Source of the DNA: Pusillimonas caeni
Lineage (GTDB): Bacteria; Pseudomonadota; Gammaproteobacteria; Burkholderiales; Burkholderiaceae_B
Assembly (NCBI RefSeq): GCF_003545815.1
Contig: NZ_PDUW01000007.1
Coordinates: 62,001-126,000 of the forward strand
Reading direction: 5' to 3'
DNA length: 64,000 bases
Below, one piece after another: positions 1 to 64,000 of the stretch (within the stretch, counting starts at the first letter, position 1; each line of letters begins with the position of its first letter). Position numbers and translations under genes: made by a program. A model generated the notes under the pieces. That model made no database searches, had not been told where the DNA came from, and saw only the letters and a program-made list of their open reading frames with translations.

Positions 1-1
1 C

Positions 2-187
2 GTCATCAATCCGCAAGGCCTGGGCTACGGAATGATGTCGGCGCAGCAGTCTCTGCGCTTCGATGTGATGTATGCGCTGCTGGTCTGGACAGGCTTCGTG
101 GGGTGGGCGCTGAGCCGGGCGGGCCAATGGTTTGTCGGACGCTGTTCGCCCGGCCGCAGGGCATCCCGCGAAGGAGCGCCGGCGTGA
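2..187 (+). CDS. ABC transporter permease, C-terminal fragment (NitT/TauT type), cut by window edge
   Basis: An open frame runs from the left edge to TGA at 185-187 and encodes about 61 residues: a stretch reading NPQGLGYGMM, one hydrophobic segment and a basic tail. This matches the C-terminal end of binding-protein-dependent permeases of the SsuC/TauC class, where the last helix is preceded by such a loop. The stop overlaps the GTG start of the next permease by GTGA, so the two are translationally coupled and probably form a heteromeric channel. The ATPase and binding protein would lie left of the window. The substrate is unknown; only the family-level call is supported. Confidence 0.6.
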   Translation, partial: VINPQGLGYGMMSAQQSLRFDVMYALLVWTGFVGWALSRAGQWFVGRCSPGRRASREGAPA

Positions 188-948
188 GCGCGATCTTGTC
201 TAACAGGTGGGCCGCCTACGCTGCGTCCGCCGTGTTTGTTCTGCTTCTGCTCGGTATATGGCAGACGCTGGCCGCCTACGAATTCATCTCCCCGCTGTTC
301 TTTCCCGCACCCACCCGCACGCTTTCCACGTTGTGGGAACTCATCGTGCAGGGCCAGATCTGGCCGCCAACCTGGGCGACCATCGTAAGAATGCTCTATG
401 GCTGGGCCGCCGCGTCTATCGCCGGCGTAGTACTGGGTGCGTTGATCACTCGTTCCCGGATCGTCCATGAACTCCTCAGTCCCACGTTGGAGTTCATGCG
501 ACCCATGCCAGCGTCAGCTTTCATTCCCGTGGCCATCCTGGTCTTCGGCCTGAGCAATCAGATGTCGACCGCCATCATTGCGTTCGGGTCGCTCTGGCCG
601 GTACTTCTTGCCGCCGTCCAGGGCTTCAGCACGGTGGAACCACGCTTATATGAGGTCGCAGACGCATTGGGCATGTCCCAGCGGGAGCGCTTCGTGAAAG
701 TATCGCTGCCCAGCGCGCTCACCGACATCGTGGCAGGCGCCCGGGTCGGGCTGGCCATCGCATTGATACTCGCCGTCGTAACGGAAATGCAAGCCTCGTT
801 GCCGGGGCTCGGCCAAAGCATTCTGAATGCCCAACGCTCTTTTCAGACTCCCGAACTTTACGCCTGCGTGATCATGCTGGGCTGCATTGGCTTCCTGGCC
901 TCGACACTGCTGCAATGGTGTGAGCGTCGCATCATCCTTCACAAGTAA
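184..948 (+). CDS. ABC transporter permease, NitT/TauT (SsuC/TauC) family
   Basis: About 254 residues. The GTG start at 184 overlaps the upstream permease stop (GTGA), and I prefer it to an upstream ATG at 103 that would run far into the neighbour. The first helix (about residues 13-30) is followed by the family's FFPAPTRTLSTLW segment and further helices. The EAA loop that contacts the ATPase is around LYEVADALGMSQRERFVKVSLPSALTDIVAGARVG (given here as its first and last parts: EVADALGMS and ALTDIVAGARVG). It is the inner-membrane channel subunit of an importer for a small organic ion. It appears to be the last gene of its operon, since an AT-rich gap follows. Confidence 0.8.
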   Translation: MSAILSNRWAAYAASAVFVLLLLGIWQTLAAYEFISPLFFPAPTRTLSTLWELIVQGQIWPPTWATIVRMLYGWAAASIAGVVLGALITRSRIVHELLSPTLEFMRPMPASAFIPVAILVFGLSNQMSTAIIAFGSLWPVLLAAVQGFSTVEPRLYEVADALGMSQRERFVKVSLPSALTDIVAGARVGLAIALILAVVTEMQASLPGLGQSILNAQRSFQTPELYACVIMLGCIGFLASTLLQWCERRIILHK

Positions 949-1309
949 AACTTGACCTGCGTCCCTTGGCGAGTTACAATTTTTAGTTGAATAAACGCCT
1001 ATTCAAATACCAACAAGTTATATAGCGGCAAGTTATAAGCGCACGCACCTTTGGCGATACCAGGGCTGCGCATCATCGGCTTCCCGTGCATATCAAGCAC
1101 GCGGCTGCAACGTCCCACCAAGCAGAACCCCACGGTTCCCGCCGCTTGACTTGAACGGCGGGCAGTCCGCCACCTACGCAATGCGGTCCCGGCACACGCC
1201 ACGCACCGGTACGCCGCTTCATCAACCCGCGCCAAACGCGCCCGACGACATGGCAATCCGCGCCACGAACGCGGTCTTGCAGCATTGTCATTCACAGGAG
1301 AAACCATAT
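949..1309. other. Gene-free gap upstream of infA with an operator-like palindrome, a direct repeat and a GC hairpin
   Basis: No credible gene lies in this 361 bp. It contains TTGAATA-N6-TATTCAA (987-1006), two copies of CAAGTTATA (1014-1022 and 1029-1037), and a CCCGCCG/CGGCGGG stem (1138-1144 with 1156-1162). The DNA is AT-rich near 970-1040 and GC-rich afterwards. It probably carries the infA promoter and a long leader, but I see no convincing -35/-10 pair. Confidence 0.5.
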
Positions 1310-1567
1310 ATGGCAAAAGAAGAACTGTTGGAAATGAGCGGCTCCGTTACAGAAGTCCTTCCCGATTCCCGTTTTCGTGTCCTGCTGGACAACGGCCATC
1401 CCGTCGTCGCCTACACCGGCGGCAAAATGCGCAAGCACCACATCCGCATCCTGGCGGGTGACAAAGTCACCCTGGAAATGTCGCCCTACGACTTGAGCAA
1501 GGGCCGCATCACCTTCCGCCACCTGCCCAATCGCCCCGCCTACACGCCCGCGCGCAAGCGTCATTAA
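1310..1567 (+). CDS. infA: Translation initiation factor IF-1
   Basis: An 85-residue OB-fold protein that binds the ribosomal A site during initiation with IF-2 and IF-3. It begins [20 protein letters not shown] and has the family core [31 protein letters not shown]. It ends with a basic tail (ARKRH) longer than in E. coli IF-1. That length and the isolated position, away from rpmJ/rpsM, suit the second IF-1 copy found in many Betaproteobacteria, but a ribosomal-cluster copy cannot be checked here. The ATG at 1310 has AGGAG at 1296-1300. An in-frame upstream extension to 1151 has no such site and was rejected. Confidence 0.93.
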
Positions 1568-1591
1568 GGGCTGCCCGGTTTCCCCGGGAAT

Positions 1592-2119
1592 TCAATCGGA
1601 CTGGCTTGCCGGCGTGGCAAAGCGCTCCAGCGTGCCGCCATGCTCGGCGACATCCGTCCAGCCGTCCACCTCGAAATCGATGACCGCCAGGGCTCCAGGC
1701 GGATAGTCGCTGTGCAGCCTGGCGAATGCGTTGCGATCGGCTCGGCCGATGAGATGCAGCGCAAGCCGATGCATGCCGGGGTTGTGTCCGACGACCACCA
1801 GGCTTTCATGCTCGTCCGCCGTGCCGCGGATGGCCGCCAGGATGGCATCCTGCGTCGATTCGTAGATGCGCCGCTCGAACATCGCCGGCACGAGTTCGGG
1901 CAAGGCCTTCTGCACCAGCTCCCAGGTGCTGCGCGTACGCGTGGAAGTGGACACCAGGGCCATCTGCGGCAACAGGCCCGCTTGTGCGAGATAGACGCCC
2001 ATGGACGCGGCATCGTCGCGCCCCTGCGCGCTGAGCGGACGCTCGTGGTCGCTCGTTCCCGGAGGACGGTCCGCTTCGGCATGACGCAGCAGGAAAAGTC
2101 GACGGGACGGTGCGGGCAT
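1592..2119 (-). CDS. sixA: Phosphohistidine phosphatase SixA-like, histidine phosphatase superfamily
   Basis: 175 residues. The RHG-type motif LLRHAEAD is near residues 10-17, and the second catalytic histidine lies in VVVGHNPGMHRLA near residue 112. SixA removes phosphate from phosphohistidine, for example in the nitrogen-related PTS in E. coli, acting in the cytoplasm. The ATG at 2117-2119 has AAGGAG just upstream on the minus strand. It is the last gene of a minus-strand run after thpR, with 38 bp between them. It converges with infA across a 24-bp gap. The exact substrate is inferred from family only. Confidence 0.8.
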   Translation of the reverse strand: MPAPSRRLFLLRHAEADRPPGTSDHERPLSAQGRDDAASMGVYLAQAGLLPQMALVSTSTRTRSTWELVQKALPELVPAMFERRIYESTQDAILAAIRGTADEHESLVVVGHNPGMHRLALHLIGRADRNAFARLHSDYPPGALAVIDFEVDGWTDVAEHGGTLERFATPASQSD

Positions 2120-2157
2120 CGGGGCTCCTTGCGCAAAAAGTCTTAACGTAACAGGCC

Positions 2158-2670
2158 CTAGGCCTCGCGACAAGCCAACAGGCGGTAGCGCGGCACCGCC
2201 TCGCCGCCCGCCGATTCGGCAAGGGCCAAACGGGCCGCCCTCCAGTCGATCGCTTCGAAATGCATTTGAGGCGGATGAGTCTTGCGCGCCAATGTGACGT
2301 GGGGGACGAAACCGGCCTCGCGGCGGAATGCAAGCCTTGCCAAAGCGGGCATGTCGAGCAGGCGGCGCCGCAGTTCGGGCAGGCCTTGGGGCACATTGCC
2401 CATGCCGGCCCATACGACTTTCTGCCGCTCGAATTCGCCATAGCGGTCCAGGATAAGCGACATGGGACTGAATGCGATCTCGTCCACCACCCTGCGCAAA
2501 TCCGGCAGGCTCTCCAGCGGCTGCACGCCCAGAAAAGCCAGCGTCAGGTGGAAGTCGCGCGCATGTGTCTTGCGCCCGCCCTGCAGCGCCGCCTGCCTGT
2601 CGGCGAGCTGGCGGGCCACGGCGTCATCGGGCCAAAGCGCAAAAAAGAGGCGTCCGGTGTTTTGCTGCAT
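2158..2670 (-). CDS. thpR: RNA 2',3'-cyclic phosphodiesterase (2'-5' RNA ligase family)
   Basis: 170 residues with the two HxTx motifs that define the 2H phosphoesterase fold: HLTL near residues 41-44 and HVTL near residues 124-127. The protein starts TGRLFFALWPDD, the normal ThpR opening. Family members hydrolyse 2',3'-cyclic phosphate on RNA ends and can join tRNA half-molecules in vitro. It lies 15 bp downstream of an ABC binding-protein gene and may be co-transcribed with that operon, though no shared function is apparent. Confidence 0.85.
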   Translation of the reverse strand: MQQNTGRLFFALWPDDAVARQLADRQAALQGGRKTHARDFHLTLAFLGVQPLESLPDLRRVVDEIAFSPMSLILDRYGEFERQKVVWAGMGNVPQGLPELRRRLLDMPALARLAFRREAGFVPHVTLARKTHPPQMHFEAIDWRAARLALAESAGGEAVPRYRLLACREA

Positions 2671-2685
2671 GCGTCAATGCAAAAT

Positions 2686-3474
2686 TCAATGGCAGTCGGG
2701 TACAGTCTGGTCCAGATAGACTTCGAATGCAATGTCCCGCGTCATATCCGAGATAAGCTTGTTGAAGTAGGCCTGGGATTTCCAGCGCCCCACCATTTCC
2801 TTCAGCTGCTTCGCCAGGTCTTCGCTGCCCGCCGGGACGAGAAAATACTGCTCCGCGGCCTCGCCCGGAGGCAGGCTGGCCGAGAACTTCTTCCATTCGG
2901 GGAAACGCAGCAGCGCCTTGAGCATGGTGTCGTCGTGCACGGCCGCGTCGCATTCGCCTGTGCGCAACGCAAGCAGCGAGTCGGCTGGAGCGCGATAGAC
3001 CTGCTCTATGGCGCCGTAACGCTCGGCAATGCGGCCTACGTAGCGGCCGTCTTGGGCCAGGCAGACTGTGCGGCCCTTCAATTGCCGCCACGATTTGATG
3101 TCGGTGTCGGTGCGCATGATCGCCATGGGCCGGGTGACCTGGCCTGTGGCGATGGCGATCGCTCGGCCGCCCTGCCGCCGGGCCTGCGACTTGGGCAAAT
3201 CGGCCACCGCGAAATCGACGCTGTCCATCGACACGGAACTGGCGGTCGCATCGAACTCGACGAACTTTGCACCGCGCTGCTGGCGCGCGGCCACCTCGCC
3301 CGCCAATAGGGTTTCTATGCTTTCGGGCGTACGCACCTTGGCGCCGCCCACGAAAGGCGGCGGCACGTAGCGCAGGCCCACGGTCAGGTCCGGCCCGGAC
3401 GACGCGGCGGCGCCGGTCTGGGCGCAACCCAGGAACAGCGCCGCAACGAAGATCCGGAATCCCTTGCTAAACAT
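2686..3474 (-). CDS. Periplasmic substrate-binding-like protein, fourth gene of an ABC operon
   Basis: 262 residues with a cleavable N-terminal signal (hydrophobic residues 8-17, then CAQTGAAA). Cys18 could make it a lipoprotein, but the preceding F-L-G is a poor lipobox. The body begins LTVGLRYVPPPFV, as in family-3 (PBPb) binding proteins, and continues with a two-lobe pattern. The ATG overlaps the end of the permease gene upstream by 8 bp, so translation is coupled. The operon already has a binding protein (4307-5302), so this is a second, divergent one that may extend specificity or sense ligand. The ligand is unknown. Confidence 0.65.
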   Translation of the reverse strand: MFSKGFRIFVAALFLGCAQTGAAASSGPDLTVGLRYVPPPFVGGAKVRTPESIETLLAGEVAARQQRGAKFVEFDATASSVSMDSVDFAVADLPKSQARRQGGRAIAIATGQVTRPMAIMRTDTDIKSWRQLKGRTVCLAQDGRYVGRIAERYGAIEQVYRAPADSLLALRTGECDAAVHDDTMLKALLRFPEWKKFSASLPPGEAAEQYFLVPAGSEDLAKQLKEMVGRWKSQAYFNKLISDMTRDIAFEVYLDQTVPDCH

Positions 3475-4240
3475 ATTGGTAGCGCAGCAGCTTGCGTTTC
3501 AGGTTCTCGAGCAGGACCTGATCGATGAGAGTGGCCAGAATGGCGATGGTCAGGATGTTGGCCATCACGCCCGTCATGTCGGCGGTTTCGCCCGCATAGG
3601 CCAGCGACCGGCCCAAGCCCTGTCCGAAGCCGATCAGCATCTCGGCCGAAATCAGCGCCCGCCACGCATTGCCGAAGGCCAGCTGCGCGCCGGTGATCAG
3701 CTCGGGCATGACGGCCGGCAGGTAGACGCGTTTGACCATGCCCCAGCGCGAGGCGCCCATGACCCGGGCCGCCGAGACATGCACCTTCAGCACGCTCTCG
3801 GTGGCGTTCATGACCGACAGCGCGGCGGGAAAGAAAGCGGCCAGCGCGATGACCACGATGATGGGCACGTTGCCGAAGCCCATCAGGATCAGGAACAGCG
3901 GCACCCAGGCGATGGAGGGAATGGACTGCAGAATGATGATGGCGGACTTGAGCACTTCGCGGAAGAAGTACAGTACGCCGCCCAGCAGGCCCAGGCCGAT
4001 GCCGAACAGCAGCGCGATGCCGTAGCCGAAGCCCAGCCGGGTCAGGCTGCCTGACAGCACCTGGCGGAATTCGCCGGTCTGGATGTCGGCCCAAAGGCGG
4101 GCGATGACCGTCGGCACGCCCGGCATCAGGAAGTCGGGCAGCGTCCAGGCGGCGGTCTGCCAGATCAGCAGGATGAACAGAATGGCCACCGCCATGGCGG
4201 CGGCTTTTTGAAAACGGGTAAGTTGTGAACGGGAGCTCAT
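3467..4240 (-). CDS. ABC transporter permease, NitT/TauT (SsuC/TauC) family
   Basis: About 257 residues from ATG at 4238-4240 (MSSRSQLTRF), the start nearest the first helix. A TTG four codons upstream is also possible. The first membrane segment is near residues 14-31 and is followed by LPDFLMPGVPTVIARLW, typical of the family. The EAA loop is around VSAARVMGASRWGMVKRVYLPAVMPELITGAQLA (key part ARVMGASRWG). The C terminus ENLKRKLLRYQYV is the usual end. It is the inner-membrane channel partner of the ATPase at 5299-6096 and the binding protein at 4307-5302. Confidence 0.85.
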   Translation of the reverse strand: MSSRSQLTRFQKAAAMAVAILFILLIWQTAAWTLPDFLMPGVPTVIARLWADIQTGEFRQVLSGSLTRLGFGYGIALLFGIGLGLLGGVLYFFREVLKSAIIILQSIPSIAWVPLFLILMGFGNVPIIVVIALAAFFPAALSVMNATESVLKVHVSAARVMGASRWGMVKRVYLPAVMPELITGAQLAFGNAWRALISAEMLIGFGQGLGRSLAYAGETADMTGVMANILTIAILATLIDQVLLENLKRKLLRYQYV

Positions 4241-4306
4241 GGAGTGCTTCAAAACAAGATGGCCGGCAGCGACCGGCCATCTCTGGTTGGAACGACAGCG
4301 CAAGGA

Positions 4307-5302
4307 TTATAGTTTGCGCGCTTCCTGCCAGCTGAGGTCGACGATGGTGCTCACGTCGAAGCGGGAGCCGTCACGCGTCTTGAGCGCGCCCTGCTCTTGC
4401 ATGATGTCGGCGATTTCCTGCATGCGGGCCAGTTCCTTCGGGGTAAGAACGGGGCTGAAGGTCTGGCTGGCAATGGCGTCGCGGATGACCTGTTCGCGGG
4501 GCACGTCGCCATGCTCCTGCGTCTTCAGCGTGGGCTCGGCAATGAAATACGGCGCAATGAGCTTGGCGGCTTCGTCCGGCTTGTTGGCCAGCAGCTCGAT
4601 CGCTTCGCGCTGGGCGTCCATCGAGGCCCATACGCCGTCTTTGTTCTTGCCCAGCGTCTCGCCCGAGGTGATCACCACCATGCAGGGGAAGGGCCAGACT
4701 TCGCCGATCTCGTAGATTTCGGTAACCGGCGCCACCAGCTTGGCGATGCTGGCCTGCGGCTCGAACAGGAAGGCCGCCTCGACACGGTTGCCGACCAGCG
4801 ACTGCACGGCCACCTGCGGGCTGACGCCCATGATGTTGAGGTCGCTGGCCTGCAGGCCGGCGTCCTTCAGCACCACGCCGCGCAATACGGTGTCGGCGGT
4901 GCTGCCCTCTTTCTGGGAGGCCAGCGTGCGGCCCTTCAGGTCGGCCACGGTCTTGATGTTGGCGTCGTCGCGCACCACGATGGCGTGATAGCCGTGCTGG
5001 GCGCCGCCCACCACTTTGAGATCGGCGCCGCGCGAGGACCACGAAGCGGCATTGGTAAAGCCCAGGACTCCGGTATCGAGCTGGCCGCCCACGATGGCCT
5101 TGATGAGGTCGGTGCCCGACTTGAACTCGACCAGTTCGACGTCCAGCCCATGCTTTTTGTAGAAGCCGCCTTCGTACGCGGCCATGACCTGGGCGTCGTC
5201 CATGACGCGCAGATAGCCGATCTTGAATTTCTCGGCGGCGATGGCCTGGCCGGAAAGCGCCAGGGCCGCCAGGGCCGGCAACAACATACGCATAAACTTC
5301 AT
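4307..5302 (-). CDS. ABC transporter substrate-binding protein, NitT/TauT/SsuA type
   Basis: 331 residues. The signal peptide is about residues 1-22 (cleavage near QAIAA/E). The mature start KFKIGYLRVMDDAQVMAAYEGGFYKKHGLDVELVEF (key motif IGYLRVMDD and the GGFYKKHGLDVELV block) is the NMT1/SsuA-like signature of proteins that bind alkanesulfonates, taurine, nitrate or pyrimidine precursors. Its ATG overlaps the ATPase stop by ATGA and the permease follows after 66 bp, giving an operon of ATPase, binding protein, permease and second binding protein. Without an adjacent monooxygenase or biosynthetic gene, the ligand cannot be assigned. Confidence 0.85.
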   Translation of the reverse strand: MKFMRMLLPALAALALSGQAIAAEKFKIGYLRVMDDAQVMAAYEGGFYKKHGLDVELVEFKSGTDLIKAIVGGQLDTGVLGFTNAASWSSRGADLKVVGGAQHGYHAIVVRDDANIKTVADLKGRTLASQKEGSTADTVLRGVVLKDAGLQASDLNIMGVSPQVAVQSLVGNRVEAAFLFEPQASIAKLVAPVTEIYEIGEVWPFPCMVVITSGETLGKNKDGVWASMDAQREAIELLANKPDEAAKLIAPYFIAEPTLKTQEHGDVPREQVIRDAIASQTFSPVLTPKELARMQEIADIMQEQGALKTRDGSRFDVSTIVDLSWQEARKL

Positions 5303-6096
5303 ACTGCCACTCCTTCTAGGGATTCTTGTGTTTCTGAAACCGTTTCGGCCTCGTCGCCGCCCTGCTCCGCGTGGATGCCGAGCAGGCTCAGGATTTCGCG
5401 CCGCATGTCCGAAAATTCGGACAGATCATGTGTTTTTTCGTGCTGCGCAAGAGAAAACTCTTTCAACACGGTGGCCGGTCGCTTGCTGAAGACCAGGATG
5501 CGGTCCGCCAGGAACAGGGCCTCGTCGACGTCGTGCGTCACCAGCAGCACGGTGGGGCCGGCTTCGCGGATCAATTGGCGCAAGGCGTCTTGCAGGGTCA
5601 TGCGGGTCAGGGCATCGAGCGCGCCGAAAGGCTCGTCCAGCAGCAGGGCCTTGGGACGGGTGATGAAGGCGCGCGCAAGCGCGGCGCGTTGGCGCATGCC
5701 GCCCGATACCTGGTGCGGATAGTAGTCTTCGAAGCTCTTGAGATTGACCTTCTCGAGCCATTCACGCGCCTGCGCCTCGGCCCGCTTCTTGTCGACCTTC
5801 TGGAATTCCAGCGCCAGCGCCACGTTCTGGACCAGCGTCATCCACGGGTAGAGGGCGTTCTCCTGGAACATGAGCGTGCGTTCGGGGTCCGGACCGCGCA
5901 CCGGCTTGCCGTCGGCCAGCATGGCGCCCGCCGAAGGCTTTTCCAGCCCCGCCGCAATGTGCAGCAGCGTGGATTTTCCGCAGCCCGAAGGGCCGACCAG
6001 GGCGACGAGCTCGCCCGAATCGATTTCACGGCTGAACTCCTCGACCACGTTGAGGTCGCCGAAGCGCTTCTTGATGTGTTGGAATGCAAGTTTCAT
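5299..6096 (-). CDS. ABC transporter ATP-binding protein (SsuB/TauB type)
   Basis: 265 residues. Walker A GPSGCGKST is at 35-43, the signature VSGGMRQR begins at 130, and Walker B LLLDEPFGALD begins at 151. The H-loop is in LLVTHDVDEALFLADRI. These are the features of the importer ATPases of the nitrate/sulfonate/bicarbonate group. The ATG at 6094-6096 (MKLAFQHIKK) was chosen because the 16-residue in-frame extension upstream is not conserved-looking; the ribosome site is weak. It is the first gene of the minus-strand operon running to 2686 and perhaps to sixA. Confidence 0.88.
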   Translation of the reverse strand: MKLAFQHIKKRFGDLNVVEEFSREIDSGELVALVGPSGCGKSTLLHIAAGLEKPSAGAMLADGKPVRGPDPERTLMFQENALYPWMTLVQNVALALEFQKVDKKRAEAQAREWLEKVNLKSFEDYYPHQVSGGMRQRAALARAFITRPKALLLDEPFGALDALTRMTLQDALRQLIREAGPTVLLVTHDVDEALFLADRILVFSKRPATVLKEFSLAQHEKTHDLSEFSDMRREILSLLGIHAEQGGDEAETVSETQESLEGVAV

Positions 6097-6238
6097 GAAA
6101 AGCAGTACAAGGCGTGTCCGGCGCCATGGCGACCCGCGGCTCAAAAACCTTTATAGCCATACGGGTATTAAGCACGCCTTGAACACATTGATTGACGTAT
6201 ATGAAACTTTACTTTTCTAGTTGCGCCGCACCAACAAA

Positions 6239-6283
6239 TTTTGCGGTCTTTGTTTATTTCCATAAATAATAAAGACCGCAAAA
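6239..6283 (-). terminator. Perfect 13-bp inverted repeat downstream of the BenE-type gene
   Basis: TTTTGCGGTCTTT (6239-6251) is exactly repeated in inverse at 6271-6283. The inner AT-rich part nearly pairs as well. It lies about 60 bp past the stop of the minus-strand transporter gene, where an intrinsic terminator is expected. The U tract on that strand is short (AAAATTT), so an operator for the ABC operon starting at 6096 is the alternative. Confidence 0.5.
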
Positions 6284-6342
6284 GAGCAAGAGAACCCGGC
6301 ATATAAAACGCGGATCATTAAAACCGCGCTTCGTCGGCCACC

Positions 6343-7518
6343 TCAGGCCTTGGCCTTGCGCAAGCGCAGGACGGCATAGGCGAAGCCCCCTATCACCACG
6401 CCCCAGAACGCCGAGCCCAGGCCCAGGTAGCTCATGTTCGAAGCCGTGGCCAGAAAGGTGATGATGGCGGCCTCGCGGTTCTCTTCGTCCTGTACCGTTC
6501 CTACAACATTGCTGGCGATGGCCCCCACCAGCGCCAACCCGGCCAGCACCGCGATGAACTCCTTGGGCAGGGCCGTGAACAGCAGCACGATGGTGCCGGC
6601 GAAAAGCCCACCTATCAGATAGAACACGCCGTTGGCGATGCCCGCCACGTAGCGCTTGCCGGGATCTTCGTGGGCGTCTTTGCCGGTGCACAGAGCCGCC
6701 GTAATGGCCGCAATGACGACGTTGATGCCGCCGAACACGGCCACCACCACCGATGCCATGCTGGTCGTCACCAACAGCGGCCGAGCGGGCGTCTCGTAGC
6801 CCGAAACCTTGAGTATGGCCATGCCCGGCAGGAATTGTCCCGTCAGGCTGACCAGCACCAGAGGCAGCGCCAGGCTCAGGGTGCTGTCCCAGGTCCAGTC
6901 GGGCATGATGAATACCGGGGTCGCCCAGCGCAACTCCAGCGTGCCCAGATTGGTATGGCCCGTCAATACGGCCAGCGCGATGCCCGCGAGCAGCACCAGC
7001 ACGATGCAGTAGCGCGGCCACAGGCGCCGAAACACGATGTAGGCGCCTATCATGCCGAAGGCCAGCAAAGGCATGGTCGCGGCGGAACGGAAGGCGTCCA
7101 GGCCGAACTGGAACAGGATGCCGGCCATCATGCCCGACGCGATGCCGCGGGGAATGGCGCGTATGATGCGGTCGAACCAGCCCGAGACGCCGATGACGAA
7201 CATGATGACGGCAGCGGTAATGTAGGCGGCGACAGCCTGATTGACGCTGATGGCCGGGAACAGCGTCACCAGCAATGCGGTGCCCGGCGCGGACCAGGCC
7301 GTCACGATGGGCGTCTTGAACTTCCAGCTGAGATAGATGCCCGTGATGGCCGGACCGATGGAAATCGCCCAGATCCACGAAGAGAGCATCTCGTTCGATA
7401 TCCCGGCCACGGCCGCCGCCTGGAAAAAGATCACCGCCGGGCCGGCGTAGGCGATCAGCACCGCCAGAAAACCCGCCGTAATGGCGGACACAGACCAGTC
7501 TCTGCTCAACACCTGCAT
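6343..7518 (-). CDS. benE: Benzoate/H+ symporter, BenE family
   Basis: 391 residues and almost entirely hydrophobic, with about 12 membrane segments as expected for BenE transporters of the inner membrane. Recognisable blocks include AYAGPAVIFFQAA, TPIVTAWSAPGTALL, PRGIASGMMAGILFQFG and VFGGINVVIAAITAALCTGKDAHEDP. The ATG at 7516-7518 (MQVLSRDWS) has GGGG just upstream; an in-frame extension of 32 residues was discarded. It is divergent from the DOPA-dioxygenase-like gene. No benzoate catabolic genes lie next to it, so benzoate as substrate is a family inference. Confidence 0.85.
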   Translation of the reverse strand: MQVLSRDWSVSAITAGFLAVLIAYAGPAVIFFQAAAVAGISNEMLSSWIWAISIGPAITGIYLSWKFKTPIVTAWSAPGTALLVTLFPAISVNQAVAAYITAAVIMFVIGVSGWFDRIIRAIPRGIASGMMAGILFQFGLDAFRSAATMPLLAFGMIGAYIVFRRLWPRYCIVLVLLAGIALAVLTGHTNLGTLELRWATPVFIMPDWTWDSTLSLALPLVLVSLTGQFLPGMAILKVSGYETPARPLLVTTSMASVVVAVFGGINVVIAAITAALCTGKDAHEDPGKRYVAGIANGVFYLIGGLFAGTIVLLFTALPKEFIAVLAGLALVGAIASNVVGTVQDEENREAAIITFLATASNMSYLGLGSAFWGVVIGGFAYAVLRLRKAKA

Positions 7519-7633
7519 TCCCCTGTTGTCGTTCTTGGCTGCGCCCCTTCCGGTCATGGGCGCGGTTCGGTGCATTGTAACCATGCTAAGGTGGGCCCAT
7601 GAAAGCATCATCATGAAAACACAGGACGATCAC

Positions 7634-8041
7634 ATGAATACCCAAGACGACATCCGGCAGCCAGCCGCTCCATGGTCGCAGCGCCGGGTGGCGGGCTATC
7701 ACTCTCATGTCTATTTCGACGCTTCCACCGTCGAACAGGCCCGCCTGCTGTGCCAGGAGGCCGCGCGCCGCTTCGGGGCCAAGATGGGCCGCGTACACGA
7801 AAAACCGGTCGGCCCGCATCCCGACTGGAGCTGCCAGCTGGCCTACCGGCCGCAGGTGCTGGCCGAACTGCTGCCCTGGCTGGCCATGAATCGCCACGGC
7901 CTGGTCGTGTTCACCCATCCGGTCACGGGCAACGACCTGATCGACCATCGCGATTTCGCGATATGGATGGGCGCGATTCGGCCGCTCGACCTGTCGAGGC
8001 TTTCCGGCGAAGAGCGCCCGGTGGACAATTACGAGTTCTGA
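7634..8041 (+). CDS. DOPA 4,5-dioxygenase family protein
   Basis: 135 residues from ATG at 7634, preceded by AGGACG at 7623-7628; an ATG at 7613 has no good ribosome site. The family core is visible: YHSHVYFD (22-29), GPHPDW (60-65), FTHP (93-96) and DLIDHRDFAIWMG (101-113). The histidines are candidate metal ligands. Plant and fungal homologues cleave the ring of L-DOPA between C4 and C5. Bacterial members open catechol-like rings poorly and their natural substrate is mostly unknown. The divergent BenE-type aromatic-acid transporter next door is compatible with an aromatic role, but this is inference. Confidence 0.8.
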   Translation: MNTQDDIRQPAAPWSQRRVAGYHSHVYFDASTVEQARLLCQEAARRFGAKMGRVHEKPVGPHPDWSCQLAYRPQVLAELLPWLAMNRHGLVVFTHPVTGNDLIDHRDFAIWMGAIRPLDLSRLSGEERPVDNYEF

Positions 8042-8193
8042 GCGCTCTGCGCTGGCCCACCCCGGTCTACTGCTATCCCGCGGCCCGCAGGCGTCGAGGC
8101 GGCGACACGCCGCCGCCCCGCCCCAAGCGCCGCAGCGCCGCGACAGCATTCGCGGAGCCATTGGCGTCTAGGGCCTGTTAACACTAAAAGCCC

Positions 8194-9012
8194 CTAGGAC
8201 TGGACCAGCCGCGAGGCGATGCCGAACAGTTGGCTGCGGAAGTTGATGCCCAGCTTGTCGTAGGCGCGGGCGCGATAGGTCTTGACCGTGGCCACCGACA
8301 AGCCCAGATCGGCGGCGATGCCGTCGTAGGTGCGGCCCAGCAGCAGACCCGCGCACACGTCCAGTTCGCGCGCGGTCAGGCGGGGGCACGAGGCGGCCAG
8401 CTCGCGCGTCAGGGCGCCGATGTCGGGCGCCGGAGGCCGCAGGCCCGCCGCCAGACTGATGTGCTTGGTGACGCAGGCGGCCACCGACCTGGCCACCGAC
8501 TGTATGGCGTCCACGTCGGACGAGCCGAACATGGGCTGGCGCTCGAAGCGATAGAAATTGGTGGCCAGCACCAGCCCGCCATCGGCCCGGCACACCACCG
8601 ACAGGCGGTCCTGTATGCCGTGGCGCGAATAGATGGCCGCCCGGTGCGGCGGCGCGAAATGCGATTGGTGGGCGTAGGTCATGGCAACCGGGCCTTCGCG
8701 CAGCAGCGCTTTGGCGCCGTCGAAGGTGTGGTCCTGGGTGTGCAGCCGCTTTTGATAGCTGCGAAAACAGTCGTCGCTGACGTCGTGCCCCGAACGGCTG
8801 GACGAAAGAAACATGCGGGGCGTCTCGCGGACGTCCAGCTGATAGACCGAAAAGAAATCGACCTCGACCAGATCGTTCAGCCGGGCGATGAGGCTGTGCC
8901 CGAAATCGGGCTCGCCCAGCGCATCGATCAGATGGCTCATGAACCCGTCGACCGGACGGGGGTGGACTGAGGCATGGGCGCTTGCCGTGTCGTCCAGGCT
9001 CCAGGCATTCAT
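8194..9012 (-). CDS. LuxR-family transcriptional regulator
   Basis: 272 residues. The C-terminal helix-turn-helix (about 205-265) contains LTARELDVCAGLLLGRTYDGIAADLGLSVATVKTYRARAYDKLGI (key motifs LTARELDV and SVATVKTYRARAYDKLGI), a GerE-type domain. The N-terminal 200 residues resemble no domain I can name with confidence; there is no receiver Asp pocket. The ATG at 9010-9012 has AGGAG eight bases upstream. It is divergent from the binding-protein/CoA-ligase pair (9176-12222) and is the obvious candidate regulator for it. Confidence 0.82.
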   Translation of the reverse strand: MNAWSLDDTASAHASVHPRPVDGFMSHLIDALGEPDFGHSLIARLNDLVEVDFFSVYQLDVRETPRMFLSSSRSGHDVSDDCFRSYQKRLHTQDHTFDGAKALLREGPVAMTYAHQSHFAPPHRAAIYSRHGIQDRLSVVCRADGGLVLATNFYRFERQPMFGSSDVDAIQSVARSVAACVTKHISLAAGLRPPAPDIGALTRELAASCPRLTARELDVCAGLLLGRTYDGIAADLGLSVATVKTYRARAYDKLGINFRSQLFGIASRLVQS

Positions 9013-9117
9013 GGCGCGAACTCCTAAAAATGTACCGGGCCGCGTGCCGCGCGCCCGTTCGTGTCGTCTTTTGAGTGGACAGACCACCGTGCGGGGGATG
9101 GTCATACTGCAACAAAA

Positions 9118-9141
9118 CCATGGACCGCCAGGCCATGGACC
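9118..9141. promoter_or_regulatory. Direct repeat CCATGGACC x2, candidate operator
   Basis: CCATGGACC occurs at 9118-9126 and again at 9133-9141, a 15-bp period, between the LuxR gene and the binding-protein gene it probably controls. Tandem half-sites are plausible for a regulator. No binding data are implied. Confidence 0.3.
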
Positions 9142-9175
9142 AACAACCCCATAAGGATACTAGGAGACAACGACC

Positions 9176-10351
9176 ATGAAAATCCGAAGTTTTCCCCGGC
9201 CCAGCGCCGCGGCCCGGCTGTGCGCCGGCCTGTTTCTTTCATTTGCGGCGGCGGCGGGCGCACGCGCCGACATCACCGTCGGCGTCATATTGTCCACCAC
9301 CGGCCCCGCCGCTTCGCTGGGCCAGCCCGCGGACAACACGGTCAAGCTCTGGCCGGACAGCATCGCCGGCGAAAAACTGAAGGTGATCGTGCTCAACGAC
9401 GCCAGCGACCCCACCGAGGCATCGCGCCAGGCCGCCAAGCTCATCAATGAAGAAAAAGTCGACGTCATCGTCGGTTCGTCCGTCACTCCGCCCTCGATCG
9501 CCATCGTCGAAGTCGCCGGCAACGCGGCCACGCCGGTCATCGCCCTGGGCGGCGGCAACGCCATCATCGAGCCCCAGGAAGGCGCCCGGACCTGGGCCTT
9601 CAAGATGCCGGCTCCGGAGCGCATCTCGGTGCAGCGCGCGCTGGAGCACATGGCCTCGCATGGCGTCAAGAAGGCCGGCGCCATCGCCGTCTCGACCAGC
9701 TACGGCAACGGCTTCCTGAACGCCTTCAATGAACAAGCCAAGGACCACGGCATCGAGATCAGCGGCGTCGAACGCTACGGCGCCCAGGATCTGGGCGTCA
9801 CCGCGCAGATCGTGCGCCTGATGGCGGCCAAGCCCGACGCCATCTATATCCTCAGCTTCGGCACTCCCGCCTTCCTGCCCCAGGCCGAATTGGCCAAGCG
9901 CGGCTACCAGGGCAAGGTCTACCAGACCCATGGCGTGGCCAATGCCGACTTCCTGCGCGTGGGCGGCAAGGATGTGGAAGGCACTTTCCTGGCGGTCGCG
10001 CCCGTTCTGGTGGCCGAACAGCTTCCCGACGACGACCCCACCAAGCAGGCCGGCGTCGAATATGTCACCCAGTACGAAGGCAAGTACGGTCCCGGCACCC
10101 GTTCGCTGTTCGGCTCCACGGCCTGGACCGCCCTGAACTGGCTGCAGGCCACGGTGCCCGTCGCGCTGAAAGAAGCCCGGCCCGGCACGCCCGAGTTCCG
10201 CGCCGCCTTGCGCGATGCGCTCGAAAACATGAAGGAAGTCGTCAGCCCCGAAGGCGTCTTCAATATGACGAAAGAAGACCACAACGGCATCGACAGCCGC
10301 GGCCAGGTGGTGGTGCAGATCGAGGACGGAAAATGGAAACTGGCGCAGTAG
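9176..10351 (+). CDS. ABC transporter substrate-binding protein (branched-chain amino acid type)
   Basis: 391 residues. The signal peptide is about 1-31 (AGARA/D). The mature protein starts ITVGVILSTTGPAASLG, the Peripla_BP_6 opening, and contains VDVIVGSSVTPPSIAI and GVTAQIVRLMAAKPDAIYI-like blocks (key part AQIVRLMAAKPDA). AGGAG precedes the ATG. The gene for an acyl-CoA ligase overlaps its last 19 bp, and no permease or ATPase genes are present. It may work with a transporter encoded elsewhere. Pairing with a CoA ligase suggests that the ligand is a carboxylic acid, which is inference. Confidence 0.85.
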   Translation: MKIRSFPRPSAAARLCAGLFLSFAAAAGARADITVGVILSTTGPAASLGQPADNTVKLWPDSIAGEKLKVIVLNDASDPTEASRQAAKLINEEKVDVIVGSSVTPPSIAIVEVAGNAATPVIALGGGNAIIEPQEGARTWAFKMPAPERISVQRALEHMASHGVKKAGAIAVSTSYGNGFLNAFNEQAKDHGIEISGVERYGAQDLGVTAQIVRLMAAKPDAIYILSFGTPAFLPQAELAKRGYQGKVYQTHGVANADFLRVGGKDVEGTFLAVAPVLVAEQLPDDDPTKQAGVEYVTQYEGKYGPGTRSLFGSTAWTALNWLQATVPVALKEARPGTPEFRAALRDALENMKEVVSPEGVFNMTKEDHNGIDSRGQVVVQIEDGKWKLAQ

Positions 10352-12222
10352 CCCGCGACGCCGGGCAGTATTGGACGCCGCCCGTCATCGACGACCTGGA
10401 CAGCATCCGGCGCATCGAAGACAGGCCCTATGCGCAAAGCGTGCCCTTCTCGTCGACCATAGACCTGATCCTGCGCAATGCGCGCCGATATCCCGACACC
10501 CCCGCCCTGCTCTTTCAGGTGCAGGCCGACCCGGGATCCGAGCTGCTGGCCTGGGCTTACGACGAACTGGCCGACCGGATACTGCGTGCCGGCGCCCTGC
10601 TGCGCCAGGCGGGCGTGACGCGCGATACGCCGGTGGCCATCATTGCGCCCAACATTCCCTCCACCCACGTGGCGCTGTGGGGCGCTCAGCTGGCAGGCTG
10701 CGTTTTTCCCATCAATTATCTTCTGGGCGCCGAGCACATCGCCGGCCTGCTCCGGGCCGCCGACGTGCGCGTCATCGTCACATTGGGGCACAGCGACCAG
10801 CTCGCCATTCGCCGGACAACCCTGGAAGCCGTGCGGCTGGCGGGCGGCGAACGGCAGGTGTTCGAGATCGATCCCGACGAGGCCGAGCCGTCGTCCGGGT
10901 CGTTCCAGGCGCTGCTGCGCGCCGCGGAACCGCTGGCCGGCCAGGTGGACGAACTGTCGCCCGCAGCCACCGCGGCCATCTTCCATACTGGGGGCACCAC
11001 GGGCCTGCCCAAGATATTGCGGCATACCCACGGCAACGAACTGCACACCAGCTGCATGGCGGCCGCCTACTATCGCTTTTCCCACGGCGATCGTCTGCTG
11101 AACGGTTTCCCGCTGTTTCATGTGGCCGGCGTCTTCGTCTACGGCCTGGCCGCCCTGGCGGTGGGCGGCACAATCTATATTCCGACTTTGCTGGGCATGC
11201 GCAACCAGCAGTTCGTCGCCAAGGCCTGGCAGCTGTTCCAGGCCCATGGCGTTTCCCATCTGGGCTGTGTACCCACCACGCTGGCCTCGCTTGCGCAAAG
11301 CCATGAACAGGCCGGAATCGACGGCGCCTGCGGCGTGCGGGCCGCCCTGACCGGCGGTTCGTCCCTGCCGGCCGAAATAGCCGGCCAATTCGAATCGCGC
11401 ACCGGCGTGCCCGTGCGCAACATTTTCGGCATGACGGAATGCGCCGGCATCGTGGCCATCGAACCCATGGCCCTTCCGCGCACGCCCGGCTCGGTGGGCC
11501 TGGCCCTGCCCTATACCGAAGTGCGCGCCATGCCCCTGGCCGAGGCGGACAAGCCCCGCCCCGGCATTTTTTGCGCACCGGGCCGGGAAGGCGTGCTATG
11601 CCTGCGGGGGCCGCACATCAGTCCCGGCTACGTGGACCCGGCCCGCAACGCCGGCACCTTTACCGAGAACGGCTGGCTGATTTCGGGCGACCTGGGCTAT
11701 GTCGATGAACAGGGGCGCATCTTCATCACCGGCCGCTCCAAGGACCTGATCATACGCAGCGGCCACAACATCGACCCGCAGGCCATCGAGGAGGCCTTTC
11801 TGGCCAATCCGGACGTGCTGGACTGCGCCGCGGTGGGCCAGCCCGACCGCTACGCGGGCGAATTGCCGGTGGTGTTCGTCACACTGAAGTCGGAGGCCGA
11901 CTGCAAGGCGCCGGAATTGCTCGCCAAGGCCACGCCGCGCATCCATGAACGGCCCGCCGTGCCCAAGCACGTGCACATCCTGGACGCCATGCCCACCACG
12001 CCGGTGGGCAAGATCTTCAAGCCGGCCCTGCGCCGCATGGCGGCGCTCAATGCGGTGCGCGACGCCCTCGAACAAGCCGGCCTGCTGGCGCACTGCGAAG
12101 TGGCCCTGCGCGACGAGCAGTCGCCGCAATGTCTGATACGTGTGCGCGACGAAGCACGGGTGGCCCCGATAGAACGCGCATTGCACGGCTTGCCCGTGCA
12201 TTGCCATATCGAACAGGGCTGA
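10333..12222 (+). CDS. AMP-binding acyl-CoA synthetase
   Basis: 629 residues of the ANL adenylating family, which activates a carboxylate as acyl-AMP and then acyl-CoA in the cytoplasm. The P-loop is IFHTGGTTGLPK (about 216-227), followed by GMTECAG, the hinge and core motif SGDLGYVDEQGRIFITGRSKDLII, and the catalytic-lysine region PTTPVGKIFKPALRR. About 55 residues follow that lysine region, longer than usual, and may be a small added domain. The ATG at 10333 lies inside the end of the binding-protein gene, so the two are coupled. The substrate is not deducible. Confidence 0.85.
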   Translation: METGAVARDAGQYWTPPVIDDLDSIRRIEDRPYAQSVPFSSTIDLILRNARRYPDTPALLFQVQADPGSELLAWAYDELADRILRAGALLRQAGVTRDTPVAIIAPNIPSTHVALWGAQLAGCVFPINYLLGAEHIAGLLRAADVRVIVTLGHSDQLAIRRTTLEAVRLAGGERQVFEIDPDEAEPSSGSFQALLRAAEPLAGQVDELSPAATAAIFHTGGTTGLPKILRHTHGNELHTSCMAAAYYRFSHGDRLLNGFPLFHVAGVFVYGLAALAVGGTIYIPTLLGMRNQQFVAKAWQLFQAHGVSHLGCVPTTLASLAQSHEQAGIDGACGVRAALTGGSSLPAEIAGQFESRTGVPVRNIFGMTECAGIVAIEPMALPRTPGSVGLALPYTEVRAMPLAEADKPRPGIFCAPGREGVLCLRGPHISPGYVDPARNAGTFTENGWLISGDLGYVDEQGRIFITGRSKDLIIRSGHNIDPQAIEEAFLANPDVLDCAAVGQPDRYAGELPVVFVTLKSEADCKAPELLAKATPRIHERPAVPKHVHILDAMPTTPVGKIFKPALRRMAALNAVRDALEQAGLLAHCEVALRDEQSPQCLIRVRDEARVAPIERALHGLPVHCHIEQG

Positions 12223-12294
12223 TTTCGGACGCTTCTTTGCGCAGGCGACGCAAACCGGCATGGCCGTTACGTTCGCACGACATGTCAAAGAGTT

Positions 12295-12339
12295 GTCCGC
12301 AGAGTTGTTCACATAAATTGTGGACAACTCCACGCGGAC
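12295..12339 (+). terminator. Long near-perfect hairpin after the acyl-CoA synthetase gene
   Basis: GTCCGC (12295-12300) pairs with GCGGAC (12334-12339), and GAGTTGTTCACA (12302-12313) pairs with TGTGGACAACTC (12319-12330) with one mismatch. It stands about 70 bp after the CoA-ligase stop. No T run follows, so it may slow or end transcription with other factors, or be a protein site. Confidence 0.4.
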
Positions 12340-12362
12340 GCGGACCCGGCACAAATAAGAAA

Positions 12363-12414
12363 ACGCCCTTCGAAGTGCAGGCCAAGCATTTCTCGGCCTG
12401 CCCCCGAAGGGCGT
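12363..12414 (-). terminator. Intrinsic terminator of the ahpF transcript
   Basis: ACGCCCTTCG (12363-12372) pairs with CGAAGGGCGT (12405-12414), and GCAGGCC (12377-12383) pairs with GGCCTGC (12395-12401). Read on the minus strand, the stem is followed by TTTTCTTATTT. It is 43 bp past the ahpF stop. Confidence 0.8.
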
Positions 12415-12457
12415 GCGGTGCGAGGCGGCCGCGCGTGCCGCCGTTCCGATTGCCGGT

Positions 12458-14044
12458 TCAGGCGACGGCCTGCTCCTTGGCGGGCTCTTCGTCGGACACC
12501 GAACTGCGGATCAGGTGATCGAAGGCGCTGAGAGCGGCCTTGGCTCCGTCGCCGGCGGCGATGATGATCTGCTTGTACGGCACCGTGGTGGCGTCGCCCG
12601 CGGCAAATACACCGGGAACCGAGGTCTGGCCCCGCGCGTCGATCTCGATCTCGCCGTAGCGCGACAAGTCTACCGTGCCCTTGAGCCATTCGGTGTTGGG
12701 CACCAGGCCGATCTGCACGAAGACGCCGTCCAGGTCGACCTGGTGCGATTCGCCGCTGGGGCGGTCGGTGTACGACAGACCCGTGACCTTGCTGCCGTCG
12801 CCGTGGATCTCGGTGGTTTGCGCCGACACGATGACGTTGACGTTGGACAGGCTGCGCAGCTTGCGCTGCAACACTTCGTCGGCCCGCAGGCTGTCGCCGA
12901 ATTCGATCAGCGTGACGTGCTTGACCAGGCCCGCCAGGTCGATGGCCGCCTCGACGCCCGAGTTGCCCCCGCCGATGACGGCGACGTCCTTGCCCTTGAA
13001 CAGGGGGCCGTCGCAGTGCGGGCAGTAGGCCACGCCGCGGTTGCGGTACTCTTTTTCGCCCGGCACGTTGATTTCGCGCCAGCGGGCGCCGGTGGCCAGG
13101 ATGACGGTCTTGCCCTTGACCGAGCCGCCGTTGGCCAGCTTGACCTCGATGGACTTGCCCGGCACCAGCGCTTCGGCGCGCTGCAGGTTCATGATGTCGA
13201 CCTCGTAGGCCTTGACGTGCTCTTCGAGCGCCACGGCGAACTTCGGCCCTTCGGTTTCTTTCACCGAAATGAAGTTCTCGATGGCCATGGTGTCCAGCAC
13301 CTGGCCGCCGAAACGCTCGGCCAGCACGCCGGTGCGGATGCCCTTGCGCGCGGCATAGACCGCGGCCGCCGCGCCGGCGGGGCCGCCGCCCACGATCAGC
13401 ACGTCGAACTCTTCTTTGGCGCTGAGTTCTTCGGCCTTGCGGCTGCCCGCGTTGGTATCGAGCTTGGCCAAGATCTCTTCGACCCCGGCACGTCCCTGGC
13501 CGAACACTTCCCCGTTCAGGTAGACGGTGGGCACCGACATGATCTGGCGCTCGTCGACTTCGCTTTGGAACAGCGCGCCGTCGATCGCCACGTGGCGAAT
13601 GCGCGGATTGATGACGGACATGGCGTTGAGCGCCTGCACCACGTCGGGGCAGTTCTGGCAGGACAGCGAGAAATAAGTCTCGAACTGGTAGTCGCCGTCG
13701 AGATTGCGGATCTGCTCGATGACGTCGTCGTCGAGCTTGATCGGATGCCCGCCCACTTGCAGCAGTGCAAGCACGAGCGAGGTAAATTCGTGGCCCATCG
13801 GTATGCCCGCGAAGCGGACGCTGATGTCAGTACCCGGGCGGTTGATGCTGAACGAAGGCTTGCGCTGGGAATCGTCGCTTTGCTCGACAAGCGTGATGCG
13901 CTCGGAGAGTGAATCGATTTCCTGCAGCAGTTCGCGCAGCTCTTGGGATTTTGCCCCCTCGTCCAGAGAGGCAACAATCTCGATGGGTTGCGACACTTTT
14001 TCCAGGTAGGACTTCAGCTGGGTCTTGAGATTGGCATCTAACAT
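12458..14044 (-). CDS. ahpF: Alkyl hydroperoxide reductase subunit F
   Basis: 528 residues, the usual length. The N-terminal tandem thioredoxin-like part carries the CxxC pair C129/C132 (SCQNCP). The thioredoxin-reductase-like part has FAD-binding GGGPAG at 219-224 and the second redox pair C341/C344 (YCPHCDG). The enzyme passes electrons from NADH through FAD and the two disulfides to AhpC. It lies 126 bp downstream of ahpC on the same strand and ends at a strong terminator (12363-12414). The gap may hold its own ribosome site or a processing site. Confidence 0.97.
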
Positions 14045-14170
14045 TATATTTTTACTCTCATGAAGGTTTGGTTCAGGAAGCCGCGGCGACCGGGCTCGTA
14101 GCCCGGAAACCGCCGCTTCGAATGGAATCGCCTTGTGGGCGCATGAATGAAGCTTACGCTTGCGCCATGC

Positions 14171-14734
14171 TTAGATCTTGCCGACCAGGTCCAGCGAGGG
14201 AGTCAGGGTCTTGGCGCCTTCTTCCCACTTGGCAGGGCAGACTTCGCCGGGGTGGGCGGCGATGTACTGGGCGGCCTTGACCTTGCGCAGCAGTTCGGAA
14301 GCGACGCGGCCGATGCCGTTGTCGTGGATTTCAAGAACCTTGATCTCGCCTTCGGGGTTGATGACGAAAGTGCCACGCAGGGCAATGCCTTCTTCTTCGA
14401 TCAGGACTTCGAAGTTGCGGGCCAGCTGGTGGGTGGGGTCGGCCAGCATGGGATAGGTGACCTTGCCGATGGCTTCGGAAGTGTCGTGCCATGCCTTGTG
14501 CGAGAAATGGGTGTCGGTGGAGACGCTGTAGACTTCGACGCCCAGCTTCTGGAATTCGGCGTACTGCTCGGCCAGGTCTTCCAGCTCGGTGGGGCACACG
14601 AACGTGAAGTCGGCGGGATAGAAGACCAGCACCGACCATTTGCCTTTCAGCGTCTCTTCGGTGACGTCGACGAACTTGCCGTTGTGGTACGCAGTTGCTT
14701 TGAAAGGTTTGATTTGGGTATTAATCAAGGACAT
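14171..14734 (-). CDS. ahpC: Alkyl hydroperoxide reductase subunit C (2-Cys peroxiredoxin)
   Basis: 187 residues, the normal AhpC length. Peroxidatic C47 is in [13 protein letters not shown] and resolving C166 is in [10 protein letters not shown]. It reduces hydrogen peroxide, organic peroxides and peroxynitrite in the cytoplasm using AhpF. The ATG at 14732-14734 is preceded by AGGAAG; a 28-residue in-frame extension upstream was rejected because it would run through the promoter. Upstream lie a near-consensus sigma70 promoter and an OxyR-like site (14776-14841), so induction by peroxide is likely. Confidence 0.97.
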
Positions 14735-14775
14735 GTTTGTCTTCCTTTGTGGTTGATAAGTGGGTGAGTGAAGCC

Positions 14776-14804
14776 AGTATAGGCAAGCCGGAATGATTTG
14801 TAAA
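14776..14804 (-). promoter_or_regulatory. sigma70 promoter of ahpC
   Basis: On the minus strand, -35 TTTACA (14799-14804) and -10 TATACT (14776-14781) are separated by exactly 17 bp. Each differs from consensus at one position. It sits about 42 bp before the ahpC ATG. Confidence 0.75.
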
Positions 14805-14841
14805 ATTGATTGATTCAATTGCGCCGGTTGATTTTACCTAT
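14805..14841 (-). promoter_or_regulatory. OxyR-like binding site of ahpC
   Basis: The minus strand reads ATAG-N7-CAAC-N7-ATTG-N7-CAAT, against the OxyR pattern ATAG-N7-CTAT-N7-ATAG-N7-CTAT: the tetrad spacing is exact, and tetrads 1, 3 and 4 match 4, 3 and 3 of 4 bases. It abuts the -35 box, the position for an activator contacting RNA polymerase. Confidence 0.6.
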
Positions 14842-14918
14842 CGCCGGCCTGCGCAACAAGGGTGTAACCTGGGGCCGCCATACTGCCGCAGTTGTGGACC
14901 AATTGCGCAAGGCAGGCA

Positions 14919-16697
14919 ATGCATCGCTTTCTTACATTGAAGAACGGATTCATCATTTTCTTGGCTGTGCTGGGGCTGTGCTGCGCCCTGGCCTTCAGCG
15001 CACTGCGCAATGTCGCGGACAGCATCGAGCATCTGCAGGAAACCGAAAGCAAGCGCCTTCATGCCACCGAGCTGGCCTCCCGGTACAAAGATTATGCCCA
15101 GGCTCTGACCCGTCATGCAATGGCCTTCGTCTCGAGCGAGCAGCCCGAATTCGAAGAAGCCTATTTTCATGTCGCCGACCTGCTGCACGGCAAGGCGGCC
15201 GACGCCGCGGGCGACAGCACGCCCCTCATCGAGCGTTTCCGACGGGCCGACTTCACCGCCGCCGAGATGGAGACGGTCGAATCGGCGTTCGCCGCCACCC
15301 AGGCCCTGGCCGAGCAGGAGATCAAGGCCATCCACACAGCCAAAGGGCTGGAGGACGACGGATCCGGCGGATTGAAGGTGGTGCTTCCCCAGCCCCTGCT
15401 GGCCAAGGTGTTGCTGTTCGGCCAGCAATATATCGGCCCGGCCGCGCAGCTGTCGCAGCAGATCGACGACTTCAACGCCATGCAGTCCAGCCGCTATGCG
15501 GCCGAAATGGACCAGGCTCGCGCCGCCAGCGAGCGCGCCATGCGCATCGCGACCGCCACCCTGGCGGCGCTGCTGCTGTGCAGCGCCACCGCCCTCTTCC
15601 TGTTGTATCGCTTCGTGCGCCGGCCCCTGAACCAAGGCGTACAGCTGGCGCAACGCCTGGCGCAGGGCGACCTGACGGCCACGGCGCCCACCACGCGGCG
15701 CGACGAACTGGGGCAACTGCTGGGCGCCCTCAATGGAATCGGCCGAGGCCTGCAGGGCGTGGTCGGCCAGGTGCGGCTGCGCACCCGGCAGGTGGCCTCG
15801 GCTTCGCGCGAAATTTCGCGCGGCAACGATGACCTGTCCCAGCGCACCGACGAGCAGGCCGCCAGCCTGCAGGAATCGTCGGCGGCCATGGAACAGTTGG
15901 CCGCCGCGGTGCGCCTGAATGCCGACAATGCCCACGAGGCCATGCAGCAAGTGGCCCACGCCTCCAACCGGGCGGCGCACGGCAGTTCACAAATGCAGAA
16001 AGCGGCGCGGACGATGAACCTGCTGCGCAAGGATTCAGGGCAGATGGCCGACATCGTGGCCACCATAGAGGACATTGCCATGCGCACCAACATCCTGGCC
16101 CTGAACGCCGCCATCGAGGCCGCGCGCGCCGGTGCGCACGGGCGCGGCTTCGCCGTGGTGGCCAACGAGGTACGCGGCCTGGCGCTGCGCAGCGCCACCG
16201 CCTCGAAAGAAATCGAGGCGCTGATCCGGCAGTCGCTGGACCATATGGACCAGAGCGGCAGGCTGGTCGACGAGGCCGTCGCCGCCGTCGGCGATACCGT
16301 CTCCTCCGTGGCGCTGGCCAAGGACCGCATGGAGGAAATCAGCGCCGCCTCCAAGGAGCAGTCGCAGGGCATTCATCAGGTGACCGTCGCCGTCGCCCAG
16401 ATGGACGCCATCACCCAGCAGAACGCCGGGCTGGTGCGTCAGGCCGCGCACGCGGCGCTGCACCAGCTCGAGCAGGCCGAGGGCTTGCGGGAAGTGATTG
16501 CGCGCTTCACCATGCCGGACGATATCGCGCAAGAATGCGAACAGGACTCCGGAACGCCGGAGGACGAGGATGAACGCTTCGAGGTCCTTCCGCGCGGGAA
16601 CGGCTCCGGAGCCGTTGCGCGCCTTTCCGCAAGCCCCTCCGCCGGCCCGGACCGAAGCGCCGCCGTGCCCTGGCTGGCGGGCCAGCCGGCCGCCTGA
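14919..16697 (+). CDS. Methyl-accepting chemotaxis protein
   Basis: 592 residues from ATG at 14919, preceded by AAGG at 14909-14912. TM1 is about 10-29 and a periplasmic four-helix-type sensor spans about 30-207. TM2 is about 208-230, followed by a HAMP region to about 285 and a long cytoplasmic coiled coil. The hairpin tip is [15 protein letters not shown] near residue 408. It senses an unknown ligand and controls CheA. The C terminus is Gly/Ala/Pro-rich and lacks an obvious CheR-binding pentapeptide. It is divergent from ahpC, and the gap between them includes the ahpC promoter. No che genes are in the window. Confidence 0.9.
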
Positions 16698-16848
16698 CGT
16701 CGGCGGCCCGCGTACGTGCATGCAGGCCCTCCATGAAGCTTGCCGCGGCCGCCCGCGCACGGCGGCCCGCCTTTCCCTGTCGTCCAGCATGCAGCTACGG
16801 TAAAATGATGTGTTAAGCCGAATATACGCATCAGATCAGGAAAGCACC

Positions 16849-17953
16849 ATGGAAGCCGAACGCCAGAACCAGCTCATCGCCCGCATCGAAGACTACGCGG
16901 AGCGCGAAGCGGCGCTACGGGGGTATCTTTGACTACGCAGGCAAATCTGAACGCCTGCACGTCGTCAACGCCGAGCTCGAAAGCCCCGACGTCTGGAACG
17001 ACCCGCAACGCGCCCAGGAGCTGGGCCGCGAAAAGAAAAGCCTCGACAACATCGTGGGTTCGCTTACCCACATAGGCAACGCCCTGGCCGAAGCGCGCGA
17101 GCTCTTCGAACTGGCTGCCGAGGACGACGACGACGCCACGCTGGCGGCCATAGAAGAGGACTGCAACGCACTGGGCGCCAGGCTCGAAGAGCTGGAGTTC
17201 CGCCGCATGTTCAACAATCCGGCCGATCCGCTCAACTGCTTCATGGACATCCAGGCCGGCGCGGGCGGCACCGAGGCGCAGGACTGGGCCTCGATGCTGC
17301 TGCGTCAGTACATGCGCTATTGTGAAAACAAGGACTTCAAGGCCGAAGTCCTGGAAGAATCGCCCGGCGACGTGGCCGGCATCAAGTCCGCCACCATCAA
17401 GATCGAAGGCGACCACGCCTTCGGCTTCCTGCGCACCGAAACCGGCGTGCACCGCCTGGTGCGCAAAAGCCCCTTCGACTCCTCGAACGGACGCCATACC
17501 TCGTTCGCCAGCGTCTTCGTCTACCCCGAAATCGACGACTCGATCGAAATCGAGGTCAACCCGGCCGACTTGCGGGTGGACACCTACCGCGCCAGCGGCG
17601 CCGGCGGCCAGCACATCAACAAGACGGACTCCGCCGTGCGCATCACGCACATCCCCAGCGGCATCGTCGTGCAGTGCCAGAACGACCGTTCGCAGCACCG
17701 TAACCGCGCCGAAGCCATGCAGATGCTCAAATCGCGGCTCTACGAGCTCGAAATGCGCGAGCGCATGGCCGAGCAGCAAAAAATGGAAGACGCCAAGACC
17801 GACGTGGGCTGGGGCCACCAGATCCGCTCGTATGTGCTGGACCAAAGCCGCATCAAAGACCTGCGCACCAACGTCGAGATCTCCAATACGCAGAAAGTGC
17901 TGGACGGCGACCTGGACCCCTTCATCCAGGCCAGCCTCAAACAAGGGGTGTAA
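16849..17953 (+). CDS. prfB: Peptide chain release factor 2 with programmed +1 frameshift
   Basis: RF2 (367 residues) recognises UGA and UAA stops. The first frame reads from ATG at 16849 to an in-frame TGA at 16930-16932, codon 28. The slippery context GGGGGTATCTTTGAC matches the classical RF2 shift site with its internal Shine-Dalgarno-like stretch. The coding sequence is 16849-16929 joined to 16931-17953. The downstream frame shows the stop-recognition motif SPF (in VRKSPFDSS) and the catalytic GGQ at about 252-254 ([13 protein letters not shown]). Synthesis is autoregulated: low RF2 favours the shift. It lies upstream of lysS, as in E. coli. Confidence 0.97.
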
Positions 17954-18100
17954 GGCTAGTTCCTGCGCCAGACCGGGCATCCGCGCATTTCAAGTTTCAC
18001 GCAGCACGCGAACGTGACGGATGCCCAGACGCCCGACCGGCGCCGCCCTTTTTGCCATAATGCTTTACCGCGCCACATACCTTGAACCCCATACATCGAC

Positions 18101-19618
18101 ATGACTGAACCGATCCCTGCCACCGCCACCGACGAAAACCACCTTATCGCCGAGCGGCGCGGCAAGCTGGCTCGGCTGCGCGAAGAAGGCGTGGCCTTTC
18201 CCAACGACTTCCGGCCCGACAGCAAGGCCGCCGATCTGCACGCCAAGTACGGCGACCTGGACAAGGACGCGCTGGCGGAACTGGCGGCGCCGGCCAAGGT
18301 GGCCGGACGCATGATGCTCAAGCGCGTCATGGGCAAGGCCAGCTTCGCCACGCTGCAGGACGGCTCGGGCCGCATACAGATCTACCTCGACAAAAGCGCC
18401 TTGGGCGAAGAAGCCTATGCGCGCTTCAAGACCTGGGACATCGGCGACATCGTCGCGGTGGAAGGCAAGGTGTTCAAGACCAACAAGGGCGAGCTCTCGG
18501 TACAGGCCTCGCAGGTGCGCCTGCTGACCAAATCGCTGCGCCCCTTGCCGGACAAGTTCCATGGCGTGTCCGACCAAGAGCTGCGTTATCGCCAGCGCTA
18601 CGTCGATCTCATCATGACCGAGGAAACCCGCCGTACCTTCGTGGCGCGCAGCAAGGCCATAGGCGGCATACGCCGCTTCATGCTCGAAGCCGGCTTTCTC
18701 GAGGTGGAAACGCCCATGCTGCACCCGATTCCCGGCGGCGCGGCGGCCAAGCCCTTCCGCACCCATCACAATGCGCTGGACATGGAGATGTTCCTGCGCA
18801 TCGCGCCGGAGCTGTATCTGAAGCGGCTGATCGTGGGCGGCTTCGAGCGCGTGTTCGAACTGAACCGCAACTTCCGCAACGAAGGCGTCAGCCCGCGGCA
18901 CAACCCCGAATTCACCATGATGGAGTTCTACGCCGCCTACACCGATTACCAGTGGCTGATGGAGTTCACCGAATCGCTGATACGGCAGGCCGCGGTTGCC
19001 GCCACCGGCAGCGCCCTGCTCAACTACCAGGGCCGGGAGCTGGATCTGGGCGGGCCCTTCGACCGTCTCACCATCGTCCAGGCCATACTCAAATATGCCC
19101 CGGGCTATGCCGAAGCCCAGCTTCAGGACGAAGCCTTCCTGCGCGCCGAACTGCGCAAGAAGGGCGTGGACGTCAACGGTCCCACGCTGGCGCGAGCCGG
19201 CATGGGCGCGCTGCAATTGGCCTTGTTCGAAGAAACCGCCGAAGCCCTGCTGTGGAACCCCACCTTCATCATCGACTATCCCGTCGAAGTTTCTCCGCTG
19301 GCGCGGGCTTCGGATACCGAGCCCGGCATCACCGAGCGCTTCGAATTGTTCATGACCGGACGCGAGATCGCCAACGGCTTTTCCGAGCTCAACGACGCCG
19401 AGGACCAGGCCGCGCGCTTTCTTGCGCAAGTGCAGGCCAAGGATGCGGGCGATGAAGAAGCCATGTACTACGATGCCGACTACATCCGCGCCCTTGAATA
19501 CGGCATGCCGCCCACGGGCGGTTGCGGCATCGGCATCGACCGCCTGGTCATGCTGCTGACCGACAGCGCCAGCATCCGCGACGTCATCCTCTTCCCGCAT
19601 CTGCGCCGCGAGGACTGA
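18101..19618 (+). CDS. lysS: Lysyl-tRNA synthetase, class II
   Basis: 505 residues. An N-terminal OB-fold anticodon-binding domain (about 55-160, [19 protein letters not shown]) is followed by the class II catalytic domain. Motif 2 is [15 protein letters not shown] and motif 3 is [13 protein letters not shown] near the C terminus. It charges tRNA-Lys in the cytoplasm. It follows prfB after 147 bp, the same order as in E. coli. That gap holds a 9-bp inverted repeat (17975-17983 with 18018-18026). It ends 87 bp before a strong terminator. Confidence 0.97.
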
Positions 19619-19705
19619 CTCGCCGGACTTCGCATTTCGTTGAGACGGCTTTGCCGCTCGTCGGCTGGCGCAACCTAAAGCGAAGAGTCTCAAAGCGTCA
19701 ACTGA

Positions 19706-19737
19706 AAAGCCCTGCAAGCGTGTGCTTGCAGGGCTTT
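19706..19737. terminator. Intrinsic terminator between convergent lysS and autotransporter genes
   Basis: AAAGCCCTGCAAG (19706-19718), loop CGTGTG, and the exact inverse CTTGCAGGGCTTT (19725-19737) followed by CTTCTT. The A/T flanks on both sides let it work for both strands. Confidence 0.85.
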
Positions 19738-19782
19738 CTTCCTGGCTCGGACAGCAGCCAGGCAATGAACCGTCGCCGCGCC

Positions 19783-22700
19783 TCAGAAGCGGGTGCGCAG
19801 GTACAGCTGGCCGCTGTGGTCGGTGTTGTCGTTGCCGTACTGGCCACTGTAGCCCAGCCCCATGGCCGTGTTGCGGCCCACCGCCATCTCCACGCCCAGA
19901 TCCAGCACCGCCGCGTTCTTGGCAATGGGCGCGCCGGCCACGTTGAACGCCGCCCCGCCGCCTTGCACGAACGACACCCGCCGGCCCGGGTCGACATCAC
20001 CCGAGGCATGGCGCCAGCCCAGGCCGGCAAACAGATGTGCCGGGTGCGCGCCCACGTTTAGCGCCGTCTTGCCCCGCAGGCCCAGCGTGAAGGTCGTCAC
20101 ATCGTCCTTCTGGCTCTCGCCCTGCAAGGCGGCCGCCCCGCCCTCTTCGGTAAAGCCCTTGGCCTTCTGGCTCAGCCAGGCCAGGCCCAGGTAGGGCTCG
20201 ACCACGCTGCGCTGGCCCACCGGCACCGCATAGCCCAGCTCGGTAAACAGCTGCGTGGTATGCGCCCGGTAGTCGGCCTTGAGCGTCTGGCTGCCGCCCA
20301 CGTTCACCGTGCGCCGCGAGTCGATGTCGTGGTGGCTGTAGGCCGCGCCGGCCAGGAAGTTCACCGTGCCGGTGCCCTGGCGCCAGCTGTTGCCACCATA
20401 CAGCGCCGCCGTGAAGGTGCTGACATCCGACTTCGAATCGCGCTCGTCCACCTTGACCCGCCCGTCGGTATAGCCCAGGGCCCCGCCCACGCGCCAGCCC
20501 GCGCCCACCTCGGCGTCGCCGCCGATGAACAGGCCCGCCGTATTGGTCTTGACCTTGGCCGCGTTGCCGTCGCTATCGAGCGTGTTCCAGTTGCCCACCA
20601 CCTGAGCCCACAGCGGGTAGGCCGCCGAGGTCGGCATGGCCCCGGCCACCGCGCCGCCGGCCTGCGCCGTGGGCGCGCCGGGCAGCATGCCCGCGCCCAG
20701 GTTGGCGCGCAGGCGCTGGGTCAGCGTGCGCGAGACCAGGCTGCTGGACTGCAGCAGGGCCGCCTGCGTGCTGCCGTGCAGCTCGCCCGACAGCTGGTTC
20801 AGCGCGTCCTTGCGGGCGTCCGGCTGCATGAACATCACCGCGTCGGCCGAGGCGTTCCGGCCCGCCACCGACAGCGCGCCGTCCAGCGTGGCGCTCTGGT
20901 TGGAGCTGAGACCGGTGCGATCGATGGCATCGCCGTCCACCGACAAGCTCACCTTGACGTCCTGGGCGCCGTACTTGACCGGGTCCAGCTTGACCAGCGT
21001 GCCGGCAAAGGTGTCGTCCAGCGCCTCGCTGGCAAACCTGTTGTCGGTCACGGCACTGATGCCGTCCGCCTTCTCCGTCCTCAGGATGGTGTAGTCATGA
21101 TCCAACTTGTAGCCGCCGTTGCCGTTCTCCTGGCTTACCAGCAAGTCGATGCCGGTCAGGTCCGCATTGCCCGAAGCAATCGTGATCAGGTCGGATTGCC
21201 CGGCAACGTTGACTTCCGCCACATAGGTGCCCGTAAAGTCCCCCATCGAGCCGTAGGTCTGCGTGCCGATGGAGTTGCCCGGAGCGAACGTACCGCCCGT
21301 ACCGGAAAGCGAACCTGCGACATTCAGGTTGCCGCCCAGCGTAGAGCCTTCGCCGACAAATGCATCGCCGCCGATATTGATGGGATTGCTGGTGGAACCG
21401 CCGCCGATCGATGAGCCGCCATCCAGATTGACGCCGCCGCCGATGTTGGATGATTCGGTCGTGCTGAAACTGAACGACGCGCCGTTCCGGCCCGACACCG
21501 CGCCGCCGATGTTGACGGGGCCCGAGAATGTCATGCTCGACCCGTCACCCTGGGCTCCGCCGCCAATATCCGTTGCGCCGTTGAAGCTGAAGCTGGATCC
21601 CCCGGCGCCCCCCACGTCGCCGCCGATGCCTGCGGTGTCGTTAAAGGTAAAGCTGGAGCCCGCTCCGCCGTTGATCGCTCCGCCGATGGTCGCGGGGCCT
21701 TGAACTGTTGTGGAGGTATTGTTCTGGCCGTTGAGGTCGCTGCCGATCGACGTAGGGCCGTTGAACGCCACGTCTCTGCCCACCGATACGCTACCGCCGA
21801 TGTTGGTCGTGCCGTTGAAGTTCTGTGTTCCGCTGCCGCTACCTTCAATCGCAACGTCTTCGCCTTCTCCGGTGGTGAAATCGTCCAGATCAGCGTCGTC
21901 GTCAATGACGGAGGTACCCGGGTCAATGAAAATGCCGGCCCAGATCGCCCCTTCCTGAACGTCGATAGTCGTGAACGTCTCGGTGTGGTCAACCAGATTG
22001 CCTTCGTCGTCGTAGTTGCGGATATTGCCTGAAGCGTGAGCGCCGCTTTGCAGGACCAAGTTGACGGCGCCGTCCGCCCCTGCGCCCGTTCGGTCCACGC
22101 GCAGCAAGGTGCCATCATTCTTGGTAAGTATAGAATTGCCCTTGACCGTGATGTCTTGCGTGGCGCCGCTATTGTCGAATACGGACCTTAGGGTTTCCTT
22201 GCCTGTTTCGACCGTTGTCCCGTCGAGCGTCAGCGACGCGTTATCCGACAACCGGATACCCTCATCCTGCTCGGAAACGAGACGGCTGTTTGTAGCGACG
22301 AGACGGCTGCTGTTTTCAACAAGGGCGATACGACGCTGCGGCCCTGACGCGATGACCTCGCTATCGATCAGCGTCATCGTGGCGTTCGATGCCAGCGGCG
22401 CACCGAAGTCTGCGCCTACCCGTAATGCAGAGCTGGTGTATTCAGGTGGTGCGTTCAACAAAGGAGCCGAATTTATCAACCTGACGTTGTTAGCGGTCAA
22501 CTTGGAATTCGCCGCGCTGCCTCCCGCCACAAAGCCGGCCGCCGTATCCCAGCCTTCAGTCGCCGTAGTGCCCACTACATCGAAAGTGCCTCGGGTGAGC
22601 ACCACTTCGCCGCCATTGAATGCGCCTGCGGCATAGCCGGTGGTTTTCACATCGACGTCGGTGGCGGCAATGAGCGATCCAGAAAGGTAGGAGTCCATCG

Positions 22701-23733
22701 CGTGAGAATTCATTCCTCCCGTGGTTTCGATCGATCCGCCCTCAATGGTGACCTTGCCGCCGGTCTCCGCTATCACTCCTTTGGCTGCTGCGGACCCGCT
22801 ACTACGGATCGTAAGGTTCTTTGCATTCAGTTCTGAACCCGCTCCATCGACAAACACGCCGGAGGCGTTGCCAGACGCGTTATTCGATGTCAGCGTGGCA
22901 TTCTCTATTGTCAGGACGCCGCCTTCGACAGCGCGTGCCGCGCGAGCATTCGTTCCATCGACGCTGACCTCCGCGTTCTTGAAGGTGATGTTGCCTGCGG
23001 TAGTAGTGTCATCGTCCTTGTCGCCTGCCATCAAGCCGACGGCGGATGCGCCGCTAACGATGATGTCCGTGCCGTCAAGATCAATCTCGCCTTTTTCGGT
23101 TTTGCCGTCACCGGTGTAGGCTCGCGCACCGCCCGCATTGTTGCCTTGTACGGAGATGGAACCACCTGCCAGCGTGATTTTCCCTCCGTTATTGGCCTCG
23201 ATACCGAAGGTATGACTGGTTCCACCATCGGCGCTAATGGTAACGCCCGTGCCGGTGACTTCACCGCCCGCTCCCGCTTGTATGCCGATACTGTACTCAC
23301 CGGTCGTGCTGATCGAACCGCCGATCATGTTCAACGTGCTATTGGCTTCCTGGGCCTGAACCCCATGACTGCCCCAGTTGCTTCCGCCCCCGGTATCCGT
23401 CGTTACCTGTACATCCGTGAGCGTGACGGTCGACCCTCTGGTCGAGCCCACGCCTCGGGTCTTGTTGCCGATGCCCGTCACTGTGCCGCCGGTCAACGTC
23501 AGCGTAGCGTTATCGGCCTTGACGATCCATTCGTACCAGGGTGGCGCAATCTTTTTTCCGTAAAAATCCGTGTTGGCCGCGGGCTGCTCGCATGTATCTT
23601 TACATAGCAGAGTGTTCGTCGGCGGCTCGGGCGGAGGCTCTGTCTGGGCGCTTGCCGTTCCGTAAATTCCCATCAACGCCGCGCTCAGCGCCGTGATCTG
23701 CAGCAATTTGTTCTGTCGTTTGTCTCCACTCAT
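19783..23733 (-). CDS. Type Va autotransporter with beta-helix passenger
   Basis: 1,316 residues. The signal peptide is about 1-30 (cleavage near ASA/Q). The passenger is about 31-1035: an N-terminal part of irregular right-handed-beta-helix strands, then about 630-800 a regular array of roughly 20-residue units around F-x-G-x-x-x-IGG. Next come a junction region with GTFAPGNSIGTQTYGS and the C-terminal 12-strand barrel (about 1040-1316), which ends in the outer-membrane signature LYLRTRF. Such proteins export the passenger to the cell surface, often as adhesins. No protease triad, RGD or other activity motif was found. The ATG at 23731-23733 follows AAGGGAAGAGAG; a TTG six codons upstream was rejected. 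Its closest kin are probably Bordetella-type autotransporters (inference). Confidence 0.88.
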   Translation of the reverse strand: MSGDKRQNKLLQITALSAALMGIYGTASAQTEPPPEPPTNTLLCKDTCEQPAANTDFYGKKIAPPWYEWIVKADNATLTLTGGTVTGIGNKTRGVGSTRGSTVTLTDVQVTTDTGGGSNWGSHGVQAQEANSTLNMIGGSISTTGEYSIGIQAGAGGEVTGTGVTISADGGTSHTFGIEANNGGKITLAGGSISVQGNNAGGARAYTGDGKTEKGEIDLDGTDIIVSGASAVGLMAGDKDDDTTTAGNITFKNAEVSVDGTNARAARAVEGGVLTIENATLTSNNASGNASGVFVDGAGSELNAKNLTIRSSGSAAAKGVIAETGGKVTIEGGSIETTGGMNSHAMDSYLSGSLIAATDVDVKTTGYAAGAFNGGEVVLTRGTFDVVGTTATEGWDTAAGFVAGGSAANSKLTANNVRLINSAPLLNAPPEYTSSALRVGADFGAPLASNATMTLIDSEVIASGPQRRIALVENSSRLVATNSRLVSEQDEGIRLSDNASLTLDGTTVETGKETLRSVFDNSGATQDITVKGNSILTKNDGTLLRVDRTGAGADGAVNLVLQSGAHASGNIRNYDDEGNLVDHTETFTTIDVQEGAIWAGIFIDPGTSVIDDDADLDDFTTGEGEDVAIEGSGSGTQNFNGTTNIGGSVSVGRDVAFNGPTSIGSDLNGQNNTSTTVQGPATIGGAINGGAGSSFTFNDTAGIGGDVGGAGGSSFSFNGATDIGGGAQGDGSSMTFSGPVNIGGAVSGRNGASFSFSTTESSNIGGGVNLDGGSSIGGGSTSNPINIGGDAFVGEGSTLGGNLNVAGSLSGTGGTFAPGNSIGTQTYGSMGDFTGTYVAEVNVAGQSDLITIASGNADLTGIDLLVSQENGNGGYKLDHDYTILRTEKADGISAVTDNRFASEALDDTFAGTLVKLDPVKYGAQDVKVSLSVDGDAIDRTGLSSNQSATLDGALSVAGRNASADAVMFMQPDARKDALNQLSGELHGSTQAALLQSSSLVSRTLTQRLRANLGAGMLPGAPTAQAGGAVAGAMPTSAAYPLWAQVVGNWNTLDSDGNAAKVKTNTAGLFIGGDAEVGAGWRVGGALGYTDGRVKVDERDSKSDVSTFTAALYGGNSWRQGTGTVNFLAGAAYSHHDIDSRRTVNVGGSQTLKADYRAHTTQLFTELGYAVPVGQRSVVEPYLGLAWLSQKAKGFTEEGGAAALQGESQKDDVTTFTLGLRGKTALNVGAHPAHLFAGLGWRHASGDVDPGRRVSFVQGGGAAFNVAGAPIAKNAAVLDLGVEMAVGRNTAMGLGYSGQYGNDNTDHSGQLYLRTRF

Positions 23734-23813
23734 CTCTCTTCCCTTTTTCAAAAACTCAATCGCGTAAACAGGCCAGCCTTTCCCCTCTTTTTCCCCACTT
23801 CTATTTATTTTTC

Positions 23814-23843
23814 ATTATTTCTATTTCAAAACGATACAGTTAA
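23814..23843 (-). promoter_or_regulatory. Possible autotransporter promoter in an AT-rich gap
   Basis: On the minus strand, TTAACT (23838-23843), an 18-bp spacer and AATAAT (23814-23819). The whole 23734-24004 gap is markedly AT-rich compared with its surroundings. This is a weak call because AT-rich DNA offers many chance matches. Confidence 0.3.
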
Positions 23844-24004
23844 GCATAAAGGAGTAAAAATTAAAACCATGTGAGAACAAGAAAGCCTACGGGTTTCTAC
23901 TTATGGCTTAGGACGAATGGCCAAGTTAACTCATAACTTTTTGATTTAATTGAAATTAATTTTCCTGTTAACGAGATCGACATTGCTATCACGCTGAAAA
24001 AGCT

Positions 24005-25180
24005 TCAATCTCTTTCAAACAAGTCGCGTGTATAGACCTTGTCCATCACATCCCACAGCTCGTCGCTGACCCGGTTGGCGACGATGACGTCGCAGCGGCG
24101 CTTGAACTCGTCCAGGTCGTGCAGCACGGGCGAGCGGAAGAAATCAGGGGCGTGCAAGGTGGGCTCATACACCAGCACTTCGACGCCGCGCGCCTTGATC
24201 CGCTTCATCACGCCTTGTATGGCGGAGGTGCGGAAATTGTCCGACCCGGCCTTCATGGTCAGGCGGTAGATGCCCACGACTCGCGGGTCTTTCTTGAGAA
24301 TGGAGCGGGCGATGAAGTCCTTGCGGGTGCTGTTGGCGTCAACGATGGCGCGGATGAGATTGCTGGGCACCTGCTCATAGTTCGCCAGCAGCTGGCGGGT
24401 GTCCTTGGGCAGGCAATAGCCGCCATAGCCGAACGAAGGATTGTTGTAGTGGTCGCCGATGCGCGGGTCCAGGCCCACGCCGGCGATCATCTGCCGCGTA
24501 TCGAGGCCATGGGTTTCAGCGAAGGTGTCCAGTTCGTTGAAGTAGGCGATCCGCATGGCCAGATAGGTATTGGCGAAGAGCTTGATGGCCTCCGCCTCGG
24601 TCGAGCCCGTCAGCAGCACGGGCGCGTCGCGGCGCAACGCGCCTGCGCGCATCATGTCGGCAAACAGGCGCCCGTGCTCGGACCGGTCGCCCACGACGAT
24701 GCGCGAAGGATGCAGATTGTCGTGCAGCGCCCGCCCCTCGCGCAGGAATTCGGGCGAGAAGAACAGCCGGTCGCTGCCCAATTGCTGACGCAGGCGGCGG
24801 GTATAGCCTACGGGCACGGTCGATTTGATGACCATGACGGCACCGGGATTGATGCGCATCACCTCCCGCGTCACCGCTTCGATGCTGCGGGTATCGAAGC
24901 GGTTGGTCTCGGGGTCGTAGTCGGTGGGCGTGGCGATCAGCACGTAGGACGCGTCGGCATAGGCCTCTTGCGGGTCCAGGGTGGCGGTGAAATCGACCTC
25001 GGGATCTCGCAGGCAGGCTTCGACGTCGGCATCGACGATGGGCGAACGCCCCTCGTTCACAGCCTGAACGCGCTGCGGCGCGATGTCCAACGCCACCACC
25101 CGATGGCGGCGCGCCAGCAGCAGCGCGTTCGACATGCCCACGTAACCCGTACCCGCCACCGCAATCTTCATGCGCGCCAT
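24005..25180 (-). CDS. ugd: UDP-glucose 6-dehydrogenase
   Basis: 391 residues. It oxidises UDP-glucose twice to UDP-glucuronate, a precursor of capsule, exopolysaccharide or lipid A sugars. The N-terminal NAD fold reads [12 protein letters not shown]. The catalytic cysteine is C256 in [10 protein letters not shown], with K259 nearby. The length matches the short bacterial Ugd class. ATG at 25180 is preceded by GAGG; a second ATG three codons on (MKIAV) is also possible. It sits upstream of the autotransporter gene and is divergent from an LpxH-like gene, in an envelope-oriented block. Confidence 0.93.
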
Positions 25181-25398
25181 CGCTCAGCCTCGCTATCTGT
25201 CTTGACGTTGACGGCGCCGCCGGACGGGATCGGCACTTATCCAGTTCCCATGCCTGCACGGACGCCGTGGCGCCCAGGGTAAGCGGCGCAGATGACGCCA
25301 GCGTGGCAGGCCGCTGCAATGTTTCTGCAGCGCGGCTGGCATTTTTCTGCCACAGAAATGACACGACGCAGTCATACGCCGCTGGCCTAATACACGTC

Positions 25399-26202
25399 AT
25401 GCATACGTCATACGACCCCTCGGCGCCGGACGCCGAAAGCGCGATCCGGCGCTATCGCACGATCTGGATTTCGGACGTGCATCTGGGCACGGCCGGCTGC
25501 AAGGCCGAGCACCTGCTCGACTTCCTGCGCTGCCACGATGCCGACACCCTGTACCTGGTCGGCGACATCGTGGACGGATGGCGATTGAAGAAGCGCTGGA
25601 ACTGGCCGCAGTCCCACAACGACGTGGTGCAGAAACTGTTGCGCAAGGTGCGCAAGGGCACACGTGTCGTATACATACCGGGCAACCACGACGAGTTCGC
25701 CCGCCTGTATGACCAGAACTTCTTCGGCGGCATCGAGGTGCGCCTGGAGGCCGAGCACCATACCGCCGACGGACGCCGCCTGTGGATCACGCACGGCGAC
25801 CAGTACGACGGCGTCATTCTGTATGCGAAATGGCTGGCTTATCTGGGCGACCAGCTGTACACCCTGATCCTGATGCTGAATCACTGGTTCAACCGTGCGC
25901 GCAACCGCATGGGACTGGGCTATTGGTCGCTGTCGCAGTATCTCAAACACAGGGTCAAGGACGCCGTCGCCTTCATCTCGGCCTATGAGCAGGTCGTCAT
26001 CAACGAGGCCCGCAGGCGCGGCTACGACGGCGTAGTGTGCGGCCACATACACAAGGCCGAGCTGCGCGAAGTGGACGGCTGCAACGACGGCGACTGGGTC
26101 GAGAGCCTGACAGCGCTGGTGGAGCATGACAACGGCCGACTGGAACTGATCGACTGGAGCCTGAGGGACACCTATCTCAACCTGACGGACAAGCCCGCAT
26201 GA
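25399..26202 (+). CDS. UDP-2,3-diacylglucosamine diphosphatase (LpxH)-like metallophosphoesterase
   Basis: 267 residues of the calcineurin-like fold with the metal-binding motifs in order: SDVHLG near 20-25, GDIVDGW near 50-56, PGNHDE near 89-94, HGDQYD and CGHIHKAE. The spacing suits LpxH-type hydrolases. It overlaps the next gene, a glycosyltransferase, by ATGA. That arrangement suggests a dedicated envelope-glycolipid function rather than the housekeeping lipid A step, though the latter cannot be excluded. The ATG at 25399 has no strong ribosome site; a non-ATG extension upstream exists. Confidence 0.8.
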   Translation: MHTSYDPSAPDAESAIRRYRTIWISDVHLGTAGCKAEHLLDFLRCHDADTLYLVGDIVDGWRLKKRWNWPQSHNDVVQKLLRKVRKGTRVVYIPGNHDEFARLYDQNFFGGIEVRLEAEHHTADGRRLWITHGDQYDGVILYAKWLAYLGDQLYTLILMLNHWFNRARNRMGLGYWSLSQYLKHRVKDAVAFISAYEQVVINEARRRGYDGVVCGHIHKAELREVDGCNDGDWVESLTALVEHDNGRLELIDWSLRDTYLNLTDKPA

Positions 26203-27290
26203 AAGTGCTGATCGTGACGGACGCATGGGCGCCTCAGGTGAATGGGGTCGTCTTTACTCTGGGCCAGACATGCCGTGAGCTTGTGCGCATGGGACACCAG
26301 GTGGAGGTCTTACAGCCGGGGCTCTTCCGCTCGGTGCCCTGCCCCAGCTATCGGGAGATCCGACTTTCCGTTCCCAGGCCGGGCGCGGTCGGCCGCTTGA
26401 TCCGCCGCCACGCGCCGGATGCCCTGCATATCGCCACTGAAGGGCCGTTGGGCCTGGCGGCCCGCCGCCACGCACGCCGCCTGGGCCTGCCTTTCACCAC
26501 GGCCTATCACACGCGCTTTCCTGAATATCTCCACGCACGCACCCGGCTTCCGCTGAGCATCAGCTACTGCTGGCTGCGGCGGTTTCACGGCGCCGCCGTC
26601 CGGACCATGGTGCCCACGGCGGGCGTGCGCGACGACCTGCTGGCGCATGGATTCGATCCGGCCAAGGTAGTGATCTGGTCGCGCGGCGTGGATCTGGAGA
26701 TATTCAAGCCTACGGCGATGGGCGCCGAGGCGGATGGAACGGGGCCGCGCGATCCCGAAGCACGAGGAAGCGAGAGGCGTAAATCGGAACCGCGGGACGC
26801 AACGGTGCGCCATAGCAAACGTCCTGTGTTCCTATACGCCGGCCGCGTGGCGGTGGAGAAGAATCTGGACGCCTTTCTCAGCCTGGACCTGCCGGGTGAA
26901 AAATGGGTGATAGGCGGCGGCCCGGCGCTCGAGAGCATGAAGAAGCGCTACCCCGATGCACGGTACTTCGGCCCCATGCCCCATGATGAACTGGCCCGAC
27001 ACTACCGCATGGCCGACGTATTCGTGTTTCCCAGTTTGACCGATACGTTCGGGCTGGTGCTGCTGGAAGCCATGGCCTGCGGCTGCCCGGTGGCCTCGCT
27101 GCCGGCACGGTCGACCCGGGACGTGCTGGCCGATTCAGGCGCCGGCGTGGTCAGCGACGACCTGCGCCAAGCCTGTCTGCAGGCGCTGTCCATTCCACGC
27201 GAGATACCGGCCCGATACGCCCAGGGCTTTTCCTGGCAAGCCACCACGAGCACTTTCTTCAGGCATCTTCAGCCCATAGGACGGGGTTGA
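26199..27290 (+). CDS. Glycosyltransferase, GT-B fold, family 4 type
   Basis: 363 residues. The N-terminal lobe begins KVLIVTDAWAPQVNGVVFTL, as in GT4 mannosyl- and glucosyltransferases. The C-terminal lobe has FLYAGRVAVEKNLDAFL, the FVFPSLTDTFGLVLLEAMACG donor-binding motif with E-x7-E, and PVAS. Between the lobes sits an unusual highly charged segment of about 35 residues (near 177-211, including GSERRKSEPRD) absent from typical members. It is coupled by ATGA to the LpxH-like gene. The likely product is a sugar-modified lipid, but donor and acceptor are unknown. Confidence 0.85.
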   Translation: MKVLIVTDAWAPQVNGVVFTLGQTCRELVRMGHQVEVLQPGLFRSVPCPSYREIRLSVPRPGAVGRLIRRHAPDALHIATEGPLGLAARRHARRLGLPFTTAYHTRFPEYLHARTRLPLSISYCWLRRFHGAAVRTMVPTAGVRDDLLAHGFDPAKVVIWSRGVDLEIFKPTAMGAEADGTGPRDPEARGSERRKSEPRDATVRHSKRPVFLYAGRVAVEKNLDAFLSLDLPGEKWVIGGGPALESMKKRYPDARYFGPMPHDELARHYRMADVFVFPSLTDTFGLVLLEAMACGCPVASLPARSTRDVLADSGAGVVSDDLRQACLQALSIPREIPARYAQGFSWQATTSTFFRHLQPIGRG

Positions 27291-27368
27291 ACGCCACACC
27301 CTCCCTGAGCCGGGAATCAGCCCGTGGCGGGCCGCGCGATGATCAGGGACAAGCCTTTTGCAGCGTGG

Positions 27369-27560
27369 CTATTGCTCGTCTATCCAGGTCATCTGGATGG
27401 CTTCCAGAATACGCTCGCCGCAGCGCTCGCGGCTGTCGTCGAAGCCCGGCAGCGCCAGCACCCATTCGATCAGCTCGGTGAAGCGCAGCTGGGTCGGATC
27501 GACGTCGGGATGGGCCTCTTGCAGGGCCTCGACGATCTCGTAGGTGTCGGTCCAGCGCAT
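27369..27560 (-). CDS. iscX: Fe-S assembly protein IscX
   Basis: 63 residues beginning MRWTDTYEIVEALQEAHPDVDP and rich in acidic residues (LIEWVLALPGFDD), the family pattern. IscX binds IscS and iron and tunes cluster assembly. It is the last gene of the isc operon, and its ATG overlaps the ferredoxin stop (TGATG). The length matches the E. coli protein. Confidence 0.93.
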   Translation of the reverse strand: MRWTDTYEIVEALQEAHPDVDPTQLRFTELIEWVLALPGFDDSRERCGERILEAIQMTWIDEQ

Positions 27561-27901
27561 CAGTGGTTTTCCTTGGCGTGGTTGATGGTGTAACGCGGGA
27601 TCTCGATGGTCAAGTCTTCGTCGGTCACGAGCGCCTGGCACGACAGCCGCGAGTTGGGTTCCAGGCCCCAGGCGCGATCGAGATAGTCCTCTTCATTGTC
27701 GGTGGCCTCTTCGAGCGAATCGAAGCCCTGGCGCACGATGACGTGGCAGGTGGTACAGGCGCAGGAAAGCTCGCAGGCGTGTTCGATCTCGATGTCGTGG
27801 TCGAGCAGTGTCCGGCAAATGGAAGTGCCCGTCGGAGCGTCGTCGATGACGGCTCCTTCAGGGCAGATCTCGGGGTGTGGCAGAACGGTGATCTTGGGCA
27901 T
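27560..27901 (-). CDS. fdx: ISC-system [2Fe-2S] ferredoxin
   Basis: 113 residues. Cluster ligands are C43, C49 and C52 (HACELSCACTTCH) and C88 (SCQA), the adrenodoxin-type C-x5-C-x2-C...C pattern. It supplies electrons for cluster assembly on IscU. The ATG at 27899-27901 is MPKITVLPHPE; a longer in-frame start lies inside hscA and was rejected. It sits 7 bp after hscA and overlaps iscX. Confidence 0.95.
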   Translation of the reverse strand: MPKITVLPHPEICPEGAVIDDAPTGTSICRTLLDHDIEIEHACELSCACTTCHVIVRQGFDSLEEATDNEEDYLDRAWGLEPNSRLSCQALVTDEDLTIEIPRYTINHAKENH

Positions 27902-27908
27902 GATGATT

Positions 27909-29777
27909 TTATTGCTTGGACACTTCGTCCAGGGTCTTGCCGGATAAAGCGGCACGTATGCTGCGGTCCATGCGCCGCGCGGCAAAGGCATCGGTGGCGG
28001 CGGCCAACTCTTCGCGCGTCTTGCGCAAGGTGTCGACGTCGTCCATGGTCAGCACGCGGCCGGCACGCTTGAGCAGGCTTGCGATGGTTTCGTTTTCCTG
28101 GCCTGAAAGCAGGTCGCCGTCGCTGGCCAGCGCGGCATTGACGGATTCGACCAGCTGGCGCAGTTCGACCTGCTGCTCGCGCAGGGCGCGGGCATGGGCG
28201 TCGCTGCCGGCGTTGTCCATGCCGGCCGCCAGCATCTGCGCCACCTCGTCGTCCGACAGGCCGTACGACGGCTTGACCGAGACCGAAGCCTCGACGCCGG
28301 TGCTGTCTTCGCGGGCGCTGACGTGCAGCAGGCCGTCGGCGTCCACCTGGAAGGTGACGCGGATGCGGGCCGCCCCCGCCACCATGGGCGGAATGCCGCG
28401 CAACTCGAAACGCGCCAGGGAACGGCAGTCGGCGACGAGCTCTCGCTCGCCCTGCACCACGTGGATGCTCATGGCCGTCTGGCCGTCCTTGAAGGTGGTG
28501 AATTCCTGGGCGCGCGCCACAGGGATGGTGCTGTTGCGCGGAATGACGCGCTCTACCAGCCCGCCCATGGTTTCCAGTCCGAGCGAAAGCGGCGTGACGT
28601 CCAGCAGCAGCCAGTCGTCGCCCGGGCCCCGGTTGCCGGCCAGCAGATTGGCCTGCAGCGCAGCGCCCAGGGCCACTACGCGATCGGGATCCAGGTCGGT
28701 AAGAGGCTCGGTGCCGAACAGGCAGGCCACTTCGCGGCGCACCAGCGGCATGCGCGTTGCACCGCCCACCATGACCACACCCTTGATCTGCTCGCGTTCC
28801 AACCCCGCATCCCGCAGAGCGCGCGTCGCGGCGTCGAGCGTACGCTGCACCAGGGGCCGGGCCCAGGCTTCGAAATCCGCGCGGCTCAATGTGCTGTCGA
28901 TTCGCCGGCCGTCGGACAAGTCCACCTGGAACGGAACGTCGTCGCTTTCGGACAGCGCCTCGCGAGCCGTCCGCGCCGCCACCTGCAAGGCGCGCAAATC
29001 GCCCTTGCCCAGGGCTTGCAAGCGCTCGGCGCCGACCAGCCGGGAAACGATTAGGGCGTCGAAGTCGTCGCCGCCCAGTTGCGTGTCGCCGCCCGTCGCC
29101 ACCACTTCGAACACACCCTTGGTCAAACGAAGAATGGAAATGTCGAAGGTGCCGCCCCCCAGGTCGTAGACGGCGTAAACGCCCTCCGCGCCATGGTCGA
29201 GACCATAAGCGATGGCCGCGGCGGTGGGTTCGTTCAGCAGGCGCAACACAGTCAGGCCGGCCAGCCGGCCCGCGTCGCGCGTGGCCTGCCGCTGGGCGTC
29301 GTCGAAATACGCCGGTACGGTAATGACGGCGCCGACCAGTTCTCCGCCCAACACCGCCTCGGCGCGCTCGCGCAATACCGAAAGAATGTGGCTCGATACC
29401 TCGACCGGCGAGAAATCGCCCTGCACCGTCTTCAGCCGCACGCCTTCGCCTTCGTCGGCGAACTCGTAGGCAGCGCCTTCACGCCGCGCCTCGTCCAGCG
29501 AACGGCCGATCAGCCGCTTGACCGACGCAATGGTGTTGAGGGTGTCGGACGACTGCCGGGCGCGGGCTTCGTAGCCGACCTGCTTGCCCCCGTCGGCCAG
29601 ATAGCGCACGACCGAAGGCAGCAGTACGCGGCCCTCGGCGTCGGACAGCACTTCGGGAACACTGCTGCGCACGGCTGCCACCAGCGAATGCGTGGTGCCA
29701 AGGTCTATGCCCACCGCCAGTTTGCGCTGATGGGGAACCGGCGATTCGCCCGGCTCGGAAATTTGCAGTAATGCCAT
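27909..29777 (-). CDS. hscA: Fe-S assembly chaperone HscA (Hsp70 family)
   Basis: 622 residues. The ATPase domain starts [15 protein letters not shown] and contains the [13 protein letters not shown] phosphate loop and GGATRMPLV. The substrate domain follows from about 390. HscA with HscB binds the LPPVK motif of IscU and promotes cluster transfer. It lies in canonical order between hscB and fdx, with spacing of 6 and 7 bp. Length and motifs are standard. Confidence 0.97.
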
Positions 29778-29783
29778 AAGAAT

Positions 29784-30317
29784 TCAGTGACGTCGGTCGC
29801 GCAGTTCGTTGCGCAGGGACTGGGTTTCGTCGAGCAGCTTCTCGATGAACATCCATTCGCGCACCTTGGCCGCGGCGGTTTGGTAATCGTGCTGTTCGTC
29901 GATGAGATCGGCCACGGCGCTTTCGATGTCCCGGCGGCTGGCGTGGATGTCATGGGCCAGCGCTTCGACCTGGGCCGTGCCGGCCGCCTGCCTGGCTTCA
30001 TCGAGTTGCTCGCGCCATTCCATCTGGCGCATCAGGAACTCGCCGTCCATGCGGGTGTTGTTCTCGGTCTGCAGGTCGCAGCCGGCCCGCTCGCACAAAT
30101 AACGCGCACGATCGATCGGAGACTTGAGGATGCGGTAGGCGTCGTTGATGGTGGACGCCCATTGCATGGCGACGCGGCGCTCGGCCGCGCCGGCGGTGGC
30201 GTAGCGGTCGGGATGCACCTGCGCCGCCAGGCGGCGCCAGGTGGCGTCCAGGGCATCGCTGTCGAGGGCAAACTGCGAAGGCAAACCGAACAGTTGGAAA
30301 TAGTCTTCGCTTGCCAC
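29784..30317 (-). CDS. hscB: Fe-S assembly co-chaperone HscB (J-protein)
   Basis: 177 residues. The N-terminal J domain carries the HPD triad at 35-37 (AAQVHPDRY), and the C-terminal three-helix domain binds IscU. It starts SEDYFQLFGLP, the family opening. It stimulates HscA ATPase. It starts 1 bp before the iscA end and is separated from hscA by 6 bp. Confidence 0.95.
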   Translation of the reverse strand: MASEDYFQLFGLPSQFALDSDALDATWRRLAAQVHPDRYATAGAAERRVAMQWASTINDAYRILKSPIDRARYLCERAGCDLQTENNTRMDGEFLMRQMEWREQLDEARQAAGTAQVEALAHDIHASRRDIESAVADLIDEQHDYQTAAAKVREWMFIEKLLDETQSLRNELRDRRH

Positions 30318-30318
30318 G

Positions 30319-30642
30319 CTACACCGTAAAGGACTCGCCGCAGCCGCAGGTTGCTTTTTCGTTGGGATTGGTGAACTTGAATCCCTCGTTCAGCCCCTCG
30401 CGCCCGTAGTCGAGCTGGGTGCCCTCGAGATAGGCCAGGCTTTTGGGGTCGACGAAGACCTTGACGCCGTGGTTTTCAAAGACGTGGTCCTGCGGATCGG
30501 GCTCGTCGACGTACTCGAGCTTGTAGGCCATGCCGGAGCAGCCGGTGGTGCGAACGCCCAGACGCAGACCCAGCCCCTTGCCCCGTTTTTCAAGGTAGCG
30601 GCTGATGTGCTGCGCCGCGGTCTGAGTAAGCGTGATAGCCAT
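30319..30642 (-). CDS. iscA: A-type Fe-S carrier IscA
   Basis: 107 residues with the three conserved cysteines C35 (TTGCSG), C99 and C101 (CGCGESF). A-type carriers receive a cluster from IscU and pass it to target proteins. The ATG at 30640-30642 ([10 protein letters not shown]) lies 5 bp after iscU. An upstream in-frame extension overlaps iscU in another frame and was discarded. Confidence 0.96.
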
Positions 30643-30647
30643 ATGCG

Positions 30648-31031
30648 TTATTCCTGGTGCTTGTCTTTGTAGTTCTGGACCGCCGCCTTGATGGCGTCTT
30701 CGGCCAGAATCGAACAGTGGATCTTGACCGGCGGCAGAGCCAGCTCTTCGGCGATCTGCGTGTTGCGGATCTCGAGCGCCTGATCGAGCGTCTTGCCCTT
30801 GACCCACTCGGTGACCAGCGAACTGGAGGCGATGGCCGATCCGCAGCCGTAGGTCTTGAAGCGGGCGTCTTCGATGACGCCGGCGTCGTTGACCTTGATC
30901 TGCAGCTTCATGACGTCGCCGCAGGCGGGCGCGCCGACCATGCCGGTGCCCACGCTCTCGTCCGATTTGTCGAACGCGCCGACATTGCGGGGATTTTCGT
31001 AGTGGTCGAGTACTTTGTCGCTATATGCCAT
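30648..31031 (-). CDS. iscU: Fe-S cluster scaffold IscU
   Basis: 127 residues. Cluster ligands are C37, C63 and C106, with D39 and H105 nearby. The HscA recognition segment LPPVK is at 99-103. This is the scaffold on which IscS-derived sulfur and iron are assembled. Length and all key residues are as in E. coli. It lies 18 bp after iscS. Confidence 0.97.
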
Positions 31032-31049
31032 GGATTGAGCTCCTTATAT

Positions 31050-32267
31050 TTAATGTGCCGCCCATTGGACAGAGTTCAGATCGATACCCTCTTGGGCCAT
31101 TTCCCATAGAGGGGACATATCGCGCAGCTTGCCCACGCGATCGACCAGCAGCTTGACCGCGAAGTCGATTTCCTGCTCGGTGGTGAAGCGCCCCAGGGTA
31201 AAACGGATGGAGCTGTGCGCCAGTTCGTCGTTGCGGCCAAGCGCCCTGAGTACATACGAAGGCTCGAGGCTGGCCGAAGTACAGGCCGAGCCGCTCGAGA
31301 CAGCAAGCTCTTTGATGGCCATGATGAGCGACTCGCCCTCGACGTAGTTGAAGCTGATGTTGAGGTTGTGCGGCACGCGCTGGACCATGTCGCCGTTGAC
31401 GTAGACCTCGTCGAGCTGCGATAGGCCCTTGTAGAGGCGGTCGCGCAGGCTGCGGATGCGTTCATTCTCGGTGGCCATTTCGAGGCGCGCAAGGCGGAAG
31501 GCCTCGCCCATGCCGACGATTTGATGGGTGGCCAGCGTACCCGAGCGGAAACCGCGCTCGTGGCCGCCGCCATGCATCTGGGCCTCGATGCGCACACGGG
31601 GCTTGCGCCTTACATACAGCGCGCCGATGCCCTTGGGGCCATACACCTTGTGCGCCGAGAAGGACATGAGATCGACCTTGAGGGTTTGCAGGTCGATCGC
31701 GACCTTGCCCGCGCCCTGGGTGGCGTCGACGTGAAAGATGACGCCTTTGTCGCGGCAGATTTCGCCCAGCGCGGCGATGTCCTGGATGACGCCGATTTCG
31801 TTGTTGACGTGCATGACCGAAGCCAGGATGGTGTCGGGACGCAGCGCGGCCTTGAAGGCCTCGATGTCGACCAGGCCGTTTTCCTGCACGTCGAGGTAGG
31901 TGACTTCGAAGCCCTGGCGCTCGAGTTCGCGACAGGGGTCGAGCACCGCCTTGTGTTCGGTCTTGACGGTGATGATGTGCTTGCCGCGGCCCGAATAAAA
32001 ATTCGCAGCGCCCTTGATGGCCAGATTGTCGGACTCGGTGGCGCCGGACGTCCAGATGATTTCGCGCGGATCGGCATTGACCAGCTGCGCGACTTCGGAC
32101 CGGGCCTGCTCGACGGCCTCTTCGGCTTCCCAGCCGTAGGCGTGGCTGCGCGAAGCGGGGTTGCCGAAGTTCTGATACAGCCACGGCACCATTTTGTCGA
32201 CTACACGAGGATCAACCGGCGTGGTGGCCGAGTAATCCAGATAGACCGGACGTGAAGGGGAAGACAT
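31050..32267 (-). CDS. iscS: Cysteine desulfurase IscS
   Basis: 405 residues, a class V aminotransferase-fold PLP enzyme. It opens [16 protein letters not shown]. The PLP lysine is in [12 protein letters not shown], and the mobile catalytic cysteine is in [20 protein letters not shown] (key SSGSACTS). The C terminus binds IscU. The ATG at 32265-32267 follows AGGAG; a TTG one codon upstream was rejected. It is the second gene of the isc operon, 39 bp after iscR. Confidence 0.97.
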
Positions 32268-32306
32268 CAAGCTGGCTCCTAAATGCGATTATGTTGCCCT
32301 GTTGCC

Positions 32307-32816
32307 TCAAGCGGACAGCGCGGACGTGATTTTAGCCCCGGCGGGCGGTTTCATGCGCAGGGCCGCCTGGGCCTCGCTGGCTTCTTCCACCAGGCGCATG
32401 CGCTGTTTGTCGACCAAGTCTTGCAGCGAGACCGAATCGAGGTATTCGACCATTTTGCGATTGAGGGTGGTCCAGAGCTCGTGCGTCATGCACTTGCTGG
32501 ACTGGCCGCTGCGTCCCACGTTGCAATCTTCTTTGCCGCCACAGCTGGTGGCGTCAAGCGGCTCATCGACAGCGAAAATAATGTCGGCAACAGTAATGTT
32601 GCGGGCCAGCCGCGCCAGCGTATAGCCGCCGCCCGGGCCGCGCACACTGTCGACGAGCTCGTGGCGGCGCAGCTTGCCGAACAGCTGCTCGAGGTACGAG
32701 AGCGAGATGTTCTGGCGCTGGCTGATGGCCGCGAGCGTGACGGGACCGCTTTGCTGACGCAAAGCCAGATCTATCATGGCAGTGACGGCAAAACGTCCCT
32801 TGGTGGTCAAACGCAT
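32307..32816 (-). CDS. iscR: Fe-S cluster-sensing regulator IscR (Rrf2 family)
   Basis: 169 residues. The winged helix starts MRLTTKGRFAVTAMIDLAL. The cluster ligands correspond to C92, C98, C109 and H112. E. coli IscR has C92, C98, C104 and H107, so the loop between the second and third cysteines is five residues longer here (GRSGQSSK). It represses the isc operon when its [2Fe-2S] cluster is loaded. Two type-1-like sites lie upstream (32888-32912 and 32918-32942), so autoregulation is expected. Confidence 0.96.
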   Translation of the reverse strand: MRLTTKGRFAVTAMIDLALRQQSGPVTLAAISQRQNISLSYLEQLFGKLRRHELVDSVRGPGGGYTLARLARNITVADIIFAVDEPLDATSCGGKEDCNVGRSGQSSKCMTHELWTTLNRKMVEYLDSVSLQDLVDKQRMRLVEEASEAQAALRMKPPAGAKITSALSA

Positions 32817-32887
32817 GGTTGTTCCTTGCCTATACTACGAGTTGCGGTAGGCGAAACCGGCGGCTGATACTGTCGACGCCCCGGCCA

Positions 32888-32912
32888 ATACCCGACCAAT
32901 TAGGTCAAGTAT
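32888..32912 (-). promoter_or_regulatory. IscR type-1-like site, proximal
   Basis: A 25-bp site on the minus strand reads ATACTTGACC, AATT centre, then GGTCGGGTAT, matching the known type-1 pattern (ATA-x-TTGAC ... GTCGGGTAT). It overlaps the predicted -10 and start region of iscR. Confidence 0.75.
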
Positions 32913-32913
32913 A
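32908..32913 (-). promoter_or_regulatory. Extended -10 element of the iscR promoter
   Basis: On the minus strand TGC-TATACT is an extended -10 (TG-N-TATACT), with no good -35 at 17 bp. A promoter relying on an extended -10, and covered by IscR sites, fits a repressible isc promoter. Confidence 0.55.
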
Positions 32914-32917
32914 GCAA

Positions 32918-32942
32918 ATTCCCGACTGATTTGATAGGGTAT
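32918..32942 (-). promoter_or_regulatory. IscR type-1-like site, distal
   Basis: This second copy matches the proximal site at 17 of 25 positions, including AGTCGGGAAT, with centres 30 bp apart (about three helical turns). Tandem sites also occur before E. coli iscR. Confidence 0.65.
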
Positions 32943-32950
32943 CGGCCCAT

Positions 32951-32981
32951 AAAAAAACCGCGCTGAACGCTCGGTTTTTTT
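32951..32981. terminator. Intrinsic terminator with A and T tracts on both sides
   Basis: Seven A, CCG, an interrupted GC stem and loop, CGG, then seven T. It lies between the phosphatase gene (33092) and iscR (32816), both minus-strand, and would end the phosphatase transcript before the isc promoter. Confidence 0.75.
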
Positions 32982-32982
32982 G

Positions 32983-33080
32983 CCGCCGGGCCGCCCCAAG
33001 GCTCGGCGCCCCCGGCGAAAAGCGCCCCCTAGCGGAGCAGCAAGCGGGCGTCAGCCCGCGCGGCGTGGGGGCATTTTCGG
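32983..33080. repeat. GC-rich intergenic segment with hairpins, possible dispersed repeat
   Basis: This segment between the terminator and the phosphatase stop is very GC-rich and contains GCGGGC-GTCA-GCCCGC (33044-33059). It resembles the GC-rich intergenic repeats common in Alcaligenaceae; that resemblance is from memory and no second copy was seen in this window. Confidence 0.25.
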
Positions 33081-33091
33081 TGGGACGGTGT

Positions 33092-33583
33092 TTAAGCCGC
33101 TTGGTATTGCGTGACCCGCTTGCGCACGACCTCGAGCACGCCCTGACAGGCGTCTTCGAGATAGTCGAGCACCTTGGAAAAGCCTTCGACGCCGCCGTAG
33201 TAAGGATCGGGCACCGTGGCTTCTTCGAACTCGTTGGCGAAGCGCATGAGCAGCATGAGCTTGTGGTGGTATACCTTGGGGCACTGCTGTTGCAGCGCAG
33301 AAAGATTTTCCCAGTCCATGGCCAGGATCAGGTCGTACTCGCGGAAATCTTCGGGCTTGACCTGGCGTGCGACGCAATGGGAAATGTCGTAGCCGCGCTT
33401 GCGGGCGGCCGCCTGCGCGCGGGCGTCCGGGGCTTCGCCCAGATGGAAACTGTGGGTGGCCGCGGAATCGACCTGGACGACGCCGGACAGGCCGGCTTCG
33501 TCGACCATATGGCGAAAAACGCCCTCTGCGCTGGGTGAGCGGCAGATATTACCCATGCAAACGAAAAGTACCTTAGTCATCAT
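33092..33583 (-). CDS. Low-molecular-weight protein-tyrosine phosphatase
   Basis: 163 residues. The P-loop C9-MGNIC-R15 (VCMGNICRSPSAE) is at the N terminus, and the general-acid Asp is in VPDPYYGG near residue 128. Such enzymes dephosphorylate tyrosine, often on exopolysaccharide kinases, or small phosphate esters. No tyrosine kinase gene is adjacent. It stands alone, followed by a GC-rich segment and a terminator. ATG at 33583 and at 33580 are both possible starts. Confidence 0.92.
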   Translation of the reverse strand: MMTKVLFVCMGNICRSPSAEGVFRHMVDEAGLSGVVQVDSAATHSFHLGEAPDARAQAAARKRGYDISHCVARQVKPEDFREYDLILAMDWENLSALQQQCPKVYHHKLMLLMRFANEFEEATVPDPYYGGVEGFSKVLDYLEDACQGVLEVVRKRVTQYQAA

Positions 33584-33933
33584 AGGTCAAATTGTGAGGG
33601 AAAACCCGCAATAAGGCAATAGATTCCGATGCGTCCAAAACCGGCGGAACACCTGTTGACAGGCAAAAAAATCTCGCGGAAATAAGACCTTACAACCGCT
33701 TGTTTGCGTCTTCCGGGCATACGGGAAAACCCTGAAAGCACCGTTTCATGCGGCGCAGCAAAGATTGGCGGGCATAAACATATGACAGACTGATGAACGC
33801 CCGGGAAGGTTCCCCCAGCGGTTTCGGATCACTCAAATTAAAGCGCCGGCTTCCCTTCTGCGTTGCAATGCAACATCGTTTGATGGCCAGCCTTCATTTT
33901 CTGTTGGAAAAGTGCAACGAAAAGTAGGCTGCG
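33584..33933. other. Gene-free gap between the phosphatase and uvrB
   Basis: 350 bp with no credible gene. A possible minus-strand promoter for the phosphatase gene (TTGCCT-N17-CACAAT) lies near its start. A plus-strand TTGACA occurs near 33656 but nothing on that strand follows until 36079. No strong hairpin with a T tract was found. Confidence 0.4.
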
Positions 33934-35961
33934 TCAACTGAGCAAGGCTTGTTGCTTGAGGCGGTTGAGGGCGTCGCGCGCAGCGGCGGCCTGCTCGAAC
34001 TCCAGGTTGCGCGCGTGTTCGGTCATGGCCTTTTCGAGTCGGCGGATTTCGCGCGCCAGCAACTTATCGTCCGCCAGGATCTCGGGCGCCACTTCGGTAG
34101 CGGGCGCAGCCGCGGCGGGCGCCAGAACGCCGTCGATGAGTTCGCGTACGGCCTTGCTGACGCCCCGGGCCGTGATGCCGTGTCGGGCGTTGAACTCCAG
34201 CTGCTTGGCGCGGCGGCGCTCGGTTTCGCCGATGGCCCGGTGCATCGAATCGGTAATCTGATCGGCGTAGAGTATGGCCTTGCCGTTGAGATTGCGCGCC
34301 GCGCGCCCTATGGTCTGTATGAGACTGCGCTCGGACCGCAGAAAGCCTTCTTTGTCGGCGTCCAGGATGGCCACCAGCGAAACCTCGGGAATGTCCAGCC
34401 CTTCGCGCAGCAGGTTGATGCCCACCAGCACGTCGAACGTGCCCAGGCGCAGGTCGCGCAGAATCTCGACCCGCTCGACCGTGTCGATGTCGGAATGCAG
34501 ATAACGCACCTTCAGCCCGCCCTCGCCCAGGTAGTCGGTCAGGTCCTCGGCCATGCGCTTGGTCAGCGTGGTGACGAGCACCCTTTCCTGCTTGGCCACG
34601 CGCAGCTTGATCTCGCCCAGCAGGTCGTCCACCTGGGTGACGGCCGGCCGCACCTCGACTTCCGGATCGACCAGCCCGGTGGGCCGCACCACCTGCTCGA
34701 CGACATTGTCGGCATGCTCTTTCTCGTAGTTGGCCGGCGTGGCCGAAACGAACACCGTCTGGCGCATGCGCTGCTCGAACTCCTCCATCTTGAGGGGCCG
34801 GTTGTCCATGGCGGAGGGCAGGCGAAAGCCGTAGGTGACCAGGGTTTCTTTGCGCGAACGGTCGCCCTTGTACATGGCGCCGAGCTGGCCCATGGTGACG
34901 TGGCTTTCGTCGATGAACATCAGGGCGTCGGCCGGCAGATAATCGATCAGCGTCGGCGGCGGCTCGCCGGGCGCGGCGCCCGAAAGATGGCGCGAGTAGT
35001 TCTCGATGCCCTTGCAGAAGCCGAGCTCCTGCAGCATCTCCAGGTCGAAACGCGTGCGCTGCTCGAGCCGCTGCGCTTCGACCAGCTTGTTCTCGGCCAT
35101 GAAGAAGGCCAGGCGGTCGCGCAGCTCGTCCTTGATGGTCTCGATGGCCCGCAGGACGGTCTCGCGCGGCGTAACGTAATGCGAACGCGGGAACACGGTA
35201 AAGCGCAGCACCTTCTGGCGGATCTTGCCGGTCAGGGGATCGAACAGCTCGAGCGATTCGACTTCGTCGTCGAAGAGGGTGATGCGCACCGCCAGCTCGG
35301 CGTGCTCGGCCGGGAAGACGTCGATGGTCTCGCCCCGCGCGCGGAACGTGCCGCGCGCAAACTCCACGTCGTTGCGCTCGTACTGCATGGCCACCAGCCG
35401 GGCCAGCAGCTCTTGCCGGGGAATGGAATCGCCCGTGCGCAGCGTGAGCACCATGGCGTGGTAGTCGCCCGGGTTGCCGATACCGTAGATGCACGAGACC
35501 GAGCCCACGATGATGGTGTCGCGGCGCTCGAGCAGGCTTTTGGTGGCCGACAGCCGCATCTGCTCGATGTGCTCGTTGATGGACGAATCCTTTTCGATGA
35601 AAAGGTCGCGCGCCGCCACATAGGCTTCGGGCTGGTAATAGTCGTAGTACGAGACGAAGTACTCGACCGCATTGCGCGGAAAGAACTCGCGAAATTCGGC
35701 ATACAACTGTGCCGCCAGCGTCTTGTTGGGCGCCAGCACGATGGCCGGGCGCCCGGTGCGGGCGATGACGTTGGCCATGGTGTAGGTCTTGCCCGACCCG
35801 GTCACGCCCAGCAGCGTCTGATACATCAGGCCGTCATTGATGCCTTCGACCAGCGCATCGATCGCGACGGGCTGGTCGCCCGCCGGCGGATAGGGCTGGT
35901 AAAGCTCGAAAGGGCTGTTTGGATACTGTATGAATCCAGGTGCTTTCAATGTGGCCGTCAT
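33934..35961 (-). CDS. uvrB: Excinuclease ABC subunit B
   Basis: 675 residues, the normal UvrB length. Walker A GVTGSGKT is at 52-59. The beta-hairpin region [10 protein letters not shown] follows, then helicase motifs ([11 protein letters not shown] and QTIGRAARN). A C-terminal UVR coiled-coil motif ([18 protein letters not shown]) binds UvrC. It verifies DNA damage in nucleotide excision repair. No clear 16-bp LexA box was found upstream, although lexA is close by. Confidence 0.97.
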
Positions 35962-35994
35962 GCAAAAAAGTAGGGGCGCCCCAAGGGCGCGCTG

Positions 35995-36024
35995 TGGACA
36001 GTGCTAGGGTTAACCCCTTATTAT
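35995..36024 (+). promoter_or_regulatory. Likely promoter of the aromatic aminotransferase gene
   Basis: TGGACA (35995-36000), an 18-bp spacer containing the palindrome GGGTTAACCC (36007-36016), then TATTAT (36019-36024). Each hexamer is one base from consensus. It lies 55 bp before the ATG. Confidence 0.5.
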
Positions 36025-36078
36025 CTCACTATTGCAGTTCATTTATTGCACGTCCACTCCTCTCCTTTCCCATCAAAC

Positions 36079-37278
36079 ATGACTTCTCTTTTCGATGCTG
36101 TCGAACTCGCCCCCCGCGACCCCATTCTTGGCCTGAACGAACAATACAATACAGACACCCGCCCCCAGAAAGTCAATCTGGGCGTGGGCGTCTATTACAA
36201 CGACGAGGGACGAATTCCGCTGCTTCGCGCAGTGCGCAAGGCAGAGATCGAACGCATCGACGCCGCTGCGGCGCGCGGCTACCTGCCCATCGACGGCCTG
36301 GCCGCCTACAACAAGGCGGCGCAGGTCCTGTTGTTCGGCGAAGGTTCCGAAGTCATCGAATCGGGCCGCGCCCTTACCGCCCAGGCTCTGGGCGGGACCG
36401 GCGCGCTCAAGATAGGCGCCGACTTCCTGCGCCAGTTGCTGCCGCAGTCCAAGGTGGTCATCAGCAATCCCAGCTGGGAGAACCATCGCGCCCTGTTCGA
36501 GCGCGCCGGCTTCACGGTCGAGACCTATCCCTACTACGACCCGGCCACCCACGGCCTGGACTTCGACGGCATGCTGGCCGGGCTGAAGGCCCTGCCCGCC
36601 AAGACCATCGTGGTGCTGCACGCATGCTGCCACAATCCCACCGGCGTCGACCCCTCCTTCGAGCAATGGCAGCAGATCGCCAAGGTCGTGAAGGAAGGCG
36701 ACCTGGTGCCCTTCCTCGACATCGCCTACCAGGGCTTCGGCGAGGGGCTGGAAGAAGACGCCTCGGTGGTGCGCTTGTTCGCCTCGCTCGACCTCACCAT
36801 GCTGATCAGCTCGTCGTTCTCCAAGTCGTTCTCGCTGTACGGCGAGCGCGTCGGCGCCCTCACCCTGGTCACTTCTTCGCAGGATGAAAGCGCGCGCGTC
36901 CTCAGCCAGCTCAAGCGGGTGATCCGCACCAATTACTCCAACCCGCCCACCCACGGCGGCATGGTGGTGTCGACGGTGCTCAACACGCCCGAACTGCACG
37001 GCCTGTGGGTCGAAGAGCTTGCCGAGATGCGCGACCGCATACGCTCGGTCCGCACCCAGCTGGTCGAAAAGCTGAAGGCTCTCAACGTGACGCAGGATTT
37101 CGACTTCGTGCTGGCGCAGCGCGGCATGTTCTCGTATTCCGGCCTCAGCGCCGAGCAGGTCGAGCGGCTGCGGGTCGAACACGGCGTCTATGCGGTCAGC
37201 AGCGGCCGCATCTGCGTGGCCGCGCTCAACAGCGGCAACATCGACTACGTGGCCAACGCCATCGCGCACGTACTTTAA
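36079..37278 (+). CDS. tyrB: Aromatic/aspartate aminotransferase, class I
   Basis: 399 residues, a PLP enzyme of the AspC/TyrB branch. It begins LFDAVELAPRDPILGLNEQYNTD, the usual opening. The PLP lysine is K249 (SSFSKSFSLYGERVG), and HACCHNPTGVD and NPPTHGG are conserved. It exchanges amino groups between aromatic or acidic amino acids and 2-oxoglutarate. AspC and TyrB cannot be told apart by eye; Betaproteobacteria usually annotate this protein as TyrB. The ATG at 36079 gives the family-length protein. Confidence 0.9.
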   Translation: MTSLFDAVELAPRDPILGLNEQYNTDTRPQKVNLGVGVYYNDEGRIPLLRAVRKAEIERIDAAAARGYLPIDGLAAYNKAAQVLLFGEGSEVIESGRALTAQALGGTGALKIGADFLRQLLPQSKVVISNPSWENHRALFERAGFTVETYPYYDPATHGLDFDGMLAGLKALPAKTIVVLHACCHNPTGVDPSFEQWQQIAKVVKEGDLVPFLDIAYQGFGEGLEEDASVVRLFASLDLTMLISSSFSKSFSLYGERVGALTLVTSSQDESARVLSQLKRVIRTNYSNPPTHGGMVVSTVLNTPELHGLWVEELAEMRDRIRSVRTQLVEKLKALNVTQDFDFVLAQRGMFSYSGLSAEQVERLRVEHGVYAVSSGRICVAALNSGNIDYVANAIAHVL

Positions 37279-37279
37279 G

Positions 37280-37312
37280 GCGCCGCCCGCAAGCGCCGCC
37301 TGCGGGCGGCGC
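37280..37312 (+). other. Perfect 12-bp GC hairpin right after the aminotransferase stop
   Basis: GCGCCGCCCGCA (37280-37291) and its inverse TGCGGGCGGCGC (37301-37312) flank a 9-base loop. There is no T tract; the real terminator follows at 37353. It may protect the mRNA 3' end. Confidence 0.5.
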
Positions 37313-37352
37313 ACGCGGCCAGCCCGCGCGGCGCGGCATTTTCCAAGCACGC

Positions 37353-37396
37353 AATCAAGCCGGCCCGGGCGCAGCGCCCCGCCGGCTTGATTTTTT
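37353..37396 (+). terminator. Intrinsic terminator before lexA
   Basis: AATCAAGCCGGC (37353-37364) pairs with GCCGGCTTGATT (37381-37392), with inner GGGCGC/GCGCCC pairing, then TTTT. It separates the aminotransferase from lexA. Confidence 0.85.
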
Positions 37397-37422
37397 CATC
37401 GAAGTGACGCAGAATGCCTGAA

Positions 37423-37438
37423 CTGTACAAAAACACAG
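37423..37438 (+). promoter_or_regulatory. LexA (SOS) box of lexA
   Basis: CTGTACAAAAACACAG fits CTG-N10-CAG exactly. It ends 8 bp before the lexA ATG, so LexA bound here would block its own transcription. Confidence 0.85.
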
Positions 37439-37446
37439 GCCGCGCC

Positions 37447-38094
37447 ATGGCAACAAAGCTTACCGAACGCCAGCAACAGATCCTCGATCTCATCCGCAGC
37501 GAAATCGCGCGCACCGGGTTCCCCCCCACCCGCGCCGAAATCGCGCGCGCCCTGGGCTTTCGTTCGGCCAATGCCGCCGAAGACCACCTGCGCGCGCTGG
37601 CCCGCAAGGGCGCCATCGAACTCACCGCCGGCGCCTCGCGGGGCATCCGCCTGCTCGAAGCCGAAGCCGAGCCGCTTCCCTCTTCGCCGCTTGCGGCGCT
37701 GGCGCACATGCTGCTGCCCGTCGTGGGCCGGGTGGCGGCCGGCAGCCCCATTCTGGCGGCCGAACACGTCGAGCGCGAAATCGGCGTCGAACCTTCCCTG
37801 TTCAGTCAGACGCCCGATTATCTCCTGCGCGTGCGCGGCCTCAGCATGCGCGACGCCGGCATCCTCGACGGCGACCTCCTGGCGGTCAAAAAAGCGTCCG
37901 AGGCCCGCAACGGCCAGATCGTGGTCGCGCGCCTGGGCGACGAAGTCACGGTCAAGCGCCTGCTGCGTTCGGGCGGCGCGGTTCAGCTCCTGCCCGAAAA
38001 CCCCGACTTCCAACCCATCGTCGTCACCGCACAAGACGAGTTTTCGCTCGAAGGCATCGCGGTAGGCCTCATTCGCGACACGCCGCTGCAATAA
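37447..38094 (+). CDS. lexA: LexA repressor
   Basis: 215 residues. The N-terminal winged helix has [34 protein letters not shown] (key LTERQQ and PPTRAEIA). The self-cleavage site is A98-G99 (GRVAAGSP), with catalytic S133 (GLSMRDAGI) and K170. RecA-triggered self-cleavage induces the SOS genes. I chose ATG at 37447 over an in-frame ATG at 37414 because the LexA box lies between them and the shorter product begins MATKLTERQ like the family. The ribosome site is weak. Confidence 0.96.
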
Positions 38095-38098
38095 GCAA

Positions 38099-38974
38099 TC
38101 ACCTGCCCTGGTATTGCGGCCGGCGCTTTTCCAGAAAGGCGTTCATGCCTTCGTTCTTGTCCTGGCTGGCAAACAAAAGCTGCACCGCCTTGCGCTCCAG
38201 CGCCAGGGCCGCGCCCAGAGGCGCGTCGGCGCCGTGCAGTATCACCTCTTTGATCTGCTGCAGGGCCACCGGGGGCATCCTTGAAAGCTGCGCGGCCAGT
38301 TCCAGGCTGTGCGCCATGACCTGGTCGTCGTCCACCACCTTGCTGACCAGCCCCATGCCATAGGCTTCTTCCGCCGATATCAGATGTCCGGTCAGGCACA
38401 GATACATGGCCTGGAATTTGCCGATGGCGCGAGTCAGCCTTTGCGTTCCGCCCGCGCCGGGCATGATGCCCACCTTCACTTCCGGCTGGCCGAAGCGCGC
38501 GCCGCGGCCGGCAACGATGATGTCGGTGTTCATGGCCAGCTCCAGGCCGCCGCCGAGGGCATAGCCATTGACGGCCGAAATGACCGGCACCGGGCATTCG
38601 GCCACCGCCGCCCAGAGGCGCTCGGTGTGGCGGTGATACATCTGCATCGCATCGATGCGCGACATATCCTCGATGTCCGCGCCGGCCGCGAAGCATTCGC
38701 CGCTGCCCGTCAGCACCACGCAGCGCAGCTCGTCTTCGTCGGCAAAGCCGCGGAACACGCGCGCAAGCTCCTTGCGGATGCCAAGATCGAGCGCGTTGCG
38801 CACGTGGGGACGGTTCAGGCGCACCAGGGCCACGGCGGGGCTGATGCGTTCCAGCAGCACCAGCGGTCCTTGCTGGCGCGGATCGTCCTGCGGGCCGTTC
38901 CGGGACCCCTGCCGTGAATCGCGCTGTGCGTCCTGCTGCGGATTGCGTTGCGGGGAAAAGCGATCTTCCGTCAT
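38099..38974 (-). CDS. Enoyl-CoA hydratase, crotonase family
   Basis: 291 residues. The core has the oxyanion-hole turn AAGADI. Catalytic glutamates are in GGGLELA and [14 protein letters not shown], so a working hydratase is expected. It opens with about 37 unusual residues rich in Q, R, D and P, absent from typical members; a later start is possible but no internal ATG fits well. It is the last gene of an operon after a variant crotonase and a CoA ligase, with a 12-bp gap. Confidence 0.88.
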
Positions 38975-38986
38975 CGTTTCATCCCC

Positions 38987-39796
38987 CTACAAAGGGCTGT
39001 CCTTGCCGAAATCGGGCCGCCTTTTTTCGCGCAGCGAGGCCAGGCCTTCCTGCACGTCGGGGCCCTTGAAACCCAGGAATTCGAGTGCCAGGGAAGTGTC
39101 GAAGGTGGGGCCCGCCATGCGCAGCCAATTGTTCAGCGCGTACTTGGTCCAACGAAGCGCGCTGGGCGAGCCGGCCGCGAGCCGGCGCGCCACGTCGAGC
39201 GACTTGTCGTGCAGCTCGCCGGCATCGACGCACAGGGACACCAGCCCGATGCGCTCTGCTTCCTCGCCGCTGACCGGTTCGCACAGCATCAGATAGTACT
39301 TGGCCTTGGCCATGCCGCACAGCAGCGGCCAGACGATGGCCGCATGGTCGCCCGCCGCCACGCCCAGGCGCGTATGGCCGTCGATGATGCGCGCATCGCG
39401 TGCGGCAATGGACACATCGGCCAGCAGGCCCGCCACCAGCCCGGCTCCCACGGCGGGGCCGTCCATGGCGGAAACCAGCGGCTTGGAGCAGTTGACCAGG
39501 TTGTAGACCAGGTCGCGGGCTTCTTTCCAGACGCGGGTCAGCACGTCGAAGTCCTGCGTCATCTCGCGCACGAGGTCCAGGTCGCCCCCTGACGAGAACG
39601 CGCCCTCGGAGCCGCGTATGATGGCGGCCCGCACGCGCGGATCGGCGTCGATGTCGCGCCAGACGCGCACGAGCTCGCCATGCATGACGTGATCGGCTGA
39701 ATTCAAGCGGCCCGGATTGACCATGGTGACGCGCAGCACGCCGTCGCTGGGCCAGTCGAACTGCAGGCGCTGGTAGGAATCGTAAGAATCGGTCAT
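38987..39796 (-). CDS. Crotonase-fold protein lacking the usual hydratase glutamates
   Basis: 269 residues of the enoyl-CoA hydratase/isomerase superfamily. The oxyanion glycine (SSGGDLD) is kept. At the positions of the two catalytic glutamates it reads [11 protein letters not shown] and [13 protein letters not shown], so Glu is absent from both. It therefore probably catalyses another crotonase-type reaction (hydrolysis, isomerisation or C-C cleavage) on a CoA thioester. It follows the CoA ligase by 2 bp and precedes a normal hydratase, so it acts in the same pathway. Confidence 0.8.
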
Positions 39797-39798
39797 GG

Positions 39799-41328
39799 CT
39801 ATATCTTCTTTTCTCGGTCGGCCCAGTATTTGTCGCGAAGCAGATTCTTCTGGATCTTCCCGATGGGCGTCTTGGGAAAATCGCTGACGAACTTGATCAG
39901 GCGGGGACGCTTGAAACGCGCGAGCTTCTTCTCGCAGTGCGCGACAATGGCTTCTTCGCTAAGTTCGGCGCCTTCGCGCAGCAGCACGTAGGCGGCCGGC
40001 ACCTCGCCCCATTTATCATCGGGTATGCCGAACACCGCGCACTCGGCCACGGCGTCCAGCTCGTAGATGGCGTCCTCGATTTCCTTGGGATAAACATTTT
40101 CGCCGCCCGAGATCATCATGTCTTTGGCGCGGTCCACCAGGAAGATGAAGCCGTCTTCGTCCCTGGTGGCGAGGTCTCCGGTCAGGGCCCAGCCGTTTCT
40201 CCAGAAGGCGGCGGTCTGCTCGGGCTCGTTGTAGTACTCGATCATGACATTGTCGCCGCGCGAAGCGATCTCGCCGATTTCGCCCGGCCCGACCGGCGCG
40301 CCCTGCCGGTCGACCAGCGCCACGTCGACGTTGTAGGCCTGGCGCCCCACCGAGCCGAGCTTGTCGCGCACATACCAGGAGCGCAAGGAAGTCAGCACAC
40401 CCATTTCGGACTGCCCGTATATCTGCGTCATGGCCACCTCGGGAAGACGCTGCAGCATTTCCTTCTGCACCCAGTCCGGCATGGGCGCCCCCGCAAAGGA
40501 CACCTTGCGCCAGGATGCATACGAGGCCGGGTCGAAGCCCTTGTCGCTGACCACCATGGAAATCTGCGTGGGCACCATGAAGGCCGCCGTCATGCCCGTC
40601 TCCTTCACCATGGCGCCGAAGGCCTCGGGGCTCCATTTGGTCAGGAAGGTGCAGGTGGCGCCGACCAGCACCGCCGGCTGGAACATGATGTTCAGCGCCG
40701 CGACATGGAACAGAGGCGTGACGATGCCCACCACGTCCCGCTCGTCCAAAGCTTCTTCCATCGCCACCGTGTGCGCCGTTATATAGCGGTTGAGATGGCT
40801 GCACAGCACGCCCTTGGGCCGGCCCGTCGTGCCGCCGGTGTAGGTCATGCAGAAAGGATCCTCGGGCTTGAGGTCGAGCTCGGGATAGGTTTCGCTCGCG
40901 TCCCGATGAAAGGCATCGAACGAAAGGTCTTTCCCTTCTTCGCCGATGCGAATGAAACGCTCGAGCATGGGAGGCCGCCCTCGCACCGCATCGACCTTGT
41001 CCTGGAAGGCGTCTTCGTAGAACAAGGTGGTGACGTCGGCCTTTTCAAGCACGTAAGCCAGCTCGTCCGGTTGATACAGCGTGGATATATTGACCAGCAC
41101 AGCGCCCGAGCGCGCCACCCCGAAGAAGACAATGGCGTACTCGATGCGATTCCTGCACAGCATGCCGACCTTCTCGCCCTTGGCGACGCCGGCCTTGATC
41201 AGGGCGTGGGCCAGGCGGTTGGCCGCCAGGTCGAGCTCTCGATACGAGATGGATCGGCCCTGCCATAAAACCGCCGGTTTGGAGGGGAAGCGTTCTGCCG
41301 AACGCCGCAGCATATCGCCTGCGAGCAT
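39799..41328 (-). CDS. Acyl-CoA synthetase (AMP-forming)
   Basis: 509 residues. P-loop [13 protein letters not shown], then GQSEMG, the hinge region [32 protein letters not shown] (key DLATRDEDG and SGGENVYP) and catalytic lysine [10 protein letters not shown]. It activates a carboxylic acid to its CoA ester. I chose ATG at 41326-41328 because AGGAG lies eight bases upstream; longer in-frame starts exist up to 41442. It is the first gene of a three-gene operon divergent from an IclR regulator. The acid is unknown. Confidence 0.88.
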
Positions 41329-41400
41329 TGAATCGTCTCCTGGTGTCTTTGTCCGAATAGCGTCCGCCATGGGCGCGGCATTCGATTTGTACATACAGGC

Positions 41401-41417
41401 CAATCTTAATATGATTG
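41401..41417. promoter_or_regulatory. Candidate IclR operator
   Basis: CAATC-TTAATAT-GATTG is a 17-bp inverted repeat in the 129-bp gap between the CoA-ligase operon and the divergent IclR gene, the place and size expected for an IclR-family operator. Confidence 0.4.
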
Positions 41418-41457
41418 CGCAGAAAACCTTTCCGCCAGGCAAAAATCAAGAGAGTCC

Positions 41458-42231
41458 ATGAAACCCAACAAGGAAGACCGCCAGTTCGTCGATGCGCTGG
41501 CGCGCGGGCTGGCCATACTGGAATGCCTCTCGCGCGTGCAAAAACCCCTGGGCAACGGAGAGATCGCCAGGCTGGTCTCCCTGCCTCCGTCGACCGTCAG
41601 CCGCCTCACCTATACGCTGACTGAACTGGGCTATCTGCGCCGCTCGGAGCTGGGACGCACCTATGAACTGACGCCCAAGAACCTCACGCTGGGCTATCCC
41701 CTGCTGGCCGGCATGGAACTGCGCGACCGGCTGCGCCCGCACCTCAAGTCGATCAGCGAACGCACGGGCCAGACCGTGGCGCTGGCGATACGCGACGGCC
41801 TGCACATGTGCTTCGTGGACGTGGCCCAGGGCGCGGACCCGAACGCCATACGCCTTGCCACGGGCGGCCGCCTGCGCATGAGCGTGTCGGCCGCCGGCAT
41901 CGCCACCCTGGCTGCGATGCCCGAACGCAAGCGCTGGTCGACCTTGAACCGCCTGCGCAGCGAGTTCCAGCAGCGCGGAGAAAGCGGCGATCAGTTCGAG
42001 CAGGCGCTGCAGGCCTGCTTTCGCCTGGGCTATGCGGTGGTGCGGAATGTATGGCAGGAGGGAATCGGAGGCATCTCGGTGCCCATCCAATGGAAGGACA
42101 CGCTTGCGGCATTGACGATGCCGGTACCGACCCTGGTGGTCAGCAAGCACGACATGTACCAGGAACTGGCGCCGGTGTTGCTGGCGGCGGCGGAAGAAAT
42201 CGGCCGGGCGCGGATCGAGCCGGTCGAGTGA
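41458..42231 (+). CDS. IclR-family transcriptional regulator
   Basis: 257 residues. The N-terminal winged helix (about 10-70) contains FVDALARGLAILECLS and VSLPPSTVSRLTYTLTELGYL (key PPSTVSRL). An IclR effector domain follows to the C terminus (IGGISVPI). ATG at 41458 is preceded by AAGAGAG. It is divergent from the CoA-ligase/crotonase operon and most likely controls it in response to a small aromatic or organic acid. Confidence 0.9.
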   Translation: MKPNKEDRQFVDALARGLAILECLSRVQKPLGNGEIARLVSLPPSTVSRLTYTLTELGYLRRSELGRTYELTPKNLTLGYPLLAGMELRDRLRPHLKSISERTGQTVALAIRDGLHMCFVDVAQGADPNAIRLATGGRLRMSVSAAGIATLAAMPERKRWSTLNRLRSEFQQRGESGDQFEQALQACFRLGYAVVRNVWQEGIGGISVPIQWKDTLAALTMPVPTLVVSKHDMYQELAPVLLAAAEEIGRARIEPVE

Positions 42232-42385
42232 TTGCGAGTCGCTGGTTTTTAGCTTTGCTCCGTTACTGCGTAGGCGGCGAAGTTCTTTGTTCTTGACCCG
42301 ACTCTGCGTTGGCAGTGAGTTCTTTGTTCTTAATCCGTCCCTATGCTCAATGTGAGGCATATAGCTCTAAACTCGTGCCTGCGCT

Positions 42386-42517
42386 GCGGGGGTGTGCTTG
42401 GTCGGGCAGCGGCGGTCGGCCCTTCGGGCACGCCTGTCCGCTTCGTCCGGGGCTTATGCCCTCTCCCTTCAGCGGCGCCTGGCTCTCCCACCAATGCCCG
42501 CCCAAGCACACCCCCGC
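42386..42517. repeat. Inverted repeat with 22-bp arms
   Basis: The left arm 42386-42407 begins GCGGGGGTGTGCTTGG. The right arm 42496-42517 is its inverse with one mismatch in 22. Between them are 88 bp with a smaller GCCCTTCGGGC hairpin. There is no coding content. Confidence 0.7.
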
Positions 42518-42589
42518 ATCACAGGGACTGCATCGGAGCAAGGAGACGGTCTGCGTGCGAGGCACGCGCCACAATATTCGAAATTGTGA

Positions 42590-42823
42590 GGCGTGGGGCG
42601 GGCTCCTATTTTGGGCGACGTCCGAGCAAGCCGAGCACCCTGTCAGTTTTGGGGCGCCCGGCTAGGGGAGGTAAGCCCGCAGCTGTCTGAGCAACAAGGG
42701 TGGCGGGCCACTGGCCCGCCGTTGCGAGTTCTGCGGGCGCCCCAAAACTGATAGGGTGCGAGGGTAGTCCGGCGAAGCCGGACCGCAGCGAGCGGCGCCC
42801 AAAATAGGAGCCCGCCCCACGCC
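42590..42823. repeat. 234-bp nested palindrome with three stems
   Basis: Outer arms 42590-42617 and 42796-42823 are exact inverses over 28 bp (GGCGTGGGGCGGGCTCC...). Middle arms 42635-42660 and 42734-42759 match over 26 bp with one mismatch (GCACCCTGTCAGTTTTGGGG...). The central stem GGCGGGCC-ACT-GGCCCGCC is at 42702-42720, flanked by GCAAC/GTTGC. A side hairpin GTCCGGC-GAA-GCCGGAC lies at 42767-42783. The design resembles a non-autonomous palindromic element or a structured RNA. No clear target-site duplication was seen. Confidence 0.75.
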
Positions 42824-42971
42824 GGCTTAAATACTCAAAGAAGGGACTCAAAGAAAAGACCCAAAGAATGAACCCAAAGACAGCCTTCCAAATTGAAGAG
42901 CTACGAAAGGCCCCTCCAACTACCTCCCCGCGCCCTCAAAAAACTGGCGATCGCCCTGCCCCGAACACAGA

Positions 42972-44465
42972 TCAGAACACTCGCGCCGATACCCCCAATT
43001 GCGCACGACGGCGCAGCCATTGGCTGGGACGATAACGATCATCTCCCGTCAACGCCTGCAACTGCTGCAAGATGAGGTGGATGTTCTTCACCCCCAAAGC
43101 GTCCGCCATCTCCAGCGGCCCCGAAGGATAATTCAAGCCCAGCCGCATCGCACAATCGATGTCGTCCACGCTGGCTACCCCGCTCTGCGCCATCTCGCAG
43201 CCCAGGTTCGCGACCATCGCCACCATGCGCTGGCCGATGAAGCCGGGCGAATCGCCGATGAGCGTGACCTTGCGGCGGCGCGCCAGCAGCGACGCCACGC
43301 CTTGCCTGATCGATTCCTCGGCGCCCGGCGCGGCCATGAGCGTGACCCGGCTGCGTGTGTCGCCCAGCGTGTCGATGGCCATCGTGCGAAGGCGGTCCAG
43401 CCCTTCCCGGCACACATAGGCCGTGCAATCCTCGCCCAGCGGCGCAATCAGGATCGGGGAGCGGCCGTCGTCCGAATCGAGCAGCTCCGCACCGCATTCG
43501 GCCATCAGTTCGCGCAGCACGGTCGACTCGCCGTGCACGAATACCGTAGCGGTCGGTTCGGCGTCGAATGTAGGCTCGGCGGCCGCGTCTTCCGATTCCG
43601 GCTCGTACCGGAAAAAACCCCGCCCCGCCTTCCGGCCCAGTTGGCCTGTTTCCACCATATAGCGGTGCAAAGGCGTGGAGCGCAGGCGCGGATCGTAGAA
43701 ATAGCACTCATGGACAAAGCGCGTGACCGGGAAATTCACGTCCATACCGGTCAGATCCATGAGCTCGAACGGCCCCATTCGAAAGCCATGGCAATCGCGC
43801 ATCACCGCGTCGATCTGGGCCGGCGTGGCGACGCCCTCCTGCACGATGGCCAGCGCCTCGGTCGGGTAAGCGCGTCCGCCGAAGTTCACCAGAAAGCCCG
43901 GCGTGTCCCGCACGCGTACGGGCGTCTTGCCCATGCGCCGCCCAAGGTCCACCAGAAAGTCGAGAACCGCCTCTTCCGTATCGGGCCCCGCAATCACTTC
44001 GACCAGCTTCATGAGCGGCACGGGATTGAAGAAATGCATGCCCGCGATACGTCCGCGATGCCGCCGCCCCGCCGCCAGCGCACCGATGGGAATGGACGAA
44101 GTATTCGAAGCCAAGACCGCCTCTGGCCGCAGGATGTCCTCCAGCTGCTCGAACAGCCCCGCCTTGGCATCGAGGTCTTCGATGATGGCCTCGACCACCA
44201 CATCGCAGTCCTTCAACTCGTCCAGGCCGCGCACGGCAGCCAGGCGCCGCTTCGTTCCCTCGGCCTCGTCGGCGGAAAGCTTGCCCTGCCCGACACGCTT
44301 GTCCAGCCGCGCCCCAATGGCTTCGCATGCCTTCTGCGCCGCCCCCTCGCGCGCGTCGACCAGGCGCACATCGATGCCACTGGCCGAGGCCGCATGGGCG
44401 ATGCCGGCGCCCATGGCGCCCGCCCCGACTATGCCCAAGGAAATGGTTGTCTGTTTTTGAGTCAT
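42972..44465 (-). CDS. 3-hydroxyacyl-CoA dehydrogenase, two C-terminal domains (PaaH-like)
   Basis: 497 residues. The NAD fold reads LGIVGAGAMGAGIAHAA. The catalytic His is in GMHFFNPVPLMKLVEV. The first 3HCDH C-domain is about 190-285 (TPGFLVNFGGRAYPTEAL) and a second is about 400-485 (DSPGFIGQRMVAMVANLG). This long form is typical of PaaH-type enzymes of aromatic-acid degradation. It oxidises 3-hydroxyacyl-CoA to 3-oxoacyl-CoA. ATG at 44463-44465 follows GGAAG; the TTG four codons upstream was rejected. It is the last gene of the TRAP-SDR operon, 137 bp after the SDR gene. Confidence 0.9.
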   Translation of the reverse strand: MTQKQTTISLGIVGAGAMGAGIAHAASASGIDVRLVDAREGAAQKACEAIGARLDKRVGQGKLSADEAEGTKRRLAAVRGLDELKDCDVVVEAIIEDLDAKAGLFEQLEDILRPEAVLASNTSSIPIGALAAGRRHRGRIAGMHFFNPVPLMKLVEVIAGPDTEEAVLDFLVDLGRRMGKTPVRVRDTPGFLVNFGGRAYPTEALAIVQEGVATPAQIDAVMRDCHGFRMGPFELMDLTGMDVNFPVTRFVHECYFYDPRLRSTPLHRYMVETGQLGRKAGRGFFRYEPESEDAAAEPTFDAEPTATVFVHGESTVLRELMAECGAELLDSDDGRSPILIAPLGEDCTAYVCREGLDRLRTMAIDTLGDTRSRVTLMAAPGAEESIRQGVASLLARRRKVTLIGDSPGFIGQRMVAMVANLGCEMAQSGVASVDDIDCAMRLGLNYPSGPLEMADALGVKNIHLILQQLQALTGDDRYRPSQWLRRRAQLGVSARVF

Positions 44466-44602
44466 GAGTTCTTCCAATCAATCCGGCCCCGCAAGACACA
44501 CAGCCTGTCATCGCGCCTCATGCACGACTGAAGCGCGCCGTACGCAGGCATCAAGCCACGCATCTTTATCGTCAAAAATGTGAAGGAGCGCACGCACCCG
44601 TC

Positions 44603-45382
44603 TTACAACAAAGAGCGCACCAATCCACCGTCCACCGTAACGTTCTGCCCCGTCATGTACGCGGCATGCTTGGAACACAGAAAGGCGCATACGGGACCGA
44701 AGTCGTCGGCCGTGCCGAGCCTCCCCATGGGCACCGAGGCCGCCATGCGGGCCTTGGCTTCCTCCTGCGTGATGCCCTCGCGCTTGGACTGCGCCGCATA
44801 GACTCGCACGAGCGCGCCCGTATCCATCAGGCCGGGCAGGATGTTGTTGACTGTGATGCCCAATCCCGCCACCTCTTGGGCCAGGCTCGACATGGCGCCC
44901 GTCAGGCCCGCACGCACGCCGGTTGCCAGCCCCATGTTGGCGTAGGGTTCGCGCACGGTAAACGAGGTGACGTTGACGATGCGCCCGAACCCGTCCGACT
45001 TCATGTCGGGCAACACCATGACGGCGAAATCCAGAGCGGCCAGCATATTGGTTTCAAGCGCCTTGAGCCAGACATCGCGTTCGTGGCCTTCGACCGGGCC
45101 GGGCGGCGGCCCGCCCGCATTGGTGACGAGGATGGTGACGGGACCCAGGTGCTGCCGCGCCTGCTGCATGACGCGCTCGCGCTCGGCGGGAACGGAAACG
45201 TCGCCCGCAACGGCGACGGCATGGGCCCCCAGCGACCGGGCCGCTTGTTCCGCGCGCTGCGCATCCCTGCCGTTGACGGCCACCCGCACGCCCGCCTCGG
45301 CCAGCGCTTTGGCGCAAGCTAGGCCCAGGCCCTGGCTGCCCCCCAGCACGAGTGCGGACCGTCCTTCTATACCCAAATCCAT
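44603..45382 (-). CDS. SDR-family protein lacking the catalytic Tyr-x3-Lys
   Basis: 259 residues with a Rossmann fold: LVLGGSQGLGLACAKAL for NAD(P), NAGG, and the C-terminal MTGQNVTVDGG. After the catalytic serine (NVTSFTVREP) the usual YxxxK is replaced by NMGLATGVRAGL. This fits the known oxidoreductase-like SDR subgroup without the Tyr/Lys pair, whose activity is poorly defined. It lies between TRAP genes (25-bp gap) and a 3-hydroxyacyl-CoA dehydrogenase, so a step on the imported acid is likely. Confidence 0.85.
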   Translation of the reverse strand: MDLGIEGRSALVLGGSQGLGLACAKALAEAGVRVAVNGRDAQRAEQAARSLGAHAVAVAGDVSVPAERERVMQQARQHLGPVTILVTNAGGPPPGPVEGHERDVWLKALETNMLAALDFAVMVLPDMKSDGFGRIVNVTSFTVREPYANMGLATGVRAGLTGAMSSLAQEVAGLGITVNNILPGLMDTGALVRVYAAQSKREGITQEEAKARMAASVPMGRLGTADDFGPVCAFLCSKHAAYMTGQNVTVDGGLVRSLL

Positions 45383-45407
45383 TGTTTGCTCCTGTGAATC
45401 GCGCCGC

Positions 45408-46718
45408 CTACATCAGCGACGGCAGATAAGTGATCAGTCCGGGCAGCAGCGCAAACACCGCGATCATCACAGCGTAGAGCACGATGAAGGGCAAGGCTGC
45501 CCGATACAGTTCCTGTATGGGTGCGTCCCGGGCGACGCCCTGCAGCGTGAACAGCGTATAGCCGAAAGGCGGCGTGATGTTGCCCACCGAAACGTTGATG
45601 AGGAAGATGGCCCAGAACCATAACGGGTCGAAGCCCAGCCCCGCAATGATGGGCTTGTACAAGGGCACGAGCAGGATCATGACCGCAATCTGGTCGATGA
45701 ACATGCACAGCACGAAGCCCAGCCCCATCAGCAGTGCGAACATCAACACCGGCGACCAGTCCAGCGTAATCACCGCCTGCACCAGGCTGGTCGTCACGCC
45801 GCTCATGTTGAGAATCTGGCTGAACGATACGGAGCACACCATGATGATCATGATCATGGACGTCGTCCGGGCCGTCGCCCGCAGGGCTTCGAGCAGCTTG
45901 CCCATATCGAGCGTGGCGAAGAGGCTGCAGATGATCAGTGCGACGATGCAGCCCACGGCCGCCGCCTCCGTAGGCGTGGCCACGCCGGCAATGATCAGGC
46001 CCATGATGGCCACGATGATCGAGACGAAGGGAAGCGCCTTCAGCGCCAAGCTCATCCGCACGGAGGCGGGAAGCGCGGCATCGGAGGTCGAGGGCGGCGC
46101 AAGCGAAGGCTTCAGCTTCACCCGCAAAACCACATAGCCGAAGAACACGAGCCCCAGGATCAGGCCCGGCACGATGCCCGCCACCAGAAGGCCCGATATG
46201 GAAACCCCCGCCAGTATGCCCAATACCACGGCCATGACGCTGGGAGGAATGATGGGGGCCAGGCTGGAGCCGCCCAATATCGTCCCCATGGAAAGCCGCC
46301 GATCGTAGCCCCTCTTCCACATCTCGGGCAGCAGCGAGGAACCCATCATGGCGGCCACCGCCATGGCTGAGCCCGACAAGGCGCCGAACACGGTGGAAAG
46401 CACCACGCTGACGATATACAGGCGGGCGCGCACGGCGCCCACGACGGCGTCGACCGCGTTGAACACCACATTCACCGCGCTGGACCGAAACAGGATCTCG
46501 CCCAGCAGTATGAACAAGGGGATGGCCGCCAGCGACATGCTGGTGCTGGTGTCGTACATCGAATTGACGATCAGCAGCACACCCTTGAAGCTGCCCGACA
46601 GCACATACAGGCCCGCCAGGTTCAAGGTGAGGAAAGCCAGGAATATGGGCATGCCGGTGGCGAACAGGCCCAGCATCAGCAGGACTGCGCAGACGATGAA
46701 TATTTGCCAATCGATCAT
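45408..46718 (-). CDS. TRAP transporter large permease (DctM)
   Basis: 436 residues with about 12 membrane segments. Characteristic blocks are FLAFLTLNLAGLYVLSG, GGSSLAPIIPPSVMAVVLGILAGVSISGLLVAGIVPG (key LAPIIPPSVMAV) and VGNITPPFGYTLF. It is the sodium-driven transport subunit of a tripartite importer. ATG at 46716-46718 overlaps the small permease stop by ATGA; an in-frame N-terminal extension of 40 residues lies in the small permease gene and was rejected. Confidence 0.92.
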   Translation of the reverse strand: MIDWQIFIVCAVLLMLGLFATGMPIFLAFLTLNLAGLYVLSGSFKGVLLIVNSMYDTSTSMSLAAIPLFILLGEILFRSSAVNVVFNAVDAVVGAVRARLYIVSVVLSTVFGALSGSAMAVAAMMGSSLLPEMWKRGYDRRLSMGTILGGSSLAPIIPPSVMAVVLGILAGVSISGLLVAGIVPGLILGLVFFGYVVLRVKLKPSLAPPSTSDAALPASVRMSLALKALPFVSIIVAIMGLIIAGVATPTEAAAVGCIVALIICSLFATLDMGKLLEALRATARTTSMIMIIMVCSVSFSQILNMSGVTTSLVQAVITLDWSPVLMFALLMGLGFVLCMFIDQIAVMILLVPLYKPIIAGLGFDPLWFWAIFLINVSVGNITPPFGYTLFTLQGVARDAPIQELYRAALPFIVLYAVMIAVFALLPGLITYLPSLM

Positions 46719-47272
46719 GAGAATTCCCCGCCCCGTCCCGCGCTCGCCGCAGCGTCGCGGAACGACACCAGGAAATGCCGCAGAAAATACAGGCCCATGC
46801 TGATGAGCGAGTACACGATGGCCGACATCAGCCACCACTTGGGTATGGGCGTGACGGCAATCACCATGACGCCGCGCTGGTATACGCGCAGCAATTCGTT
46901 ATAGCCGAACCAGGCCGCCAGCCAGCACACGGCGCAGGCCAGCAGCAGGGTGAAGCGGCGCAGCCACGCCGCTGCCGACGCGGGCAGCGCATCGACCACC
47001 AGCCGCATGTCGGCATGTCCGCCCTCTTTGCTGAGCGTGGGCGCGGCCAGGAAGGTGGCCAGGCCAAAGGCAAGCGCCGCCGTATCGGGCGCCCAGCCGC
47101 TGGGCTGGCGCAGCGCATAGCGCGCCATGACCTCCCAGGCCAGCACTCCCGTCAGGTAGGCGACCGCGGCCATCGCCACCCAGAAAGTCAGCCGCGTCAG
47201 AAGATCATGGACCCGGGCCAAAGGGCAAAGCAGCCGCCACACGCTGAGCGAGCCGGTTGAAGCGCCCGTCAT
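46715..47272 (-). CDS. TRAP transporter small permease (DctQ)
   Basis: 185 residues with four predicted helices. The family motif is LAWEVMARYALRQPSGWAPDTAALAF (key EVMARY and the trailing Trp). It links the periplasmic binding protein to DctM. It overlaps dctP and dctM genes by ATGA at both ends, so the three are strictly coupled. Confidence 0.9.
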   Translation of the reverse strand: MTGASTGSLSVWRLLCPLARVHDLLTRLTFWVAMAAVAYLTGVLAWEVMARYALRQPSGWAPDTAALAFGLATFLAAPTLSKEGGHADMRLVVDALPASAAAWLRRFTLLLACAVCWLAAWFGYNELLRVYQRGVMVIAVTPIPKWWLMSAIVYSLISMGLYFLRHFLVSFRDAAASAGRGGEFS

Positions 47273-48249
47273 TCGATGGCCAGGCCTTTCTCGACGGCCA
47301 GCTCATGAAACGCCTTGCCGTCCGCACCCGCATGCTGCTCGACCTGTTTCCACACGCCCTCGGAGAACATGGCGTTGACCTTGGGCGCGACCTGCGGCCC
47401 GAACTCGGTGATCTCCAGCCCGGCCTTCTGCATGTCGGCGTCCTCTTTGGCCCAGAGCTTTTCGAACTCGGCCCGCCCTTCCACCTCGACCTCTTTGGCG
47501 GCCTCTTCGACGGCCCGCTGCTGTTCGGGGCTGAGGTCGTTCCATGAATCGAGATTCATGAACATCGTCTGGTTGGTGATGCCGAAGGTGGGGCGCGTCA
47601 TGTAGTCGGCCACCTCGTACCAGCGATATTCCATGGCGCCGAACACGGGCCAGGCAGCCCCGTCGACCACGCCGCGCTCGAGAGCGGAGAATATTTCGCT
47701 GGTGGGCAGGGTCACCACGGCGCCCTTCAGCGCCTGGATCATCTCGTGGTACGTGCTGGAAGCGCGGATCTTGCGGCCCTGCAGCGCGCCGTCCTGGCCG
47801 ATGGGCTGCTTGAGCAGGATGTGATAGCCCGAAGCATTCGAGAACACGCCCAGCAGCTTGAGATTGCGTTCGTTGTAGTGCTTGTCGATCAGTTCGTAGA
47901 TGCCGCTGGCGCGGCGCGCGGCGGTGTCGTCCTTCACGGCGTCCATGCCGAAGGCCATGCTGGTCTCGCCCAGGTGATAAGCCCCGTGCGTAAAAAGCAG
48001 GTCGAACAGGCCGCTCGAAACCGGCTGCAGCTGTTCGAAGGGAGGAACGGTCTCGGGGCCGCGCACCTGGATGGTGAGCCCGCCGTTCGTCTTGGCCTTG
48101 ACCTTCTCGACGAATTTGTCGACGAACACGGGCACGGCGTTGTAGTTGCTGTCCCAGCTGGACAAGAGGGTGAGGTTCTTGGCCTGCGCGGCGCTTGAGG
48201 CGGCAATGCCGGCCGACGCCAGCGCAAGAAACAATAGACGTCTGAGCAT
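47269..48249 (-). CDS. TRAP transporter substrate-binding protein (DctP)
   Basis: 326 residues. The signal peptide is about 1-22 (SSAAQA/K). The mature protein has the DctP core: LTIQVRGPETVPPFEQLQPVSSG, a conserved-arginine region GRKIRASSTYHEMIQALKG (key KIRASSTYHEM) and GVVDGAAWPVFGAMEYRWYEV. The conserved Arg in KIRAS binds a carboxylate, so the ligand is an organic acid. ATG at 48247-48249 follows AGGAG. It is the first gene of the operon running to 42972, under the GTATAC operator region. Confidence 0.92.
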   Translation of the reverse strand: MLRRLLFLALASAGIAASSAAQAKNLTLLSSWDSNYNAVPVFVDKFVEKVKAKTNGGLTIQVRGPETVPPFEQLQPVSSGLFDLLFTHGAYHLGETSMAFGMDAVKDDTAARRASGIYELIDKHYNERNLKLLGVFSNASGYHILLKQPIGQDGALQGRKIRASSTYHEMIQALKGAVVTLPTSEIFSALERGVVDGAAWPVFGAMEYRWYEVADYMTRPTFGITNQTMFMNLDSWNDLSPEQQRAVEEAAKEVEVEGRAEFEKLWAKEDADMQKAGLEITEFGPQVAPKVNAMFSEGVWKQVEQHAGADGKAFHELAVEKGLAIE

Positions 48250-48479
48250 GGGGGTCTCCTTATATGAGGGGGGCTGCGCGCACGCGGCTCGCCATTCTTT
48301 ATCTATCCTTCGCGGCGGCTCGCCGGACCGGCATGCCGCGTGTCGCCACATCGGACTCGTTCAATACAAGATAAGGACCGGGCCCCAGAGCGTCAATGAA
48401 AATGGCGGCGCGCAGTTCCGCCTAGCAAAAATTGATCGTTTGACGCCGGCACATAGACTTCAGCAACCCATCCACTCAA

Positions 48480-48489
48480 TGTATACGTT
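48480..48489. promoter_or_regulatory. GTATAC operator, left copy
   Basis: TGTATACGTT. The GTATAC core fits the GT-N-AC-type sites of FCD-domain GntR regulators. Its exact inverse stands at 48541-48550. Confidence 0.5.
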
Positions 48490-48540
48490 AACTGGGGATA
48501 ACTCTAATATTTTGCTTTCCACATTGGAAATAATCTATTG

Positions 48541-48550
48541 AACGTATACA
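48541..48550. promoter_or_regulatory. GTATAC operator, right copy
   Basis: AACGTATACA, the exact inverse of the copy at 48480-48489, 61 bp away start to start. It lies 39 bp before the Rieske gene start. The GntR gene at 50863 is the likely binder. Confidence 0.5.
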
Positions 48551-48589
48551 TAGATATGAACAATGACCCTCTTATTCAAGGAAAGCAAC

Positions 48590-49624
48590 ATGTTCATCCA
48601 AAACGCTTGGTATATGGCGGCCTGGGCTCATGAAATCACCGACACGCCCTTCCCTAGAACTCTGTGCGGCGTCTCCCTCGTGTTCTTCAAGAACGCGGAA
48701 ACCGGCGAAATCGCTGCGCTGCAAGACAGATGCTGCCACCGCGGAACGCCGTTGAGCCGAGGGCAGATAGTGCCGGAGGGGCTTGAATGCGGCTATCACG
48801 GCATGGTGTTCGACGGACGGGGCGACTGCGTCCATATCCCGGGCCAGGCCCGCATTCCGGCCAAAGCCAAGGTGCGCTCGTATCCCGTCGTGGTACAGGA
48901 TGAAATCGTCTGGATCTGGATGGGAGATCCCGCTTGCGCCGACCCTTCCCACATCATTTCCTACCCCTATCACAACGATTACGCCAAGTGGCCTCACAAG
49001 CATCAGGTATACCGTGTCCAGGCCAATTACATGCTGCTGGTGGACAATCTGATGGACCTTACCCATCTGGCTTTCGTGCACAAGAACACCATCGGCGGAA
49101 ATCCCAAGGCCCACGTCGAAGCGAAAATGACGGTCACGCCCCGCGACGACGGCCTGCATTTCATACGCTGGCTGCTGGAATCCGCCCCGCCGCCCACCTA
49201 TCGCAAGGCGGTCGATCTGGCCGAGCGCATAGACCGGTGGATGGAATTCCAATACGTCGCACCCGGAACAGTGCTGCAATGGACCGGCGGCATAGACAGC
49301 GGAAAAAACGCCGTGGAAAACCGAGACCAGCCTGGTTTTTCACTGCGCATTTTTCATGGACTCACACCCGAAACCGACACCACCTGCTTTTATTTCTGGT
49401 CGGCCGCCAACGGATATCGGCAAGACGACCCGCAAGCCACCCAAGACTTGTTCCGTGAAATCGACACCGCCTTCAAGGAAGATAAAGGCATCGTCGAGGC
49501 CCAGCAGGCCGCTCTCTCGTCTACCGGCGAAAACGATCTCGTGGACATCGTGTCCGACAGCGCGCGTATCCATATGCGCCGCACCGTCAATCGCTTGCTG
49601 GCAGCAGAACACCAGAATGCCTGA
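48590..49624 (+). CDS. Rieske non-heme iron oxygenase (VanA-like)
   Basis: 344 residues. Rieske ligands are C48-x-H50 (CCHRG) and C67-x2-H70 (ECGYHG). The mononuclear iron site is DNLMDLTHLAFVH (H159 and H164, with D156 probably bridging). The small size and sequence resemble oxygenases that demethylate or hydroxylate aromatic acids, such as vanillate demethylase. The matching reductase (VanB) is not in the window. ATG at 48590 follows AAGGAA; an in-frame ATG at 48563 was rejected. It is followed by an orphan binding protein. Confidence 0.9.
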   Translation: MFIQNAWYMAAWAHEITDTPFPRTLCGVSLVFFKNAETGEIAALQDRCCHRGTPLSRGQIVPEGLECGYHGMVFDGRGDCVHIPGQARIPAKAKVRSYPVVVQDEIVWIWMGDPACADPSHIISYPYHNDYAKWPHKHQVYRVQANYMLLVDNLMDLTHLAFVHKNTIGGNPKAHVEAKMTVTPRDDGLHFIRWLLESAPPPTYRKAVDLAERIDRWMEFQYVAPGTVLQWTGGIDSGKNAVENRDQPGFSLRIFHGLTPETDTTCFYFWSAANGYRQDDPQATQDLFREIDTAFKEDKGIVEAQQAALSSTGENDLVDIVSDSARIHMRRTVNRLLAAEHQNA

Positions 49625-49673
49625 CGTCCGGCACTCCCCGTTTTCTCCACCTATCCCCTTCAGGAGCTCGCCC

Positions 49674-50837
49674 ATGCGCAATGCCAAATGGCTGCTGCTC
49701 AGCGCCCTATTCTGCGGTTCGGCCGCTGCAGCCCCGATAAAAATCGGCTTCCTGTCCACCTTCTCCGGGCCCGGCGCGGCGCTGGGCGTGGATCAATATG
49801 ACGGATTCATGCTGGCCGTAGACCAGGACGGCGGACGGCTGGGAGGCATAGAAGTGGACGTCGTCAAAGGAGACGACGAAATGAAACCCGACAAAGGTGT
49901 GCAGATCGCCCGGCAATTCGTCATGCGCGACAACGTCGACATCGTGACCGGCATTGTGTTTTCCAATGTGATGATGGCGGTACACCGCCCCATCACCTCT
50001 GAAAACACATTCCTCGTCGGCTCGAATGCCGGCCCGTCTCCCATTGCCGGCGCCGATTGTTCGCCTTATTTCTTCTCGACCTCGTGGAACAACGACCAGC
50101 TGCACGAGGCCGCGGGGGAACTGATGAACACCATGGGCATAAAGCGCGTATACCTTCTGGCTCCCAACTATCAGGCGGGCAAGGACGCGCTGGAAGGATT
50201 CAAGCGCACTTATAAGGGCGCCATCGTGGACGAAACCCTGAGCCAGATCAACCAGGCCGACTACTCAGTCGAGATCTCGACTGTCATGGCGGAGGCGCCC
50301 GACGCCATCTATACCTTTTACCCGGGAGGCATGGGGGTGAACTTCACCAAACAATACCAGCAGGCCGGGCTGATGGAGAAGATCCCCATGGTGTCGACCT
50401 CGTCCATCGACGGCACCACCCTGCCCGCCCTGAAAAATTCTGCACTGGGCGCAATCACCAGTTCGCCTTATGCCCCCGATCTGGACAATACCGCCAACAA
50501 GGAGTTTGTCCAGGCGTACCGAGACAAATACGGTCGCGAACCGTCCTTGTATGCCGCCCAGTCGTACGACGCGGCCCGGCTCATCGCCTCGGCCCTGCGT
50601 AAAACCGGCGGCGACATGACCAACAAGGAGAAATTCCGGGCGGCTCTCAAAGCCGCCGACTTCAAGTCGGTACGAGGCTACTTCGCCTTCAATACCAACC
50701 AGTTCCCCATCTCTTCGTTCTACCGGGTGGACGTCGTGAAGGACGCCGAAGGCCAGGTCGCGCTTTCGAACAAGGGCATGATCTTCGAGAAGAGTGAAGA
50801 TGCCTATGCGGCGTCGTGCCCGATGAAACAGGGATAG
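49674..50837 (+). CDS. ABC transporter substrate-binding protein, orphan (Peripla_BP_6 type)
   Basis: 387 residues. The signal peptide is about 1-20 (GSAAAA/P). The mature start IKIGFLSTFSGPGAALGVDQYDGF (key IGFLSTFSGPG) is typical of aromatic-acid and branched-chain-amino-acid receptors. ATG at 49674 follows AGGAG. It is the second gene after the Rieske oxygenase (49-bp gap), with no permease or ATPase. It may bind the same substrate the Rieske enzyme uses and feed another transporter or a sensor. Confidence 0.87.
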   Translation: MRNAKWLLLSALFCGSAAAAPIKIGFLSTFSGPGAALGVDQYDGFMLAVDQDGGRLGGIEVDVVKGDDEMKPDKGVQIARQFVMRDNVDIVTGIVFSNVMMAVHRPITSENTFLVGSNAGPSPIAGADCSPYFFSTSWNNDQLHEAAGELMNTMGIKRVYLLAPNYQAGKDALEGFKRTYKGAIVDETLSQINQADYSVEISTVMAEAPDAIYTFYPGGMGVNFTKQYQQAGLMEKIPMVSTSSIDGTTLPALKNSALGAITSSPYAPDLDNTANKEFVQAYRDKYGREPSLYAAQSYDAARLIASALRKTGGDMTNKEKFRAALKAADFKSVRGYFAFNTNQFPISSFYRVDVVKDAEGQVALSNKGMIFEKSEDAYAASCPMKQG

Positions 50838-50862
50838 AAAACCGGCGCGATGCCGCGAGGGC

Positions 50863-51609
50863 TCAGGCGCTATATCCTCGCAACGCCGCCTCGAGCCCGG
50901 CTGGCAGCTCGACGTCGCCGGGCAAGTGCAACATCAGAGTCAGGTACTTCCAGGTGGAGCGTGAATGTTCGATGGCCAGCGCCTCGGCCCGCGTTCCCTC
51001 GCCCCGCTCGATCGCCTCCACCAGGCTGTAGTGCTGTTCTTGCGCGCTGCGCAAGATGGCGGCGACCCGATGCTCGGCTGAAGGCGGCACATCGGTAAAA
51101 GAATTATTCAGTGAAAAGGGGATGGAGGCCAGGCGCTGCATGGCGCGGGTGATCATGGGACTTTGGGCCGCATCGCAAAGCAGTTCGTGCAGCCTGTCGT
51201 TCAGGCTTGCGTACTCGTTCTGGCGAATTTCCATGTCGGGCTCTTGAAGCGCCTCGTCCAAGGCCTTGAGGCAGGCTTTCATGGAGGCCAGTACACCCGG
51301 CGGCGGCCCTTTCTCGGCAGCCATCCGGGCCGCCATGCCTTCGAGTGTGCCTCGTATGGCGATGGCGTCGAATACGTCCTGCTCTGTAAAGCCCGAAACG
51401 ACGTAGCCCCGCTTGGGCACGAGGGATATGAACCCTTCTTCGCAGATACGCTGGATGGCGGCGCGTGCGGGAGTACGGGATACGCCGAAATTTTCGACCA
51501 GCATTTGCTCGATGACGCGCTGACCGGGCTTTAACTGCCCGTGCACGATGAGGCCCCTCAAGCCCAGCACGGCCCGTTCAGTTTGGGATAGGTTTTGGTG
51601 CTTGTCCAT
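50863..51609 (-). CDS. GntR-family regulator, FCD (FadR/VanR) subfamily
   Basis: 248 residues. The winged helix is about 1-75 (LIVHGQLKPGQRVIEQMLVENFGVSRTPARAA; key GVSRTPAR). The FCD effector domain (about 80-225) carries histidines at 141, 180 and 215 in metal-ligand-like positions. The ATG at 51607-51609 gives the normal length. It converges with the Rieske/binding-protein operon (25-bp gap) and is the best candidate to bind the GTATAC sites at 48480 and 48541. Confidence 0.88.
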   Translation of the reverse strand: MDKHQNLSQTERAVLGLRGLIVHGQLKPGQRVIEQMLVENFGVSRTPARAAIQRICEEGFISLVPKRGYVVSGFTEQDVFDAIAIRGTLEGMAARMAAEKGPPPGVLASMKACLKALDEALQEPDMEIRQNEYASLNDRLHELLCDAAQSPMITRAMQRLASIPFSLNNSFTDVPPSAEHRVAAILRSAQEQHYSLVEAIERGEGTRAEALAIEHSRSTWKYLTLMLHLPGDVELPAGLEAALRGYSA

Positions 51610-51690
51610 AACGAGAGAGAAACGCCGAAGGAGCAAGCTTCTATGATAGCAGCGGGCTCGCCCACTTATCGGATATGGACTGCCTGAAAC

Positions 51691-51723
51691 GTTTCGGGCC
51701 GCCGGTAGACGGCGGCCCGAAAC
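51691..51723 (-). terminator. Likely terminator of lon
   Basis: GTTTCGGGCCGCCG (51691-51704) and its exact inverse (51710-51723) flank a 5-base loop, 8 bp past the lon stop. On the minus strand only a short T run follows. Confidence 0.6.
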
Positions 51724-51731
51724 ATGGCGGG

Positions 51732-54206
<2,475 letters not shown>

Positions 54207-54239
54207 AGTAATTTCCTTAAAAAGCTCTGCGTTGGAAAC

Positions 54240-54266
54240 AAAAAGGGAAGCCTAGCCCCCCTTTTT
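54240..54266. terminator. Hairpin with A/T tracts between clpX and lon
   Basis: AAAAAGGG (54240-54247) and CCCTTTTT (54259-54266) flank an 11-base loop. Read toward lon it is followed by GTTT. It may end the clpX transcript or act in the lon leader. Confidence 0.55.
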
Positions 54267-54282
54267 GAGTACTACATGTGAG

Positions 54283-54312
54283 TTATGTAGTGACGATAGC
54301 GGAAATTTCAAG
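54283..54312 (-). promoter_or_regulatory. sigma32-like promoter of lon
   Basis: Minus strand CTTGAAA (54306-54312), a 15-bp spacer and CTACATAA (54283-54290), against CTTGAAA and CCCCATNT. The -35 is perfect and the -10 is weak. It is about 80 bp before the lon start. Confidence 0.45.
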
Positions 54313-54361
54313 TCGCCGCAGCGATAAACCCACAAACCACAAGGACATTTCAAAGAACGGC

Positions 54362-55669
54362 TCAGGCAGCGCCTTTCAGTTTCGGCACAGCCGGCTTGTC
54401 GGATAGATCGTCGGCGGATTCTTCCTCGTCGCCATAGATGAGCAGCGGGGCTCCGGTACCCTGCACGGCGTTCTCGTCCAGCACAACCCGTTTGACATTC
54501 TCGAGCGAGGGAAGTTCATACATGGTGCCCAGCAGCGATTGCTCGACGATGGAACGCAGGCCGCGCGCGCCGGTGCGGCGCTTGATCGCCTTCTGGGCGA
54601 TGGCGCTGAGCGCCTGCGGCCGGACCTCGAGCTCGACGTCCTCCATCTCGAACAGTTTCTGGAACTGCTTGATGAGGGAGTTCTTGGGCTCGGTAAGGAT
54701 GCGCACCAGGGTCTGCTCGTCGAGCTCCTGCAAGGTGGCCACGACCGGCAAGCGCCCCACCAGTTCGGGGATGAGGCCGAACTTGATCAGGTCTTCGGGT
54801 TCGACCTCGGAGAAGAGTTCGCCGACGCCGCGCTCGGTCTTGGCGCGCACCGAGGCCGAGAAGCCGATGCCGGACTTTTCGGTGCGGTCACGTATGACTT
54901 TTTCGAGGCCGTCGAAGGCGCCGCCCACGATGAACAGGATGTTGGTGGTGTCGACCTGGACGAAATCCTGGTTGGGATGCTTGCGCCCGCCCTGGGGCGG
55001 CACCGAAGCCACCGTGCCTTCGATCAGCTTGAGCAGGGCCTGCTGCACGCCTTCGCCGGACACGTCGCGCGTGATGGAGGGGTTGTCGGACTTGCGCGAG
55101 ATCTTGTCTATCTCGTCGATGTAGATGATGGCGCGCTGCGCCTTCTCGACATCGTAGTTGCAGTTCTGCAGCAGCTTCTGGACGATGTTCTCGACGTCTT
55201 CGCCGACGTAGCCGGCCTCGGTAAGCGTGGTGGCGTCGGCCATGACGAAAGGCACGTCGAGCATGCGCGCCAAGGTTTGCGCCAGCAGCGTCTTGCCGGA
55301 GCCCGTGGGCCCGATCAGCAGGATGTTGCTCTTGGAAAGTTCGACGTCGTCGCCCTTGACCTCGCCGTACCGGATGCGCTTGTAGTGGTTGTACACCGCC
55401 ACGGCCAGATTGCGCTTGGGGACGTCCTGTCCAATGACATAGCCGTCCAGAAAGGACTTGATCTCGCGCGGCGTGGGCAGTTCGTTGCGAATGGCGTCAC
55501 GCGCGGCCTCCTGGGTTTCTTCCAGGATGATGTCGGTACAAAGATCGATGCATTCGTCGCAGATGAACACGGAGGGCCCCGCGATCAGCTTGCGCACCTC
55601 GTGCTGACTTTTATTGCAAAACGAACAATGCAACACTTTTTCGTCTGCCGATCCTTTTTTCTCGGGCAT
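54362..55669 (-). CDS. clpX: ClpX ATPase subunit of ClpXP protease
   Basis: 435 residues. The N-terminal zinc domain has C15, C18, C37 and C40. Walker A GPTGSGKT is followed by Walker [10 protein letters not shown], and the IGF-type loop contacts ClpP (IGFSASVR). It unfolds tagged proteins and feeds them to ClpP. The order clpP-clpX-lon and 92-bp spacing after clpP are conventional. AGGA precedes the ATG. Confidence 0.97.
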
Positions 55670-55761
55670 AAAACTATAAGTTCCTATGACGACACGGCCC
55701 GCCGAGGCCGCCTGTCGATAATAATCGGCGAATACCGCTGTGGCCCCGCCGACCGGCTGGC

Positions 55762-56424
55762 CTACGCCTCGGCGGAGTCGGAGCGTGAGACCAGAACTTT
55801 ATCCACCAACCCATACGATACTGCATCTTCGGCGGACATGAAATTGTCGCGCTCGGTGTCTTCGGCGATGCGCTCGACCGGCTGACCCGTGTTGGCGGCC
55901 AGTATGGCGTTGAGGCGTTCGCGCAGGCTCAGGATTTCGCGCGCCTGGATCTGGATGTCGGATGCCTGGCCCTGGGCGCCGCCCGAAGGCTGGTGAATCA
56001 TGATGCGTGAATTGGGCAAGGTGTAGCGCTTGCCCTTTGCGCCGGCCGACAGCAGAAAGGCGCCCATGCTGGCGGCAAGCCCGGTGCACAGCGTGGAGAC
56101 GTCGGGCTTGACGAACTGCATGGTGTCGTAGATGGCCATGCCCGCGTACACCGACCCGCCCGGCGAGTTGATGTAGAGTGAGATGTCCTTGTCGGGGTTC
56201 TCGGACTCGAGGAAGAGCAGCTGCGCCACCACGAGATTGGCCGACTGGTCGTTGACCGGCCCGACGAAGAAGATGACGCGCTCGCGCAGCAGGCGCGAAT
56301 AGATGTCGTAGGAGCGTTCGCCGCGGCCCGATTGCTCGACGACGATGGGCACGTAGCCCAACCCGGTGGGTGTGACCGAGTCGCCGCCGTACATCGACGC
56401 GTAGAAATCAGTGAATCGCTGCAT
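55762..56424 (-). CDS. clpP: ATP-dependent Clp protease proteolytic subunit
   Basis: 220 residues. The catalytic triad is S119 ([11 protein letters not shown]), H144 (MIHQPSGG) and D193. It forms the tetradecameric chamber driven by ClpX or ClpA. The ATG directly follows the tig stop (TAAATG), so the two are translated together. The ATG at 56422-56424 gives the standard length. Confidence 0.97.
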
Positions 56425-57738
56425 TTATGCAGTCCCCATAAGTTCGTCGAAATCGACGGTTTCATCAGTGACCTGCGCCTTGGACAGGACATGCTCGACA
56501 ACGTTGTCTTCGAGCACCAGGGCCTCGATCTCGGCGCGGCGCTGGCGGTCGGACAGATAATACGTCACGACCTGGGCGGGCTGCTCGTAGTTCTGGGCCA
56601 GCTCTTCGATGCGGGCGCGCACCTGTTCGGGCTTGGCGCGCAGTTCGGCGTTGTTGACCAGTTCGGACACCAGCAGGCCCAGGCGCACGCGGCGCTCGGA
56701 TTCGGCCGCGAAGGTCTCGGGAGGAATCGGCAGGCTGTCGGCATTGGGCACGCCGCGCTGCTTGAGCTCTTCGCGCGCCGCGGCCACGCGGTTGTGGGTG
56801 TCGTTTTCGACCAGGGCCTTGGGCACGTCGAACGTGCAGGCGGCGGCCAGGGCGTCCATGACGCTGCCCTTGGTGCGGGCCTGGGCGCGCGCCTTGACTT
56901 CGCGCTGGATGTTGGCGCGCACGTCTTCGAGCAGTTTCTCGACATCGCCTTCAGCCTGGCCCAGCGACTTGGCGAATTCGGCATCGACTTCGGGCAGCAC
57001 GGGCTCGGCCACTTCGGTGACGGTGATCTTGAATTCGGCGGTCTTGCCCGCGACTTCCTTGCCGCCGTAATCGGCGGGGAATTCGAGCGGGAAGGTGTTG
57101 GTGTCGCCCGCCTTCAGGCCGCGCACGGCGGTTTCGAACTCGGGCAGCATGCGGCCCTGACCCAGCACGAAGGGGAAGTTCTCGGCCGAGCCGCCTTCGA
57201 AGGCCACGCCGTCGATCGTGCCGGCGAAATCGAGCGTGACGCGGTCGTCGTCTTGCGCGGCGCGGCCTTCGCGCGGCTCGTAGACGGCGCGCTGCTTGCG
57301 CAGGATGTCGATGGTGCGCTGGACTTCGGCGTCGCCGACTTCGACGTTGCTGCGGGTGACCTGCAATGCGGACAGGTCGGGAGCGGCGATTTCGGGATAG
57401 ACCTCGAAGGTGGCCGAAAAGCCCATATAGCCTTCTTCGACGCCTTCGGTCTTGGGCTCGAGATCGGGAGTGCCGGCAATGCGCAGCTGGGCGTCGGCAA
57501 TGGCTTTGTCAAGCGCCCGCCCCACTTCGGCGTTGATGACGTCGTAGCGGATGCCGGGGCCGTGGCTGCGCTCGATGATGGAAAGAGGCGCCTTGCCCGG
57601 ACGAAAGCCCTGAACCTTGGCTGTGCGCGCAACACGCTTGAGCTGCGACTGGACTTCTTTTTCGACATCGGCAACAGAAACGACGAGATCGATACGACGC
57701 TCCAGGCCAGACAGAGTTTCAACCACGGGCTGCTGCAT
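56425..57738 (-). CDS. tig: Trigger factor
   Basis: 437 residues. The N-terminal ribosome-binding loop has GFRPGKAPLSIIERSHG. The central PPIase domain and C-terminal arms follow. It is the ribosome-bound chaperone meeting nascent chains. The ATG at 57736-57738 (MQQPVVETLSG) follows AGG; a longer in-frame start was discarded. The stop is immediately followed by clpP. Confidence 0.96.
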   Translation of the reverse strand: MQQPVVETLSGLERRIDLVVSVADVEKEVQSQLKRVARTAKVQGFRPGKAPLSIIERSHGPGIRYDVINAEVGRALDKAIADAQLRIAGTPDLEPKTEGVEEGYMGFSATFEVYPEIAAPDLSALQVTRSNVEVGDAEVQRTIDILRKQRAVYEPREGRAAQDDDRVTLDFAGTIDGVAFEGGSAENFPFVLGQGRMLPEFETAVRGLKAGDTNTFPLEFPADYGGKEVAGKTAEFKITVTEVAEPVLPEVDAEFAKSLGQAEGDVEKLLEDVRANIQREVKARAQARTKGSVMDALAAACTFDVPKALVENDTHNRVAAAREELKQRGVPNADSLPIPPETFAAESERRVRLGLLVSELVNNAELRAKPEQVRARIEELAQNYEQPAQVVTYYLSDRQRRAEIEALVLEDNVVEHVLSKAQVTDETVDFDELMGTA

Positions 57739-57883
57739 TGGGAACCTATATGTAAGTGGGTAAATGGATAGATGAACAGGATATTTTACCGGAAACTCCA
57801 AGGCGCCGAAAAAGCCTGCATGCGGGTCGGATTCGGTGGGTAAACCTTCGCCCGGGGGCGCCGGCTGCGATGAGAAAACACGC

Positions 57884-57889
57884 TATAAT
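57884..57889 (+). promoter_or_regulatory. -10 box of the tRNA-Leu gene
   Basis: TATAAT, perfect consensus, 17 bp before the tRNA 5' end. No strong -35 was seen. Confidence 0.5.
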
Positions 57890-57905
57890 GCTTGGCTTGC
57901 CTAGT

Positions 57906-57990
57906 GCGAACGTGGCGGAATTGGTAGACGCACCAGATTTAGGTTCTGGCGCCGAAAGGTGTGAGAGTTCGAGTCTCTCCGTTCGCACCA
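57906..57990 (+). tRNA. tRNA-Leu (anticodon UAG)
   Basis: 85 bases including encoded CCA. The acceptor stem GCGAACG/CGTTCGC is at both ends. The anticodon stem CCAGA-TTTAGGT-TCTGG has anticodon TAG (UAG, reads CUN). The T arm GAGAG-TTCGAGT-CTCTC is present, with the class II long variable arm GGCGCCGAAAGGTGT region. It is transcribed from the TATAAT at 57884. Confidence 0.97.
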
Positions 57991-58121
57991 TCGAGGCAGC
58001 CCGGCCCGGCGCGACGTCCGGCTAGTGCTCGACCGGCGCAGAACCAGAAGGCTTTCTCCGCCTTCGGCGCGACGCGACAGGCGGCTTGCCAATCCTGCCG
58101 GCAACCTCTATCGCGGCACAC

Positions 58122-59327
58122 ATGAATCCTCGCCTAGGCGCTCTCAATCCCTATCCCTTCGAACGGCTGCGGCAATTGCTGGCCCAGGCCGGTCCCGCGC
58201 CCGCGGACCTCGCCCCCATCAGCCTCTCGATCGGAGAGCCCCGGCACCCCGCCCCCCAGGTTGCCATCGACGCCATGCGCAACGCCATGGACGGCCTCTC
58301 GGCCTACCCCCCGACCAAGGGCGAGCCCGCCCTGCGCGCCGCCATTTCGGGCTGGATCGCCAGGCGCTACGGCATTCCGGAGCCCGACTCCGAGACCGAG
58401 GTGCTTCCCGTGCTGGGCTCGCGCGAGGCGCTGTTCGCCATCGCGCAAACCGTCATCGACCCGGTGCCCGGGGCGCTGGCGGTGTGCCCCAATCCCTTCT
58501 ACCAGATCTACGAAGGCGCGGCCCTGATCGCCGGCGCCCGGCCCTACTTCATCAACTCCCGGCCCGACCTCAACTTCGGCTACGACTGGGAGGCGGTGCC
58601 GCCCGAGGCGTGGCGCCGGACGCAGCTGCTTTTCGTCTGCTCGCCCGGCAATCCCGCCGGCAACGTGCTGCCCCTGGAAAGCTGGCAGACTCTATTCCGC
58701 CTGTCCGACGAATACGGCTTCGTCATTGCCGCCGACGAATGCTATTCCGAGATCTATTTCGACGAGGGCGCTCCGCCGCTGGGCGCCTTGCAAGCGGCGC
58801 ATCAGCTGGGACGCGGCGATTTCCGCAATCTGCTGTGCTTTTCCAGCCTGTCCAAGCGCTCGAACGTGCCGGGCATGCGCTCCGGCTTCGTGGCCGGTGA
58901 CGCCGCCCAGATCCGGCAATTTCTGCTTTACCGCACCTATCATGGCAGCGCCATGAGCCCGGTCGTCTCGCAAGCCAGCATAGCCGCCTGGAACGACGAA
59001 GACCATGTCGCCGAAAACAGGCGGCTCTACCGCCGCAAGTTCGACGCGGTGTACCCCATCCTGAAGCCCGTGCTGGACGTGGCGCTGCCCGACGCAGGGT
59101 TCTATCTATGGGCCGGCACGCCCGGAAGCGACGAGGACTTCACCCGCGCGCTGCACGCGGCCACCGCCGTCACGGTGCTTCCGGGCAGCTATCTGGCTCG
59201 CGAGGCGCACGGAATCAATCCGGGCGCGGGGCGCATCCGCATCGCCCTCGTCGCGCCCGAACAGGACTGCGTGGATGCCGCGCAGCGCATGGCCCGCTTC
59301 CTGCGGGAATACTCTCCGCCCCGCTAG
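58122..59327 (+). CDS. dapC: N-succinyldiaminopimelate aminotransferase
   Basis: 401 residues, a class I PLP aminotransferase. It starts [17 protein letters not shown], the DapC opening in Betaproteobacteria. The PLP lysine is K245 ([16 protein letters not shown]). Conserved motifs include [10 protein letters not shown] and GEPRHPAPQ. It converts N-succinyl-2-amino-6-ketopimelate to N-succinyl-diaminopimelate in lysine and peptidoglycan synthesis. ATG at 58122 was chosen over an upstream TTG. It is 55 bp before dapD, confirming the pathway. Confidence 0.95.
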
Positions 59328-59382
59328 AAACATTGCCGTCGATGGCCGGGCTCTTTTCAACCGCTACTACATACACGAAACG

Positions 59383-62238
<2,856 letters not shown>

Positions 62239-62242
<4 letters not shown>

Positions 62243-64000
62243 TACGCGCAAACGGACTGACCCTTCGCCGCGGCACCAAAGTTCTGCTGCAGGACGCCGA
62301 CTTCGTCGTCAATCCCGGCGAGCGCCTGGGCTTCGTGGGCAAGAACGGCGCGGGCAAATCGACGCTGTTCTCCCTGCTCCAGGGCCGCATCGATCTGGAC
62401 GCGGGCAGCCTGTCCCTGCCCGACACCTGGCGCATCGCCAGCGTCGAGCAGGAAATCACCGCGCTCGACCGGCCCGCCCGCGAGTTCGTCATCGACGGCG
62501 ACACGCAACTGCGGCGCCTGCAGGCCGAGCGCGAAGCGACGCCCGACCATGACGGCCACCGCATCGCCGAGCTCGAAGCGGCGCTGGTCGAGGCCGACGC
62601 CTGGAGTGCGCCGTCTCGGGCGGAACAGCTTCTGGCCGGACTGGGTTTCGCCCCGCATGAATGGATGCGTCCGGTGGGCGAGTTCTCGGGCGGCTGGCAG
62701 ATGCGTCTTGCGCTGGCGCGCGCCTTGATGGCGCCCTCGGAACTGCTGTTGCTGGACGAGCCCACCAACCACCTGGACCTGGACGCCATGCTGTGGCTGG
62801 AACGGTGGCTGGCGGCCTACCAGGGCACAGTGCTGCTGATCTCCCACGATACGGAGTTCCTGGACGCGGTGGCGCGTTCGATACTGCATTTCGATCACGG
62901 CAAGCTGGTGCGCTACCGCGGCGGCTACGAGGACTTCCTGACGCAGCGGGCCGAACGCCTGCGCCAGACCCGCATCGCCTGGGAGCGACAGACGCGCGAA
63001 ACGGCCCGGCTGCAGAGTTTCATCGATCGCTTCAAGGCCAAGGCCACCAAGGCCAAGCAGGCGCAAAGCCGGGTCAAGGCCCTGGCCCGCATGGAAACGC
63101 TGGCGCCGCTGCACGCCGAGGCCGGCATAGACATCCGAATTCCCGATCCGGGCAATGTGCCCGATCCCTTGCTTACGCTGCACGATGTGTCGGTCGGCTA
63201 TACGGCGGGTGACGAAGGCCCCGGCAAGGCGGTGTTGAAGGATGTGACGCTGATGCTGCGCGCCTCCAGCCGCATCGGCGTACTGGGCGTCAACGGCGCC
63301 GGCAAGAGCACGCTGATCAAGACGCTGGCCGGGGAACTGCCGGCGCTGGCGGGCGAACTCAAGGCATCGAAGGGGCTGAACATCGGCTATTTCGCGCAGC
63401 AGCAGCTGGACATGCTGCGCCTGGACGAAACGCCCCTGCAGCACCTGGCCCGCCTGGCGCCCCAGACCCGCGAGCAGGAACTGCGCAACTATCTGGGCGG
63501 CTTCGGTTTCAGCGGCGATACGGTCAATAGCCGGGTGGCGCCGATGTCGGGCGGGGAGAAGGCCCGGCTGGCCCTCTCGCTGATCGTCTGGCAAAAACCC
63601 AATCTGCTGCTGCTGGACGAGCCCAGCAACCACCTGGACGTGGACACCCGCGAGGCGCTGGCGACGGCGCTGGCCGAATTCGAAGGCAGCGTGCTGCTGG
63701 TCTCGCACGACCGGCATCTGCTGCGCACGACGGTGGACAGTTTCTGGATCGTGGCGGACGGGGCCGTGCTGGAGTTCGACGGCGACCTGGAAGACTACCG
63801 TTCGTGGCTCAACGAGCGCACGGCTGTGCAACGGGAGGCTGCGCGCAGCCAGGCTTCGGCGGCGGCTGATGCGCCGGTGGACCGCAAGGCCCAGCGCCGC
63901 CAGGAAGCGGAGGAACGCCAACGGCTTTCGGCGCTGCGCAAGCCGATCGAGACGTCGCTCAAGAAGCTCGAGACGCGCATGGAGCGCGATCGCAAGCGCT
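62239..64000 (+). CDS. yheS: ABC-F ATPase YheS-like, truncated at window end
   Basis: 587 codons are visible and no stop is reached, so the 3' end is missing. The first ABC domain has Walker A GKNGAGKST and DEPTNHLD. The linker carries KAKATKAKQAQSRVKAL. The second ABC domain has GVNGAGKST and DEPSNHLD (Ser for the usual Thr), followed by the YheS tail region FDGDLEDYRSWL. The GTG start at 62239 overlaps the prmB stop (GTGA); no ATG start fits. ABC-F proteins act on ribosomes; YheS is the least studied of the four E. coli types. Confidence 0.92.

Follow-up and report, generated by a model that had tools for sequence, protein, structure and literature searches.

A large structured hairpin in an intergenic space of Pusillimonas caeni, possibly half of a REPIN-like mobile repeat of Burkholderiales

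The window, by which we mean the whole 64,000-nucleotide stretch of the Pusillimonas caeni genome analysed here, contains a space between two convergent genes at 41458-42231 (+) and 42972-44477 (-), in which a 234-bp element with three nested stems had originally been predicted at 42590-42823. Gene calling in the gap holding 42282-42880 gave no gene and the open reading frame list only short overlapping frames, in agreement with the gene-free gap first described. The hairpin itself lies where it was placed; the feature as a whole extends further, to a 3' tail on its right (42824-42880) and to a left partner palindrome which together with its own tails spans 42282-42517. The hairpin had been singled out as the only structure in the window that no named family explains, a statement that gives way to the finding that the second palindrome (42386-42517) belongs to the same composite unit. 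We refer to the hairpin as P-I, to its partner as P-II, to the P. caeni genome (a 4.44-Mb draft assembly) as G000, to the sister and third genus genomes as G001 and G002, and to the window copy as L001. The features are as follows, with the basis of each in brackets.

42282..42880, no strand: whole composite unit, between the convergent genes (557-bp match of L001 to L005; gene context)
42282..42337, minus strand: outward tail repeats of P-II, GTTCTTTGTTCTTGACCCG and GTTCTTTGTTCTTAATCCG on the plus strand (sequence reading)
42386..42517, minus strand: partner palindrome P-II, arms 42386-42407 / 42496-42517 with one mismatch, head-to-head with P-I (own-genome matches adjoining P-I)
42590..42617, plus strand: P1 outer stem, 5' arm (pairing; co-variation over 19 copies)
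42618..42634, plus strand: left junction ACGTCCGAGCAAGCCGA (alignment; near-identical in 19 genus copies)
42635..42660, plus strand: P2 middle stem, 5' arm, 26 bp owing to a 14-nt insertion (pairing, alignment)
42676..42682, plus strand: P3 5' arm, CCCGCAG in the family consensus (37-copy alignment, model, co-variation)
42684..42692, plus strand: core motif, 5' side, TGTCTGAGC, TGTYYGAGC in most copies (invariant or near-invariant columns, 37 copies)
42702..42720, plus strand: P4 terminal hairpin, 42702-42709 / 42713-42720 (fold, model, co-variation)
42724..42730, plus strand: core motif, 3' side, GCGAGTT (37-copy alignment; strict motif check)
42731..42737, plus strand: P3 3' arm, CTGCGGG (37-copy alignment, model, co-variation)
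42734..42759, plus strand: P2 middle stem, 3' arm (pairing, alignment)
42767..42783, plus strand: P5 side hairpin GTCCGGC-GAA-GCCGGAC, 42767-42773 / 42777-42783 (fold, alignment)
42796..42823, plus strand: P1 outer stem, 3' arm (pairing; co-variation over 19 copies)
42824..42880, plus strand: 3' tail GGCTTAAATACTCAAA, then tandem tail-like repeats with a period of 13/26 (sequence reading)

Read from the outside in, the order of the parts is P1, left junction, P2, an AGGCAAG bulge, P3, an internal loop in which TGTYYGAGC faces GCGAGTT, and P4, which is a variable hairpin; after P4 come the right junction with the side hairpin P5 and then a tail of the type GGCTTAAGAACYCAAA. The outer arms pair perfectly over 28 bp and the inner arms over 26 bp with a single mismatch, a G.T, and the central 8-bp stem and side hairpin are present, all as originally predicted. 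The left junction reads GACGTCCGAGCAAGCCGAG in the window copy and is 1 nt shorter in the copies of G001. The 14-nt insertion, found in L001-L003 (3/10 full copies of the own genome, 3/19 aligned copies), lengthens P2 to its 26 bp and brings it into competition with P3; the usual middle stem in the family ends at GGGG/CCCC and is followed by the AGGCAAG bulge and the separate stem CCCGCAG/CTGCGGG. In the smallest forms, which come from outside the order (L157, L158), P4 is reduced to GAGC-GAA-GCGAG. Folding of both strands, which had been recommended along with a search of the genome and its relatives, gave z-scores of -12.6 for the plus and -13.7 for the minus strand, with 0/200 shuffles equally stable on either.

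That search revealed a multi-copy repeat, with 10 full-length copies among 25 BLAST matches in the own genome, 78-100% identical and in both orientations, and copies in all three genus genomes. BLAST detects the repeat in 16/151 family genomes; a covariance model of the core (R1; 124 positions and 44 pairs, built from 37 copies) matches 62 of the 151, in 25 of 43 genera. Across the order 56/300 genomes match, including the own genome and two more of the family, and in the class search 25/274 match, namely the own genome and 24 others, or approximately 24/271 outside the order, two members of the order appearing among those misses of that search that were listed. As only 11-23 candidates were scored per genome, copy numbers are lower bounds; the E-values of the model are approximate. 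In five of the 62 positive family genomes all 23 scored candidates match. The strict core motif pair is present in 86/113 R1 hits (3 of 116 having been dropped), in 24 of the 29 order genomes with fetched loci and in 10/11 class loci, so that the core loops are conserved in sequence across genera and beyond the order; some weak R1 hits are insecure. One such locus, L088 (G176, 302-2348), consists of five same-direction hairpin repeats within about 2 kb that do not carry the TGTYYGAGC core and is thus a probable false match, likely a different repeat on which R1 happened to score; its hits were kept in the site counts of the wider set. A type 2 subfamily (L016, L024, L025, L049-L052) has an identical plan with different stems and occurs alongside in G000 and G001. 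In L080 and its relatives from other families of the order (e.g. L082, L086, L094, L098) a 3' tail of the AAAGAAAGTAACC type with its own hairpin replaces TTAAGAAC, suggesting that tails are lineage-specific and the core common. Neither a plasmid nor a phage collection contains a match to the window element; a stretch of L080 matches short pieces in 18 plasmid records, covering at most 18% of the query.

The pairing is maintained by compensatory change. In the 37-copy core alignment 90.5% of cells in P2-P4 pair as opposed to 65.7% after shuffling, a percentage flattered by the derivation of the structure from those very sequences; both sides change in 39/44 pairs and the co-variation score is 0.615 against 0.185 shuffled, with none of 500 shuffles attaining the observed value on any of five measures. 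For P1, across 19 genus copies, 96.6% of cells pair, both sides change in 10/28 pairs and the score is 0.283 (shuffled, 0.085); 0/500 shuffles attain the observed value on four of the five measures and 1/500 does so for the count of pairs changed on both sides. A single P1 pair, 7-244, has seven unpaired cells. The original prediction held that a lone copy whose arms did not co-vary would speak against a mobile element or a structured RNA; what we find is many copies, in which both arm pairs co-vary.

The kinds of mismatch tolerated in the helices distinguish the two strands. Among 98 of 113 hits (13 were unparsed and 2 duplicates) isolated helix mismatches comprise 78 G.T, 15 A.C and 106 of other kinds, or 65, 15 and 86 when counted as distinct events, and G.T outnumbers A.C in 28 of 42 genomes with the reverse in one; a looser version of the test gave 110 G.T vs 61 A.C. 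As a duplex palindrome would be expected to show no such bias, the excess points to a single strand, here the plus strand carrying TGTYYGAGC, which folds and is selected as either RNA or single-stranded DNA. G.T is milder than A.C in DNA as well, and the test therefore applies equally to both molecules. Deamination bias of one strand is an unlikely source of the excess because copies lie in both orientations, often as inverted pairs.

P-I frequently has a partner. In the own genome all six P-II matches of at least 184 bp adjoin a P-I copy and face away from it, a partial match of 58 bp (C18:268495) is not accompanied by any listed P-I, and four of the ten P-I copies (L004, L007, L009, L010) have no P-II match of at least 184 bp. 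Of the 12 P-II matches in G001, ten have a P-I match no more than 300 bp away and two begin at contig ends, while the single P-II match of G002 has no P-I match beside it. Copies have long stretches in common: 557 bp in the case of the window copy (42284-42839), and as much as 763 bp for copies of other genomes. In the wider set, 20/26 model-hit neighbours within 600 bp of each other are head-to-head, an arrangement seen in 19/45 genomes and with a gap of 110-154 bp in 12 of the 20. At 63/87 sites there is one model hit only; to the extent that R1, which is blind to partners such as P-II, can show it, not every copy is paired. The tails that point outward from the two halves are related to one another in inverted orientation, and their frequent tandem repetition blurs the exact ends. 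In our reading, two inverted halves with tails pointing outward make up the unit, of which in many cases one half alone survives.

The repeat lies mostly behind genes, and in many cases between convergent ones. When genes were called by codon usage, convergent genes flanked 15 of the 21 genus sites that could be resolved, compared with 10/51 pairs of adjacent genes in the window (p=7e-5); a cruder caller placed 14/26 genus sites between such genes. Using the cruder caller on the 87 sites of the wider set, 38 of 77 resolved were convergent (control, 33/140) and divergent spaces were avoided (3/77 vs 26/140). The gene on the 3' side of the element points toward it in 20/22 genus copies and in 79/106 of the wider set.

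Comparison of sites between species suggests a history of both inheritance and turnover. Thirteen own loci were compared with loci fetched from G001, and for 6 of them the element is present at the corresponding site, indicating that much is inherited. At L002/L039 and L005/L030 the corresponding sites are occupied with both flanks matching, whereas at L006/L052 and L016/L042 both flanks match but the other subfamily is in place. L001 and L008 each match via two G001 contig ends, and at two of those four ends (L036, L045) there is a match to RF02001, a group II intron, from which we infer that each G001 counterpart is one site split by such an intron. The intron in these G001 copies lies inside the core, between GCGAG and TTTT, where the contigs end, L036 and L045 being the 5' sides and L040 and L046 the 3' sides; this, the best conserved site of the repeat, may be what the intron targets. 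Emptiness was tested by direct search at two of the remaining seven loci, both of which are empty in the sister species: at L004 the aligned gene ends lie 16 bp apart in G001 and 54 bp apart in G002 vs 370 bp in G000, and at L009 they are 20 bp apart in G001 vs 421 bp in G000, with the G002 site holding P-II in a different orientation. A visual comparison of filled with empty sites at the two loci, whose flanks have diverged, revealed no clean target duplication, as had been noted for the window copy.

For each of the 19 full copies the nearest relative is another copy from the genome in which it lies. Two comparable pairs at orthologous sites are 69% and 76% identical when other between-genome pairs average 74%, and the flanks of orthologous-site pairs are 83-88% identical in long matches. 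Copies within G000 differ by 3-26%, and so show no sign of very recent movement there. At L017 (1501-1529) and to the left of the type 2 copy in L016 we observed remnants in which the 5' end is joined straight to the tail and the body is absent, as expected from deletion of a palindrome. Overall the repeat seems to come and go between species.

Comparison with known families gave partial likenesses. No Rfam match attains the gathering score in window positions 40000-45000 (E<=1) or in 32 loci (E<=10), and we found no description of this repeat family in the open-licence papers searched. HEARO, the omega RNA of IscB/IsrB, is a structured RNA tied to a mobile element; it is similar in size to the hairpin, which has a TGA triplet immediately 5' of it in 14/19 genus copies. 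This candidate was rejected, with RF02033 matching 0/3 genus genomes at E<=10 and the RRXRR domain of IscB/IsrB 0/3 at E<=1. Miniature inverted-repeat elements (MITEs) are likewise short and gene-less, and they resemble the repeat in its presence or absence between species and perhaps in the outward tails inverted at the two ends; the structure here goes far beyond a simple terminal inverted repeat pair, and no clean target duplication was seen at the two loci compared. Bordetella is of the same family (Alcaligenaceae) as Pusillimonas noertemannii. Its Bor-1 and Bor-2 stem-loop families are intergenic and predicted to be structured, with models of 93-167 nt, and in the portion of the source available no pairing, core motif or tails are described for them (PMC2267715); compared by description only, they could overlap with this repeat.

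The closest resemblance is to REPINs, which as described in the available portions of the literature are inverted doublets of extragenic palindromes (REPs) that fold as single strands and occur as species-wise variants (PMC3116915, PMC3733652, PMC8266576). According to the same portions the likeness extends to an inverted doublet as the unit, many copies and a location behind coding regions, between convergent or unidirectional genes. The differences are those of size, with halves of approximately 100-234 nt here and REPs described there as palindromes of 20-40 bp (PMC3116915, PMC3733652, PMC8266576), and of architecture, the fold here being multi-stem with internal loops conserved in sequence. 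The REP tag, given in the excerpts available as GTAG (or CGTC), has a counterpart here only in the GTAG beside P5 in 3/10 own copies. REPINs are described in those excerpts as going with a Y1 transposase, RAYT (TnpA_REP), and no match to Y1 transposases of the IS200/RAYT type was found in G000, G001 or G002 at E<=0.001. Across the family Y1 matches occur in 13/62 element-positive and 20/89 element-negative genomes (p=1), the Y1 and R1 genome lists, which carry the same handles, being taken as one draw; RAYT-like matches, a label set by score and frame length as distinct from a family assignment, occur in 5/62 and 4/89 respectively of the genomes sorted by the model list (p=0.49). For eight of the nine RAYT-like genes the surrounding 3-5.5 kb were scanned with R1, without a hit. 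A RAYT link suggested by the blastn list (4/16 vs 5/135, p=0.008) was lost with the model list. Given the misfit of tag, size and transposase we regard the repeat as working like a REPIN and do not call it one.

Several explanations other than a mobile repeat have to be weighed against these data. We consider it unlikely that the copies are a family of structured non-coding RNA genes, with the plus strand transcribed and folded, core loops that bind a protein or RNA, and each pair representing two divergent RNAs. Such genes would account for the strand asymmetry of mismatches, for core loops kept in sequence across genera and past the order, and for stems that vary freely yet remain paired; however a consensus scan of 42200-43000 gave no sigma-70 promoter-like or intrinsic terminator-like site, the partner spacer differs in length and sequence among the regions read so that no conserved promoter region is evident, and the many copies per genome with their tails and remnants resemble a repeat. 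Less probable still is a 3'-end element kept by selection behind genes as a transcription barrier or protector of mRNA 3' ends, one that would be bidirectional as both halves face outward. The orientation of the gene on the 3' side and the avoidance of divergent spaces are what such an element predicts, but it is the minus strand that would be in that gene's mRNA when the mismatch types favour the plus strand, and orthologous sites can be empty. A scan of 42200-43000 gave no T-run (intrinsic) terminator, which speaks against this element and against the double terminator offered in the original prediction. That prediction also offered a MITE-like element, a structured RNA and a recombination site; our data support a non-autonomous mobile repeat as well as a structure formed by one strand.

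We think it about equally improbable that these are functionless double-stranded palindromes, cut as cruciforms or hairpins, repaired from other copies and kept alike by gene conversion. SbcCD is a nuclease that cuts cruciforms and hairpins, and the within-genome similarity at shared sites, the body-deleted remnants (L017; beside L016) and arms that change jointly over several adjacent pairs would all fit; but there is no evident reason why a duplex should show the G.T excess over A.C, nor why unpaired core loops should be so strictly kept, and conversion alone leaves the occupancy of sites that are empty in relatives unexplained unless these are losses. The same process bears on mobility itself, as gene conversion could homogenise copies that do not transpose and the emptiness of the two sites could be due to loss. 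Of similarly low probability in our judgement is a new class of mobile structured RNA element. Its plus-strand RNA, with a tail and a strictly conserved internal-loop core, would in its own right be what moves or guides, either by being reverse-transcribed or by serving a partner as a guide, and would insert itself in head-to-head pairs downstream of genes in Burkholderiales as well as in other orders of the class.

The explanation we favour, with about even confidence, is that the 234-bp stretch is half of a REPIN-like, non-autonomous mobile repeat with an elaborate core, acted on as a folded single strand. The unit would consist of two structured hairpins set head-to-head, their tails pointing outward, and its acting form would be the folded plus strand of each hairpin, as single-stranded DNA or RNA. 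The long variable stems would supply shape, while the core loops (the AGGCAAG bulge, and TGTYYGAGC facing GCGAGTT) and the tail, presumably the recognised end, would be read by sequence. From the combined evidence we infer transposition via a single-stranded intermediate and an enzyme acting in trans, which would copy the unit into spaces directly behind genes, mostly between convergent genes; we propose that these are favoured because insertion does least harm there. The tail repeats, the body-deleted remnants and the replacement of one subfamily by another would then result from insertions and losses that recur at the same sites.

Known REP and REPIN repeats are very small and go with Y1 transposases, whereas the single-strand structure described here is much larger and more finely conserved, and in the genus no Y1 partner accompanies it. 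It is present in 62 of the 151 family genomes sampled and more thinly across the order and class, with its core loops kept and turnover within genomes apparent. If the repeat is mobile then the agent would be either a mobiliser not yet described or an enzyme of the host that works on folded strands, and if it is an RNA it would represent a common structured RNA absent from Rfam.
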